This document shows, piece after piece, positions 1 to 54,070 of a stretch of 54,070 nt of DNA. Position numbers and translations under genes: made by a program. Source of the DNA: Candidatus Zixiibacteriota bacterium (GTDB lineage: Bacteria; Zixibacteria; MSB-5A5; GN15; FEB-12); NCBI GenBank assembly GCA_020351995.1, contig CP070674.1, positions 72,453 to 126,522 of the forward strand. Direction: 5' to 3'. Below the pieces are notes generated by a model. That model was not told the origin of the DNA, made no database searches, and saw only the letters and a program-made list of their open reading frames with translations. Each line of letters opens with the position of its first letter. Positions within the stretch are counted from its first letter, which is position 1.

Positions 1-2192
1 AGGTCCTTATCCCCGTCGCCGTCAAGGTCACCGGAGTACACCGATGAAGGATACAGTCCGACTACATAATCAACCGGCTCGCTGAATTCAATCTCACCGC
101 TGCTGAGCTTGATGACAAAACCATCGTTATTCCCTGCGAGCGAATCCTGGTAAGGGTTGTGAGTCGGGAAATCGGTGGAGATTGTCTCGCCTGTTACATA
201 AACCGCTCCTGTCGTATCTATGGCGATGTCGCGGGGCATGTCACGGTCGCTTCCGCCAAGGTAGGTACTGAACACCGGGCTACTGCCCGATACGTTCATC
301 CTTACAACAGCGGCATCCACGCCACCATGATATGCGCCCTGGTAAGGATTGAAGGTCGGGAAATCGGTAGAATAAGTATAGGCAATCACATAAGCCGACC
401 CGGAATCATCCACTGTGATACTGTAGGGCTGTTCGTCACTGCTTCCCCCCAGGTAGGTGCTGTAGGCAAGATCATTTCCGGCACTGTTGAATTTTGTTAT
501 GAAGGCATCGGCACTCCCCTGATGTGTCTGGTACGGTACCGCCGTCGGGAAATCGGTGGAGAACGTGGTCCCGGTCACATACGCTTCCCCGGAGGCGTCC
601 ACTGCAATGCCATAGCCGTAGTCGGCGAGACTTCCTCCGAGATAGGTGCTATAGACAAGGCTGTTTCCGGCACTGCTCAATTTTGACACAAAAGCATCGG
701 GTGCGCCGTTATTCGCGTTCTGGTATGCATCCAATGTCGGGAAATCAGTTGAATAAGTAAATCCGACTACATAGGCCGCGCCGGATGCATCCACGGCAAG
801 GCCATGAGCAGCACCCTCCTGGCCACTTCCCCCTAGATATGTACTGTAGACCAGGCTGTTGCCGCCGCTACTCAGTTTGGTGACGAAAGCGTCATCACCT
901 CCCTGGTCCGTTTGGAACGGGTTAAAGGTCGGAAAATTGGATGAGGCGGTGAAACCCGCAATATACATTGCCCCCGTCTCATCCACGACAATATGGTAGG
1001 CGTCGTCCCGAGCGTCCCCGCCCAAATAGGTACTGTAAAGCAGTGAGCCACCATCACTACTAAGCTTGGCTACAAAGCCGTCGAGGGCCGAACCTACCTT
1101 CGATGCCTGATACGGATCAACCATTGGGAAATTGAACGATGCTGTAATTCCCGTTAAGTACACTTCCCCGGCAGTGCTAACAGCGATATCAATGCCGACA
1201 TCTTGGTTGCTTCCCCCCAGATATGTACTGAATACCAGGCTGTTGTCGGTAGCACTAAACTTGGTTACGAAAACGTCGCTGCCTCCCTGATCCGACTGGT
1301 ACGCGTCAAGCACCGGGAAATCAGTAGAGTATGTCTCTCCTGTCACATATATTGCGCCGGAAGCATCTACCGTAATGCCATAACCATAGTCGTCGCCGCT
1401 TCCACCAAGATACGTGCCGAACGACAACACCGGGTCTATCACTACCGCTAATATGGGATCGTAATCGGAATCCAGACAAAACCCGAAACATTTCTCGCCG
1501 ACAAGCCGGTATTGACCATCAAGGGCCACCCGCTCTCCGTCGCGAAGCTGATATACCACTGGTGTCCGCTCGATTACCTGTCCCCATTCGGTCTGGACTA
1601 CCAATTCACCGACCTCGTTGACAAACACCGACTCTGCGCCGTCATACTCGATCACTACCTTTGACGGATCGCCGCCTGGTGAAACAATGAAGTCGTATTC
1701 CATTTCCCTGCCGTTGCCGTAATACTTCAGATCGATACCGGGATATAGGTCCTCGTAAACAACGGCGCTGTAGTTCGTAACATTGGTACGCCACCGCGCC
1801 TGGTCGTCACCAATGAAGTAGTTGCATTTATATCCCAGCGGGTTCTCACCACGGATGCTCGGTTCTGGGTCGGCCCCTACAAACGAAGCCTTGATCATAA
1901 CCGTTTCCACACTATCCAGCTCCATCATGGACAAGGGGTTGAATGGTCCACACTCGGAGGCTCGAACATGTCGTGTGAATTGGTAAAATGCACCATCGGT
2001 GGTAAACCACATAGTGGCTCCACCGGCGTTAGACCGAAAGAGCACCTGTTCATCCCACTGCCCCTGGTTCTCCGTGAAAGCCAGCGGTACTGACGCGAGG
2101 TCGTTCGTGATAGCGGACTGAAGCTGGCCAGAGCTCACAGCGCTTGTTAGAATCAGTACTGACAATGCAACAAAAACATGCAGTCGTGCCAT
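1..2192 (-). CDS. Secreted SBBP beta-propeller repeat protein (C-terminus beyond window)
   Basis: The reading frame is open from the ATG at 2192 to the window edge, so the C-terminus is missing. A signal peptide (MARLHVFVALSVLILTSAVS) precedes a region typical of the N-terminal domain of SBBP proteins (ENQGQWDEQV, then GIDLKYYGNGREMEYDF). Seven tandem repeats of about 64 residues follow, each built around a TYLGG..D.GY...D..G..YV.G.T.S.DFP pattern. The last readable residues, GDLDGDGDKD, begin an FG-GAP/VCBS-like calcium-binding segment. The start has a good ribosome binding site (GGGAGGT, 6 nt upstream) and a promoter at 2265-2294. It is probably a surface or exported adhesion-like protein; its ligand cannot be read from sequence. 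Confidence 0.85.
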   Translation of the reverse strand, partial: MARLHVFVALSVLILTSAVSSGQLQSAITNDLASVPLAFTENQGQWDEQVLFRSNAGGATMWFTTDGAFYQFTRHVRASECGPFNPLSMMELDSVETVMIKASFVGADPEPSIRGENPLGYKCNYFIGDDQARWRTNVTNYSAVVYEDLYPGIDLKYYGNGREMEYDFIVSPGGDPSKVVIEYDGAESVFVNEVGELVVQTEWGQVIERTPVVYQLRDGERVALDGQYRLVGEKCFGFCLDSDYDPILAVVIDPVLSFGTYLGGSGDDYGYGITVDASGAIYVTGETYSTDFPVLDAYQSDQGGSDVFVTKFSATDNSLVFSTYLGGSNQDVGIDIAVSTAGEVYLTGITASFNFPMVDPYQASKVGSALDGFVAKLSSDGGSLLYSTYLGGDARDDAYHIVVDETGAMYIAGFTASSNFPTFNPFQTDQGGDDAFVTKLSSGGNSLVYSTYLGGSGQEGAAHGLAVDASGAAYVVGFTYSTDFPTLDAYQNANNGAPDAFVSKLSSAGNSLVYSTYLGGSLADYGYGIAVDASGEAYVTGTTFSTDFPTAVPYQTHQGSADAFITKFNSAGNDLAYSTYLGGSSDEQPYSITVDDSGSAYVIAYTYSTDFPTFNPYQGAYHGGVDAAVVRMNVSGSSPVFSTYLGGSDRDMPRDIAIDTTGAVYVTGETISTDFPTHNPYQDSLAGNNDGFVIKLSSGEIEFSEPVDYVVGLYPSSVYSGDLDGDGDKD
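130..1440 (-). repeat. Seven tandem ~192-bp coding repeats (SBBP)
   Basis: The phrase TCGGGAAATCGGT, or a close variant, recurs near 166, 357, 549, 737, 930, 1123 and 1316. This gives a period of about 192 bp, or 64 codons. The units encode successive SBBP propeller blades. They have diverged at the DNA level but keep frame, which points to old intragenic duplication under protein-level selection. Confidence 0.8.
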
Positions 2193-2264
2193 CAGATACC
2201 TCCCTATTACGATTCAGATGTAGTCGGTGATGTAAAGCAGAAAGTAGATACAACTATATATTTT

Positions 2265-2294
2265 AATATAGGCAAGACGAAGCGGTTCCGTCAA
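2265..2294 (-). promoter_or_regulatory. Sigma70-like promoter of the SBBP gene
   Basis: On the minus strand, TTGACG (2294-2289) and TATATT (2270-2265) are 18 bp apart. Transcription would start near 2258, giving a 5' leader of about 65 nt before the ATG at 2192. The flanking DNA is AT-rich. Prediction from consensus match only. Confidence 0.6.
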
Positions 2295-2375
2295 GGAAAT
2301 ATCGATAACTACCGCCACGATAGAAGATTTTATCAGTGTTATTTTGTTGAGATAAGACCGATGCCATTCGCATCA

Positions 2376-5327
2376 TCAGATGGTCTGCTTGAGCCTGGCG
2401 ACTCTCTCTTTAGCGTCACCGAGAAGGCGCAATTCCGGGTCGGCGTTCTCCCAGTATAAGAGAAATTCCTCATACTGGGGTATCGCCTTCTCCGGCTGCC
2501 CATCGGCCTCATAAGCCCGGCCAAGATAATAGTGAAGCTTTACCGTCTCAAGAGGGAGAGCTAACTTACCATAACTGTACATATTGGCCAGTTCGCTCAT
2601 GATCTCTATTGCTCGATCGTGTTTTTCAAATTCAAAAAGCGTCCGCCCGAGCCAATAACTATACTGGAAATAAGTCCAGGTCCGTCGAAGCTCCACGAAA
2701 CTCAATGACGAGTCAAAGAGATTTGCCGCCATCTGAAAGTTTCCCCTCGCGTACTCGACAGCGGCTTGAGCGGCGATATGAGTATGGTCCGACGTAAATC
2801 CATCTCGTGCCTCCCAGGTCTTGAGCATATCCTCCGCATCGTCCGGCGCCCCTGCTTCAACAAGGCTGAGTATGGCCCACAGGTGTGGGTATTGATAGGT
2901 TGGCATCCAGCGACCAGGCATCAGCTCATTTGAAAGATCGAATACGCCGTTCCAGCGCGCAACTATCGAATCCGCATCGCCTGTTATTCCCGAATACAAC
3001 ACTGCTTGCCACAGTCTTTTGTCCCAGGGGCCTACACCGTCCGCCACGTCGTCCAGCTCCGCCTCATAAAACCGATCGAGAGCCTGCCGTACCCGTCCCT
3101 GCAGGGCTAGCTCTGTGCACATATACGAGCGCCCCCGGCTGCGGTGATAGTCATACTCGCTGGTTACCTTCCTCTGAAAGTAGATCTCCGCCGAATCATA
3201 CTTGCGTTCCAGCGCGAAGATCTCGCCCAATCGGTCAATCGAGTAACCGAAATCGGGAGAAATCTCAAGCGCCCTCGCGAACGCTTGCTTGGCTTCATCA
3301 AGCTGTCCCTGGAGAGCCAGCAATTCACCTTTCGTGTCATAAGGATTGGGGTCTCCCGGGGCGAGCTGGATATTCTTATCGATAGCTTGAATTGAACTCT
3401 CGTATTGGCCCTGCCGATCATACCAGTAAGCCAGACGGTTGAAAGGTTCCTCCCAGAAGGGATCAAGCTGGATGACTTGCTCCAGGCAGATTATTCCTGA
3501 ATCCATATGCCCGCGTTGCGCGTACACCACTCCAAGATCATACCACGCTTCCTTCTCGTCAGGATACGATTTGACGAATCGCCGGAGAACCCCTTCTGCT
3601 GTGCCAAAGTCATAGCGACTGAGATGATACCGGGCCAGTATATGTAGCCTTTCTTTCTCGGTTGCCTTGTCGCGCAACTTCATAGCCGCCTCGAGCGCCT
3701 TTAAACCTTCGTTTCCTTCGCTCAACCACCCCAGTCGACACAAGGCCATGGCAAACGTCGAATCCAATTCCACTGCCCTGAGGAAGTGTCCTCTGGCCTC
3801 TGTGAGTTCGTGCTTATTTTGAAACTCCAGACCTTCCATATAATACCGATAGGCTTCCTCGGAACTGGTGGTGAGCTCAGCCACTGGCCTGTCACGTTCA
3901 CCGGCCACTCCCACGGGGATATCCAGGTCTTTTCGAACTTCTGCCGTAAGCAGGTCAACAAAGTCGTGGACGGCCATTCCCACCCGTCCCTCCACACGCT
4001 GGGAAGCGACTGTCAAACCGCTGCTGACATCGACCAGGTGCGAGGTTACCAGCAGGGTCGGTTCTGTCTGAAGAATCGCCCCGGTTATCATTGAACGGCA
4101 GTGAGCTTTACGGGCAACCTCAAAGGCGGCATCGCGGTCTATTGTTTTCTGGCCCTCGCGACCCACCTGCTTGAGAATATCCCAGAGGCGCTGACTGGAC
4201 ATAACCTTTACGCGCTGCGACTCGGACAGGTCGGTAATCAGGAGCGCGGTAATAATCTCACCCAACTTCCCCGTGTCAGCCGGGTCTGCCATGTTTTCAA
4301 AATACATGATCGCGAGCAGATTTTCCCCGGCCATAGCGTTCTGGGAAGACATAAGACCAAATTTCCATGTGGTCAGTACCAAAACCGCAATGATTACTAT
4401 TGCCGCCACCGACGTGGGCAGCAGGTACTTGCGCCTGCGGCGTGCGGCCGCGATTCGCGCGCTGGGTGTTTTCATGCCCGCTGCCTGAGAGATGCGCTTA
4501 AGGTCGGCAATTACCCCGGAAGCCGTTTGATACCTGAGTTCAGCGTCTTTCTCGAGCAGTTTGAAAACCAGCGTCTCGATATCTGGAACGACGCTGGGGC
4601 GCAGACTGCGGATGGTCGGCGGCTCCTCACTGGTTATAGCATAGACAACGGCAGCTTCGTATTCTCCCGTAAACGGCAGCTCCCCTGTCAGCATCTGGTA
4701 GAGAACTATGCCGAATGAGAAGAGATCAGATGTTGCCCTAACCTTGCCACCCTGGATCTGTTCCGGTGACATATACTGAATCGTTCCCATGGTTGAGTGG
4801 CTCTTGGTCAGTTGCTCGCCACCTGTTATCGCCGCCAGACCGAAATCCACGATCTTGGGACGTCCATAGGTATCGATAAGAATGTTCGAAGGTTTGATGT
4901 CCCGATGGATTACACCTTTTTCATGGGCCGCATTTAGTCCGTCAAGAACCTGAATGGCCAGTTGAACCACCCGTTCAATATCCACCGGACCCGACTTGAT
5001 GAGTTCTCTGAGACTCTGTCCCTCGACGTGTTCCATCGCGAAGAAAGGACGTCCCCGGAATTCATCCACCTCGTAGATTGTGACTATATTGGGGTGATTC
5101 AGCTTGGCGGCCGCCTCCGCTTCCCTGATAAAACGCCGCCGGAACTCCTCGTCCTGGCAGCAGTTGGCCGGCAGAAGTTTTAATGCGGCCTGCCGGTGAA
5201 GTTTGGTATCTTCTGCCAGATACACTTCACCCATCCCGCCGGCGCCGATCTTTCGGATAATTTTGTAATGTGAAACAAGGGTGCCCGCAGACAGCGCTAT
5301 ATATGTCCGCGTACTGTCATCTTCCAT
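2376..5327 (-). CDS. Membrane Ser/Thr protein kinase with C-terminal TPR array
   Basis: A 983-residue Hanks-type kinase with all main motifs: glycine loop GAGGMGEVY (29-36), lysine K50, catalytic HRDIKPSN (141-148), DFG (161-163) and SPEQ (187-190). It is expected to be active. One transmembrane helix (about 301-322) follows, then a FlgO/TolB-like domain (about 337-470) and tetratricopeptide repeats to the end. The kinase should be cytoplasmic and the TPR part periplasmic. No PASTA sensor is present. This architecture is common in FCB and Acidobacteria genomes. No clear ribosome binding site precedes the ATG; a TAACTTGCA motif abuts it instead. Substrates are unknown. Confidence 0.93.
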   Translation of the reverse strand: MEDDSTRTYIALSAGTLVSHYKIIRKIGAGGMGEVYLAEDTKLHRQAALKLLPANCCQDEEFRRRFIREAEAAAKLNHPNIVTIYEVDEFRGRPFFAMEHVEGQSLRELIKSGPVDIERVVQLAIQVLDGLNAAHEKGVIHRDIKPSNILIDTYGRPKIVDFGLAAITGGEQLTKSHSTMGTIQYMSPEQIQGGKVRATSDLFSFGIVLYQMLTGELPFTGEYEAAVVYAITSEEPPTIRSLRPSVVPDIETLVFKLLEKDAELRYQTASGVIADLKRISQAAGMKTPSARIAAARRRRKYLLPTSVAAIVIIAVLVLTTWKFGLMSSQNAMAGENLLAIMYFENMADPADTGKLGEIITALLITDLSESQRVKVMSSQRLWDILKQVGREGQKTIDRDAAFEVARKAHCRSMITGAILQTEPTLLVTSHLVDVSSGLTVASQRVEGRVGMAVHDFVDLLTAEVRKDLDIPVGVAGERDRPVAELTTSSEEAYRYYMEGLEFQNKHELTEARGHFLRAVELDSTFAMALCRLGWLSEGNEGLKALEAAMKLRDKATEKERLHILARYHLSRYDFGTAEGVLRRFVKSYPDEKEAWYDLGVVYAQRGHMDSGIICLEQVIQLDPFWEEPFNRLAYWYDRQGQYESSIQAIDKNIQLAPGDPNPYDTKGELLALQGQLDEAKQAFARALEISPDFGYSIDRLGEIFALERKYDSAEIYFQRKVTSEYDYHRSRGRSYMCTELALQGRVRQALDRFYEAELDDVADGVGPWDKRLWQAVLYSGITGDADSIVARWNGVFDLSNELMPGRWMPTYQYPHLWAILSLVEAGAPDDAEDMLKTWEARDGFTSDHTHIAAQAAVEYARGNFQMAANLFDSSLSFVELRRTWTYFQYSYWLGRTLFEFEKHDRAIEIMSELANMYSYGKLALPLETVKLHYYLGRAYEADGQPEKAIPQYEEFLLYWENADPELRLLGDAKERVARLKQTI

Positions 5328-5353
5328 GCAAGTTAACGCCCGATATCAAAATC

Positions 5354-5382
5354 AAGTAACGCTGACAACCCCGCTGTGTCAA
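5354..5382 (-). promoter_or_regulatory. Possible promoter upstream of the kinase gene
   Basis: On the minus strand, TTGACA (5382-5377) lies 17 bp from TTACTT (5359-5354). The -35 match is perfect and the -10 is poor. The leader would be short, about 20 nt. Weak call. Confidence 0.35.
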
Positions 5383-5580
5383 CGATAAAACATTTGAGCC
5401 AGGTAGCCACCGGTGACTGGTAAAACTTCTAGGAACTCTAATTTAGCGGCCTTCAGTCTCTTGCCACTGCCTATTCTGCACAGATGCCGTACCCGGCACG
5501 TCATTTTACTAACTTCCTGACCAAAGTGCGGAAGGGGACCTGGCCTTGGAGAACGTCGCCATCAAAGGAGATACTTGGCA

Positions 5581-5814
5581 ATGTTTTCATCAGTAGTTGT
5601 TTCGTCGCTTCTGCTCGTTTCCGCGCAATCTTCGTCGCGGCTGCCGGATTCAGCTCTGGTGGAAATCACCCGGCGATTCGCTGTTGCTCAGGAACTTGTA
5701 CCTGAGTGCGTAGAAGATGAGTGGGATAGAGACACTACCGCCGAACATCCATGGTCGACAATCTGGATGACCAACGTTGAGTCTGATCACCATGAGATAA
5801 ACTGCATTCCGTAG
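5581..5814 (+). CDS. Candidate small secreted protein, 77 aa
   Basis: A short ORF on the strand opposite its neighbours, in otherwise empty DNA. The ATG at 5581 is preceded by AAAGGAG (5564-5570), 10 nt away; an in-frame TTG at 5575 is the alternative start. Residues 1-15 (MFSSVVVSSLLLVSA) look like a signal peptide with a VSA-Q cleavage site. The mature part would be about 62 residues, acidic, with two cysteines and a WSTIWMTN stretch. I recognise no family. It converges on the ankyrin gene, ending 40 bp before it. The ribosome binding site plus signal peptide favour a real gene, but a chance ORF is possible. Confidence 0.45.
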   Translation: MFSSVVVSSLLLVSAQSSSRLPDSALVEITRRFAVAQELVPECVEDEWDRDTTAEHPWSTIWMTNVESDHHEINCIP

Positions 5815-5853
5815 GCTCGTGCCCGAGGGTCTGCTTCTATAATGTCGAAATCC

Positions 5854-7584
5854 TTACATTTGCGTCTTATACATGAAGTAATCGCCGGAATTCTCGGCAC
5901 AGAAAGTCCGGGCCGTATATCCCCAGTCCGCAATCTCACCGGCCAGCCTCAGGTATGGCCCCACGCGACGCGAACTGTGAAATGGCACCACCATCTTCGG
6001 ATTAAGCTGTTCCATGCAATAGCGGGCCACGGCGTTGTCCCCTTCGGACTGAGCGGCGGGGAGAAAAGCAATGTCGACCGGTCCGACTTGATTCTTCAGG
6101 CCTTCAATATCCTTCTTGAATTTCTCGAAATCCTCGGGCGGCCAGCCGGGATAAAAAATTGTCAATCCGTCAACTTTCATAAAATAAGCCAGCGCCGGAT
6201 TGCTCTCCGTTACCATGAAAGGAAATAATTCGATACCGCCATGTGTCCCATTCTCTCCGGGACCCACGTACACTGTGTTCTTACAGCCTTCCCACGCATC
6301 CAATTTACTCTGTACGTATAGAACCTGCTTCAACGAATCTTCGATCTCGTGAATAAAGGCCGGCTCTCCCGGTCTTCCATGATATGTGGAATAAATGGCC
6401 ACCACATTCTGGTCTTTCAGTTCCGATGGCACCAGGCAGCCATTGTTAAGCGACGGCTCATCCGGTCGGACCGTCCCGAACTCTTCGGCGTCCATAACTA
6501 TAAAATGATCCCGGGTCTTGATGGACCATCCCCGGTGAAGGAGGCATCGGATTACGGCGTCGCTGCCGGCGTCGGTTCCGGCCAATTCAGCCGGTGCTCC
6601 AAAGCTCTCATCCCAGTCACCCGGTTTCACGCCGCTGTTTTCGAACAGTAGTTCCGCGATCATTTTATGTCCGTACTTGACGGCATAGAACATCGGGGTA
6701 TTACCGTCCGCGTCGTTGGCACTTACGTCCAGCCCCTTCTCTACCAGCGCCACCGCTATGTCTCGATATCCTCGCTGTGCTGCGATGTGGAGCAGTGTCT
6801 GGCCGGAGGCGGCATCAACGAAGTCCACTTTCGCCCCGGCTTTCAGCAATATCTCCACGATTTCCAGAAAGCCTCGCTCCACCGCTGCCTTGATAGGTGG
6901 ATTACCCTCGCTGTCAGGCATGTCAGGCGTGGCTCCGCGTTCTACCAGCAGGCTTACAATCTCGATCGCTCCGCACAGAGCCGCGAAGCCGAGCTCGGTC
7001 TTGCCGCGCCCGTCACTGATCGCGTTGACATCGGCACCCAGCCCGATAACCAGTTTCGCCATATCGGTATTCTTGAAAGTTGACGCCAAATTAAGCATGG
7101 TCACACCCATCACCTGGGCATTGGGGTCAAACGGCACGCCCTGGGCCAGCATATATTCCGTCAGTCCGGACTTGCCTCTTATGCATTCCTGCCAGTAGCC
7201 TAGCGTGATAGCGCTGCCGAAAACCGGATGCTCGGCCCGCAGATTGGCCCCCCGGTGCCCCAGAAGTTCGACCATTTCTTTCTGGTTGCCCATACATGCT
7301 CTCAACAGCGGGGTGAAAGCGTTGCCGTCTAACGCTTCGACGTGTGCGCCGTTATCCAGAAGAAGTTTGGCCATGGCCATATCCCCCCTGCCCGCCGCGA
7401 TGTGCAGCGGCATCGCCCCGGACTCGCTTCCAGAGTTAACCAGGCTCGCGTCATTTGTGATAAGTTCTTTGACCAGCTCCAGGTCGCTGTCCTTGACCGC
7501 GTCGTGAATCTCCGCACCGTAAGCGATAGAAACCGTAATAAGTATCGGGATTATTAGTACGAAGAGCGGCTTGAATCGAGACAT
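5854..7584 (-). CDS. Secreted ankyrin-repeat protein fused to a degenerate metallo-beta-lactamase fold
   Basis: A 576-residue exported protein. Residues 1-23 form a signal peptide ending AYG-AE. Residues about 25-320 carry ankyrin repeats (for example G.MPLHIAAGRGDMAMAKLLL and GQTLLHIAAQRGY). Residues about 350-576 resemble UlaG-like metallo-beta-lactamase-fold hydrolases: WSIKTRDHFIVMDAEE, then EPSLNNGCL, then VDGLTIFYPGW, then PVDIAFLPAA, then PKMVVPFHSS. The metal-binding HxHxDH motif expected after the EPSL block reads STYHGRP (399-405), and the later GDH reads PGW, so hydrolase activity is unlikely. The start has a strong ribosome binding site (AAAGGAGG). Perhaps a periplasmic binding or scaffold protein. 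Confidence 0.85.
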   Translation of the reverse strand: MSRFKPLFVLIIPILITVSIAYGAEIHDAVKDSDLELVKELITNDASLVNSGSESGAMPLHIAAGRGDMAMAKLLLDNGAHVEALDGNAFTPLLRACMGNQKEMVELLGHRGANLRAEHPVFGSAITLGYWQECIRGKSGLTEYMLAQGVPFDPNAQVMGVTMLNLASTFKNTDMAKLVIGLGADVNAISDGRGKTELGFAALCGAIEIVSLLVERGATPDMPDSEGNPPIKAAVERGFLEIVEILLKAGAKVDFVDAASGQTLLHIAAQRGYRDIAVALVEKGLDVSANDADGNTPMFYAVKYGHKMIAELLFENSGVKPGDWDESFGAPAELAGTDAGSDAVIRCLLHRGWSIKTRDHFIVMDAEEFGTVRPDEPSLNNGCLVPSELKDQNVVAIYSTYHGRPGEPAFIHEIEDSLKQVLYVQSKLDAWEGCKNTVYVGPGENGTHGGIELFPFMVTESNPALAYFMKVDGLTIFYPGWPPEDFEKFKKDIEGLKNQVGPVDIAFLPAAQSEGDNAVARYCMEQLNPKMVVPFHSSRRVGPYLRLAGEIADWGYTARTFCAENSGDYFMYKTQM

Positions 7585-7667
7585 GCTGCTTCCTCCTTTC
7601 CTGCTGAGTTCTGCAAGTTATTCTGTTATACGTCCGGCCCTCCGTTTTGTTCTCACAAGCCGGGATA

Positions 7668-7698
7668 CAAAAAGCCCCCAGTTTCATCAACTGAAGGC
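7668..7698 (-). terminator. Rho-independent terminator after the dockerin gene
   Basis: Read on the minus strand, GCCTTCAGTT and AACTGGGGGC form a 10-bp stem (two G-U pairs) around a GATGA loop, followed directly by TTTTTGT. It sits 29 bp past the stop of the beta-helix gene and ahead of the ankyrin gene start, so the two are separate transcripts. Confidence 0.8.
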
Positions 7699-7726
7699 AC
7701 CCGTATAACTTACCTTGTCTGCGACA

Positions 7727-8998
7727 TTAAGAACACGGCACCGGCGCCGGACCGGACCGGAAAAGCCAGTCTATGATATAATCGATATCCAGTATATCCG
7801 GTTGACCATTGGCGTCGACATCAGCCTCTTCTCTGCAGATCGGAGCCGGCCCGCCGCGGAAAAGCCAACCTACAAGATAATCCGCGTCCAGCAGATTGGT
7901 GTGCCCGCTGCGGTCAACATCACCGCTGATCAGGCAACAATCACAACCTATTCCGAACGCTCCCATCAACGTGCCACAATCGTTATTCTCCGGTAAGCAG
8001 GGAGAGCTTCCCGATAGTGTGAAATCTCCTGCGGCCGGGTCACAAAAAAGCGGATCCTCGGAGATATTGTCATACACATCGCCCGGTCCGACCCCCACAT
8101 TGTGAAAATCCTCGATCTGGTTACCGTAAGCGTCGTTGCAGCGAACCGCCACCTCACCCGCCCACACATGCGAAACGAAACCATATTGAGTATTGAAAGC
8201 CGAGATACAGTTCTCGACGATGGAGGTATCGATCGCTGCCGATGTCTCAGCTAAGTTGGCTTTGGGGAAATTCCAGTCGTACGTGAAACCGGTGACATTC
8301 AACGCGAAAGTGCAATTGCGAACGTGAAATGTCCCACTGCCGATCATGAGATAGACACCGATTCCGTAGTTGCTTCGTACAAGACAGTCGACCATATCGA
8401 AACGGTGTCCGTACCACTGGGCGTTCCAGAAAACACCGTCGAGTGCGTTGGAAGTAATCTCGCAGCCGCTAATGACCGCCGGAGCTTCATCCACCCGCAC
8501 GCCCGAGCCGGAATTATCCCGGACGATACAGTCATACATCAAAAGCTGCCCCTGATTGACCCTCACCCCGTTACCGACATTGTTTTCAATAACGCAGTTG
8601 ATGAGTTTTGGCGAGGCACCCTCGATGAGCACGGCTGCATTGTCCCATTCCGGTGCATAGGCGTTGATTATCGTAAAGCCGTCGATAACCGCCGTGGAGT
8701 CCTCACCGCTGTGCAGCCAGAATCCCCGGTGCGGCTCACTTTCGGTCCCCTCGCAATTGAGAAAGACTCCCAGCGGTCCGAGTTCCGATAGCGCCAGACG
8801 AATATTCTTCCCATGGAAATCTAAATCCCGGTTCCCGTCTCCGCTGTACTCGCTCGGTTCGACCAGGACGGTATCGCCAGGCAAGGCGACATCAATCCCG
8901 GCCTGGATGGTCGACTGGTCACCCGGAACATTGATTACGGTTGCGTGTGCGGGGGAGAGCATCAGAAGAAAAGCGAGTGTAACGGCTACTCTATTCAT
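7727..8998 (-). CDS. Secreted right-handed beta-helix protein with dockerin-like tail
   Basis: A 423-residue exported protein. The signal peptide ends near SPAHA. Residues about 20-340 have the pattern of pectate-lyase-like right-handed beta-helix proteins (VPGDQSTIQAGIDVALPGDTVLV, then repeated strands such as IENNVGNGVRVN). The last 70 residues hold two EF-hand-like dockerin type I segments, GDVDRSGHTNLLDADYLVGW and a second beginning EADVDANGQPDILDIDYI. Such tails are frequent on secreted proteins of this lineage where no cellulosome is known. A catalytic role cannot be assigned. It has its own promoter and terminator. Confidence 0.88.
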   Translation of the reverse strand: MNRVAVTLAFLLMLSPAHATVINVPGDQSTIQAGIDVALPGDTVLVEPSEYSGDGNRDLDFHGKNIRLALSELGPLGVFLNCEGTESEPHRGFWLHSGEDSTAVIDGFTIINAYAPEWDNAAVLIEGASPKLINCVIENNVGNGVRVNQGQLLMYDCIVRDNSGSGVRVDEAPAVISGCEITSNALDGVFWNAQWYGHRFDMVDCLVRSNYGIGVYLMIGSGTFHVRNCTFALNVTGFTYDWNFPKANLAETSAAIDTSIVENCISAFNTQYGFVSHVWAGEVAVRCNDAYGNQIEDFHNVGVGPGDVYDNISEDPLFCDPAAGDFTLSGSSPCLPENNDCGTLMGAFGIGCDCCLISGDVDRSGHTNLLDADYLVGWLFRGGPAPICREEADVDANGQPDILDIDYIIDWLFRSGPAPVPCS

Positions 8999-9039
8999 AT
9001 TATCCCCTATGCAGGAATGATCTGATAAGTACTTACTGC

Positions 9040-9068
9040 AAGTTAGCGACGATACGGCTGTCTGTCAA
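9040..9068 (-). promoter_or_regulatory. Promoter of the beta-helix/dockerin gene
   Basis: On the minus strand, TTGACA (9068-9063) is 17 bp from TAACTT (9045-9040), about 42 nt before the ATG at 8998. The -10 lies inside TAACTTGCA, a 9-mer also found before the two neighbouring minus-strand genes. Confidence 0.5.
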
Positions 9069-9147
9069 ACAATCCTTCCGGCCCCGGTGCCACACCGCCC
9101 TGTCCTGAACTTTCAGGAATTGCTGCGGGATCATCACGACACAAACA

Positions 9148-9176
9148 ACAAAACCCCCCGGGCCAATCGCCTGAGG
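9148..9176 (-). terminator. Terminator-like hairpin beside the tRNA fragment
   Basis: Read on the minus strand, CCTCAGGC and GCCCGGGG pair with one mismatch around GATTG, and GGTTTTGTTGTTTG follows. Its place just after the tRNA 3' fragment suggests it was the native terminator of that tRNA. Confidence 0.5.
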
Positions 9177-9192
9177 TTTTCTTCTGTCTTAA

Positions 9193-9222
9193 TGCGGAAG
9201 GCGGGATTTGAACCCGCACGAC
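9193..9222 (-). pseudogene. 3' fragment of a tRNA gene (att-site-like)
   Basis: On the minus strand the sequence gives a perfect T-arm, GCGGG-TTCAAAT-CCCGC, followed by CTTCCGCA, the 3' acceptor strand plus discriminator base. The matching 5' acceptor strand GCGGAAG and the D and anticodon arms are absent upstream (9223-9300). It is therefore a truncated tRNA 3' end of the kind left where an integrase-borne element used a tRNA as target. No integrase lies in this window. Confidence 0.7.
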
Positions 9223-9927
9223 TGCTCATATTTTTCAACGACTTACATCGAAAAACCCACGTCAATTGATGTCAATCTGAAAAGAATCCGGAGAAAATTT
9301 GGAAAAAAGCTCAGTGCCTAATAGGTCGGGTTCCGGATGAGCTTTGGGAAGAAGAAACCCGACATCACCGCATGATCGAATCATCGATGAGGACTTTCAG
9401 CTCGCCGGTTTCGCCATCCCGGGGTTTCGTTCCTGACCATCCTTTGTTGAATGCTGATAACGACGAACTCGGCCGGTTTCCTCACGGCGAAACCGACTTC
9501 AACAGTCAAACTGCCTTTGAGGATATCTCTGCGGCTCATCCTTGCTCAGTCGCGCCTTTGGCGGAGATTTTCCTAATCGCACGGCCAGACCCGGTCCAGG
9601 AATAAAGCCCACCCATACATGTCATAGTCGGGCGGCGGGCTAAAACGTGTTTTGCCCCTGGCTTCCTGCGTTTTCGGCCTCATCCGCTGATCATTTGGTT
9701 CAAAGACAGCCTACCGGGTGCCTTTCCGCATCGATCTCTCGATAAACAGGAATCGGCGGCAAAACGGAACGTATTTCAATTCCTGGTGGGCTGGATCTTT
9801 GTAATGGTGTCATCATCCGCAACATCCCACGCGTACCACCATCGCGGCAATCGACGGGATCGGCGAACACGTTGAATCCACTTACTTTGGTGAATCCTAT
9901 GCCGAGCAGAGGCTTCGACTTACCGGC
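9223..9927. other. Gene-poor interval with no recognisable gene
   Basis: It holds a hairpin repeat (9323-9366). Two overlapping short minus-strand frames are open: 9381-9539, 52 codons starting MSRRDILKGS, and the one before it that ends SAKGATEQG. Frames are also open on the plus strand (9372-9605 and on to about 9870). None has a convincing ribosome binding site with a recognisable product. I treat the interval as decayed DNA, possibly a remnant of an element once integrated at the tRNA fragment. Confidence 0.4.
9323..9366 (+). repeat. Palindromic repeat family A, copy 1
   Basis: GTCGGGTT (9325-9332) and AACCCGAC (9356-9363) form a perfect 8-bp inverted repeat around a 23-nt loop containing CCGGATGAGCTTTGGGA. 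The same arms and flanks recur at 52481-52551 (opposite orientation, longer loop) and in a closely matching form at 53036-53077. Confidence 0.7.
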
Positions 9928-10518
9928 CTAACCGTAAATGTAGAAGTGGCCTGATTTGTCAGGGAGAGCAATCGTGCGGAGGCGTCTTAGACCGGCCAGC
10001 TCGAAAAGACGCGTCTGACGAGTATCGTCGCTGTTCGATCGGAAGGATACCGACGAGAACTGCCACTCTCGCCCGAACCAGTCAATCAGCGAACCAAGCA
10101 ACCGCTTGTCCAGGTCATCATCGAGCCGCTTCTGCCTGACCCAGAAAGACACCACGGCCGCCCGCGCATCGACCGATTCGATCGCGCCGACCTCGGCACC
10201 CAGATTAGTGAGTAAAGCTCTGAGGGGGCGAATGTAAACGCACCCCAGGCAGGTCGATTCGGCAGGGTTCATGACCGTATAGGTAAAAGCGACCCGGTCT
10301 ATGTGCTCGGATTCGTGACGGATCAGGTCATCAAGATTCTGCCTCAGCGTAAAGTCTTCGGCGGGCCAGTCGCTTCTACCCCACATCAACAACATCTCAC
10401 GGCTGGACATGACCGCATCGTAGTCACGGTCGTTGTGGATAGAGCGAAGCGGACGCAGGATGAATTCCGGAGTAGTTAGCCCGGCCGGTATCTCGATATC
10501 CTCGGGATAGAGAGTCAT
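9928..10518 (-). CDS. GNAT-family N-acetyltransferase
   Basis: A 196-residue protein of the GNAT fold. It opens with a FILRPLRSIHNDRDYDAVMSS segment typical of RimJ/L-like members, then a central strand block (AFTYTVMNPAESTCLGCVYI), then AAVVSFWVRQ and a C-terminal FELAGLRRLRT helix-strand. The usual Q/R-x-x-G-x-G/A acetyl-CoA loop is poorly conserved (RQKRLDDDLDK), so binding may differ. The start has AGGA 8 nt upstream. It lies downstream of the TPR gene, so co-transcription is possible. Substrate unknown. Confidence 0.75.
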   Translation of the reverse strand: MTLYPEDIEIPAGLTTPEFILRPLRSIHNDRDYDAVMSSREMLLMWGRSDWPAEDFTLRQNLDDLIRHESEHIDRVAFTYTVMNPAESTCLGCVYIRPLRALLTNLGAEVGAIESVDARAAVVSFWVRQKRLDDDLDKRLLGSLIDWFGREWQFSSVSFRSNSDDTRQTRLFELAGLRRLRTIALPDKSGHFYIYG

Positions 10519-10582
10519 GCAGGTTTTCCTTTCACTTCATATAGACGGACCACGTTGCAGAATGTTTCGGGCAGGTCGAAGC

Positions 10583-11686
10583 TCACGGCGTGCGTTTGGC
10601 GACGCGGCGAAGGAAATCAAGTTTGCTGCGCTGGCGGCGTTTGGTGTCATCGGGAATCAAATTGTAATAGTCCTCAACAGGGCGCGCTGCCAGGATCGCT
10701 AGCTCGTCCAGATCCAGTTTATCGTAACATCGGTTCAGGTTGTAATCACACTCGATAAGATTTCGGTAATTCCCCGGAGACTCGGCCAGTTTCTTGCGCA
10801 ATGCCTGATAAGTCTCGGCGGCAAGATCGTACCTTTCCGTTTTGAAATAAGCTTCGGCCAGCGGCCACAGGTACACTTTGCCGTGAGGAAACTTCTCAAG
10901 CATCGCCTGGCATATTGTCACTACCGAATCGTATTCCTTCTTGTCCAGCCAGATCCAGATCAGGGCGTTGCGCGCCATCTGCGACGACACCAGCGAGGAA
11001 TCGACAGCCAGGCGAAGTTCGGCAATGCCTTTGTCTTTCTCGTTCTTGAAAAGACCGATCCATCTGAGAACGCCGGCCTTGGCCGATTTCCAATAGTGAA
11101 ACATCCCCAGCCCGGCGTAGAGGTCGTACAACGTGATGTCGGCACTCAGCCCGTCCTCGTAGCACGACCGGGCTTCAAACGCCTGTTTGAGGGCCGAGGT
11201 GAAAGATCCAAAGCGCGACTCCCAGAGGGCATTGTTGGCGTGGGCATGGCCTTCGGACAGTTTCATCCAGGCAACTTCGTGAGGGGAATCCGCTTTCTCG
11301 AGGCCAACCGACGATAACGAAACGGTGGCATCGATCAGTGTCTTGAATTCATGGGGATACAGGTTCTCCTCGGCGTCGGTCATTTCGGCCATGTACACCG
11401 CGGCCTTGTACATGTAACCGAGAGGGTCATCGGGGTAATCCGACACCAGCGAATCAAGAATGGCTTGCGCGGACGCGAATTCACCGTTGAGCATTTGCTC
11501 CTGCGCGGCCATGAGTCTGCTTCGTTTGTCGCTGGTCAGATATTCATCGGTATTTTGATCAGACGCGACCAGAACGCCCAATGGCCAGCAACATGCGAGG
11601 ATGAAGAGCACAGCGTGTGCCAACACGACCGTTCGGAAGGTGTGGTTCGCTCGCGTAATCTCAAACAGCATGAACATGCGTTCCAT
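10583..11686 (-). CDS. Exported TPR-like protein
   Basis: A 367-residue protein. The N-terminal hydrophobic segment (TVVLAHAVLFILACCWPLGVLVA) is a signal peptide or anchor. The rest is helical with TPR-like units (ANNALWESRFGSFTSALKQA; EKFPHGKVYLWPLAEAYFKT). ATGs at 11686, 11677 and 11671 are in frame, and none has a strong ribosome binding site. It follows the anti-sigma gene by 60 bp on the same strand, so it may belong to the sigma regulon. No enzymatic motif is visible. Confidence 0.78.
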   Translation of the reverse strand: MERMFMLFEITRANHTFRTVVLAHAVLFILACCWPLGVLVASDQNTDEYLTSDKRSRLMAAQEQMLNGEFASAQAILDSLVSDYPDDPLGYMYKAAVYMAEMTDAEENLYPHEFKTLIDATVSLSSVGLEKADSPHEVAWMKLSEGHAHANNALWESRFGSFTSALKQAFEARSCYEDGLSADITLYDLYAGLGMFHYWKSAKAGVLRWIGLFKNEKDKGIAELRLAVDSSLVSSQMARNALIWIWLDKKEYDSVVTICQAMLEKFPHGKVYLWPLAEAYFKTERYDLAAETYQALRKKLAESPGNYRNLIECDYNLNRCYDKLDLDELAILAARPVEDYYNLIPDDTKRRQRSKLDFLRRVAKRTP

Positions 11687-11746
11687 GATTGAGAAAAAAG
11701 AGCAGAGTTATCCGTTCAGGCAATAATAAAATCGAAAGCGAGGTGC

Positions 11747-12541
11747 TTATATAATTGATTGCTCGGGGACGAAGTTGTACAGGTCGAGTTCGCGGTCGGT
11801 CGAGGCCGTTATCACTACCAGCGATCCGGCCCGATGATACACCAGTCGGCATCCCCGGCAGTTATGATCGAAGAAAACGATACCGCCCTTAACAATCCGG
11901 GTTTCCTGCAGATCCGAGCTGATTTCAAACTGATCGGCCGGAACCAGGAACACTGATACAAAACCGTCGTCGTTGGTGTAAACCAGGTGATTCATCCGGG
12001 CACCCATGATTTCTCTGGTACCTCCCCCGATCATGCGGTAGTCCATTAGCTCGGGGGCGAGATCGAGCCGGTGATTCTGCTGGATATCGGCGAGAATGGC
12101 CGATGTTACGGGACTGTTCTGGAATTCGTTGGGATTTTCCTCAGCCGACCAGTGGGCCCGTTCAAGGGGCTTATACAGGTCATTGTGCCGATAGAAGGCG
12201 GCTATCATGAAGCTTGCGCCGATAAGAATGACCAGTGACGCCGCCGCGACCAGCGTCCTGGTCGACAGCCTAAAAAAACTTGTTTCTCGCTTGTTGGGAT
12301 TCTCCCGGTCAATCTCATCAAGTCGAGATATAATTTTAGCCTTGAGTTCGTCAACTTTGGGCGTATCGAAACTGTTTTGAACTCTTTCGTTAATCAGGTC
12401 CTGGACCGACTGCTCGAGGCGATAAACCTCGAAACAATCGCGGCAGTTATCCAGATGCTCTTTGACTCGCTGAGCATCAATTTCCGAAGCTTCTCTGTCT
12501 ATTATATCGTAGAGCAAATCGAGGGCGTCTTGACAGTTCAT
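11747..12541 (-). CDS. Anti-sigma factor with zinc-finger domain, membrane-anchored
   Basis: A 264-residue protein expected to hold the adjacent ECF sigma factor inactive at the membrane. The N-terminus has the zinc-binding anti-sigma pattern H-x3-C-x2-C (HLDNCRDC, 29-36) after MNCQDALDLL. A single transmembrane helix (TLVAAASLVILIGASFMIAAF) lies near residues 102-122. The periplasmic part of about 135 residues may sense a signal. Its ATG overlaps the sigma stop by 4 bp (ATGA at 12538-12541), so the two are translationally coupled. Confidence 0.9.
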   Translation of the reverse strand: MNCQDALDLLYDIIDREASEIDAQRVKEHLDNCRDCFEVYRLEQSVQDLINERVQNSFDTPKVDELKAKIISRLDEIDRENPNKRETSFFRLSTRTLVAAASLVILIGASFMIAAFYRHNDLYKPLERAHWSAEENPNEFQNSPVTSAILADIQQNHRLDLAPELMDYRMIGGGTREIMGARMNHLVYTNDDGFVSVFLVPADQFEISSDLQETRIVKGGIVFFDHNCRGCRLVYHRAGSLVVITASTDRELDLYNFVPEQSII

Positions 12542-13125
12542 TTTGCTTTATCCTTGACGTAGCCGTTCTTGATTGCGTATTCAAACAGTTCTTTCTGTAG
12601 CAGTTTGCGACCGCGATGAAGACGCGATTTTACGGTTCCTAATTGTAAATCGGCAATCTCTGCAATCTCCTGATACGAGAACCCTTCCAGAAAAGAAAGC
12701 ACTACCACCAGTCGAAAATCGTCCGGAAGGTTTTCAATAGCTTTCTTAACATCGTCATCAAAAATCTTTGAAAAGAGATGCTGTTCGGGATTATCCTCAC
12801 CGCCGACCGTGGCCAGCTGACCGTAAAGGAAGTTGTCGTCGACTTCGTCAACGTTTACCGCCATCGGCGAGCGAGATTTGGAGCGGTAATCGTTAATGAA
12901 GATGTTGGTCATGATCTTAAACAACCATGCCCGACAATTTGAGCCCGGCTCGAACTTGTCCCAGAAACGATACGCTTTGACGAAGGTTTCCTGGACAAGA
13001 TCCTCAGCATCACCTTCATTCCTGGTCATTCGAAGAGCTGTGCGCAAAAGGGCGTCCATGTGAGGCAAGGCCTCTGCCTCGAAAGCTTTCCTTTTCGCCA
13101 GGTCTTCTTTTTTCCGGTCAGCCAT
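12538..13125 (-). CDS. ECF-family RNA polymerase sigma factor (RpoE-like)
   Basis: A 195-residue sigma factor. Region 2 reads ALRMTRNEGDAEDLVQETFVKAYRFWDKF and continues into NCRAWLFKIMTNIFIND. Region 4 reads VLSFLEGFSYQEIAEIADLQLGTVKSRLHRGRKLL, the helix-turn-helix that binds the -35 element. The linker is long and acidic, as usual in the family. It is coupled to the downstream anti-sigma gene. The upstream 13126-13436 region probably carries its promoter. Confidence 0.94.
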   Translation of the reverse strand: MADRKKEDLAKRKAFEAEALPHMDALLRTALRMTRNEGDAEDLVQETFVKAYRFWDKFEPGSNCRAWLFKIMTNIFINDYRSKSRSPMAVNVDEVDDNFLYGQLATVGGEDNPEQHLFSKIFDDDVKKAIENLPDDFRLVVVLSFLEGFSYQEIAEIADLQLGTVKSRLHRGRKLLQKELFEYAIKNGYVKDKAK

Positions 13126-13436
13126 AAGAGTAATTACTTTCCTCTACAACGACCGGACAACATAACCTATTTATATAGCCTAAAACAAGTTCGCCGGTCG
13201 TCAAGTTCCCCTCGGACGAACAAATGGGAACATTCTCGATGATTTTCGCTTCCCCCGCGGCCCTTGCGAGAGACGCAAGCCTCATGGCTCATATTTTGTG
13301 ATTTCCACAGCCATCAATATAATAATGGCCGGTGGAGTAGACCACAAGCCTTTTCAGTCAGAATCCTCGAAAGCGGTTGTTACTTAACGCACTTCGACAA
13401 GAGAACTCTCGGCCTTCTGTGTTTGTTATACTTCGC
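13126..13436. promoter_or_regulatory. Divergent upstream region of sigma operon and DCC gene
   Basis: The interval holds no gene. On the minus strand GGAACTT (13209-13203) and GAACTT (13192-13187) repeat 16-17 bp apart, upstream of an AT-rich TATATAAATAGG stretch. GGAACTT resembles the -35 of RpoE-type sigma factors, so autoregulation is plausible. The -10 is not clear. Confidence 0.35.
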
Positions 13437-13799
13437 ATGGGCCAGTATCATTTAATATACGACGACAATTGTCCTATTTGCCGAAAAAGTATCAGCACGG
13501 TTCGTAACCTCGATCGTCTTGGGCTCGTCAACTGCGTGCCTCTTTCCACTGTTACCGACCAACCCCGCCGCGGCACGCTGGTGAAAGGTAAACTGGCCGA
13601 AGAGATTCACCTGATTACCCCCGAAGGAAAAGTCTACCGAGGCGCGGAGGCTGTCGGTGTGCTGGCTTCGCTTTTCCCCCGCTCAAAGTATCTGGGTGCT
13701 TTTATTTTGCTGCCTGGTGTTCGTGCTCTTGCCCGTCGTGCCTACCGCCGCGTTGCACGGCGACGCCTGATGATCTCACGGCTGCTATCACTGAATTGA
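13437..13799 (+). CDS. DCC-family thiol-disulfide oxidoreductase-like protein (DUF393)
   Basis: About 120 residues, opening with MGQYHLIYDDNCPICRKSI. The DxxCPxC motif (DDNCPIC) near the N-terminus defines the DCC/DUF393 thioredoxin-like family. Only this N-terminal CxxC is present. The middle (HLITPEGKVYRGAEAVGVLASLFP) fits the family's conserved G..A...L segment. I chose the ATG at 13437 because the family begins just before the DCC motif; the frame is open upstream to 13377. Redox partner unknown. Confidence 0.85.
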   Translation: MGQYHLIYDDNCPICRKSISTVRNLDRLGLVNCVPLSTVTDQPRRGTLVKGKLAEEIHLITPEGKVYRGAEAVGVLASLFPRSKYLGAFILLPGVRALARRAYRRVARRRLMISRLLSLN

Positions 13800-13804
13800 T
13801 GCGA

Positions 13805-15262
13805 CTAGGTTCCCTCGGGGATCTCAACTGAGGGTTCGATATTAAATATATTCTTGATTGCGAGCCCGAGACAGACCAGGAACATGGGTTCAGTAAGAAA
13901 GCGGAAACGATTGTTCTCGCCGAGTTCGAAGGCGTTTCCCACAACGGTAATGTAAACCAGGTTAAACCATATAAATAGTAGTGTTACCGTATTGGCGGCC
14001 GTCGCATCTCGGCCCGAAATCGACTTTCGTATCAGAACGAAACCGTAAATAATGGCGAAGATGTATCCCAACCACAAAAACAGGCCGGTGTGGAAAAACG
14101 TCTTCCGCTCCGTCACCTTTTCTTCATAGTCAAACTGTCCGAACAACATCAGGTTGTAAGCTTTATCGAGTCGGGAAATGTGCCGGCGGTTTTTCTCAAG
14201 GAAGTAGTATGAACTCGATGGCATACAGTAAATTTGAGAGGATTCGAGCAGACTCTTAACGTATGTACCGGGGTAATGGGTGAGCACGTACCAGGCGTCG
14301 CGGGCATATTGCCGGCTTATGTCGAGGTAGGTGCTGTTGTTTAGATTGGGCGCTCCCGAGGATTTCAGGGTTTCGTCCAGCACGGCATGACCGGTCTTTG
14401 GGGCCAGTGAGAAATCGATCCTGCGCTGATAGATTTCAAGCGGTTGAAATGGGTCCACCAGAGAAAACCGAGAGAGTTTTCCCTCTTCAACTAATCGGAA
14501 TCGCTCATTATACGGGAGTTTCTGGGTGGTCAGCCGGTTGAAGTTCATACCGAACCAGCTACTTGCGGAGAAAGTCCCGAATGAATAAGCGTTCTTGACG
14601 TACAGCGAAAGACAAACCGCAACACACAGGGCTCCAGTGATTGTAATGCTTCTCCATTGCGCCTTTCTGAAGTAGACCAGTATCAGAAAAACTGCTGTCA
14701 GCCAGACGAGATGAAACAAACTGCGAGTTAATACCAGACATAACATCAGGACGGAAAATATGATCAGCGACCGGATTTTCCCGAATTGAAGGTAACTGTG
14801 CAGGACCAATGCAAGAAGACACAGCAGGGTGGCAACCGGGTAAGAATAAAACAGGAAGTTTTCATAGAGGATGCATGCGGGACTGATTAAGAATAAGCCG
14901 ACCAGAACCAAACTCAGCCTATTACCCAATCCCAGACGGATCATCAGGATATACAAAGACAGGTTCAGGATGAGCCCCATCAGCAGATAAGCTAGGTGGA
15001 AAGCCATGACTTCATTACCCGCGAAGAGCTTGAGGACGGTTCCTATAAACAGGTTAAAAAGAGGCGGTTGGCTGTGGAGATAGAAAACGCTTTGAAGAAG
15101 ATCGGTTCTGAGCAGCTCCGGGTCGATATACTGCCAGTAATATGTTAATGGCTCTATGTCGAACCGTATTCCCAGAAGATAGTAGATGATTCGAGATAGA
15201 ATGAAAATAGCGGCCAGAATGATAGTGGGCCCATATCCTGGATTATAGCTGCGTTGATTCAT
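13805..15262 (-). CDS. Multi-pass membrane protein, ArnT/PMT-like glycosyltransferase (GT-C fold)
   Basis: About 485 residues with ten or more hydrophobic helices. The first periplasmic loop contains IEPLTYYWQYIDPELL followed by YLHSQPPLFNLFIG, the arrangement seen in dolichyl-phosphate-mannose-type (GT39/PMT_2) enzymes, where an acidic residue in this loop is catalytic and QPP/HPP follows. The C-terminal part (NAFELGENNRFRFLTEPM) also fits. I prefer the ATG at 15262, with GGAAAGAGG just upstream, over the GTG at 15295. It likely transfers a lipid-linked sugar to an envelope acceptor. Acceptor unknown. Confidence 0.75.
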   Translation of the reverse strand: MNQRSYNPGYGPTIILAAIFILSRIIYYLLGIRFDIEPLTYYWQYIDPELLRTDLLQSVFYLHSQPPLFNLFIGTVLKLFAGNEVMAFHLAYLLMGLILNLSLYILMIRLGLGNRLSLVLVGLFLISPACILYENFLFYSYPVATLLCLLALVLHSYLQFGKIRSLIIFSVLMLCLVLTRSLFHLVWLTAVFLILVYFRKAQWRSITITGALCVAVCLSLYVKNAYSFGTFSASSWFGMNFNRLTTQKLPYNERFRLVEEGKLSRFSLVDPFQPLEIYQRRIDFSLAPKTGHAVLDETLKSSGAPNLNNSTYLDISRQYARDAWYVLTHYPGTYVKSLLESSQIYCMPSSSYYFLEKNRRHISRLDKAYNLMLFGQFDYEEKVTERKTFFHTGLFLWLGYIFAIIYGFVLIRKSISGRDATAANTVTLLFIWFNLVYITVVGNAFELGENNRFRFLTEPMFLVCLGLAIKNIFNIEPSVEIPEGT

Positions 15263-15405
15263 GCCTCTTTCCGCTAACGTGAGACTCAACTCCACCCATA
15301 GTGTGGATATACTTTACCTCAGTTTTCTTGTCAAGTTGGAAAAGACAGTGGACGTAGTCAGATTCTACGGCAAGGGTACCGAGGCCTTGCGCTGAGCCAT
15401 CCCTG

Positions 15406-17604
15406 CTAGCCGACTATCTTAAGCCTGGCGTACTTCACCATAATTTTCTTCTTCCCCACTCCGGTAAACACAATCTCGAGGGTGAGTGATTCTCCGTATC
15501 CTTCCACCGAGGTTATTTTTCCTCTGCCGAAGGTAGGGTGCTGAACGATCCGTCCCACGCGCATAAGTTCGGAATCCTCGTAATCGTAGTGCACGCCGGT
15601 CGCTTTCGGGGCGCGGGTCCTCCCGGCCGGGAAGAACCCGGTGGTTTGATAGGTTCCGCTTTCGTGGTCAAACCGTCGTTGCGTACGCCGTTCATGTCTT
15701 TCTAAGAGAGCTTCGGGGATTTCTTTTATGAACCTTGATGGTATCGACTCGACCTCGCCGAAGCGATAGCGTGACGTGGCGCTCGCCAGATACAGTTTTC
15801 TTTTTGCCCTGGTGGCACCGACATAAAACAGCCGTCGTTCCTCCTCCAGTTCCATGGGTTCAGATATGGCCCGGGCCAGCGGAAAAAGACCCTCCTCAAG
15901 ACCCACGATAAAGACCGTGTCAAACTCGAGACCCTTGGCCGAGTGCAGCGTCATCATGGTGAGCTTGTCCTCAATCTCGCTGTAGGTGTCAATGTCGGTG
16001 AAGAGCGATATATCGGCCAGGTAGTTTTCCAGTGACGCCTCACCATTGTGTTCGGCATACTCGGCCATACCCTCGATGAAGGCTTCGATATTTTCAATTT
16101 TGGTTTGCGCGACAATCTCATCTTCCCGTCTCAACTCTTCAAGAAACCGTACGTCCTCGACCAGATCCTGCGCCAGGAGGTCAATTGGGACGGACTCTTT
16201 TTCCTGTCGGTATTTTTCAATCAACTCGATGAACGGTTTGATTCGCCTGGTTTTTGCGGATAACTCCGGGTAGTCGTCGATCTTCAGCAGTAATTCATAG
16301 CCCGAAATGCCCCGGCTGTGGGCCAGACTGAGAATGTTATCCAGCGATCTGGTACCGATACCACGCTTCGGGTAATTGATTATTCTCTGGAAGGAGATAT
16401 CGTCTTTCACGTTCACAATCAGCTTCAGGTAAGCCAGCAGGTCTTTGATTTCTTTGCGCTGATAGAAAGCAATACCGCCAACAATCTGATAAGGGATATT
16501 CTCCCTCCTGAGATGTTCCTCAAAGGGACGTGACTGGGCGTTGGTACGATAAAGAACAGCTATCTCTTTGAGGCCGCAGGAATCCTGTTCCCGCTGTATG
16601 AAATCAACCACGGCGACAGCTTCTTCGTCGGCCGAGTCTACCAGCAGCAGTTGAAGTTTGTCTCCGCCCTCGCGGTCGGTCCAGAGTTTTTTTGCCTTGC
16701 GTGCCTCGTTGTTGCGGATCACACCCGAGGCGGCATCGAGGATGATCGGGGTTGAGCGGTAGTTCTGTTCCAGTTTTATTATCCGGGCGCCGGGGAAATC
16801 TTTTTCGAATTCAAGGATGTTCCGGATATCGGCCCCGCGCCAACCGTATATGGATTGGTCCTCATCTCCAACCACACAGATGTTGTTGTGCCGGCCAAGT
16901 AGACTTTTTAAGAGCAGGTATTGAACGTGATTGGTGTCCTGATACTCGTCGACCAGAATATATTTGAACCTTTCCCGGTATCGGTCTCCTATCTCAGCGT
17001 CGCTCCCAAGCAGTAATACGGAGTTGAAGAGCAGATCATCGAAATCCATGGCATTGCATCGGCGCAGTCGTTCCTGATACAGCGAGTATATTTGCGCGGT
17101 AGTTTTCTCAAAGTATCCTGATGCTCTTTTAGCATAATCCTCGGCTCCGACGAGCTTATTCTTGGCGGTTGATATTTTGCGAAGTTGAGCCCTGGGTGAG
17201 AATTGACTACCGGCTAGGTTTAGTTCCTTGATGCAGTTTTTGGCCAGCGTTTCGGAATCGCTCTCGTCGAATATGGTGTAATTCGTGTCGTACCCAAGAA
17301 CACCTCCCTCCCGGCGAAGGAAACGGGCACAGAAGGAGTGAAAGGTGGATACGCTCAGGGATGGTATCTCACCACCGAGGAGGGAGTTGACTCTTTCTTT
17401 CATCTCGGAGGCGGCCTTGTTGGTAAAGGTAACAGCCAGTAACTGGTGTGGCTGAGCCAGGCGTTCATAGAGGATGTAGGCCAAACGTCGGGTGAGCACA
17501 CGAGTCTTACCAGACCCGGCTCCGGCAACGACCAGTAACGGCCCCTCAGTTGTCGTTACGGCCTCAAGCTGGTCCTTATTGAGGTCTTTGAGAAGTCTGC
17601 TCAT
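15406..17604 (-). CDS. pcrA: UvrD/PcrA-type ATP-dependent DNA helicase
   Basis: A 732-residue superfamily 1A helicase, the usual size. It opens LNKDQLEAVTTTEGPLLVVAGAGSGKTRVLTRR (Q motif and Walker A), then VDEYQDTN (Walker B), VGDEDQSIYGWRGAD (motif III), QNYRS (IV), MTLHSAKGLEFDTVFIVGLEEGLFP (V) and YVGATRAKRKLYLA (VI). The C-terminal Tudor-like tail (MRVGRIVQHPTFGRGKI) is characteristic of PcrA/UvrD and binds RNA polymerase in studied species. Role: unwinding in nucleotide excision and mismatch repair and clearing of replication conflicts. No lexA-like operator was seen. Confidence 0.95.
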   Translation of the reverse strand: MSRLLKDLNKDQLEAVTTTEGPLLVVAGAGSGKTRVLTRRLAYILYERLAQPHQLLAVTFTNKAASEMKERVNSLLGGEIPSLSVSTFHSFCARFLRREGGVLGYDTNYTIFDESDSETLAKNCIKELNLAGSQFSPRAQLRKISTAKNKLVGAEDYAKRASGYFEKTTAQIYSLYQERLRRCNAMDFDDLLFNSVLLLGSDAEIGDRYRERFKYILVDEYQDTNHVQYLLLKSLLGRHNNICVVGDEDQSIYGWRGADIRNILEFEKDFPGARIIKLEQNYRSTPIILDAASGVIRNNEARKAKKLWTDREGGDKLQLLLVDSADEEAVAVVDFIQREQDSCGLKEIAVLYRTNAQSRPFEEHLRRENIPYQIVGGIAFYQRKEIKDLLAYLKLIVNVKDDISFQRIINYPKRGIGTRSLDNILSLAHSRGISGYELLLKIDDYPELSAKTRRIKPFIELIEKYRQEKESVPIDLLAQDLVEDVRFLEELRREDEIVAQTKIENIEAFIEGMAEYAEHNGEASLENYLADISLFTDIDTYSEIEDKLTMMTLHSAKGLEFDTVFIVGLEEGLFPLARAISEPMELEEERRLFYVGATRAKRKLYLASATSRYRFGEVESIPSRFIKEIPEALLERHERRTQRRFDHESGTYQTTGFFPAGRTRAPKATGVHYDYEDSELMRVGRIVQHPTFGRGKITSVEGYGESLTLEIVFTGVGKKKIMVKYARLKIVG

Positions 17605-17679
17605 AATGGTACCGGTGAATATATGTCACATGGTGTTCAACGCAATCCCTTTTGTCGGGCGATTTCACTCGAATGCAAT

Positions 17680-17712
17680 AGAAAAAGGTTGTTGAACTCA
17701 TTCAACAACCTT
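17680..17712 (-). terminator. Rho-independent terminator of rpmA
   Basis: AAGGTTGTTGAA (17685-17696) and TTCAACAACCTT (17701-17712) form a perfect 12-bp stem around a 4-nt loop. Read on the minus strand it is followed by TTTCTATTG. It lies 24 bp after the rpmA stop. Confidence 0.88.
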
Positions 17713-17735
17713 CAAACTCGTCGCCGAGGCTTAGC

Positions 17736-18002
17736 TCAGGCCTGTACTTCCGCTTGATAAACGGAAACTCGCTTGCCGTCGCGGCCGACTCTCTCATACC
17801 GTACAATGCCGTCAACCTTGGCAAACAAAGTGCAGTCTTTGCCGATACCCACGTTCATACCGGGCTTGATAGGGGTACCGCACTGGCGGACAAGAATCGA
17901 ACCGGCGGTGACCTTCTCGCCGCCGAACACTTTAGTGCCCCGCCGCTGGCCTTGCGAGTCACGGCCGTTTTTCGATGATCCAACACCTTTTTTATGTGCC
18001 AT
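17736..18002 (-). CDS. rpmA: 50S ribosomal protein bL27
   Basis: An 88-residue protein matching bL27 along its full length: [20 protein letters not shown] at the N-terminus, then [19 protein letters not shown] and DGIVRYER. The N-terminal tail reaches the peptidyl-transferase centre. There is no extended N-terminus of the kind cleaved by Prp in Firmicutes. The ribosome binding site is GAGG. The usual partner rplU (bL21) is absent here; rpmA is a single-gene unit with its own promoter and terminator. Confidence 0.97.
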
Positions 18003-18039
18003 TATCTACCTCGTCAGAACTTTCATTATCAACATTGTC

Positions 18040-18057
18040 GCCGGAAAAGCCCGGCGC
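18040..18057 (-). promoter_or_regulatory. Hairpin in the rpmA leader
   Basis: CGCCGG (18040-18045) and CCGGCG (18052-18057) form a 6-bp GC-only stem with a 6-nt loop, within the roughly 60-nt leader between the promoter and the ATG. No T-tract follows. It could be an autogenous control site, but only the structure is visible. Confidence 0.4.
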
Positions 18058-18068
18058 AAGGGCCTACA

Positions 18069-18096
18069 ATTATAATCAATCCCTATAGAAATGCAA
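18069..18096 (-). promoter_or_regulatory. Promoter of rpmA
   Basis: On the minus strand TTGCAT (18096-18091) is 16 bp from a perfect TATAAT (18074-18069). Transcription should begin near 18062. It explains independent expression of rpmA. Confidence 0.7.
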
Positions 18097-18149
18097 CCAA
18101 AAATAGTAACTTCCTGGTATTCAATATATTAGCCGGGCGGCTTACCCTA

Positions 18150-18178
18150 GAAAGAGAACAGCTGGATCGATATCCAGC
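18150..18178 (-). terminator. Terminator-like hairpin after clpC
   Basis: GCTGGAT (18161-18167) and ATCCAGC (18172-18178) form a 7-bp stem with a 4-nt loop. On the minus strand a pyrimidine-rich TGTTCTCTTTCT follows. It lies 33 bp past the clpC stop. Confidence 0.5.
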
Positions 18179-18211
18179 CGCATTCTTTTCCAATTCGGCC
18201 AGCGGGTCGTT

Positions 18212-20671
18212 CTATTTGGTCACTTTCGCCTGTTTTGACTCCTTGTCCTTGTTGTCGTTAAACGTGAATATAAGTTTTTCACCGTCGGCGCCAATTATGA
18301 GATCGCAGTCACCGGCGTACTGGCCGCGCAGAATTTCTTCAGCAAGGGGATCCTCCAGATATTTCTGAAGGGCGCGCTTAAGCGGCCGGGCGCCGTAGGC
18401 GGGTTCATAACCCTTGTCGGTCAAAAACTCCTTGGCGTCATCGTCCAGCGTGAAACTGATTCCTTTCTCGGCCATTCTCTGGGCGATATCGGTCACGAGG
18501 ATTTCGATGATGTCTTTGATGTGATTTCTTTCCAAAGCATGGAAAATAATCGTCTCGTCAATACGGTTCAAAAGCTCGGGATTGAACAGCTTCTTGAGCT
18601 CGTCGAGGATGCGTTTCTTCATGGTCTCAAACGAGCCATCGACGGCCTCGGAATCGAACCCGACTGTTTTGGAATCCCGGATCTGGCGAGTTCCGATATT
18701 GGAGGTCATGATCAAGACGGTGTTTCTGAAATCCACTTTACGTCCAAAAGAATCGGTCAGAGAGCCGTCATCCATCAATTGAAGGAGGATGTTGAACACA
18801 TCCGGATGGGCCTTTTCAATTTCATCGAGCAGCACCACGGAATAGGGTTTCCGCCGGACTTTCTCCGTCAGCTGGCCGCCCTCTTCATAGCCTACATAGC
18901 CGGGAGGGGCACCGATCAAACGGGATACAGCGAATTTTTCCATGTACTCCGACATATCGATTCGAATCAGTGAGTCCGAATCCTCGAACAGGAATTTTGC
19001 CAGTGTCCGAGCCAGCTCGGTTTTACCAACACCAGTGGGGCCGAGAAAGATGAAGGTGCCGATCGGCCGTCGCGGATCGGACAGACCGGCCCGGGCGCGA
19101 CGAATCGACTGGGAGATGATCCTGATGGCGTCGTCCTGGCCCACGATAGTTTTGCGGAGTTCGTCCTCCATCCGGATCAGACGTTTCGACTCGCTTTCTT
19201 CGAGGCGGAAAAGTGGGATTCCCGTCATCTTGGCCAGCACCGTGGCAACGTCGTCAGCGGTCAGCACCACTTTCTCGTTATTGCGTGACTCTTCCCAACT
19301 TTTCTGGAGTTCGGCGAGCTTTTCCTTTTTCATCTTGATTTCGTCGCGAAGCTGAGCGGCAGTCTCGAAGGCTTGATTCTTGACAGCCTTTTCCTTTTTC
19401 TCCTGAAGTTCCGTGATCTCGCCCTCGATTACCGCGAATTCCTCGGGCCGGGTATAGGTAGCCAGATGAGCCCGCGAGCCGGCCTCGTCGATCAGGTCGA
19501 TGGCCTTATCGGGCTGGAACTTTCCGGAGACATAGCGATTAGACAGCTTCACAGCGGCATCAATCGCCTCGTCGGATATAATCAGCTTGTGATGTTCTTC
19601 ATACTTCGAGCGCAGTCCCCTGAGGATCGCGATGGTATCCTCTTCGGACGGCGGGTCTACCATAACCGTCTGGAAACGACGATCGAGGGCACCATCTTTT
19701 TCGATGTACTTACGATACTCGTTCATGGTCGTTGCGCCGATACACCGCAACTCACCGCGCGAGAGCGATGGCTTGAAGATATTGGAGGCGTCGAGGGAAC
19801 CTTCGGCTCCGCCGGCGCCGACAATGGTATGGATTTCATCGATAAAGATGATAACATCGCTGGCGTTGATAATCTCATTCATGACAGCCTTGAGCCGTTC
19901 CTCAAACTGTCCGCGATACTTGGTGCCGGCCACAAGGGAAGCCATATCCAGAGTTACAACCCGTTTGTTTTCCAGCGTCTGAGGAACTTTGTTGTCGACG
20001 ATGCGCTGGGCCAGGCCTTCGGCGATGGCAGTTTTCCCGACACCTGGTTCACCGATGAGGACCGGGTTATTCTTCTTGCGACGGGAAAGGATCTGGGCCA
20101 CGCGTTCGATTTCATCCTCGCGACCGATGATGGGATCGAGTTTGCCGCGGCGGGCCAACTCGGTCAGGTCACGGCCGAAATGATCGAGGGCCGGTGTTTT
20201 GGATTTTTTGCGTTTCTTTTTGAATGAGGATGGTTTCCCACCCTGTATATTCTTGAGTTCCTCGTAAGCTTCCTTATAATCAATCTCGTAGGTCGAGAGC
20301 ACCTGTGAGGCAACTCCTTCCTCATCCTTGAGCAGAGCCAGCAGAATGTGCTCGGTATCGATATCCTTGGACTTCAGAGCCCGCGCTTCCTGACCGGATA
20401 CCTCGAGAGTCTTTTTGGCCCGGGCTGTCAGCGGCAACTGACCCATAGTCATGGTTCCACCGGACGGCTGCACAACCTCTTCGATGGAAGCTTTTAAATC
20501 GGCTGTCTCGAGCCCGAGATTCATGATGATCTCGATAGCGCGACCTTCGCCAAGCCGGATAAGCCCCAGCAGGAGATGCTCCGTACCAATGTAGTCGTGC
20601 CTCAGGCGGGCCGCTTCATCACGGGCATATTCAATCGCCTTTCGCGCACCTTCGGTAAACATCTCATTCAT
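18212..20671 (-). CDS. clpC: AAA+ unfoldase ClpC
   Basis: An 819-residue ClpC. It has two N-terminal Clp-N repeats ([33 protein letters not shown] and [33 protein letters not shown]), AAA1 with GEPGVGKT, and a middle UVR-type linker ([13 protein letters not shown]) typical of ClpC rather than ClpB. AAA2 has [11 protein letters not shown] and ends in a C-terminal sensor-2 [10 protein letters not shown]. With ClpP (encoded at 27929-28546) it should degrade proteins, including those arginine-phosphorylated by McsB. It is last in the mcsA-mcsB-clpC order, 67 bp after mcsB. Confidence 0.96.
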
Positions 20672-20738
20672 GGTCTGTCATCCTTTATGTTATTATTGCG
20701 TCTCTTCTCATAAACAATATACGCGGGATTTTGTTCAA

Positions 20739-21806
20739 CTAAGGTCTGGTATGCTCCCTTAGCTTCTCCCGCACCATCTGCGCCCTGACAAAATCGCGAC
20801 GGTTAGAGTCCATCTCTGAGCCGTAATATTTCTGGAGATGAGCCGGCTGAGATAGGAGCAAGATGTCATTTATCAGCGCCACGTTCAAAAAGTCGATAAT
20901 TTTCATGGCGTGACCCAAACGCACCGCTGAAAGCAGGTTCATAACCTCATCTGAGGTCAATACCCGGGCGTTCTGCAGGATTCCGTAAGCGCGCCATATT
21001 TTGTCCTGAATCATATCTTCAGCTTCATCCATAAGTCGCTTGCGGGCCGCGGCTTCTTTCTCAATTATCTCTTTGGTCGTTTTTTCAATCTGAACCAGGA
21101 TTTCTTCTTCGGTTAATCCCAGCGCGTTTTGATTGGAGATTTGGAAAAGATTACCCAGAACATCGGATCCCTCGCCGTAAAAGCCGCGGACAACCAGGCC
21201 GCTCCGGGTGATGTGCGAGATGACCTTATCGATCTCACGGGTAAGTACCAATCCCGGCAGGTGAATCAGCATCGAAGCCCGCATACCGGTACCTGCGTTG
21301 GTCGGGCAGGCGGTTAGATAGCCGAAGTCACGGTCATAATCGTACTCGAGATAGCGGCCAATCTCGGATTCGTATTCAACCGCCTTAGAGTAAGAACCCT
21401 GAGTATCCATCCCGGACGAGAGAGCCTGAACGCGAAGGTGGTCCTCTTCGTTGACCATCACCGATACTTGGCCCCCAGTGTCGATGAACAGGGCCTTAAA
21501 CGATTCTCCATTAAGAAAGGCCGGTGAGATGAGATGCCGTTCAATCAGGAAACTCTGGTCGAGCTTATCAATGTCGGAAGCTTTGTAATAAGAGCCCGCA
21601 GAGAGCATTTTTGATCGAGCCAGACAGGAGTCAAAATAGTTTATAATGCGCTTGCGGGTCTCATCGTCGGCCGATTCGGGAAACCTGCATCCAGCGATAT
21701 TCCTGGCCAGACGCACGCGCGTCGACAGAACGACCGTGGATTCGTTGCCCTCTCCCGAGAGCCACGCCGCCGGAGATTTGGCCATATCTTCAAACATTGT
21801 ACTCAA
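20739..21806 (-). CDS. mcsB: Protein-arginine kinase McsB
   Basis: A 355-residue member of the ATP:guanido phosphotransferase family. Conserved blocks include STRVRLARNI, HLISPAF, NEEDHLR (the signature nucleotide/guanidino region), CPTNAGTGMRASMLIHLPGL and the RGFYGEGSD loop. McsB phosphorylates arginines and so marks proteins for ClpCP. In the family McsA activates it; mcsA lies 11 bp upstream. Length is normal and no catalytic residue appears lost. Confidence 0.95.
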   Translation of the reverse strand: MSTMFEDMAKSPAAWLSGEGNESTVVLSTRVRLARNIAGCRFPESADDETRKRIINYFDSCLARSKMLSAGSYYKASDIDKLDQSFLIERHLISPAFLNGESFKALFIDTGGQVSVMVNEEDHLRVQALSSGMDTQGSYSKAVEYESEIGRYLEYDYDRDFGYLTACPTNAGTGMRASMLIHLPGLVLTREIDKVISHITRSGLVVRGFYGEGSDVLGNLFQISNQNALGLTEEEILVQIEKTTKEIIEKEAAARKRLMDEAEDMIQDKIWRAYGILQNARVLTSDEVMNLLSAVRLGHAMKIIDFLNVALINDILLLSQPAHLQKYYGSEMDSNRRDFVRAQMVREKLREHTRP

Positions 21807-21817
21807 TTCTCAACCTC

Positions 21818-22348
21818 TTATTTTGTTTTTTGCAGCGATTCGCGCAATGTCTTAAGCTTGTCTCTCAATTCGGCGGCCCGCTCGAAATCTTCGCCTTCAA
21901 TGGCTCTCTTCAATTCCGTTTCGAGGCGCTCCTCTTCTCTGACCGACACCGTTTCCTCGGTCTCCTCGGCGCCTTCAGGAAGAATCGGCCCGCGACCCCT
22001 GTGTAACGAGGCGCCGTGGATTTTTCTCATTATAGGCTCAAGACGATTACGAAACGCATTGTAACATTCACCGCAGCCGAACCTTCCCTGACGGGTGAAG
22101 TCTTCAAACGTCAATCCGCAAAAGGAACAGGTAATGGTTTCCTCGGGTGAGGTTTTGGTGGCGGCGGGCAAATTGGCCGCCATACCTGACAGAATATCAG
22201 CCAGAGGGAACGGTACATTGTCGAGAGGTGAGTGAAAACCGCGGGCAGCCGCGCATTCCTTACACAGCGATAGTGAGGCTTTCTCGTTGTTGACTATCTG
22301 TGTAAGATGAATCTGGGCTTCTCTTTTCTTGCAGTCCTGACAAAGCAT
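21818..22348 (-). CDS. mcsA: McsA, activator of McsB (zinc-finger/UVR protein)
   Basis: A 176-residue protein with four CxxC pairs: CQDC and CKEC near the N-terminus, then CSFC and CGEC. A C-terminal UVR motif follows (ELKRAIEGEDFERAAELRDKLKTLRE). This is the McsA layout, and the gene precedes mcsB as usual. The Firmicute four-gene operon begins with the repressor gene ctsR; here lolD lies upstream instead, 7 bp away. Confidence 0.93.
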   Translation of the reverse strand: MLCQDCKKREAQIHLTQIVNNEKASLSLCKECAAARGFHSPLDNVPFPLADILSGMAANLPAATKTSPEETITCSFCGLTFEDFTRQGRFGCGECYNAFRNRLEPIMRKIHGASLHRGRGPILPEGAEETEETVSVREEERLETELKRAIEGEDFERAAELRDKLKTLRESLQKTK

Positions 22349-22355
22349 ATCTAAT

Positions 22356-23057
22356 TCACCTTGCTATTTCGTTCTCTACTATAAGGCCGTCGACAATCGA
22401 CATCTTTCGTGCGCAGCTTCCGGCCAGTTCCTGGTTGTGAGTCGCAATCAGGAAAGTGACGCCCTGAGATGCGTTGAGTTCAAAGAGCAACTCGTGTAGC
22501 TTGCGTCCCGTAGCTGTGTCGAGATTTCCCGACGGTTCATCGGCAAGGACAATCTCGGGATCGTTGGCCAGAGCCCGGGCCACAGCCAGGCGCTGTTGTT
22601 CCCCTCCGGACAGCTGATTTGGTCTATGCTCCATTCTATCCTTTAAACCCACCATACCCAAAAGCAGTTCCGCTTTACCGGCGGCCTCGCTTTTCCTTTT
22701 GCCGGCCACCAACATAGGAATCATAGTGTTTTCCCGGGCGTCGAAATCTTCGAGCAAATAGTGAAACTGAAAAACGAAACCGACCCTCTCATTGCGAAAC
22801 ATCGCCAGAGATTTCTCGGACTGGTTGCTCAGAGTCACTCCCTTGATTCTTACTTCACCCCTGGTGGGGCGGTCCAAGCCGCCCAGAATATGCAAGAGAG
22901 TTGATTTGCCGACCCCTGAGGCGCCGGTTACAGCCACTGTTTCACGGCTGCTGATCTCGAGGTTTACTCCCTTGAGCACATGCAGCACCGCACTGGCAGT
23001 GCGAAACTCTCGGTGTATGTCCTTGGCTGATAAAATGTTGTTTTCGGCGCCAATCAA
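22356..23057 (-). CDS. lolD: Lipoprotein-releasing ABC transporter ATPase LolD
   Basis: A 233-residue ATP-binding subunit: Walker [10 protein letters not shown], signature [15 protein letters not shown], Walker B VLADEPSG and H-loop ATHNQ. It matches the MacB/LolD family. With the LolC/E-type permease just upstream it should power extraction of lipoproteins from the inner membrane for transfer to the outer membrane. It starts with TTG at 23057 and a distant GGAG. It is separated from lolC by 105 bp but only 7 bp from mcsA. Confidence 0.9.
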
Positions 23058-23112
23058 GATTGTCGGACTCCTATTTCCCTAACTTCCTATCACACTTGCC
23101 ATATATACTATT

Positions 23113-23149
23113 TTCGCCAAATAACTTTAAATTTTTAGCGAATTTGGCT
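23113..23149. promoter_or_regulatory. Inverted repeat and AT-rich region between lolC and lolD
   Basis: GCCAAAT (23116-23122) and ATTTGGC (23142-23148) form a 7-bp inverted repeat, with TTCGC/GCGAA nested across the same arms. Towards lolD the DNA contains TATATAT. This could be an operator or promoter for lolD-mcsA-mcsB-clpC. It does not match the CtsR heptad operator. Confidence 0.3.
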
Positions 23150-23162
23150 CCATACAGTAGCG

Positions 23163-24389
23163 CTATTTTCTCAACACCTCTATCACCGACACTCGTGCCG
23201 CCTGATAGGCCGGATACAGAGCGGCAAAAAAGCAAATAATGAAAGTCGCGATGCCGGTTCCCACGAAATCTAACCAGTGGACCTCAATCGGTAAATAACT
23301 AATGAAATATATATCAGGCGGCAGCGATATTAGTTCGAACCGGTTCTGAATGTAAGCTGCTGTTAGGGCAATAACCCAACCTCCAAGTACACCGAACAGC
23401 CCGATAGTTAATCCTTTGAATACAAATATCTTACGCACGGACGCCGGGGTCGAGCCAATTGTTTTCAGGATACCTATTTCGGCCCGCTTCTGCATAGTCA
23501 GCATAACCAGCGTGGAGATAATCGAAAAGGCCGCCACCAGCACAATCAAGATAAACCCTAGAAACAGGATGAGTTTCTCAAAAGCGATCCACCCAAAAAG
23601 GTTCTGGTGTAATACATTCCAGGGCACAACATCGTAGCGGAACTCCAGAGCCGAGTCAATGATCGGCGTCATCGTTTCGGCCATAAATATATCTTGAAGT
23701 TTTAGATGTACCGCCGTTACGGCATCACCTGTTTTAAAAAGGTTCTGGGCTGCAGGTAACGAGATGTAAGCCATCTGGACATCGAACTCATACAGTCCGG
23801 TTTCAAATAGTGCCGCGATATAAAACTTGGCCACTCTGGGTCGTGCTCTTCGATGAATATCTTCCCCCATGATCGAATACATAACGATCGACTCGCCGGG
23901 ATACACACTTAGCCTCTCGGCTAAGGTGGCACCGATGATCATTCCCGGAATGGTGTCTTCTTCGAAAATGACTTCTTTAAATTCGTATTTCCCGGCCGTG
24001 ATGTCATTGAGGATGTTTGACGTCTTGCTTTCCATTTCCGGGTCAATTCCTCGAACGATGATGCCGTCGCCCTCGGTGGCGGAGGCAATAGCTGCCTTGT
24101 AATATATGAACGGCGAGGCCGCCACCACACCGTCGATAGTCTCAAGTTTTTCAACCAGTTCGCGGTACTCCGATATAAGTTGTCCCCGAAGCGGAAAGAC
24201 GGAAATGTGAGAGGTGGTGCCGAGAAGGCGGGCGCGAATTTCGGATTCGAAGCCATTGTGCATGGACATTACAAAGCAGACAACAGCCACGCCGAGGGTT
24301 ACACCGAGGATGGTAATCCAGGTTGATACGGACACAAAGAACCGTCCGGACCTGAGGTACCGGCGGGCTATAAACGATTCATATCGCAC
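23163..24389 (-). CDS. lolC: Lipoprotein-releasing ABC transporter permease LolC/LolE
   Basis: About 408 residues from the GTG at 24389. The layout is that of LolC/E: one N-terminal helix after YESFIARRYLRSG, a large periplasmic MacB-like domain and three C-terminal helices. The signature MLTMQKRAEIGILKTIGSTPASVRKIF precedes the second helix. The open frame runs back to a TTG at 24425, but homologues begin with M-R-Y-E/x-F-I-A-x-R-Y-L, which favours the GTG. A single permease gene is present, so it may act as a homodimer (LolF-like). Confidence 0.88.
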   Translation of the reverse strand: MRYESFIARRYLRSGRFFVSVSTWITILGVTLGVAVVCFVMSMHNGFESEIRARLLGTTSHISVFPLRGQLISEYRELVEKLETIDGVVAASPFIYYKAAIASATEGDGIIVRGIDPEMESKTSNILNDITAGKYEFKEVIFEEDTIPGMIIGATLAERLSVYPGESIVMYSIMGEDIHRRARPRVAKFYIAALFETGLYEFDVQMAYISLPAAQNLFKTGDAVTAVHLKLQDIFMAETMTPIIDSALEFRYDVVPWNVLHQNLFGWIAFEKLILFLGFILIVLVAAFSIISTLVMLTMQKRAEIGILKTIGSTPASVRKIFVFKGLTIGLFGVLGGWVIALTAAYIQNRFELISLPPDIYFISYLPIEVHWLDFVGTGIATFIICFFAALYPAYQAARVSVIEVLRK

Positions 24390-24502
24390 CGAGGCATTAT
24401 ACACGCGAAGGAGTGGCAAAATCAACTATAATCGGGGGTTATGTGAACTCGGATGGAAGGACCCTCGCGACAGAGTTATCATCGCGCTATCTTTGACTGA
24501 CC

Positions 24503-24706
24503 ATGCCTATCACAAGAGATATCCTTATTGAAGACCTTGTAGACGAGTTGCCCGAAGCGGTCAAATATATGCTGAACCACGGTATTCTATGTATCCTCTG
24601 CGGTGAACCGATCTGGGGCACACTTGAGGAGGCAGCTGGAAACAAGGGTTACGGAGATGAGGATATCAAGAAAGTCGTTGATGAACTGAACAGTTTGTTA
24701 TTCTGA
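24503..24706 (+). CDS. DUF1858-domain protein
   Basis: A 67-residue cytoplasmic protein matching the DUF1858 family along its length: ITRDILIEDLVDELPEAVKYMLNHGILCILCGEPIWGTLEEAA. The LCILCGE cysteines form the CxxC-like redox site in this family, which often accompanies hybrid-cluster and other redox proteins. The next gene encodes a TauE-type transporter, which may suggest sulfur metabolism, but that is inference. Confidence 0.85.
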   Translation: MPITRDILIEDLVDELPEAVKYMLNHGILCILCGEPIWGTLEEAAGNKGYGDEDIKKVVDELNSLLF

Positions 24707-24762
24707 CAGTGAACATTTCCGTTCCCGAACACACTCTTATTGTGTACCTTCCCCCCAACAAT

Positions 24763-25530
24763 ATGGACTGGTATCTCTACCCGCTTGTCATCGCGGCCGG
24801 GTTTCTGGCCGGATTTATCAATACTTTCGCCGGGAGCGGTTCACTTATCACGCTCCCCATGCTGATTTTCCTCGGTCTGCCCGCCAATATCGCCAATGGC
24901 ACTAACAGGATCGCGATTATAATGCAGAACGCGGTCGCGGTCGGAAGTTTCAAACAACAGAAGGTCCTCGACTCACGTCGGGGTTTAATCCTGGCGATAC
25001 CTGCCGTAATCGGCGCTCTTGTCGGTGCCCAGATAGCGGTGAGTCTGGATGAAGTGGTGATGCGGCGTGTGATTGGCGCGTTGATGCTGATAATGCTGGT
25101 AATCGTACTGGCACGTCCCCGCCGGTGGCTGGAAGGCCGACCGGAACGCCTCGTCGGCCGCCCCGGGTGGCACCAGTGGCTTATCTTCTTCGCTATCGGT
25201 ATCCACGGAGGGTTCATTCAAGCCGGGGTAGGTATCTTCCTGCTTGCCGGGCTGGTTCTAAGCGCCGGGTACGATCTGGTTCGCGCCAACGCCGTTAAAC
25301 TTCTTATCGTGCTCTGTTTCACTCCCATCGCATTAGCGGTTTTTATCTACAACGGTCACGTTCAATGGTACGCCGGGTTGATCCTCGGGATAGGCAATAT
25401 GCTCGGAGCCTGGGTAGCCTCACGCATGGCGGTCAGACGCGGAGCGTTATTCGCCCGCTGGGTGCTGATTGCGGTGCTTATTATCGCCTCGGCTTTCCTT
25501 CTCGGCGTGCGGGACTTAATTGGCCTGTAA
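24763..25530 (+). CDS. TauE/SafE-family membrane transporter
   Basis: About 255 residues with seven or eight transmembrane helices and the two internal repeats of the TauE/SafE (DUF81) family: GFLAGFINTFAGSGSLITLPMLI and the matching GIHGGFIQAGVGIFLLAGLVL. Members export sulfite, sulfoacetate and similar organosulfur anions. I chose the ATG at 24763 (MDWYLYPL) on family alignment; a GTG at 24709 would add 18 residues. It lies just behind the DUF1858 gene, so an operon is likely. Confidence 0.88.
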   Translation: MDWYLYPLVIAAGFLAGFINTFAGSGSLITLPMLIFLGLPANIANGTNRIAIIMQNAVAVGSFKQQKVLDSRRGLILAIPAVIGALVGAQIAVSLDEVVMRRVIGALMLIMLVIVLARPRRWLEGRPERLVGRPGWHQWLIFFAIGIHGGFIQAGVGIFLLAGLVLSAGYDLVRANAVKLLIVLCFTPIALAVFIYNGHVQWYAGLILGIGNMLGAWVASRMAVRRGALFARWVLIAVLIIASAFLLGVRDLIGL

Positions 25531-25543
25531 CAGCTGTACTCAC

Positions 25544-26266
25544 TCAATCTCTCACGAAGAGCCATTTCGCGCCAAGGTACGCTTGATAGAAGACCCATCC
25601 CACGGGACCGGGCCTGGGTCCGGGTGATGTACGCACAGTCATCTTCACGTATTCGATCATGTGTTCCATGCGGTTGAGCTTGCCCTGAAGATAATCGATT
25701 TCGTTATTGAGACGGTCGAGTTCTCGCTCAATCTTGAGGATGTCCTCTACGTTGATTGCTTTTTCGAGCAACTCGAGATACCGCACACGAGATTTCTTGG
25801 CATTTTCGAGGCGAATCTTAAAATCATAGTGTTGGTCAGTGACATCCTCTCCAATGACCTTCTTGTCAACCACCTTACCCAGATGTTCTACCCTGGCGGT
25901 GGCCTCATCCAGTTTCGCGGCGGGGACTCTAATCACGGTCTGATCGGTACCGCTCTCCAGAACAAAGCCACCCATATTCAGAGCCATCTCGGTTACAGCC
26001 AGGTGAACGGAGTCGGGGTGGGCGGTCGATATCCGAAAATAGGCGTGATAGATCATGCTCCGGTCTTGAGGGTCGTCAGATGTATCGTTGAATGCCTTGC
26101 CATCCTGCCAATCGCGCACGCATATCTCGACGTCCCGGAGCCCCATATCCTGCACTTTAGGGTCTTCGTAGACGAATTCATCGGCGACTCTCTCGGGGTG
26201 TATCCGGTTGCCCCCGCATCCGGCTAATGTGAGAATTGCAAGTAGGGAAAAAAGCCTCCACCTCAT
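25544..26266 (-). CDS. DUF4349-family lipoprotein
   Basis: A 240-residue lipoprotein with lipobox LAGC (14-17). The body is DUF4349: a beta-rich part (VTEMALNMGGFVLESGTDQTVIRVPAAKLDEATARVEHLG) then a coiled coil (INVEDILKIERELDRLNNEIDYLQGKLNRME). A short C-terminal segment near residue 220 replaces the usual transmembrane helix and contains VGWVFYQAYLGAKWLF. Function is unknown in the family. It converges on the TauE gene with a 13-bp gap. Confidence 0.85.
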   Translation of the reverse strand: MRWRLFSLLAILTLAGCGGNRIHPERVADEFVYEDPKVQDMGLRDVEICVRDWQDGKAFNDTSDDPQDRSMIYHAYFRISTAHPDSVHLAVTEMALNMGGFVLESGTDQTVIRVPAAKLDEATARVEHLGKVVDKKVIGEDVTDQHYDFKIRLENAKKSRVRYLELLEKAINVEDILKIERELDRLNNEIDYLQGKLNRMEHMIEYVKMTVRTSPGPRPGPVGWVFYQAYLGAKWLFVRD

Positions 26267-26392
26267 GGTATCCTCCTGAAGGTCTGGTACGGTTTAGTTG
26301 TTCAGCGTCTGTTATCTCCGATACAGCCGGCGCGGGTATTTCTTCCCATGTATCACAAGAGTTTTCCGGCGGTTGCGGGCCGAAAGCGTTAC

Positions 26393-26421
26393 TTGACTTA
26401 GTTTTTACCGGCCCCTATATT
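26393..26421 (+). promoter_or_regulatory. Promoter of tRNA-Leu
   Basis: TTGACT (26393-26398) and TATATT (26416-26421) are exactly 17 bp apart. The predicted start near 26428 is 7 nt before the mature tRNA. This is one of the best promoter matches in the window. Confidence 0.75.
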
Positions 26422-26434
26422 GTCACGCTGAACT

Positions 26435-26519
26435 GCGAAAGTGGCGGAACTGGCAGACGCGCTGGATTTAGGATCCAGTGCCGCAAGGCATGGGGGTTCA
26501 AATCCCCCCTTTCGCACCA
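26435..26519 (+). tRNA. tRNA-Leu (anticodon UAG)
   Basis: A complete class II tRNA. Acceptor GCGAAAG (26435-26441) pairs with CTTTCGC (26509-26515), followed by A and encoded CCA. The anticodon stem CTGGA/TCCAG encloses loop TTTAGGA, so the anticodon is TAG (26469-26471). The long variable arm TGCCGCAAGGCAT is typical of Leu, and the T-arm is GGGGG-TTCAAAT-CCCCC. It reads CUA and, by wobble, other CUN codons. Confidence 0.97.
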
Positions 26520-26607
26520 GCACGGCTGGACAGCAGTATCCGTAGTCCTGCAACCGGCCTTGTCTATTAGACTTAGCGGCCGCTGTCGGCGCTAAATGGA
26601 GTGGCTT

Positions 26608-27870
26608 GTGAAAGCGGAAATCAAACAGGTTGAACAATTAGTCAGAGAACTATCGGTCGAGGTCCCGGCGGAAACGGTCAGCGCCAAAATGGAAGAAAAG
26701 CTCAGGGATGTAAGGCGTAATGCCTCACTCAAGGGCTTCCGCAAGGGCAAGGCCCCGATGAATATGATCCGGTCCATCTACACCGATCAGGTAAAACTGG
26801 ATGTGGCAGAGGAGATAATAAAGTCTACGTATCCCGAAGTCGTCCGGGAGCACACATTGAAGGTGGCTTCCTATCCTGAAGTCAAGGAACTCAAGTATGA
26901 AGACGACGGTCGTTTCACTTACACGGCCACGGTTGAGGTTTTTCCCGAAATTGAGAAGGTTAACTATGAGAACCTGACCCTCGTCGGGGATGAGATCGAG
27001 GTCAAGGACGAAGAGGTTGATGAGGTCGTGGAGATGATACGGAAACGAGCCGCCGAGGTGCGCGAAGTTGACCGTGAAGCAGGCCTGAGTGACCTGGTCG
27101 CCATGGACATTGATGTCCTTTCTGATCCGGGTAAAGTCCTCGACACAGATCGCTTCATCGACTCTGAGGTTGACCTGAGTAATAAGTTGACTGTAAAGGA
27201 ATTCCTCGAGCATATCCCCGGTCTTAAGGCAGGTGACGTGAAAGAGTTCGACGTCAAGTATGACGATGACTATCCGGATAAGGTCTTTGCGGGAGCCGAG
27301 CTGAAATACCGGGTTACGGTCAAGGCCGTTAAGGAACGCATACTGCCGATGGTCACGGATGAATTCGCCAGGACTACCGGGCAAGGCGAAACCGTCCTTG
27401 AGTTACGGATGAAGATCCGCGAACAGCTTACCAACCAGAAGACTGATGAGCGGAACCGCGGCTTCAAGAACCAGGTTATACAGCAGGTATGCGAAAAGAA
27501 CGCCGTTCCCATTCCTAAAGCGATGGTGAGCGAGTATCTCAACAATGTCGTTGAGAACTTCAAGAAGCAATATGGAGATGAAGTCGGCGAGGCTGAGATA
27601 AGAAAAAACTACGAGGCGATGGGCGTTATGAATATCCGCTGGAATATGCTTATGCACCATCTGGCCCGTCAAGAAAACATTGAAGTTTTACAATCAGATA
27701 CCGAAAACCTGATTAACAGGTTTGCCGAAAACTATAAGACGACTCCGGAGAAAGCCAGAGAGGCACTGGCTAAATCAGGCAACATCGCCGACTTGAAGGA
27801 GTCCATACTCGAGGACAAAGTAATCGATTTCCTGGTCGGTAAAGCGTCTGTGACAAAACCTGAAAAGTGA
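26608..27870 (+). CDS. tig: Trigger factor (ribosome-associated chaperone)
   Basis: About 420 residues with three domains. The ribosome-binding domain has the signature GFRKGKAP. A divergent FKBP-like PPIase domain follows (PGLKAGDVKEFDVKYDDDYPDKVFAGAELKYRVTVKAV), then a helical C-terminal chaperone domain. I prefer the GTG at 26608, with GGAG 6 nt upstream, because homologues start M-K-x-x-I-x-x-x-x; the ATG at 26596 would place that GGAG inside the gene. It is first of tig-clpP-clpX, a widely conserved order. Confidence 0.94.
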   Translation: MKAEIKQVEQLVRELSVEVPAETVSAKMEEKLRDVRRNASLKGFRKGKAPMNMIRSIYTDQVKLDVAEEIIKSTYPEVVREHTLKVASYPEVKELKYEDDGRFTYTATVEVFPEIEKVNYENLTLVGDEIEVKDEEVDEVVEMIRKRAAEVREVDREAGLSDLVAMDIDVLSDPGKVLDTDRFIDSEVDLSNKLTVKEFLEHIPGLKAGDVKEFDVKYDDDYPDKVFAGAELKYRVTVKAVKERILPMVTDEFARTTGQGETVLELRMKIREQLTNQKTDERNRGFKNQVIQQVCEKNAVPIPKAMVSEYLNNVVENFKKQYGDEVGEAEIRKNYEAMGVMNIRWNMLMHHLARQENIEVLQSDTENLINRFAENYKTTPEKAREALAKSGNIADLKESILEDKVIDFLVGKASVTKPEK

Positions 27871-27928
27871 CCGTCAGAATCGAATGTCCGGCTGATAGAG
27901 AAGAACAAAACAAGGATGTAAAGGTTAA

Positions 27929-28546
27929 ATGAGCGACAAGATTAGTTCCAATTTCCTGGTGCCCATGGTGGTCGAACAGACCGGCCGGGGCGAACGCGCC
28001 TACGACATATTTTCGCGCCTTCTGAAGGACCGTATCATTTTCATCGGTTCTCCTCTCGATGACAACGTGGCAAATTTAGTTATTGCGCAGATGCTTTTCC
28101 TGCAGGCTGAAGACCCCGAGAAAGACATCTTCGTATATATCAATTCTCCGGGTGGGTCGGTAACGGCCGGCATGGCAATATATGACACGATGCAGTTTGT
28201 TCAGCCCGATGTAGCTACTACCTGCATGGGAATCGCCGCCTCGATGGGTGCCTTCCTGCTCGCCGCGGGCACCAAAGGCAAAAGAGCGGCACTGCCCAAC
28301 AGCCGCATTATGATCCATCAACCGATGGCCGGAACGCAGGGGCAGGTATCCGATATCGTCATTATGACCGAGGAGTTTGCCAAGACCAAGAAACGGCTCA
28401 ACGAACTGCTGGTCAAGCATACCGGGCAGTCAATGGATACGATCGAAAAAGACACCGATCGCAACTTCTTTATGTCACCCGATGAGGCCCAGAAATACGG
28501 TATCATCGATAAGGTGTACGACGCCAAGAAGGCGAGCAAGAAATAG
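27929..28546 (+). CDS. clpP: ATP-dependent Clp protease proteolytic subunit
   Basis: A 205-residue serine peptidase. Ser105 lies in [11 protein letters not shown] and His130 in MIHQP, at the usual spacing of 25. The third triad position, Asp172 in S. aureus ClpP (DTDRDNF), aligns with Asn179 here (DTDRNFF). The N-terminus ([26 protein letters not shown]) is short, with little propeptide. It should form a tetradecamer and serve both ClpX (next gene) and ClpC (elsewhere in the window). It is 58 bp after tig. Confidence 0.95.
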
Positions 28547-28610
28547 AGGTATGACGTCGCGCTAGACCGGCGTCCGGGGAAAAAGATGTTCAAGGGTTAG
28601 GATAAGGGTT

Positions 28611-29888
28611 ATGTCACGCGATCGCGAATTACCAAGAATCCCGCATCGATGCTCATTCTGCGGCAAAGCCGCAGGTCAAGTGAAGCGTCTGTTCTCGGGT
28701 CACGAATCATTCATTTGTGATGAGTGTGTCGAGTTGTGTTATGACCTGATCCAGAACGCCCCGGATGTTGAGCAGCCAGCCGAAATTACGGAACTGCCCA
28801 CGCCAGCCGAAATCAAGCAGTTTCTCGACCAGTACGTGATCGGCCAGGAAAAGGCCAAGCGCACTGTAGCGGTGGCGGTTTACAATCATTACAAGAGAAT
28901 CAACGATCAGATTCAGGGCGGTGTGAACGGCTCAGCAAAGCGGAGTGACGATGTCGAGCTGGAAAAATCCAACATTCTCCTGCTGGGTCCGACCGGCACC
29001 GGTAAGACCCTGATCGCCCGGTCGCTGGCCAAGTACCTGAAGGTTCCGTTCACTATTGCCGACGCCACCGTGTTGACCGAAGCGGGATATGTGGGTGAGG
29101 ATGTTGAGAACATCCTCGTTCGCCTCTACCAGGCCTCTGGTTTTAACCAGCAGAAGACCGAGCGCGGCATTATCTATATTGATGAACTGGATAAGATCTC
29201 GCGCAAGGACGGCAATCCATCCATAACGCGCGACGTTTCGGGTGAAGGGGTACAGCAGGGCTTGCTTAAAATTCTCGAAGGTACGGTAGCAAATATACCG
29301 CCGAAAGGCGGCCGCAAGCACCCGGAACAGTCGTTTGTCCAGATCAACACGACCAATATACTCTTTATTTGTGGTGGCGCCTTTGATGGTCTTGAGAAGA
29401 TCATCGCCCGCCGGGTGGGTAAAAAGACAGTAGGGTTTGAGGCTGAGACCATCCATATTAACGAACATTCCGAAGAGATTTTCGAGCATGTCATGCCTGC
29501 AGATCTGATGAACTACGGTCTGATTCCGGAGCTGGTCGGACGTATTCCGGTGACGGCCGCGCTTCATGCGCTGGACGAGGAAGCCCTGTTGTCAATTCTA
29601 ACAGAACCCAAGAACGCTCTGACCAAACAGTACACCCGCCTGCTGCAAATGGAAGGCGTGACACTTCGTTTTGAGCCTAAGGCTCTTAAGGCGGCCGTAA
29701 GAATCGCTCAGGAGCGCAAAACCGGCGCTCGTGCTTTACGCTCTATCTTTGAGAGAGCCATGCTGGATGTTATGTACGACATTCCTTCGATGAACGATGT
29801 CGCCGAGGTAGTTGTCACCGAGCGCACTATCACCAAAGGAGAAAAACCAAAGATACGCACCAGCCGTGGGGCCAAGAAAGCCAGCTAA
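28611..29888 (+). CDS. clpX: AAA+ unfoldase ClpX
   Basis: A 425-residue ClpX. The N-terminal zinc-binding domain has CSFCGK and CDECVELC. The AAA+ domain has Walker A GPTGTGKT, pore loop GYVGED, Walker [11 protein letters not shown] and a sensor-2 TGARALRS. The [11 protein letters not shown] stretch is typical. It partners with ClpP 64 bp upstream. A terminator lies 32 bp downstream, ending the tig-clpP-clpX unit. Confidence 0.97.
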
Positions 29889-29920
29889 AGATAATCTTAT
29901 TTGACACTTTGAGATCTATT

Positions 29921-29948
29921 GAGCGTCCACATAGTCGGGCGTTTTTTT
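29921..29948 (+). terminator. Terminator after clpX
   Basis: AGCGTCC and GGGCGTT pair over seven positions, two of them G-U, around ACATAGTC, followed by seven T residues. Confidence 0.7.
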
Positions 29949-30054
29949 ATACCGTACGGGCGCTGTGAATCTGCTTGACATTCCCCCCGGAGTTTGTGAG
30001 GTTTGTCTCAACGTAGTTTAGCCTGTCCTGATTAAGCAACGAATGGAGTAGAAT

Positions 30055-30396
30055 ATGTCCGATAAGGTCAAGAAATTCAAGGAAGAACGGGAAAGACTCA
30101 ACGCCCATATTCTTTCTCGTGAAAACGTCAACATAAAGCGTTTTTTCGGAATTGACTCCGCGGTTTATCGTGACAACGTTCTGGATGCCAAAACCAAGGA
30201 GCTCCTTGGCCTGGTGGCTTCCGTTGTTTTGAGATGTGATGACTGCATATCCTATCACGCCATACGATCCAAGGAGAACGGCGTGACCGATGAAGAATTT
30301 GACGAGGTTATGTCGATTGGTCTGGTGATCGGGGGTTCCATCACCGTACCCCACATTCGCAGGGCCTACGATTTCTGGCGAGAACTCAACAATTGA
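30055..30396 (+). CDS. AhpD-like carboxymuconolactone decarboxylase family protein
   Basis: A 113-residue all-helical protein. The AhpD core motif appears as CDDCISYHAIRSKENG, with the CxxC cysteines and following His that form the redox-active site in alkylhydroperoxidase-D-like members. VIGGSITVPHIRRAYDF closes the domain. It probably acts in peroxide or redox defence, though some members have other roles. It is isolated by a terminator before it and a hairpin after it. Confidence 0.85.
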   Translation: MSDKVKKFKEERERLNAHILSRENVNIKRFFGIDSAVYRDNVLDAKTKELLGLVASVVLRCDDCISYHAIRSKENGVTDEEFDEVMSIGLVIGGSITVPHIRRAYDFWRELNN

Positions 30397-30428
30397 ACGG
30401 CATAGACGTTTCACCTTACGAGGGTAAA

Positions 30429-30461
30429 CCGGTATGCCAGCCGACCGCAGGCAGGTACCGG
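30429..30461. other. Stem-loop in the gap before the endonuclease V gene
   Basis: CCGGTA-TGCC and GGCA-GG-TACCGG pair over ten positions with a 2-nt bulge. No T-tract follows, so it is not a standard terminator. The rest of 30397-30598 shows no gene. Confidence 0.4.
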
Positions 30462-30598
30462 CCCAATAAAATGGTTGTCCCACCGTCGGGAAATCTCTAA
30501 GTTTAAGGTAAAGCGAAACCGGAACACCCCCGCCGGACATCGCCGACATTAAGACTTTCGATATACTTGGGCATACCACGACACGAGGTCGATCAAAC

Positions 30599-31318
30599 TT
30601 GAACTACCTGAGCAACATTGTCTGGCCAACGTCCAGCTCGGATGCGATCAGAATGCAGGAGGATATGGCCGGCAAAATCGAGCTTCTGGGTAATTTTGAT
30701 GAGCTGAAACTGATCGCGGCGGTGGACACGGCCTACGGCAAAAACGCTGGCACTGTTTATGCCTCGGTGGTACTTATGTCGTTCCCTGAGATCCAGGAGA
30801 TTGAACGGGTTTTCCAGTACGATCAGGTCACGTTTCCGTATATTCCGGGGCTTTTCTTCTATCGGGAAGGGCCCACCATCTTGAAAGCTCTGTCAAAGCT
30901 GGAATCCGAACCTGACGTGGTTATTGTCCATGGACACGGCATAGCCCACCCCAGGCGTTGCGGCATTGCCAGCCAGGTCGGCGTTGTCCTGTCCAAGCCG
31001 ACCATCGGGTGCGCCCGCAGGATGTTGTGTGGATATCATCGCCCGGTGGCCCCGTCCAAAGGCAGCTTTCAGCCGATGACTCTGAAATCCAAAGAGATCG
31101 GCCTGGTGTATCGCAGCAAAGAGAACGTGAAACCTATTTTCATTTCGCCGGGGCACATGTGCAACCTGCAACAGGCTCGCGATATTGTGGTAAGGAGTCT
31201 TCGCGGATACCGGCTGCCGGAGCCGCTCAGATTGGCTCATCTTTTCGCCAACAAGTTCCGGCGCCGGATTGAGTCCAAAAAAGATTCTCAGCACTCATCG
31301 AATGGTAAAATTGTTTAG
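30599..31318 (+). CDS. nfi: Endonuclease V homologue with altered metal site
   Basis: A 239-residue homologue of endonuclease V, which cuts DNA near deoxyinosine. Family landmarks are VDTAYG (Asp43), FPYIPGLFFYREGP (Glu90), HGHGIAHPRRCGIASQVGV and PTIGCARRMLCG. The metal-binding Asp of the usual V-D-G-x-G motif (E. coli FVDGHG) is His111 here (IVHGHG), and the conserved A-K-K of the basic motif reads A-R-R. His117 is kept. It starts with TTG; GAGG lies about 11 nt upstream. Activity may be changed or lost. Confidence 0.88.
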   Translation: MNYLSNIVWPTSSSDAIRMQEDMAGKIELLGNFDELKLIAAVDTAYGKNAGTVYASVVLMSFPEIQEIERVFQYDQVTFPYIPGLFFYREGPTILKALSKLESEPDVVIVHGHGIAHPRRCGIASQVGVVLSKPTIGCARRMLCGYHRPVAPSKGSFQPMTLKSKEIGLVYRSKENVKPIFISPGHMCNLQQARDIVVRSLRGYRLPEPLRLAHLFANKFRRRIESKKDSQHSSNGKIV

Positions 31319-31341
31319 ATTATAACAGGCGTAAAGGCAAG

Positions 31342-32544
31342 ATGAATATATCCCCGGAATTGAAAGAGCGCATGCTCGCCGCTGTGAGGAAAAATCTGCC
31401 CGTACAGGTTAAATGGCGGCGTCACTTTCACCAGTTTCCCGAATTGTCGATGCTGGAATTTAAGACTACATCGTTCATAAAAGAGCAGGTCAAAAAGATC
31501 GGTCTTCGGGTGCTTCCGCTCAAGATGAAAACGGGGCTCCTGGCGGAGCTCAAAGGATCACGCTCCGGAAAAACAGTCGCCATCCGAACCGATATCGACG
31601 CACTTCCGGTGACGGAGTTGACCGGGTTGCCGTTCAAGTCGAAAGTAGAGGGGTGTATGCATGCCTGTGGTCACGACGTGCACATGGCGGTGGCCCTGGG
31701 AACGGCTGCCACCCTGAAGCAGCTTCGGTCGGAGTGGCGCGGTAGCGTCAGGTTCATATTTCAACCGGGCGAGGAACAGCCGCCGGGCGGAGCTCGCCCG
31801 ATGATAGCCGCCGGGGCTTTAAAGAATGTCTCGATGATTTTCGCCCTGCATGTCGATCCCCTTTTGCCCACCGGCAAAATCAGTCTTCGCGATGGCGTGG
31901 TGATGGGTTCGGTAACCGACTTCGACCTGATTATCCACGGTAAGGGTGGTCATGCGGCGCGTCCCCACGAAGCCGTCGACGCCATCGCGGCGGCGGCCGA
32001 GGTCGTGGAGTCAATTCAGAAGGTCGTGTCACGCGAAATGGACCCAATCGATCCGGTCGTTGTAACGTTTGGCAAGATCGAAGGAGGAACAGCTCGAAAC
32101 ACAGTTTGCGACAGGGTGAAATTGACGGGCACGGCCCGTGCTTTATCTGCGCACGCGACCAGGAAATTGAAGACCCTCATCAAAAGGACCGCGACCAACG
32201 TTTGCCGGGCCCGCGGGGCGAGAGCCGAACTTACGCTGGTGGCCAATTACCCGGTGATGGCCAACGACCCGACCGCCAACAGGATTCTCGCTGACAGTTT
32301 TGGGACCCTGTTTTCCAGCCGCCTGATTGAAGAGACCAAGCAGGTCCTGGGAGGAGAGGATTTTGCCTGTTATTTACAGAAGATTCCCGGTGCCATGTTC
32401 AGGCTCGGGGTAATGAACAAACGTCTGGGAGCCGACCAGCCCTGGCATTCTCCCAAATTCATGGTCGATGAGAGCGCGATCTACTATGGTACGGCCCTGA
32501 TGACGGCAGCGGCCGTGGCCTATCTCGGAGAAAACCGCCGGTGA
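31342..32544 (+). CDS. M20D-family amidohydrolase (N-acyl-amino-acid type)
   Basis: A 400-residue metallopeptidase-fold hydrolase. MHACGHDVHMAVALG carries the metal ligands, GEEQPPGGARPMIAAG the catalytic Glu, and FALHVDPLLPTGKI and GKGGHAARPHEAVDAI the family's later blocks, with GGEDFA near the end. Members cleave N-acyl or N-acetyl amino acids such as hippurate or acetyl-diaminopimelate. There is no signal peptide, so it is cytoplasmic. The next gene overlaps its stop by 4 bp. Confidence 0.92.
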   Translation: MNISPELKERMLAAVRKNLPVQVKWRRHFHQFPELSMLEFKTTSFIKEQVKKIGLRVLPLKMKTGLLAELKGSRSGKTVAIRTDIDALPVTELTGLPFKSKVEGCMHACGHDVHMAVALGTAATLKQLRSEWRGSVRFIFQPGEEQPPGGARPMIAAGALKNVSMIFALHVDPLLPTGKISLRDGVVMGSVTDFDLIIHGKGGHAARPHEAVDAIAAAAEVVESIQKVVSREMDPIDPVVVTFGKIEGGTARNTVCDRVKLTGTARALSAHATRKLKTLIKRTATNVCRARGARAELTLVANYPVMANDPTANRILADSFGTLFSSRLIEETKQVLGGEDFACYLQKIPGAMFRLGVMNKRLGADQPWHSPKFMVDESAIYYGTALMTAAAVAYLGENRR

Positions 32545-34013
32545 AACGAATACTACTGTCAGTCCTCCTGTCGTCCTTCATGGCGGCAGCCCCCCAGTCC
32601 GCGATGCCTGCAACCAGCGAAGCAGAGACAGTGACTTACTCGGACTTCGCGTGGGTCAACTACATCACAACTTCGATGACGCATGTATATTTCGCGACCA
32701 CCGAGGGCATTATTCGTTTCAACCGGATCGAAATGCGATGGGAGGAGCCACTGACAGGGGCGCAAGGAATCGATCATCGCGATATCCAGCGCATCTGGGT
32801 CGATATGTTCGACGAGAAATTATACGCTCGCACCTCGGCTACCTCATATGAATTCGATCTGCTTTTCCGGGAATGGTTTTCAATTATGGAAATCCCCCGA
32901 TTGAATGTCAATTATGTCCACATCAAGCCACCCTCGATGATGTTCGCTCCATCTGGTTTCACTTATGACCCGGCCGGATTCATCACCGACTGGCATGGCC
33001 GTAATTTCCCCTTCAGCGATATGATCGATGATCGGTCGGGTAATTTCTGGATCGGTATCTGGGGCCTGGGAGCGGCCACCGCCGGGAGCCCCTCGTCGGT
33101 CATTGAGTTACTACCTTTCGGACTCATCCAGAACCGGGTTGACGCCATATACAATGACAACGGAGTGCTGTGGGTGTCAGGCTCCAGCCTGGGAGCTATC
33201 CGCTCCGGGATATCCGTTTTCGATGTGGAAAATAATTCGTTTTCTCACATTGAGTCCGGTACCGGCGATGACTTGCGGCAGGCCAACATTCACTCTATTG
33301 ACGGAAACGACAAGTACATATACCTCGGCAGTGACGACGGACTCTTTGTGCTTGATCGGGACAACCTGCGGGTTAAAAAGACATTGGGTTATCGCAGTGG
33401 TCTGCCTGATGACAATGTTATGTCTCTTCTGGCTGTCGGTGACTCGCTCTTTGTCGGTACTGAATCCGGCGCGTGCCTGCTGACTTCCGAAGCTGACTCG
33501 ATCCGGATAATCAGGCCCGGCCAGTTCGTGAACACTGCGATTTACGATCTCGAGCTCGGCGATAGTGCGATCTGGATCGCGTCGTCCGCGGGTGGATTCA
33601 AACTTCATCTTGGCTCTGACCGTCTTCAAAGATTCCAGGACCCTCATAACATCGCTTTCGGACACGTCTCGAACATCGAATTATTCGAGGATCAGGTCTG
33701 GATGGTGTCGGACGCAGGTCTGGTAAACATAGACCTTTCCACAGGTGAAACGCATCCTTATATCTCGACTTTCAGAAGTTTCGGCAAGCGCGCCCTGGCG
33801 GTTAACGACCAGATTGCGGCTGTGGCTTCGGATCGAGGCCTGCTGGTGTATCTTCTCGAGTATGACCCGCCGATTGAGCGAGAATTCACCTCTCTGGACG
33901 GCCTGCCGTCAGAGAACATCTACGAGCTTATGCTCGACGGTGACTACCTGTGGATCGGCAGTGATCGAGGTCTGACCCGTTTTCTGTGGAATGACCCGGA
34001 CCGCATTGACTAG
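32541..34013 (+). CDS. Exported beta-propeller protein (two-component-regulator-propeller type)
   Basis: A 490-residue protein with signal peptide (MKRILLSVLLSSFMAAAPQS). Repeats such as GNFWIGIWGLG, YNDNGVLWVSGSSLGAI, YIYLGSDDGLFVLDRD, GLPDDNVMSLLAVGDSLFVGTESG and LDGDYLWIGSDRGLTRF are those of the two-component-regulator propeller (Reg_prop) family. No kinase or DNA-binding domain follows, so it is a free propeller, probably periplasmic. The GTG start overlaps the amidohydrolase stop (GTGA), so the genes are translationally coupled. Confidence 0.85.
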   Translation: MKRILLSVLLSSFMAAAPQSAMPATSEAETVTYSDFAWVNYITTSMTHVYFATTEGIIRFNRIEMRWEEPLTGAQGIDHRDIQRIWVDMFDEKLYARTSATSYEFDLLFREWFSIMEIPRLNVNYVHIKPPSMMFAPSGFTYDPAGFITDWHGRNFPFSDMIDDRSGNFWIGIWGLGAATAGSPSSVIELLPFGLIQNRVDAIYNDNGVLWVSGSSLGAIRSGISVFDVENNSFSHIESGTGDDLRQANIHSIDGNDKYIYLGSDDGLFVLDRDNLRVKKTLGYRSGLPDDNVMSLLAVGDSLFVGTESGACLLTSEADSIRIIRPGQFVNTAIYDLELGDSAIWIASSAGGFKLHLGSDRLQRFQDPHNIAFGHVSNIELFEDQVWMVSDAGLVNIDLSTGETHPYISTFRSFGKRALAVNDQIAAVASDRGLLVYLLEYDPPIEREFTSLDGLPSENIYELMLDGDYLWIGSDRGLTRFLWNDPDRID

Positions 34014-34109
34014 ATACGCCTATCTTATTATAAGTTGCCTGTTTTAACATCATTTATTACACTATGGCTGAATGTTAAATATGCCCGGTCATCGGCTTTG
34101 CCGTAAATT

Positions 34110-35027
34110 ATGATTAAAGTACTTGATCATTTTTGGTTGAAGATCACTGCGCTGGCCCTCGGACTCCTGCTGTGGTTCCACGTGGCCACCGAGAAGACCT
34201 ACAATTACCGGCTTCAGCTTCCAGTAGAGGAAGTCGTGCTGGACGAAGGCCTGGCTCTATCAGAGTCACCGCCGGAGTCGCTCACGGTAACCGTATCGGC
34301 TACGGGCAAGCAACTACTTCGACAGAAGTGGCGCGATCGGGGTCTGAAGATAATCGCTTCCCAGCTGAGGCAGGGTGAAAGGCAATTGCCTCTGAACACG
34401 TCAAACACATTCCTGATTTCCCCGTCGCCAGATGTCAGTCTCGACGAGGTAGTATCGCCGTCGAGCGTCACTTTTAAAATTGACCGGCTCGCCAGGACAA
34501 CCGTTCATGTAATACCGGATATCATCTTCGAACCCGACGAGGGTTTCGCGGTCGCGGGCATGTCAAAGACGACTCCGACCGAGGTCACCCTGTCCGGTCC
34601 ACGTTCGGTTATCAGCAGTATCAACGCCGTATTTACAGTCAACAAGGAGCTCGTAGGTTTACGCAATAGTCTGGATTTAAGTTTGCCACTGGCGCTTCCC
34701 GATGGCTACGGAGTGAGCCTGGAGCCCGATTCGGTGATGGTTGCGGTCCGGGTCGTTCCAGTGAAAACCCGAGTATTTGAAAACGTGCCGGTTGTAATAT
34801 ATAACAGTCCACCCAACCAGACTGTGGTAGCGGACCCGGCGGCAATAAGAATCGAATTGACCGGGCCTCCCCAGGAGATCGATCTTCTGAATATTAACGC
34901 GCTTATTGCCTCGACCGACTTCTCAAAATCCAATGAGGCGGGGCGGTCAGCGTTGAAAATCGACTGTCCAACCAAGTTTCGGGTTAAGAATTCCTCAGCT
35001 GACTCGGTCACACTTACCATTCAGTAG
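34110..35027 (+). CDS. YbbR-domain membrane-anchored protein (CdaR-like)
   Basis: A 305-residue protein with one N-terminal helix (FWLKITALALGLLLWFHVA) and a series of YbbR repeats (YNYRLQLPVEEVVLDEGLALSESPPESLTVTVSATG; TTVHVIPDIIFEPDEGFAVAG; VFENVPVVIYN). In Firmicutes YbbR/CdaR regulates the diadenylate cyclase CdaA and lies beside it; no cdaA-like gene is in this window. It ends 2 bp before tsaD. Confidence 0.87.
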   Translation: MIKVLDHFWLKITALALGLLLWFHVATEKTYNYRLQLPVEEVVLDEGLALSESPPESLTVTVSATGKQLLRQKWRDRGLKIIASQLRQGERQLPLNTSNTFLISPSPDVSLDEVVSPSSVTFKIDRLARTTVHVIPDIIFEPDEGFAVAGMSKTTPTEVTLSGPRSVISSINAVFTVNKELVGLRNSLDLSLPLALPDGYGVSLEPDSVMVAVRVVPVKTRVFENVPVVIYNSPPNQTVVADPAAIRIELTGPPQEIDLLNINALIASTDFSKSNEAGRSALKIDCPTKFRVKNSSADSVTLTIQ

Positions 35028-35029
35028 CT

Positions 35030-36037
35030 ATGCTTACTCTTGGTATTGAGACATCGTGCGACGAAACCTCTGTCGCCGTAGTGCGAGATGGTAACACCAT
35101 TTTGTCTAACGTCATTCTGACTCAGGTTGTGCACAGCAAATTTGGGGGAGTTGTACCCGAGGTGGCCAGCCGGGCGCATCTGAAAACCATTATTCCCATT
35201 TACGATCAGGCTCTTGAGCAGGCCGGTGTTGGCCTTGGCGACATCGACCTGGTTGCCGCTACCATGGGGCCTGGCCTGGTCGGCCCCCTTCTCGTTGGCC
35301 TCACCTTCGCCAAAGGCCTCGCCTTCGGCGCCTCCAAACCTTTTGTAGCTGTCAACCACATGGAGGGCCACCTGGCAGCCAACATACTGGAGCACGCCGA
35401 CCTCGATCAATCGCACCTGTGCCTGATTGTTTCGGGGGGCCACACTATGCTGGCCGAGGTAAAGAGGTTTGGAGAATATGAGATCCTCGGAGGCACCCGA
35501 GACGACGCGGTCGGAGAAGCTTTCGATAAGGTAGCCAAGATTATGGGCTTGGGTTATCCCGGTGGTCACAGGCTGGATGGGTTGGCTCAGAGCGGTAACC
35601 CTGATTACGTCAGGTTTCCTCGCGCCATGATGGGCCAGAAGAATTACACCTTTTCCTACTCAGGTGTCAAAACGGCAGTGGCCTTATACCTGGAAAAACT
35701 GGAGCAGGGCGAATTAGAGAGACATAAAGCCGATATAGCCGCCTCCTTTCAGGAAGCCGCGGTGGAGGTCTTAGTCGAGAAAACGCTCAGGGCCGCACGA
35801 GAAAAAAGGCTTTATCATATTGCCCTCGCCGGTGGTGTGGCTGCGAATACGCGGCTGCGCAAGATGTTTCAAGAGCGTCTTAATAACAAGAAGTATCGGC
35901 TGTTCTGGCCTTGCGTAGAATTGTGCACGGACAATGCCGCCATGATCGCCGCCGCCGGATACTACCGATTTCAAAGAGACGGGCCCAGCGACCTTACTGT
36001 CAACGCCGTTCCCTACCTGCGACTGACCCAGGCTTAG
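35030..36037 (+). CDS. tsaD: tRNA N6-threonylcarbamoyladenosine transferase TsaD
   Basis: A 335-residue TsaD, the usual length. MLTLGIETSCDETSVAVV begins the ASKHA fold. The metal-binding HMEGHLAANIL, SGGHTMLAEV and GGVAANTRLR are all present. It transfers threonylcarbamoyl to A37 of ANN-decoding tRNAs with TsaB and TsaE, which are not encoded here. It is tightly linked to the YbbR gene and converges on the membrane/TPR gene 4 bp away. Confidence 0.96.
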   Translation: MLTLGIETSCDETSVAVVRDGNTILSNVILTQVVHSKFGGVVPEVASRAHLKTIIPIYDQALEQAGVGLGDIDLVAATMGPGLVGPLLVGLTFAKGLAFGASKPFVAVNHMEGHLAANILEHADLDQSHLCLIVSGGHTMLAEVKRFGEYEILGGTRDDAVGEAFDKVAKIMGLGYPGGHRLDGLAQSGNPDYVRFPRAMMGQKNYTFSYSGVKTAVALYLEKLEQGELERHKADIAASFQEAAVEVLVEKTLRAAREKRLYHIALAGGVAANTRLRKMFQERLNNKKYRLFWPCVELCTDNAAMIAAAGYYRFQRDGPSDLTVNAVPYLRLTQA

Positions 36038-36041
36038 TCGA

Positions 36042-38123
36042 CTACTTGTTGAGCATCTTAAGCTGTTCCAACCGATCCTGTATGAGAGAGGAATCCAATC
36101 CCTTGGAAATAGCCAGACGGTATTGAGTTTCGGCATCGCGATACATGCGGCGGGCCATCAGCACGTCTGCCAGCCGCGAGTGAATTACGGCCGGGGCATC
36201 GGGGTGGGCGGCCGTCCTGGCCAGCATTTCATTGTGCTTTTGAATTTGTCCGGTTGTCCAATACAGTTCGAGAAGCCCCAGGTAGACATTAAGATTACGA
36301 TTATCAATTGTGAGCGCCCGCTGAAAATGTTCTTCGGCCGCCATGTAATCTCCCCGCAGACGTAAAGTGTATGCTTGCTCCAGAATTATGGCGGCACTGT
36401 TAGGATTAATCCCATCAGCAATTGCCAGCATGGTTGCGGCGCTGTCATACATACCCACCTGACGGTAGCACTCGGCCAGCGCGGCATAGGTTGGAGCGTG
36501 CATCGGATTCTCTTTCATCGCCTTCCGAAAGTAGGGTATTGCCTCTGAGTACCGACCGGCCATTTTAAGCTGTACCGCCTGATCGTTGAAAGCCCTTTCA
36601 GGGTAATTTCGCTGCCACTGCTGTTCGATCTGCAGCGCCTTCTCCTGATCGCCCTTTTCCTGGAAACGGTCCCGAATGAGCCAGATTATGTTCTTATTTT
36701 TCTTTACATCCAACTGAATGTAATTCTCGACATGCCGCACCTCGATATCCCCTAACGCGCGACCCACTGCCCTCGGGATCAAAACCGCGAAACCAAGAAA
36801 GATCGCCATTACGGTCATTACGGTGGCGGAACGTGAGATTTTTCCCCCACCAAGCACGACATAGTAGCCCGGTACGGCCAGGGACACGCCGAAGAAGGCA
36901 AATAAATCCCAGTCGCGAGGCATACCCAGCTTGGGATCAAACAGGACCACAGCAACGAGCGTCGAAAGCGTCAGTATCAGGAGAAAAACCACCTCGCGCT
37001 GAATGGGCTGTCGCTTCAGAATAGTGAATCCGGCCGCAGCCAGAAGCGGAAAAGGCGGTAGAAGAACAAAACACAGATTAATGATATCGACGATGTGGTT
37101 TAAAGAAAACAGAGTGTAGTGCTCGATAGTGAAGCGGTTCTCAACGATTGGCACCAATGCCAGACGGAAAAATAACGAGTCGAGGTAGAAGTACAAAAAG
37201 GCCACTATGAGCAAGATAGCCACACCGGCAGAAATCGAGATTCTCGAACGAAAACTCAAACGCTTCCACCCAGACTCCAGCGACGTGCCCGAAGCTAACA
37301 AGAAGAGAGCCGACGGTATTAGCATCACCCCAAAGGTGTGCGTGGCCGTAGCCAGAACCAGGGGGATCAGAATATACCATCGCTTGAGCCATCCCGTTAA
37401 TATCAGCACTCCCATCAGAGTATAGATAGCTACGGCTGTCACGAATATGGAGTAATTCTCAACATACCCGAAGAACAACAGCATGTACCCGGACGACGTC
37501 ATACCGAGAAAGAACAGAATTCGCCTGGCATTGTTTTCAAACAGCAGACGGGTCGCCGCCGCGACCGAAACGAGAAATACCAATCCCGACGCGTACGATA
37601 CAACTTGATAACTGAGAAGAGAACGAGCCGACTCTTCCCCACTCAGGAGACTGTAGACTAACTTGTGAATTACCTCCTCTCCCAGATTCCTGATCTTTAT
37701 CCACGGGTTTACGGTTGGGAGATTCCCCAGCAGCAGATAACCGTCTCCAAGGAAATGGGTCCGAGCTCGGAGCAGATAAAAAGATATCAGGTAAACCGCG
37801 ATAAGCAGGGTCACCCAGAGTATGAATTTCCTGACCGGCGAAACCTCATCGGCTGTGCCGATACCGGCAACGGTCTCGGAGCCGGCTCGGATAGATCTAA
37901 TGATGATCGGTAATATAGCGCCCGCGACGAACAGGCCGATGGCCACGGACGGCGGATAATAGGCCCAGTGATTGAGCCCCCAGACGCGGATATGCGGCAC
38001 GAAAGCCGCCGCCAGTATTAGTCCAAGAGTCAGGTAGTAGAGAAGATAACAGACTATAGAGTTTTGGATGGATGCCGGTTCGGCCGCTCGTGCTTCATAT
38101 TTATCTGCTTTATGTTTGGCCAT
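36042..38123 (-). CDS. Multi-pass membrane protein with C-terminal TPRs, paralogue 1
   Basis: A 693-residue protein. Residues about 20-440 contain ten or more transmembrane helices, with RARTHFLGDGYLLLG in an early loop and FDPKLGMPRDWDLFAFF near the end. About 250 residues of tetratricopeptide repeats follow (AIPYFRKAMKENPMHAPTYAALAECY). It resembles GT-C glycosyltransferase-like proteins with a TPR tail. The Asp of LGDG could be catalytic, by analogy with the first-loop acid of GT-C enzymes; that is inference. Two paralogues adjoin it. Confidence 0.85.
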   Translation of the reverse strand: MAKHKADKYEARAAEPASIQNSIVCYLLYYLTLGLILAAAFVPHIRVWGLNHWAYYPPSVAIGLFVAGAILPIIIRSIRAGSETVAGIGTADEVSPVRKFILWVTLLIAVYLISFYLLRARTHFLGDGYLLLGNLPTVNPWIKIRNLGEEVIHKLVYSLLSGEESARSLLSYQVVSYASGLVFLVSVAAATRLLFENNARRILFFLGMTSSGYMLLFFGYVENYSIFVTAVAIYTLMGVLILTGWLKRWYILIPLVLATATHTFGVMLIPSALFLLASGTSLESGWKRLSFRSRISISAGVAILLIVAFLYFYLDSLFFRLALVPIVENRFTIEHYTLFSLNHIVDIINLCFVLLPPFPLLAAAGFTILKRQPIQREVVFLLILTLSTLVAVVLFDPKLGMPRDWDLFAFFGVSLAVPGYYVVLGGGKISRSATVMTVMAIFLGFAVLIPRAVGRALGDIEVRHVENYIQLDVKKNKNIIWLIRDRFQEKGDQEKALQIEQQWQRNYPERAFNDQAVQLKMAGRYSEAIPYFRKAMKENPMHAPTYAALAECYRQVGMYDSAATMLAIADGINPNSAAIILEQAYTLRLRGDYMAAEEHFQRALTIDNRNLNVYLGLLELYWTTGQIQKHNEMLARTAAHPDAPAVIHSRLADVLMARRMYRDAETQYRLAISKGLDSSLIQDRLEQLKMLNK

Positions 38124-38158
38124 TACTCAAATGAAATCTCTGGTTACGCTAAATCAAC

Positions 38159-40207
38159 TTATAACTGAAGCTCGGGATATTTGGTTTTGAGCATCTCTAT
38201 CCGCGAACTATCCATACCTTTTTCCGCGGCCAGGCGGAGGGTTTCAGAGGCCTTTTCATACTCGCCCCTGCGATAATACAGTGCCGCCAAATCTTCCAGG
38301 CTGCTCACGGGCACATCGGGAAAAGTGGACGCTTTAATAAGGCAGGCCATACACTCGTCAACCCGCCGGGTGGTCCAGTATAGCATACCGAGAGACAGGT
38401 AAGACGACAACATGGTAGAGTCCAGGCTAAGTGCCTCAAGCAGATATTTCTCAGAGTTCTCATAATCACCTGTGTAAAAGCAGGCGCTTCCCAGGTTGTT
38501 TAGCACGGCCGGGCTGTATGGATTCATGCCGTTTGCTATCTTCAGGTAAGCTCTGGCACTATCATACTGTCCCAGCTTTAGATAGGTTGTCCCCAAATTA
38601 GAGTAAACGGCCCCAAAAGAAGGATTCAACTCGATGGCCCTCCTGAAATGGGCCAGCGCCTGATGGAAATCACCTGATTCAAGAAGGCGCTTTCCTCGCC
38701 GATTAATTGCCCACTCCGGAAAGGTGGTATCCCACTCGGCTACCTCATTTTTCCAGGCGGTGATATCTCCTATCGACCGGTAATAATCCAATAGTATGTT
38801 CAGGGCGCGACGAGTTCGCTGCGGGTCAAGACTGACATAACTTTTCAACCTTTTTATTGAAACCTCGCTGTCCACTTGGCTGTAAGCTCTGGAAAACAGG
38901 GACAAGAAACTCAGGCCGATGGCTAGCATGGCGACCGCCCGGTACAAGGGAATCCGGCGACCATGTTCAACAACATAGTAATAAGCCAGAATCGCCAGGG
39001 GAACTCCACAGAAAGCCAAAAGGTCCCAGTCACGGGGCATTCCAAGCTTGGGATCGAATATAAAGGCGGCACCTAAGGTTGACACCGCCACGATAATTAA
39101 GAACAGTACCGACGCCCGGTTTTCACCGGGTTTGGGGCGGCAACACAGGAATCCGGCTACCAGAATCGGCAGTCCTGGCACCAGAATCACAACAAGATTT
39201 ACCAGATCGAGCAGGTGGCGGCCCGATAAAAGAGTGTAATGATCAACGGTGAACCGGTTTTCCACAATCGGCATGAGGGCGAAACGTATGAAAAGATCGG
39301 TACTGTGAAAATAGTAAAACGTGACCGCAACGAATATTACAGCGATTCCGGTGATAAACCACTTTCGTCTGTGTCTAAGCTTCCGACCGATCCAGTCTGC
39401 CCCTGAGTGCGCCAGCAACGCGAAAACCGCGGCGGGGATCAGCGTGACGCCAAATACGTGAAGAAAAATTGACAGGGCCAGCGCAGGTATGACCCACCAG
39501 CGACTGATCTTTTGCGTCATAGCCTGTACACCCACCACCGTGAAAAGGGCTACTGAAACGACAAACATGGAGTAATGTTCCGCATAGCCAAAGAACTGCA
39601 GCGAATAACCGCCACCAACCAGACCCAGGGCAAAAAGAAGGCGATCGCTTGCCTTTTCAAACAGAATCCGAGCCGAACTGAAGGCGATAGCGCAAAGTCC
39701 CAGACCGCTCGCAATCGAGACGGTTCTATAGACCGTAAGCGCGTGCTCACCACCCTGACCCGGAAGCCACTTATAGAGTAACATATGCGTCATCATGACA
39801 CCAATATTTCGCAACTTGATTATAGGTTGTTCGGAGGCCAGGTTGGCTATCAGGGTGTAGCCGTCGCCCAGAAAGTGGGTCCTGGCCCGTAACAGATAAA
39901 AGGTTGTGCCCAGAGCAACCGTCAGTATGATGGCAACCATCCAGTAGTTGGCGAGCGAAGACCGGTATGCGAGGTATTTCTGAGTCGACATGTTCGACCG
40001 CGCAACACGCCAGAGTGTGACCACGGGGAACAATAAACCGGTTCCAAACAGGGCTAGCCTCAAATAATTGGAGAAGTAACTCCAGTGACCAAAGCCCCAA
40101 AAACGCTGTTCGGGGAGATAGGAGGCCGCAAGAAAGAACAATAGCATTAAGTAGTAAATGACTACCGGCACGATAAGCTTTGGCTCTTTGGGCAGGAATG
40201 TAAACAT
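38159..40207 (-). CDS. Multi-pass membrane protein with C-terminal TPRs, paralogue 2
   Basis: About 682 residues from the ATG at 40207 (MFTFLPKEP), with GGAAT upstream; the open frame extends back to 40276. It shares with paralogue 1 the motifs RARTHFLGDGYTLIA, GYAEHYSMF, LMPIVENRFTVDHYTL and FDPKLGMPRDWDLLAF, in the same order. Its TPR tail reads ALAHFRRAIELNPSFGAVYSNLG. The 35-bp gap to paralogue 1 suggests a common transcript. They probably arose by tandem duplication. Confidence 0.85.
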   Translation of the reverse strand: MFTFLPKEPKLIVPVVIYYLMLLFFLAASYLPEQRFWGFGHWSYFSNYLRLALFGTGLLFPVVTLWRVARSNMSTQKYLAYRSSLANYWMVAIILTVALGTTFYLLRARTHFLGDGYTLIANLASEQPIIKLRNIGVMMTHMLLYKWLPGQGGEHALTVYRTVSIASGLGLCAIAFSSARILFEKASDRLLFALGLVGGGYSLQFFGYAEHYSMFVVSVALFTVVGVQAMTQKISRWWVIPALALSIFLHVFGVTLIPAAVFALLAHSGADWIGRKLRHRRKWFITGIAVIFVAVTFYYFHSTDLFIRFALMPIVENRFTVDHYTLLSGRHLLDLVNLVVILVPGLPILVAGFLCCRPKPGENRASVLFLIIVAVSTLGAAFIFDPKLGMPRDWDLLAFCGVPLAILAYYYVVEHGRRIPLYRAVAMLAIGLSFLSLFSRAYSQVDSEVSIKRLKSYVSLDPQRTRRALNILLDYYRSIGDITAWKNEVAEWDTTFPEWAINRRGKRLLESGDFHQALAHFRRAIELNPSFGAVYSNLGTTYLKLGQYDSARAYLKIANGMNPYSPAVLNNLGSACFYTGDYENSEKYLLEALSLDSTMLSSYLSLGMLYWTTRRVDECMACLIKASTFPDVPVSSLEDLAALYYRRGEYEKASETLRLAAEKGMDSSRIEMLKTKYPELQL

Positions 40208-40276
40208 TACGATTCCAAAAGATTTCCGTTGAAGGTTAGCCAGAATATAACATTCAACTCTGCTCCTTCCAAGCAT

Positions 40277-40498
40277 TGATAGCTCCGGGTATCTCGCGCG
40301 GGCTAATAGCCGAAAGACAACCGTTAAAGGAAATTTCCCTGCAAGCCCATAGGCAGACCGAGGGTGCCCTTACTGCCATGTGTTTCGGTGCACGCAGCCA
40401 AGAACCATACCGGTCATGATTTGACCACTTAGATGTTGCAGAGAATCGGCATAGGAGTTATCTTAATTGTGACATTCAATTACAAGTAAATCAGAATA
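40277..40498. other. Divergent intergenic region between paralogues 2 and 3
   Basis: The interval, a little over 200 bp, carries no gene. It must hold the promoters for the two divergent membrane/TPR genes. AT-rich DNA near 40455-40498 is the likeliest site for the plus-strand promoter, but no clear consensus was found. Confidence 0.35.
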
Positions 40499-42505
40499 TT
40501 GCAGAATAAGCAACAACTTGTAGCCAACAGTGTGCTCTTGGCGACTCTGGTGGTGTTTGGCGTCGCCTCGGTACTACCTTACCAGTCAATCTGGGGTCTG
40601 AACCATCTTCGCTTTCTCGGAAATGGGGTGCTCTATGTCTATTTTGCGGTCCTGGCAATTGCAGTGCTTGTGTTTGTCGGCTGGCTGCCAACTCACCGCA
40701 TAGATGCGTTCGCAAGTGCTCTTGACCGTCACCTTTTTGGCAGTAAGAACTGGCCACGAATATCGTTGGCGTTAGCTTGCATGGTCCTGTTCTATCTGTT
40801 CAGAGCTCGCACCTGCCTTCTCGGAGACGGCTGTGCCTGGCTTGACAATTTCGGGCAGGGTCAAACATATATTCATAAGTGGACCGAGCCGGGTTCAATA
40901 TACCTTATACGGTGGCTTCAGTCGCTGCAGGGCGATTTCTCAAGGCAAACAGCGACAACCGCCTTTCACATAATATCGATCGTATCCGGTGGCATTTTTG
41001 TTTACAACGTCACGGCCGTTGTCAAACAACTTTGCCAGGATAAGTACGCGCGGCTTCTGGCCCTGATCACCACACTGCTGTCTGGAGCAATCCTTCTATT
41101 TTTCGGGTACATCGAATTTTACGCTCTGTCATGGGCAATTGCGGCATTGTTCATAAACCTGTCCCTGCGCTTCATCAGTAACTCCCGGGTGTGGTGGGGG
41201 CTGTTGCTGTCGTGGGGTTTGGGTGTAATGATGCACCTTCAGGCGCTATATTTTCTTCCGGGTTTGATCTATCTGTTTCTTAGAAAGATAAAGAAGCCCG
41301 AATTACGCAAGGCAGGTTATTACGGAGTTGGCGGGGCGGCGCTGATCGCTATCGGTTTAATTTGCTGGCTGTACCAGACGAGAATCGAGGTGGCTCTCTT
41401 GATGCTTCCCTCAATTGAGAGTCGTCCTGCAGCGCCCGGCTACACGATGTTTAGCCCGCTCCACCTTCGCGACCTGGCCAATTTGATTCTATTGGTGTTC
41501 CCCGGCGCAGCCGCGGTTATGACGTTGTGGTTCTTTGGCCGTAACAAAAGCTGGCGGACGACTATCCCGGCGTATCTCACGGTGCTTTCGGCCGGGTCGG
41601 TAGCGTTCTTGTGCCTGTTTGGGGCAGCCATTACCATGGGCCGCGACTGGGATATTATGTCATTGAGTCTGCTGCCCCCGGCTCTGCTGGCGTTGTACCA
41701 CATCGATCGCGGTAAGATACCGATCCCTTCCCGAACGCTGGCCATATATGTTATCACGGTCGCCTTTATGACAATTTCATATGTTGCGGTATCGGTCAAG
41801 ACGGTGTCGGCCGAACAGCGGGCTTATAGCCTCCTTAACGACTACAACCGAAACGCATGGCTGAATTACGGACGATACTATTATGTCAAGGGGGATACTG
41901 CGACATACCAGGCGATTGTCAACGAAACCATGGAACGCTTCCCCGACTACGCCACCTTCCGCAGCCTGAACGACTACCTTGCGAGGGGAGAACACAGGAG
42001 AGCCATGGCCCTGGCCCAGGAGATAACCGACCGGGATCCGTACAACCCCGAGTACCTGTGGGTACTGGCAGCTATGCATGCAACGTATGGAAACCACAAC
42101 AAAGCCTGCGAGTGTTATGCCTTGGCCGCAAAGCTGAAACCGTATGACGTGAGTTTGAATTTTCAGGCAGGACAGTACTTTATTCGAATGAGAAAGTTTG
42201 ACAAGGCAGTGCCACTTCTGAAGAAATCCCACCGGCTGTCACCCGATGATGCTGGCATCACTGAAAATCTTGCCATCGCGCTGGCGAATATGAATCGTCT
42301 GAACGAAGCTCGGCTCCTTGCGGATTCGTTGTTTATGAGAGACAGGGATTCGCCAGGGGCACATTTGATTATGCTAATGATCGCTGTTGATCCTTTGAAT
42401 TTGCCGGTCGCCCGGCATCATTATCGTGAGTACCTTGAGCACGGCACCGAGCGACCTGAATATGAGGCCGTCAAAGATAACTACAAACAGCTGGCAACGC
42501 CTTAG
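40499..42505 (+). CDS. Multi-pass membrane protein with C-terminal TPRs, paralogue 3
   Basis: A 668-residue divergent member of the same family. The motifs are recognisable but altered: RARTCLLGDGCAWLD, GYIEFYALS, LPSIESRPAAPGYTMFS and AITMGRDWDIMSL. The TPR tail contains NPEYLWVLAAMHATYGNHNKACECYALAAKL. The start is uncertain: the frame opens with TTG at 40499 without a clear ribosome binding site, and the first helix begins about 10 residues later. It is divergently transcribed from paralogue 2. Expected in the inner membrane, with an envelope sugar-transfer role inferred. Confidence 0.82.
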   Translation: MQNKQQLVANSVLLATLVVFGVASVLPYQSIWGLNHLRFLGNGVLYVYFAVLAIAVLVFVGWLPTHRIDAFASALDRHLFGSKNWPRISLALACMVLFYLFRARTCLLGDGCAWLDNFGQGQTYIHKWTEPGSIYLIRWLQSLQGDFSRQTATTAFHIISIVSGGIFVYNVTAVVKQLCQDKYARLLALITTLLSGAILLFFGYIEFYALSWAIAALFINLSLRFISNSRVWWGLLLSWGLGVMMHLQALYFLPGLIYLFLRKIKKPELRKAGYYGVGGAALIAIGLICWLYQTRIEVALLMLPSIESRPAAPGYTMFSPLHLRDLANLILLVFPGAAAVMTLWFFGRNKSWRTTIPAYLTVLSAGSVAFLCLFGAAITMGRDWDIMSLSLLPPALLALYHIDRGKIPIPSRTLAIYVITVAFMTISYVAVSVKTVSAEQRAYSLLNDYNRNAWLNYGRYYYVKGDTATYQAIVNETMERFPDYATFRSLNDYLARGEHRRAMALAQEITDRDPYNPEYLWVLAAMHATYGNHNKACECYALAAKLKPYDVSLNFQAGQYFIRMRKFDKAVPLLKKSHRLSPDDAGITENLAIALANMNRLNEARLLADSLFMRDRDSPGAHLIMLMIAVDPLNLPVARHHYREYLEHGTERPEYEAVKDNYKQLATP

Positions 42506-42572
42506 AATCGATATGGTTCATTGATCGCAGTTCGATTTCCAGCGCATGTCAGGCGCATCACTCCCGCAAACA

Positions 42573-42598
42573 GAAAAGGGTGGCCAGATTGACCACCC
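42573..42598 (-). terminator. Terminator of the PATAN operon
   Basis: On the minus strand GGGTGG and CCACCC pair around TCAATCTGG, followed by TTTTCTG. It lies 29 bp past the last gene of the four-gene operon. Confidence 0.6.
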
Positions 42599-42626
42599 AG
42601 AATCTTAATGCAGATCCCGACAACGT

Positions 42627-42815
42627 CTAACCATAGACCTCGGATGCGTTACACTTGCACACGCCGACATTCTGGGCGCGGAACTTCCACGCACCGTTGT
42701 CACCTTTGACTGCCTTGACATGTTTGACGAATTGAATCGCCTCCTGGCAGGTAGGGCAGGTCATCGTGTGTGCCTTCTTGGCTGACTTATCGGCAAAGCT
42801 CTGTTTCTTAGCCAT
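42627..42815 (-). CDS. Small zinc-ribbon-like protein
   Basis: A 62-residue basic protein. CPTC (20-23) and CKC near the C-terminus suggest a zinc ribbon; the lysine-rich N-terminus (MAKKQSFADKSAKKAH) could contact nucleic acid or a partner. I recognise no named family. Its ATG overlaps the preceding gene's end by 8 bp, making it the last of four coupled genes. A terminator follows. Confidence 0.72.
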   Translation of the reverse strand: MAKKQSFADKSAKKAHTMTCPTCQEAIQFVKHVKAVKGDNGAWKFRAQNVGVCKCNASEVYG

Positions 42816-43038
42816 TAGGAAAAACCTCCTCGATGTCTAACCTCTCATGATTCATCGGCCGAGCCAACTGCTCCTTAACCGCTACCAGCAACCGGGTTGT
42901 TTCCAGCAGGATACCGAACTCCCGATTACCCCGGTAATGGTGGGCAGCGCTCTCAAAATGCTCGACAGCCGCCCCATAATTCTTTTGCTTCAGGGCCAGA
43001 AGCGCGGCACAGTAAGCTTTCTCGGGGCCGCTAAGCAT
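42808..43038 (-). CDS. Small TPR-like protein
   Basis: A 76-residue protein made of one to two TPR-like helical hairpins (PEKAYCAALLALKQKNYGAAVEHFESAAHHY) and a short acidic tail. It is too short for a full TPR superhelix, so it probably binds a partner. It overlaps its upstream neighbour by 8 bp and its downstream neighbour by 8 bp. No named family recognised. Confidence 0.72.
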   Translation of the reverse strand: MLSGPEKAYCAALLALKQKNYGAAVEHFESAAHHYRGNREFGILLETTRLLVAVKEQLARPMNHERLDIEEVFPNG

Positions 43039-43702
43039 CTAACGTACCTCTACCCTGGATTGTTTCGGCCTCTCTGAGCTTCTTGACGTATGGCTCAACC
43101 TTGTAACCGTTTTGCTTGAGGTAATATATGACAAAGGCGGACAAAATCAAGGCATCTTTGTTACCCTGCACTTTGGCAGCTCTCAGGAGATCCTCAGCCA
43201 CCGACAGAATATGTTGTTTGCCATGGCAGGCATCCTTGAAGACCGCCGTCAGCCTGGTCAACTTCCTGTCAAACAGAGCTATAGTATCCTTATCAGCGGT
43301 GTCCACGGGCCCTCTTGCTTCGGGCCCCCGTTTGAGAACCAGTGTCTGGGACACCTTCTGCCCGGTCTGCCCCCAACGGTCGATTTCCTTGTGTATTTTG
43401 TCCTCGGCGGGCGATGACCCGGGTCCGGGACGCAGTCGGTCCTTGAACTGACTGAGTATGCTGTTGATTCGCTCAATATCGGCCGTTCGCAGACTATTGT
43501 CAGTCAGCCAGCGGTTGTGACCGGCAAACCAGTCCCCAACCCTGTCGGTGACATCGACTCCTGCTGATGACTGGCGGGCGATATCGTCAAGCCGGTTGAT
43601 ACCCTCCAACACGGACAGTCTCTGTTCCTTCAACTGGACGACTCGTTCCAGGAACGATTCCAGAAGCGACTCAAGCGATTCCAGGCTTTCCCGTCGACTC
43701 AA
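43031..43702 (-). CDS. Helical protein of unknown function
   Basis: A 223-residue protein, predicted mostly helical. The first 45 residues (ESLESLESLLESFLERVVQLKEQRLSVLEGINRLDD) look like a coiled coil of the FlgN/chaperone kind, though I cannot assign it to that family. The C-terminal 60 residues (HILSVAEDLLRAAKVQGNKDALILSAFVIYYLKQNGY) may be a separate helical domain. It overlaps both neighbours (4 bp and 8 bp). No catalytic motif is visible. Confidence 0.72.
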   Translation of the reverse strand: MSRRESLESLESLLESFLERVVQLKEQRLSVLEGINRLDDIARQSSAGVDVTDRVGDWFAGHNRWLTDNSLRTADIERINSILSQFKDRLRPGPGSSPAEDKIHKEIDRWGQTGQKVSQTLVLKRGPEARGPVDTADKDTIALFDRKLTRLTAVFKDACHGKQHILSVAEDLLRAAKVQGNKDALILSAFVIYYLKQNGYKVEPYVKKLREAETIQGRGTLDA

Positions 43703-44565
43703 TTCTCTATCTCCAGAAAAGTGCTCTTCAGTCTTGATTCAGGTATCGTCGGCCTGCGGCCCGATTTCTCCGTGAGATATTCCTCAAGAAGATTGGCAAG
43801 GTTGCCAACCATCTTTTCCAGGCTGGCAGACGAGTTATCTTCCTTCAACTCAGTCTTCGTAATAAGTCCTGCCAGTTTGAGCTGAGCAAGTTTTTTCAGG
43901 GTCTCATGGCGGTCGATCGGACTTGCCTTACAAATCTCACCGATGGAGCGATGACCATCCACCAGGGCCATGATGTTCCATTCTTTGGCCTGAAGGCTGA
44001 CATCCCGGGTCCGTCCTCCCTGAGCGGCCGAGATGGTGTAGACCTCGGCCATGTCCGGAAGGTTTTCCTTGACCAGATTCATCTCATCGATTCGCCGGAG
44101 GCCCTCTAAGATAACATTCTCCACCGATAACCGGACGGTGATCTCCTCGTCGGTGGGAAACTGGTTTTCGTAGAATTTGAATGAGCCGGTCTGCCATGAC
44201 AGGAGAGAATAGAGCAGTTCTTCCACCTGCTTTTGGATAACCGCTTCCAGATCCGCCCGGTCGATGAACCCGCGCGAAGTCATTATTTCTCCCAAGCGCT
44301 TGCTGTTTTCAGTCCGCGCCTGAATCCTTACAGCCTGTTCGAGCTGCTCTTCCGTGATGATCTTTTTTTCTTTTAGAAGTTGGCCTAAATGAAAGGTTTG
44401 ACGGGGACCATAGCCATAAATTATCTCCCCCTCCTTGAAATAGACCATGATAATTGAATCGTCTCTTTGGATTCCCAGCGTTCCCGATTTGCGAGATGAG
44501 GCAATCAATTGAAAGATCTCGGGCAAGGTGAACTTTTCAATATTTCCCTGTAATCCTAACTCCAT
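43699..44565 (-). CDS. DUF4388 (PATAN) domain protein
   Basis: A 288-residue protein. Its first 100 residues fit DUF4388/PATAN (LQGNIEKFTLPEIFQLIASSRKSGTLGIQRDDSIIMVYFKEGEIIYGYGP). It continues with a segment like the N-terminal domain of GspE-type ATPases (LGQLLKEKKIITEEQLEQAVRIQ). A winged-helix-like part (DGHRSIGEICKASPIDRHETLKKLAQLKLAGLI) follows. PATAN domains occur in regulators of surface motility, exopolysaccharide and response-regulator signalling. It leads the operon, with GGGAG 5 nt before the ATG. Confidence 0.85.
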   Translation of the reverse strand: MELGLQGNIEKFTLPEIFQLIASSRKSGTLGIQRDDSIIMVYFKEGEIIYGYGPRQTFHLGQLLKEKKIITEEQLEQAVRIQARTENSKRLGEIMTSRGFIDRADLEAVIQKQVEELLYSLLSWQTGSFKFYENQFPTDEEITVRLSVENVILEGLRRIDEMNLVKENLPDMAEVYTISAAQGGRTRDVSLQAKEWNIMALVDGHRSIGEICKASPIDRHETLKKLAQLKLAGLITKTELKEDNSSASLEKMVGNLANLLEEYLTEKSGRRPTIPESRLKSTFLEIEN

Positions 44566-44881
44566 TTTAGCTCCCTGAATTGCGCTCTCCGGTATGTATT
44601 AGAATATCCCGTTTTTACTCATTGTAAGACAAACAAATAAGGGAAAACTGTTTTTCTCGATTCCAAAAGTTGCTTAGCAGTAATAGTTTACCCAATTCCC
44701 TTCAGTCAGGCGTATAATACCACTCCCCGGGCCGAATGTCAACCATGATTTATGGTCTTATACCCTGAATAATCTCTTCCGCTGACCGACAGGCAGTTTA
44801 AAGTTGTCTTTAGTCCCCTAATAGCGTTAATAACTTATTATTGAGACAGAGACCGATATTTGTTCAAGTGGGTGACGGACA
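44566..44881. other. Divergent promoter region between the PATAN operon and recX
   Basis: AT-rich, no gene. On the plus strand a TATAAT lies near 44713, and TTGTCT (44804-44809) is placed 17 bp before a poor -10 (TTAATA). On the minus strand TTGT-rich runs near 44625-44640 could serve the PATAN operon. None is strong enough to name as the start site. Confidence 0.35.
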
Positions 44882-45535
44882 ATGAGTAGCCAGATCAAAA
44901 TAGTCAAACTCGGCCGGAGCGGAAACAGGGTCACCATCACGCTTTCGAACCAGGACCGACCGCTGGTAGTGTCTGAGGAAACCGTCCACCGGTATCGGCT
45001 GGTCGATGGAGTGGTGCTCACTCATTCCCAGCTCGAGCAACTCAGGCGGGAATCAGAACTCTACCTGTGCGACGGCGAATCGGCCCGACTACTCACCTTG
45101 CGGGAGCACTCCATCGGTGAGCTCCGCACGAAGCTGAAACGGAAGGACTTCTCTTCCGAAGTCATCGAGAATACCATCAGCAAGTACCGGAAGCGAGGAC
45201 TTCTTGACGACGCCCAATACGCTTACAAGCTCTCCATGAGGCTAATCGAAAACCGCCCTTGCGGGCTGTCATACCTGACTGCTCACCTGCAGCGGAAAAT
45301 GATTGCCCGCGACCTGGCCGAGAAGACGGCACAAATTGTGTTGTCGAATGTTGATGAGAAGGAGCAGGCGGTTCGCGCGCTGCGAAAGAAGTGGTCGCAG
45401 CTGGCCCAGTTTGAACTTGAGGAGGCCCGTAATAAATCTTATAATTACCTCGCTCGCCGGGGATTCAGCTATGATGCGGCCAGAAAGGCGTTCGAACAAC
45501 TGATAACCGAGCAACAAAAGGACTTCCAAGATTAA
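44882..45535 (+). CDS. recX: RecA regulator RecX
   Basis: A 217-residue RecX. Three-helix repeats are visible: LLTLREHSIGELRTKLKRKDFSSEVIENTISKYRKRGLLDDAQYAYKL, RPCGLSYLTAHLQRKMIARDLAEKTAQ and KSYNYLARRGFSYDAARKAFEQL. RecX binds RecA filaments and limits recombinase activity. recA itself is not in the window. The stop codon overlaps the proposed ATT start of alaS. Confidence 0.92.
   Translation: MSSQIKIVKLGRSGNRVTITLSNQDRPLVVSEETVHRYRLVDGVVLTHSQLEQLRRESELYLCDGESARLLTLREHSIGELRTKLKRKDFSSEVIENTISKYRKRGLLDDAQYAYKLSMRLIENRPCGLSYLTAHLQRKMIARDLAEKTAQIVLSNVDEKEQAVRALRKKWSQLAQFELEEARNKSYNYLARRGFSYDAARKAFEQLITEQQKDFQD
45516..45533 (+). promoter_or_regulatory. Ribosome binding site and ATT start of alaS within recX
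   Basis: AAAAGGA (45515-45521 region) precedes ATT (45531-45533) inside the recX end, and the A of the recX TAA directly follows. This is the only start compatible with the conserved AlaRS N-terminus. AUU starts are known from infC, where they allow autoregulation. Confidence 0.6.
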
Positions 45536-48149
45536 AACAGCAGAGATAAGAAAATCGTTTCTGGACTATTTTGCGAGGTATGACCATCGCATCGTTCCGT
45601 CCTCCCCCGTCATTCCATTTGACGATCCGACCATCCTGTTCACCAATGCCGGGATGAATCAGTTCAAGGATGTGTTCACAGGACGGCGCAAAGTGGATTA
45701 CGGGCGAGCGGCAAGTTGCCAGAAGTGTATTCGTGCCGGCGGCAAGCACAACGATCTTGACAACGTTGGCTTTACGGCGCGTCACCATACCTTTTTCGAG
45801 ATGCTCGGCAATTTTTCCTTCGGCGATTATTTCAAAGAGGAAGCCATTTACTACGCCTGGGAATGGGTGACAAAAGAACTCGGTTTGTCTGCCGACAGGC
45901 TCTACGCCACGGTTTATGAAACCGATGATGAAGCGTTTGATCTCTGGGAAAAAATAGCCCCCGAATTGAAGAATGGCCGTGTACTTCGCTTCGGCAAAAA
46001 AGACAACTATTGGTCGATGGGCGAGGTCGGGCCAGCCGGACCGTGCAGCGAGGTGCATTTTGATCGCGGTGAGAAATACGGTACCGGCCCGGACGATGTC
46101 ATCAACGGCGATACGGAACGGTTCGTCGAGATATGGAATCTCGTTTTCATGCAGTATGATCAACAGCCCGAAGGTTCTGTCGTGGACCTGCCTAAGCCCT
46201 CGGTTGATACCGGTGCGGGTCTCGAAAGAATCGCGGCTATTATGCAGAATGTCGAGTCCAATTACGAAATCGACGTGTTCAAATGTATTATCAAGGCCAT
46301 TTCCGATATAACCAAAGCCAAGTATGCCGATCATATTTCCTCACATCATGTCATTGCCGACCACCTTCGCGCGCTTGCCTTTGCCATAGCCGATGGCGCG
46401 GGTATCTCTAATGAAGGTCAGGGGTATGTTTTAAGGCGCATCCTTCGCCGGGCCGCCCGTCACGGCCGTCTTCTGGGGGCGCATGAACCGTTCATGTTCA
46501 GACTCGTTCCGCAATTGGTGAAGAAGATGGGCGAGGCTTACCCGGAACTTGAGGAAAAACAGACCCATATCGAAAACGTAATCAAAGTCGAGGAAGAGTC
46601 ATTCGGACGTACGCTTGAGACCGGGCTTGAGCATTTCGAAAGGATCGCGCCCAAAGCTGTGGACAGGGTGATTCCAGGCGAAGAAGTTTTTCGGCTATAC
46701 GATACTTACGGCTTCCCTTACGACCTTACGGAAATCATGGCCGCGGAAAAGGGGCTTGCCCTTGATCAGGAGGGTTTTGAGAAAGCGATGCATCGTCAGC
46801 GCGAACAATCCCGGGCCGCGGCGACATTTGAAAATCACTCCACTGAGATCGCCTGTCTCTACGATGAGAAACCTATCAAGGCTGCGGCCACCGAATTTGT
46901 TCGAGGCAACCTGTCTCTCGAGGCTGCCATAGAAGATGTGCGCCAGGTACAGAACGGCGATCAACCGACTTACGCTGTCGTTCTGGATCGAACACCTTTC
47001 TACGCTGAGTCCGGTGGACAACTAGGCGACACCGGCAAGATCTTCACCGATACCTTTGTGCTTACCGTGGGAGCCCTTTACCAACATCAAGACCATTACA
47101 TTCACGAGGGCATTCTAACCGAAGGAAACGCGGATGCTGTAAAGAACGGCATAACAGTCACGGCCGAGGTAGATTTTGAGCGTCGCTGGGATATTCAACG
47201 TAACCACACTGTTACTCATCTGACCCATGCGGCACTGCGGCGAGTGCTTGGGACGCATATCAGGCAATCCGGTTCCTATGTCGGGCCTGACCGGATGCGT
47301 TTCGACTTCTCGCATCACCAGCCGATGTCCCGCGATGAGATTCGCGCGGTAGAGGAAATCGTTAACAACGAGATTATCAGGGGCACGGCCGTCTCCACCG
47401 AGGTAATGGATATCGAGAGCGCCAAAAGTTCCGGAGCCATGGCCCTCTTTGGCGAGAAGTACGAGGACAAGGTGCGCGTGGTGTCGGTAGGCGACTTCTC
47501 AAAAGAACTGTGCGGTGGTACGCACGTAGCCGATATCAGTCAGATCGGACCGTTTTTTATTGTACTTGAAACCGGTATCGCTTCCGGAGTTCGGAGATTG
47601 GAGGCTATTACCGGGCGCGAAGCTATCAATTATATGCTCGAGACCAAGAAATATCGTCAGGATATCGCCTCCATCGTTGGTCGTCCTGAAATCGATTCCC
47701 TCGCGGGCGTCAGGCAACTCAAAGAAGAACACAATCTGCTCCAGAAGGAAGTCAAGCGAGTCAAAGCGGAGATGTTCTCCGGAAAGGGTCCGGCCATTGG
47801 CACCGAAAGCAAGCTCGGGAAGATCGTCTTCGTTACTCACAATTTCGAGCAGACCGACCGCGATACCATGGCCGGGTGGATTGACACCCAGAAAGCCCGC
47901 TCGGAGCCGCTGGTAGCGGTGGCTCTCGGCCATGTCAACGGCAAAGTTACTTACATGGCGGCGGCCAGCAACAAAGCTACAACAGAACAGAAAATTGACA
48001 TCGGAGGTCTTACAAAAGAACTGCTGCCTAAATTTGGTGGGCGCGGCGGCGGAAAGGTCTCCTTCGCCCAGGGAACAGTTGCCGACGATACAGCTGCTGA
48101 GCAACTGTTTAAGGACGCCAAAACACTGATTGCCGGCAAGAAGGAATAG
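45531..48149 (+). CDS. alaS: Alanyl-tRNA synthetase, probable ATT start
   Basis: About 872 residues from ATT at 45531. Motifs: KTAEIRKSFLDYFARYDHRIVPSSPVIPFDDPTILFTNAGMNQF (motif 1 region), HHTFFEMLGNFSFGDYF, TGAGLERIAAIMQ, the editing-site pattern HTVTHLTHAALRRVLG with CGGTHVADISQIG, and the C-Ala domain with GGRGGG. The first ATG (45654) would remove 41 conserved residues. In frame there is no ATG, GTG or TTG before it back to a stop at 45504-45506. AAAAGGA lies about 10 nt before the ATT, which overlaps the recX stop. Confidence 0.93.
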   Translation: MKTAEIRKSFLDYFARYDHRIVPSSPVIPFDDPTILFTNAGMNQFKDVFTGRRKVDYGRAASCQKCIRAGGKHNDLDNVGFTARHHTFFEMLGNFSFGDYFKEEAIYYAWEWVTKELGLSADRLYATVYETDDEAFDLWEKIAPELKNGRVLRFGKKDNYWSMGEVGPAGPCSEVHFDRGEKYGTGPDDVINGDTERFVEIWNLVFMQYDQQPEGSVVDLPKPSVDTGAGLERIAAIMQNVESNYEIDVFKCIIKAISDITKAKYADHISSHHVIADHLRALAFAIADGAGISNEGQGYVLRRILRRAARHGRLLGAHEPFMFRLVPQLVKKMGEAYPELEEKQTHIENVIKVEEESFGRTLETGLEHFERIAPKAVDRVIPGEEVFRLYDTYGFPYDLTEIMAAEKGLALDQEGFEKAMHRQREQSRAAATFENHSTEIACLYDEKPIKAAATEFVRGNLSLEAAIEDVRQVQNGDQPTYAVVLDRTPFYAESGGQLGDTGKIFTDTFVLTVGALYQHQDHYIHEGILTEGNADAVKNGITVTAEVDFERRWDIQRNHTVTHLTHAALRRVLGTHIRQSGSYVGPDRMRFDFSHHQPMSRDEIRAVEEIVNNEIIRGTAVSTEVMDIESAKSSGAMALFGEKYEDKVRVVSVGDFSKELCGGTHVADISQIGPFFIVLETGIASGVRRLEAITGREAINYMLETKKYRQDIASIVGRPEIDSLAGVRQLKEEHNLLQKEVKRVKAEMFSGKGPAIGTESKLGKIVFVTHNFEQTDRDTMAGWIDTQKARSEPLVAVALGHVNGKVTYMAAASNKATTEQKIDIGGLTKELLPKFGGRGGGKVSFAQGTVADDTAAEQLFKDAKTLIAGKKE

Positions 48150-48153
48150 CGCG

Positions 48154-48921
48154 ATGCAGAGCTCCGCCGTATATGACGACCTAATCCGTACCAGAGACAA
48201 CTTAGGCGCCGGTTTTCTGTTGCTGATCGACCCTGATAAGAATCCGGTGAGCGATTTCCTGCCAATGGTTGAGGCCGCCCGTGACTGCGGCGTTGACGCC
48301 ATCCTTGTCGGTACGTCCTTCACTCTTTATTCCGATTTTGGCCGGGCCGTTAAGGAGATTAAGAGTGTCTCGACTGTACCCGTTATAATTTTCCCCGGTT
48401 CTTTTGCCCAGATCACACCCGATGCCGACGCCATTCTGTTCACGTCGCTCATTTCGGGGAGAAATCCATCCTACCTGATCGAGGAGCAGGTCAAGGGGGC
48501 GCCGTTTGTCAAAAAGTTCGGTCTGGAGCCGATACCCACCGGTTACATGTTAATCGAGTCGGGCCCTCTTACGTCGGTGCAGTATCTTTCCAACTCCATG
48601 CCTATCCCCCGCAGCAAACATGACATTGCCTGTGCCCATGCTCTGGCGGCGCAATATCTTGGCATGAGACTGGTGTATCTCGAGGCCGGATCAGGTGCTG
48701 CCAAGCCGGTGCCGGTCGAGATGGTACGGGCAGTCAGCTCCTATGTTAATACCCCGGTGGTGGTGGGCGGGGGACTATGCACCCCGGAAGATTGCGCCGC
48801 GCGCATTGAAGCGGGAGCGTCTTTCGTTGTGATCGGTAATCATCTCGAAGGGGACGGGAGCTTTGGCCAACTTCGGGAGTTGACGGCCGCCACCCACACA
48901 AAGGATTCGATAAGAATATGA
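48154..48921 (+). CDS. pcrB: Geranylgeranylglyceryl phosphate synthase (PcrB/GGGPS family)
   Basis: A 255-residue TIM-barrel prenyltransferase of the GGGPS/PcrB family: LLIDPDKNP, DAILVGTSF, PVIIFPGS, DAILFTSLISGRNPSYLI, GYMLIESG, YLEAGSGA, PVVVGGGLCTPE and GASFVVIGNHLE. It attaches a prenyl chain to sn-glycerol-1-phosphate, the archaeal ether-lipid step. The long form with this set suits the FCB (group II) type rather than the shorter Bacillus PcrB. The start at 48154 has AAGGAA upstream, within the alaS end. The next gene overlaps by 4 bp. Confidence 0.92.
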   Translation: MQSSAVYDDLIRTRDNLGAGFLLLIDPDKNPVSDFLPMVEAARDCGVDAILVGTSFTLYSDFGRAVKEIKSVSTVPVIIFPGSFAQITPDADAILFTSLISGRNPSYLIEEQVKGAPFVKKFGLEPIPTGYMLIESGPLTSVQYLSNSMPIPRSKHDIACAHALAAQYLGMRLVYLEAGSGAAKPVPVEMVRAVSSYVNTPVVVGGGLCTPEDCAARIEAGASFVVIGNHLEGDGSFGQLRELTAATHTKDSIRI

Positions 48922-49505
48922 ACAGGGAAGAACAACTCAATCGCCTCAGAAAACTGGCTGAGGAGACAACCTTACTGCGCAAGTCGGTCATCGAACAACT
49001 CGGAGCCGGTATTCTTGACCTCGCAGCGGTGATTTCGGGCGTAATTGGCACCGGCGGGAAAATTCTGGTGGCAGGCAACGGTGGTTCGGCGGCCGATGCT
49101 TCCCATTTCGCTGCCGAGATGGTCGTTCGCTTGACATCGGACAGGAACCGCCAGTCGTTGCCAGCCATTGCCCTCAATACTGATTCGGCCGTGATGACGG
49201 CGGCGGCAAATGATTTCGGGTTCGAGAACGTTTTTGCCCGCCAGGTTGAAGGTCTCGGCCAGAAGGGCGACATGCTGTTTGTCATTTCCACCTCCGGTAA
49301 CTCCGCCAACCTCATAAAAGCCGCGCAGACAGCCCGTGATAAAGGGATGATTTCCGTGGGTCTGCTGGGAGGAGGAGGAGGAAAACTCGCTCCGCTGGTG
49401 GATCGGGCCCTGATCGTGCCTCACCCCTCGACCCAGCGCATCCAGGAAGAGCACAGCTTTATCATTCACATGCTCGTGGAATTGGTCGAAAGCGATCTTT
49501 TCTAA
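48918..49505 (+). CDS. gmhA: Phosphoheptose isomerase GmhA
   Basis: A 195-residue SIS-domain protein. GNGGSAADASHFAAEMVVR and STSGNSANLIKAAQTA are the two sugar-phosphate-binding blocks of GmhA, and EEHSFIIHMLVELVE holds the C-terminal Glu/His of the active site. It converts sedoheptulose-7-phosphate to D-glycero-D-manno-heptose-7-phosphate for LPS core or S-layer heptose. ATGA overlap with pcrB and direct abutment with the ligase gene place it in an envelope operon. Confidence 0.93.
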   Translation: MNREEQLNRLRKLAEETTLLRKSVIEQLGAGILDLAAVISGVIGTGGKILVAGNGGSAADASHFAAEMVVRLTSDRNRQSLPAIALNTDSAVMTAAANDFGFENVFARQVEGLGQKGDMLFVISTSGNSANLIKAAQTARDKGMISVGLLGGGGGKLAPLVDRALIVPHPSTQRIQEEHSFIIHMLVELVESDLF

Positions 49506-50780
49506 ATGCTATATCAACAGCAAAAACTCTTAAATGATCTTCTGTTCGGATCGTTTGCCCTCTTCATATTCGGCTCCACTTTTTCTATCGCCCTGGCCCA
49601 GGTAGCGCTAGGCTTGTCGCTGATACTGTTCATCATCGTTGCCATCGGCACACGCTACAACCCGTTTGTCGCGGAACTGAAATGGTTTTACATATTCACT
49701 GGACTGTATATCGTCTGGATGTTCATCGCCTCGCTGCTTGGAGACACGCCCGTAGAATCCCTCCTTATTATGAAAGAGGAATGGCTTTTCAGCGCAATTC
49801 CGATTGGCATCTACCTGATGTCCAGGGACAACTACCGCCGCACGCTGCTGACCGCCTTTGCCGTGGGGATAGGCGTTTTCACCCTTTACGGGTTGCTTCA
49901 GTTTTTCACCGGCGTGCACTGGACCAAACCGGTACCACCCAACCCCGGGCGGGAATTCGGATATGTCATCAAAGGCAACTTCCCCAGCCCGATGACTTTC
50001 GGCAACTTTTTCGGCACGGCCGGAGCTTTCTTTGCCGGTTATGTATTAGGGCAGTGGTCAAAGCTGGATAACACGAGTAAAGTCCTTTACGGGGGCGCGG
50101 CTCTCACAGCGATCCTGGGCACTATTGGCTCCTACAACCGGGGAGCGATTGTCGGTTTGTTTGTCGGTTTCGTTGTTTTGAGCCTCCTTCTGCGTAATCG
50201 CAAGATACTACTGGGCACCGGGGCCATAGTCGCATTGGTGGTTGTATTGGTCATTATTTTTCCGGGTCCCCGTCAGCGGCTATCCGAGCACTTCGAGCTC
50301 CAACTAAGCCCGGCCTATGAAGGCGGCCGGGTCTTTATCTGGAACAACTCACTTAAGATCGTCGCCGAGCATCCCGTATTCGGTGTCGGTCAGGGGAATT
50401 TCCGTTACGAGTACCTCAAGCTTCTGCGACCGGACATACCGGACAGGCGAAAACGGGTCCACGCCCATAATGATTTCATTAACGTAGCCACTATCGCCGG
50501 GGTACCGGGGATGCTGTTTTTCGCCGGAATCTGGATAGCTGTCTTTTGCTACGTTCGGCGACAAATAAAGACAGCTGAAAACCGCGCGAGTCCTTTACTT
50601 GTGGCCGCCCTCACCGGTTCGGTGGTCTTTCTGGTCAGTTCGTTGACCGAGTCGACCTTTGCCGACGAGGAGGTGCGGCAAATGCTGATGTTTATCTGGG
50701 CCACGGGGCTTTTTGCCATGTATCCCCGGCTCGGAAACTCGGCGGGAACCTCCGAACAACCCGGGAGTAAAAGCTCTTGA
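49506..50780 (+). CDS. O-antigen ligase-family membrane protein (WaaL-like)
   Basis: A 424-residue protein with about twelve transmembrane helices. A large periplasmic loop has the Wzy_C/WaaL pattern: SYNRGAIVGLFVGF, then EHFELQLSPAYEGGRVFIWNNSLKIVAEHPVFGVGQGNF and VHAHNDFINVATIAGVPGMLFF, the loop histidine and arginine region used in ligation. It likely joins a polysaccharide to a lipid or to another glycan. It starts at the base after the gmhA stop. Confidence 0.88.
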   Translation: MLYQQQKLLNDLLFGSFALFIFGSTFSIALAQVALGLSLILFIIVAIGTRYNPFVAELKWFYIFTGLYIVWMFIASLLGDTPVESLLIMKEEWLFSAIPIGIYLMSRDNYRRTLLTAFAVGIGVFTLYGLLQFFTGVHWTKPVPPNPGREFGYVIKGNFPSPMTFGNFFGTAGAFFAGYVLGQWSKLDNTSKVLYGGAALTAILGTIGSYNRGAIVGLFVGFVVLSLLLRNRKILLGTGAIVALVVVLVIIFPGPRQRLSEHFELQLSPAYEGGRVFIWNNSLKIVAEHPVFGVGQGNFRYEYLKLLRPDIPDRRKRVHAHNDFINVATIAGVPGMLFFAGIWIAVFCYVRRQIKTAENRASPLLVAALTGSVVFLVSSLTESTFADEEVRQMLMFIWATGLFAMYPRLGNSAGTSEQPGSKSS

Positions 50781-50815
50781 CAATTAGCCCATTAACCCGT
50801 TATATGACCTGAGCT

Positions 50816-51067
50816 ATGGCCACCAAAGCGAAAAAGAACACCGACGGAAACTCCGAAGTGACCAAGTGGCCCTATGGGAAGAACAATTACATAGTCTTTG
50901 CCCTGGCCCTGCTGGTGATTATTCTCGGTTTCTATACCCTTTCGACGGGTTCGATAACGCTGGCACCGATACTGCTGGTGCTCGGCTATTGTGTTCTGCT
51001 CCCGATTGCCTTGATTATCAAAGCGAATCCGGAGGAGGACCGGTCTCCTCAGGCGGATCAGTCCTGA
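50816..51067 (+). CDS. DUF3098-family small membrane protein
   Basis: An 83-residue protein with two transmembrane helices and a lysine-rich N-terminus, matching the pattern of DUF3098: KWPYGKNNYIVFALALLVIILGFYTLS followed by LAPILLVLGYCVLLPIALI. In Bacteroidetes such proteins lie near the FtsX-like gene; here it follows the ligase gene by 35 bp. Function unknown. A strong terminator follows. Confidence 0.82.
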   Translation: MATKAKKNTDGNSEVTKWPYGKNNYIVFALALLVIILGFYTLSTGSITLAPILLVLGYCVLLPIALIIKANPEEDRSPQADQS

Positions 51068-51094
51068 CGAATTGCCTGCTATACACAACTATGG

Positions 51095-51118
51095 CCACCT
51101 TTTCGAGGTGGTTTTTTT
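51095..51118 (+). terminator. Rho-independent terminator
   Basis: CCACCT (51095-51100) and AGGTGG (51106-51111) form a 6-bp stem with a TTTCG loop, followed by seven T residues. It ends the recX-alaS-pcrB-gmhA-ligase-DUF3098 run. Confidence 0.88.
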
Positions 51119-51465
51119 GTGGCTGGTTGGTGGTCTCATTGCGAAGATGTCGAAACCTCCCCCGCGCGCCGGGGGATTCTGCCGAGCAGTCCTTCAGGGT
51201 TCAGGATTTGGGATTTCGACCTACCTCTGGAACCAGGATCTGACTGTCGCTTGTGCCCGTTATGCTTACGCCAGTTTGGGTTCGTTTCGTCATTTTTTAT
51301 TTTTCCTTTCAGATTCCATCTTTCGATATTTGATGTGGATGGAGGGCCTCCCGGTTTTTCTGTCTCACTAACAGGTACGAGGTAAACATCACGTGAAAGT
51401 CTGTATAGAAATTGCCGCCCAGAAACCCACCATAAATGGTGGGGTGCCCAAGTCAATGGAGATCA
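51119..51465. other. Repeat-rich intergenic region, no gene
   Basis: It contains a family B repeat (51143-51175) and an AT-rich stretch (51290-51325). It ends with a perfect hairpin CCCACCAT-AA-ATGGTGGG (51426-51443) just before the phosphotransferase gene. Overlapping short frames on both strands are open but lack homology, conserved starts or codon bias. On the minus strand the 51250-51350 part reads like a dispersed repeat remnant. Confidence 0.45.
51143..51175 (+). repeat. Hairpin repeat family B, copy 1
   Basis: GAAGATGTCGAAACCTCCCC (51143-51162) is identical to 54017-54036. It runs into a hairpin CCCCC-GCGCGCC-GGGGG (51159-51175). Confidence 0.7.
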
Positions 51466-52473
51466 ATGGAAAGAGAAATCAAAGCGAAATTTGCTGACAG
51501 TATGCTCGATGAGACGGCCAGAAAATTTGGCACCGTCGTTGATCGCCTCAAATTTGTTTCCGATTCAGAGAGCTTTGTCTTCGAGTATGAAAAAGACAAC
51601 CGGCTCTATATCATGAGAATTACTCATGACTCGCATCGGTCCTATGGCCAAATCCTGACCGAACTGGACTGGCTCGCCTACCTGTCCTCCAACGGTGTCA
51701 GCGTATCAGTACCGGTACCATCTGCCGACAACAATATTATTGAAATTGTCCCGGCCGACAGTTCGTGTTTTCTGGCATCAGTATTCAAGAAAGCGGAGGG
51801 CGAAGAAGTGAAGCCCGATGACTGGACCGATGACTTCTTTTACGCATGGGGCCATTATGTCGGGCGCCTGCATGCGCTGGCCAGAGAATACCGACCGCCA
51901 GAGGGCGCCGATGAACGGCCGCGATGGGACGAAGAATACAACGTGTGTATGGCCGAATCAGTTCTGGCTGATCAGCCCGATGTACTGTCAAAACAACGCG
52001 AGTTGTTCGCTTCCCTGAAAGAATTGCCCACCTGCCCGGATGCCTACGGTCTCATCCATTCGGACCTCGAAGATGAGAATTTTTTCATAGAGAACGGTCG
52101 CATCACCGCTTTTGACTTCGATGAGTGTCAGTACAACTGGTTCGTTTATGACCTGGCGGCTATCCTGCGCGAGTCAACCTGGCGAATCCCTATTTCCCCA
52201 CGTCACGATAGAACCGGGCAGATAGTGAATTTCTGGTCGGTCTTTTCGCGAGGCTACCTGACCGCCAACGTTCTGGATCCGTTCTGGATCGAACAGATGC
52301 CGGTCTTTCTCAGATGGCGGGAAATATGCATGTACGTTTATGCCTGTGGTAAATGCGAAATTGGTCCTGATGACGAAAAAATAATGAGTGCAGTCAAGAA
52401 CCGTATCATCAATGAAATTCCGTTGCCGGATATTGATGGAAAAGCACTGCGCTTGTGTTTTACAGCGGATTAG
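51466..52473 (+). CDS. Aminoglycoside/choline-phosphotransferase-like protein
   Basis: A 335-residue APH-fold phosphotransferase. Catalytic IHSDLEDENFF (HxDxxxxN) is followed by AFDFDECQYNWFVYDLA, where DFD takes the role of DFG. The N-lobe has YEKDNRLYIMRITHDSHRS. It is closest in feel to homoserine-kinase-II/SrkA-like members acting on small molecules or proteins; the substrate is not clear. The start at 51466 has GGAG 4 nt upstream, so I excluded ten extra codons from 51436, which lie in a hairpin. Confidence 0.87.
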   Translation: MEREIKAKFADSMLDETARKFGTVVDRLKFVSDSESFVFEYEKDNRLYIMRITHDSHRSYGQILTELDWLAYLSSNGVSVSVPVPSADNNIIEIVPADSSCFLASVFKKAEGEEVKPDDWTDDFFYAWGHYVGRLHALAREYRPPEGADERPRWDEEYNVCMAESVLADQPDVLSKQRELFASLKELPTCPDAYGLIHSDLEDENFFIENGRITAFDFDECQYNWFVYDLAAILRESTWRIPISPRHDRTGQIVNFWSVFSRGYLTANVLDPFWIEQMPVFLRWREICMYVYACGKCEIGPDDEKIMSAVKNRIINEIPLPDIDGKALRLCFTAD

Positions 52474-52480
52474 GGGCAGA

Positions 52481-52551
52481 TGTCGGGTTTCTCACAATTA
52501 TATTTTAGTGGAATCCTTCGAAAACGCAGGATAAAGTCGGAACCCGACCTA
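52481..52551 (-). repeat. Palindromic repeat family A, copy 2
   Basis: GTCGGGTT (52482-52489) and AACCCGAC (52541-52548) repeat the arms of copy 1, with outer flanks ATGTCGGGTTTCT and GGAACCCGACCTA shared in reverse orientation. The loop is longer (51 nt) and differs in sequence. It lies between the phosphotransferase and DUF6228-like genes. Confidence 0.65.
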
Positions 52552-52576
52552 CTTCGGCCGGCTGTGAGGTAAGTAC

Positions 52577-53053
52577 ATGACTTCCGGTAATGAAGACTCT
52601 ATTACGGGAGAGGATAAAATGTCAACTAGTCAACATCAGTTTGTAATCGACGGTGGAAGTGGGAAGAAAGCGATTTTCGATTCTCCCAGCCTGGGAGATG
52701 GTGGATTGATAGAACGTTATCGTTTGACATTAGAATCCCCGCGGATGACCGCCGCCACGGATGTCGATAACCCGACCTGGTGTCAACAACTGAGCGAGTA
52801 CTTTCGCGATCTGGCTGATCACTGGAAAGGCTGGGACGGTAGCAAGCGATGGCAGGCCGGGGAAGGTGAATTCTCAATTGACAGCGCGATGTCAAAGCAA
52901 GGACATGTTTTCGTGAGAATCACTGTGAATGTGTACGGAAGCCCAAGTGACTGGATAGCGATGGCTGAGCTGGACATCGAGTCCAGCCAACTGGACCATA
53001 TTGCTCGCGCGGCCAGCAGGTTTTTTGGCCCAAGTAAATCGGGTTCCGGGTGA
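52577..53053 (+). CDS. DUF6228-like protein (possible immunity protein)
   Basis: A 158-residue protein resembling DUF6228: FREDLADHWKGWDG-type core reads EYFRDLADHWKGWDGSKRWQAGEGEFSIDS, then HVFVRITVNVYG and WIAMAELDIESSQLDHIARA. The family is poorly studied; members often occur near polymorphic-toxin and immunity genes. ATG at 52577 (GAGGT upstream) and ATG at 52619 (AGAGGA upstream) are both plausible; the domain begins after the second. The last codons (SKSGSG) are encoded by a family A repeat. Confidence 0.72.
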   Translation: MTSGNEDSITGEDKMSTSQHQFVIDGGSGKKAIFDSPSLGDGGLIERYRLTLESPRMTAATDVDNPTWCQQLSEYFRDLADHWKGWDGSKRWQAGEGEFSIDSAMSKQGHVFVRITVNVYGSPSDWIAMAELDIESSQLDHIARAASRFFGPSKSGSG

Positions 53054-53077
53054 GCGTTTGGAGATAACCCGGTGAAT
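53036..53077 (+). repeat. Palindromic repeat family A, copy 3, spanning a stop and a start
   Basis: TCGGGTTCCGGGTGAGCGTTTGGAG matches copy 1 closely and ends in AACCCGGTG. It contains the stop of the DUF6228-like gene (TGA, 53051-53053), and the GGAG ribosome binding site and GTG start of the next gene. Confidence 0.65.
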
Positions 53078-53926
53078 AAATTAGTAGAAATCAATCGTGG
53101 TCACTATGGAAAACGGGCGATACTAAAGGGCCCATGGAAAGCCGACTACAAGCACCTGATAATTGACAACCAGGTTGTCGAGATATTGCTAAACGGTGCC
53201 AAGGGTTGGCGCGGTAAGGACGTGGATTTCCTGACAGAATTGCCTCACCTGTTGAGCATTGAAATTATATCATCCCTTCAAAATGACCATGCCATAAACG
53301 AGCTAAGAGAACTGAGGGCAATCCATATTGAATCTCCCGCAAAGACTGAGATCGATTTCCTGAATTTCCCAAAGATCGAGAAAATCGCCGTCTACTGGCG
53401 ACCCGGACTCAGGAACCTGTTTCGATGCGAAACCGTACGAAACCTGTGGTTGTACAAATACCCGGGCAACTCCCTGTCTGATTTCGCATCACTGAAGAAT
53501 CTTCAAAGGTTGGAACTCAAGAATTCTCGATCACTGGATCAGATAGGAGAAGTATCAGGACTAAGGAAGCTCGAAATGCTGGGTATCTACCTGGCTCCGA
53601 AGCTGTTGTCGCTTACGGGGGTGCAGGCTCTGAAGAATCTGAGAACACTGGAGATTGATACGTGCCGCAAGATAAAAGATATCTCGCCAGTCAGAGACCT
53701 CATAAAACTGCGTCGGTTCATGTTTGTGGACGGAGCAAAAATCGAATCTATCAAAGCGCTGCGTAACCTTGAACAGCTCGAAGAGTTCTTCTTTTACGGG
53801 TCCACGAATATTTCTGACGGTGACTTATCGGTCTTGAGCGAAATGCCAAATTTGAAAGAGGTCGCCTTTCAACAACGAAGGCATTATAACAGAAATTGGA
53901 GTGACTTTGAGTCAACGCGAGATTGA
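53072..53926 (+). CDS. Leucine-rich-repeat protein
   Basis: A 284-residue protein with about eight LRR units of 22-24 residues (for example LKNLQRLELKNSRSLDQIGEVSGLRKLEMLGI and LKNLRTLEIDTCRKIKDISPV). There is no signal peptide or transmembrane helix, so it is cytoplasmic or released another way. The repeats resemble internalin-type LRRs. It starts with GTG at 53072, with TTGGAG 8 nt upstream inside a family A repeat. With the DUF6228-like gene 18 bp before it, an immunity-type pair is possible but unproven. Confidence 0.82.
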   Translation: MNKLVEINRGHYGKRAILKGPWKADYKHLIIDNQVVEILLNGAKGWRGKDVDFLTELPHLLSIEIISSLQNDHAINELRELRAIHIESPAKTEIDFLNFPKIEKIAVYWRPGLRNLFRCETVRNLWLYKYPGNSLSDFASLKNLQRLELKNSRSLDQIGEVSGLRKLEMLGIYLAPKLLSLTGVQALKNLRTLEIDTCRKIKDISPVRDLIKLRRFMFVDGAKIESIKALRNLEQLEEFFFYGSTNISDGDLSVLSEMPNLKEVAFQQRRHYNRNWSDFESTRD

Positions 53927-54070
53927 GCAAAGATGTCGAAACATCGCTCTTTGACAACTTTTCTAACAGACTTTTCGGCAGAACTACTGCCGAGTTCTGC
54001 CCTATGAAGACTGAACGAAGATGTCGAAACCTCCCCTTACAACGGGGACCCTCACGGGCAGGGGTTTCGA
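53927..54070 (+). repeat. Cluster of hairpin repeats at the window end (family B copies)
   Basis: GATGTCGAAACATC (53932-53945) forms a small palindrome. GGCAGAACT (53977-53985) and AGTTCTGCC (53993-54001) form a perfect 9-bp stem with a 7-nt loop. GAAGATGTCGAAACCTCCCC (54017-54036) repeats 51143-51162. TCGAAACC (54024-54031) pairs with GGTTTCGA (54063-54070), exactly at the window edge. A TTGACA at 53951-53956 could be a -35. No gene seen. Confidence 0.65.

Follow-up and report, generated by a model that had tools for sequence, protein, structure and literature searches.

A conserved AUU-type start codon predicted for alaS across an order of uncultured Zixibacteria-like bacteria

The question raised by this locus is where translation of alaS begins. 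The window, a stretch of 54,070 nucleotides from a Candidatus Zixiibacteriota genome, sits within a single 3.6-Mb contig. Its alaS frame is interrupted by a TAA at 45504-45506 and is open from 45507 onward, and a scan of this frame in the window found no ATG, GTG or TTG from 45507 to 45653, as a sequence-only reading had stated. The conserved N-terminus of alanyl-tRNA synthetase (AlaRS), IKTAEIRKSFLDYF...LFTNAGM, is encoded in frame between this TAA and the ATG at 45654, again as that reading had it; in the frame open from 45507 this N-terminus reads IKTAEIRKSFLDYFARYDHRIVPSSPVIPFDDPTILFTNAGMNQF. The start had been placed at an ATT overlapping the stop codon of recX and lying about 10 nt behind the stretch AAAAGGA. 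The overlap amounts to one shared base (45533), and the stretch is where it was said to be (Table 1), but its spacing to ATT is really 8 nt, or 9 nt when counted from AGG. The window contains a single AGG-N9-ATTAA pattern, as compared with 1.3 occurrences expected by chance. Thus, the motif alone proves nothing, and the evidence is its conservation.

Table 1. Features of the recX-alaS junction in the window
Feature	Position	Strand	Remarks
recX	44882..45535	+	217-aa ORF; the alaS ATT falls within its last codon GAT and stop TAA
Shine-Dalgarno stretch AAAAGGA	45516..45522	+	Within the last part of recX, with AGG (45519-45521) at -12 relative to ATT
Predicted alaS start codon ATT	45531..45533	+	Aligned with Met1 of other AlaRS; AUU/AUC/AUA in 54 of 58 order members
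recX stop codon TAA	45533..45535	+	One base in common with the alaS ATT; 36 of 58 order members alike
alaS, alanyl-tRNA synthetase	45531..48149	+	872 aa from ATT; open frame with full-length AlaRS homology
First in-frame ATG of alaS	45654..45656	+	Internal Met in LFTNAGMNQF; the 41 preceding residues are conserved in relatives

Start codons of alaS inside and outside the order

The order to which the window belongs consists of uncultured Zixibacteria-like bacteria; the relatives compared here are genome assemblies. We compared alaS 5' ends from the window's own family (f1; 41 ends), from the other families of the order (f2, 6; f3, 3; f4, 11) and from the rest of the class (37). Counts out of 58 refer to f1, f2 and f4, with genome G002 contributing two ends. 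At the codon aligned with Met1, these 58 carry ATT (44), ATC (9), ATA (1) or ATG (3), the last one starting at an upstream ATG. The proposed start of alaS at ATT 45531 is strongly supported by this alignment with relatives, in which this position holds AUU, AUC or AUA in 54 of the 58 ends. Relatives with ATG at the site, which the sequence-only reading had named as evidence against its proposal, number only 3 of 58 inside the order, where this objection fails.

As judged from these sequences, the lock on AUU is not absolute. Four of the 58 use AUG, three of them at the site itself (the main copy of G002, G017 and G084) and one, G049 (L116), eight codons upstream. The f3 genomes G038, G041 and G044 (L115, L117, L118) apparently start 13-17 codons upstream, with ATG in two cases and GTG in G044. 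The AlaRS proteins of f3 and of G049 apparently carry short N-terminal extensions, seemingly a way out of the AUU start. The two ends of G002 (G002:C1:1417361, L083; G002:C1:580926, L326) are peculiar in that one has its ATG just past a 100-N gap and the other has ATT behind recX and is cut off by a 100-N gap some 165 amino acids on; this doubling is likely to reflect scaffolding or a mixed assembly.

Outside the order but within the same class, AUG or UUG is found at the Met1 codon in 35 of 37 outgroup genes (ATG 32, TTG 3); in the remaining two, G066 has ATG one codon earlier and G116 is without clear assignment. A further 78 alaS loci came from other bacteria, the majority being Gammaproteobacteria. 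In 77 of them a canonical start is found from -4 to +2 codons around Met1, and the single exception, L063, turned out to be a member of the window's family.

The ATG at 45654 is the first canonical start in frame, and it would be the true one if ATT resulted from a sequencing error or from a wrongly chosen start. This reading is refuted by the relatives and, in our opinion, has next to no chance of being correct, as ATT recurs in independently assembled genomes and as the residues ahead of 45654 are conserved, with 71-91% identity among order members over the first 130 residues. Half of the AUU/AUC/AUA genes (27/54) have no canonical codon back to the in-frame stop, which in 13 of these 27 is located only two or three codons ahead of the start. 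An ATG is present two or three codons upstream in G021, G045, G048 and G058, where the Shine-Dalgarno sequence ends at or a few bases from this ATG, a spacing that is too short for normal use.

Conservation extends to the Shine-Dalgarno sequence at a spacing suited to initiation. AGG is present between -15 and -7 in all 54 AUU/AUC/AUA genes, in none of the 3 AUG revertants and in 13 of 35 outgroup genes (Fisher p about 4e-12 for the comparison with outgroups, shared ancestry being ignored), and it is located exactly at -12 in 46 of the 54. A conserved RNA structure around the start was considered and rejected, since folding the 54 sequences jointly, with the start codon as anchor, gave an empty consensus. 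On this comparative evidence the AUU start of alaS is real, conserved and associated with a Shine-Dalgarno sequence, and it is a property of the order, more general than the window alone.

The 54 relatives share ancestry and thus do not represent 54 independent events. In a rapidly built tree with 98 AlaRS fragments, many of whose branches are weak, the order forms one side of a supported branch, except that the outgroup G098, which has a long branch, falls inside. The minimum number of changes on this tree is 7 when AUU, AUC and AUA are set against all other codons and 14 when all codon types are distinguished. These numbers fit a history with one early switch away from AUG, several exchanges among AUU, AUC and AUA, and few returns to a canonical start. 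Comparison of the sequences shows that most, if not all, of the order inherited an AUU-type start from its ancestor and that this start rarely reverts to AUG.

The overlap with recX

Homologues of recX are located upstream of alaS throughout the order. In the 36 genes with the recX stop at +2, the alaS codon is ATT without exception, never ATC or ATA. This is what the arrangement requires, because a stop codon overlapping at +2 demands T as third base. It is conceivable that ATT was frozen by this overlap as a by-product of gene packing, since ATG would yield GATGAA with loss of the TAA. The uniformity of the 36 genes agrees with that idea, but the 22 genes that lack the +2 overlap largely refute it: they have ATC (9), ATT (8), ATA (1), ATG (3) or the upstream ATG (1), so that 18 of 22 retain AUU, AUC or AUA. 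The overlap is thus not the cause of the rarity of AUG, and we regard frozen packing as improbable. Coupling of alaS to recX, which the ATT had been suggested to permit, is not supported as the reason for this codon either. From these counts, the overlap decides between AUU, AUC and AUA but does not account for AUG being rare.

If ribosomes shifted to the +1 frame at the stop of recX (GAU UAA A), as in prfB, the product would be a RecX-AlaRS fusion protein and the ATT an internal codon. The fixed +2 offset in 36 genes and the SD-like AGG upstream would be in line with such a mechanism. In the other genes, however, the recX stop is found at -4, -5, -8, -9, -10, -17, -18 or +11 while AGG and the AUU, AUC or AUA stay put, and this varying offset argues against a fusion. 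In addition, the gap between the Shine-Dalgarno sequence and the slip site is shorter in prfB than the 8-9 nt found here (9 nt from AGG to AUU), which is the spacing of initiation, and the outgroups carry AUG at this very codon. We therefore consider frameshifting very unlikely.

Specificity for alaS and infC and the proposed role of IF3

A non-canonical start might be expected in many genes if start-codon selection were generally relaxed. This explanation was rejected on the basis of a screen of 161 homologous gene pairs, in which 400 kb of the window's genome were compared with 400 kb of a same-genus genome: homology starting far before the first canonical start was seen only in alaS and infC. 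The start of serS was ATG in 15 of 15 readable cases, which speaks against relaxation as well. The screen returned one further case of a different kind. A STAS-like gene (G000:C1, approximately 330100-330520; L262) changes frame within ten consecutive A (GGGCGAAAAAAAAAAGCGCC), and in the 400-kb sample of the same-genus genome G003 the corresponding position is likewise occupied by an A10 run. This run is a candidate slippage site that would join the gene to a second domain.

infC passed the family cut-off in 36 of 41 genomes. In the genomes read, its start is ATA, or ATC in a few, with a strong Shine-Dalgarno sequence in front. At G000:C1:313000 (L232), for example, the ATA start is found behind TAGGAGGAGTTC; the gene ahead of it, at 311741, is class II synthetase-like and probably thrS, a gene order as in thrS-infC of E. 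coli. Given that infC itself starts with AUA here, discrimination by IF3 is probably active in these bacteria. An initiator tRNA with another anticodon was also considered and discarded, as one canonical copy was found, in which the anticodon is CAU and the GGG/CCC stem is of the usual type. A variant initiator is unlikely, judged on the incomplete ARAGORN set of 34 tRNA kinds.

At codons other than ATG, GTG and TTG, IF3 makes initiation complexes less stable, and infC is autoregulated in this way (PMC5472188). By the same principle, sigR of Streptomyces, which has a GTC start, is repressed by IF3 (PMC5472188). Taking into account our data, we consider it likely that translation of alaS begins with the AUU at 45531, to which the Shine-Dalgarno sequence directs it, and that this ancestral start confers weak, IF3-sensitive initiation. 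Ordinary initiator tRNA would be used, with the AGGA inside the end of recX positioning the ribosome. Initiation would be weak because IF3 rejects AUU, AUC and AUA, and it would fall, as for infC, when free IF3 increases relative to 30S subunits. AlaRS synthesis would then be kept low and track the same IF3/ribosome balance that sets the level of IF3 itself. Ribosomes finishing recX may supply subunits to the alaS site, although the overlap would not be what preserves the odd codon.

The connection to initiation fidelity made by the sequence-only reading is favoured indirectly, in that changes of the start codon are nearly confined to AUU, AUC and AUA, the codons IF3 discriminates against, and in that infC starts with AUA here; the action of IF3 on alaS is something we infer. 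Regulation of alaS by IF3 is plausible, in part by analogy. That alaS and infC together form an IF3-governed set, in which an IF3-rejected start ties AlaRS synthesis to the IF3-to-ribosome ratio, is a tentative proposal that we would put at somewhat below even chances.

A serious rival is that AUU is the true start but does no more than hold AlaRS synthesis at a low and constant rate, with no regulation by the level of IF3, which we regard as quite possible though not probable. All comparative data fit this explanation equally well. Precedents are E. coli pcnB, whose expression is reported to be limited by its AUU start, and S. aureus cvfC1, where AUU cuts output with no effect of the medium (PMC13009471). 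On the other hand, AUG with a weaker Shine-Dalgarno sequence could do the same, yet that sequence is kept in 54/54 genes and is absent beside AUG. Moreover, raised IF3 was reported to inhibit both non-canonical starts and re-initiation at sites that lack a Shine-Dalgarno sequence (PMC2268962), so that some effect of IF3 on alaS is to be expected.

Relation to known AUU-type starts

To our knowledge, very few bacterial genes start with AUU, AUC or AUA. The well-studied one is infC, which encodes the factor that polices start codons. Like alaS, it is an essential translation gene with an IF3-discriminated codon (AUU, AUA or AUC; AUA or AUC also within the genomes studied here) and Shine-Dalgarno support. 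By contrast, alaS does not encode the discriminating factor, and any control by IF3 would thus be exerted in trans and not as a closed loop. E. coli pcnB resembles alaS in having AUU as a weak chromosomal start, but it is non-essential, whereas alaS encodes an essential aminoacyl-tRNA synthetase and overlaps a stop codon here. Streptomyces sigR is another gene besides infC with a conserved non-canonical start (PMC5472188); it differs in its GTC codon, in not encoding an aminoacyl-tRNA synthetase, and in that the effect of IF3 was measured for sigR. Conserved non-canonical starts with Shine-Dalgarno sequences are also known from S. aureus cvfC1 (AUU) and ccpN (AUA), and AUU and AUA starts yield about 10% of the output of AUG in this species (PMC13009471). 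These two starts were located by ribosome profiling. Their Shine-Dalgarno motifs are extended, whereas that of alaS is a short AGG(A) situated within recX. Finally, an AUU start was proposed for lepA in two species (PMC1780047).

AUU starts as such are already known; what is unusual here is an AUU-type start on an essential gene kept across an order. A literature search of papers outside subscription found no report of an AUU start for alaS or any other aminoacyl-tRNA synthetase. One practical consequence is that gene finders limited to ATG, GTG and TTG would clip the conserved N-terminal segment of AlaRS in these bacteria. With such a start kept throughout the order, alaS would offer a clear example from nature of IF3-sensitive control exerted in trans. 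If true, it would provide a link at the level of translation between tRNA charging capacity and ribosome content.
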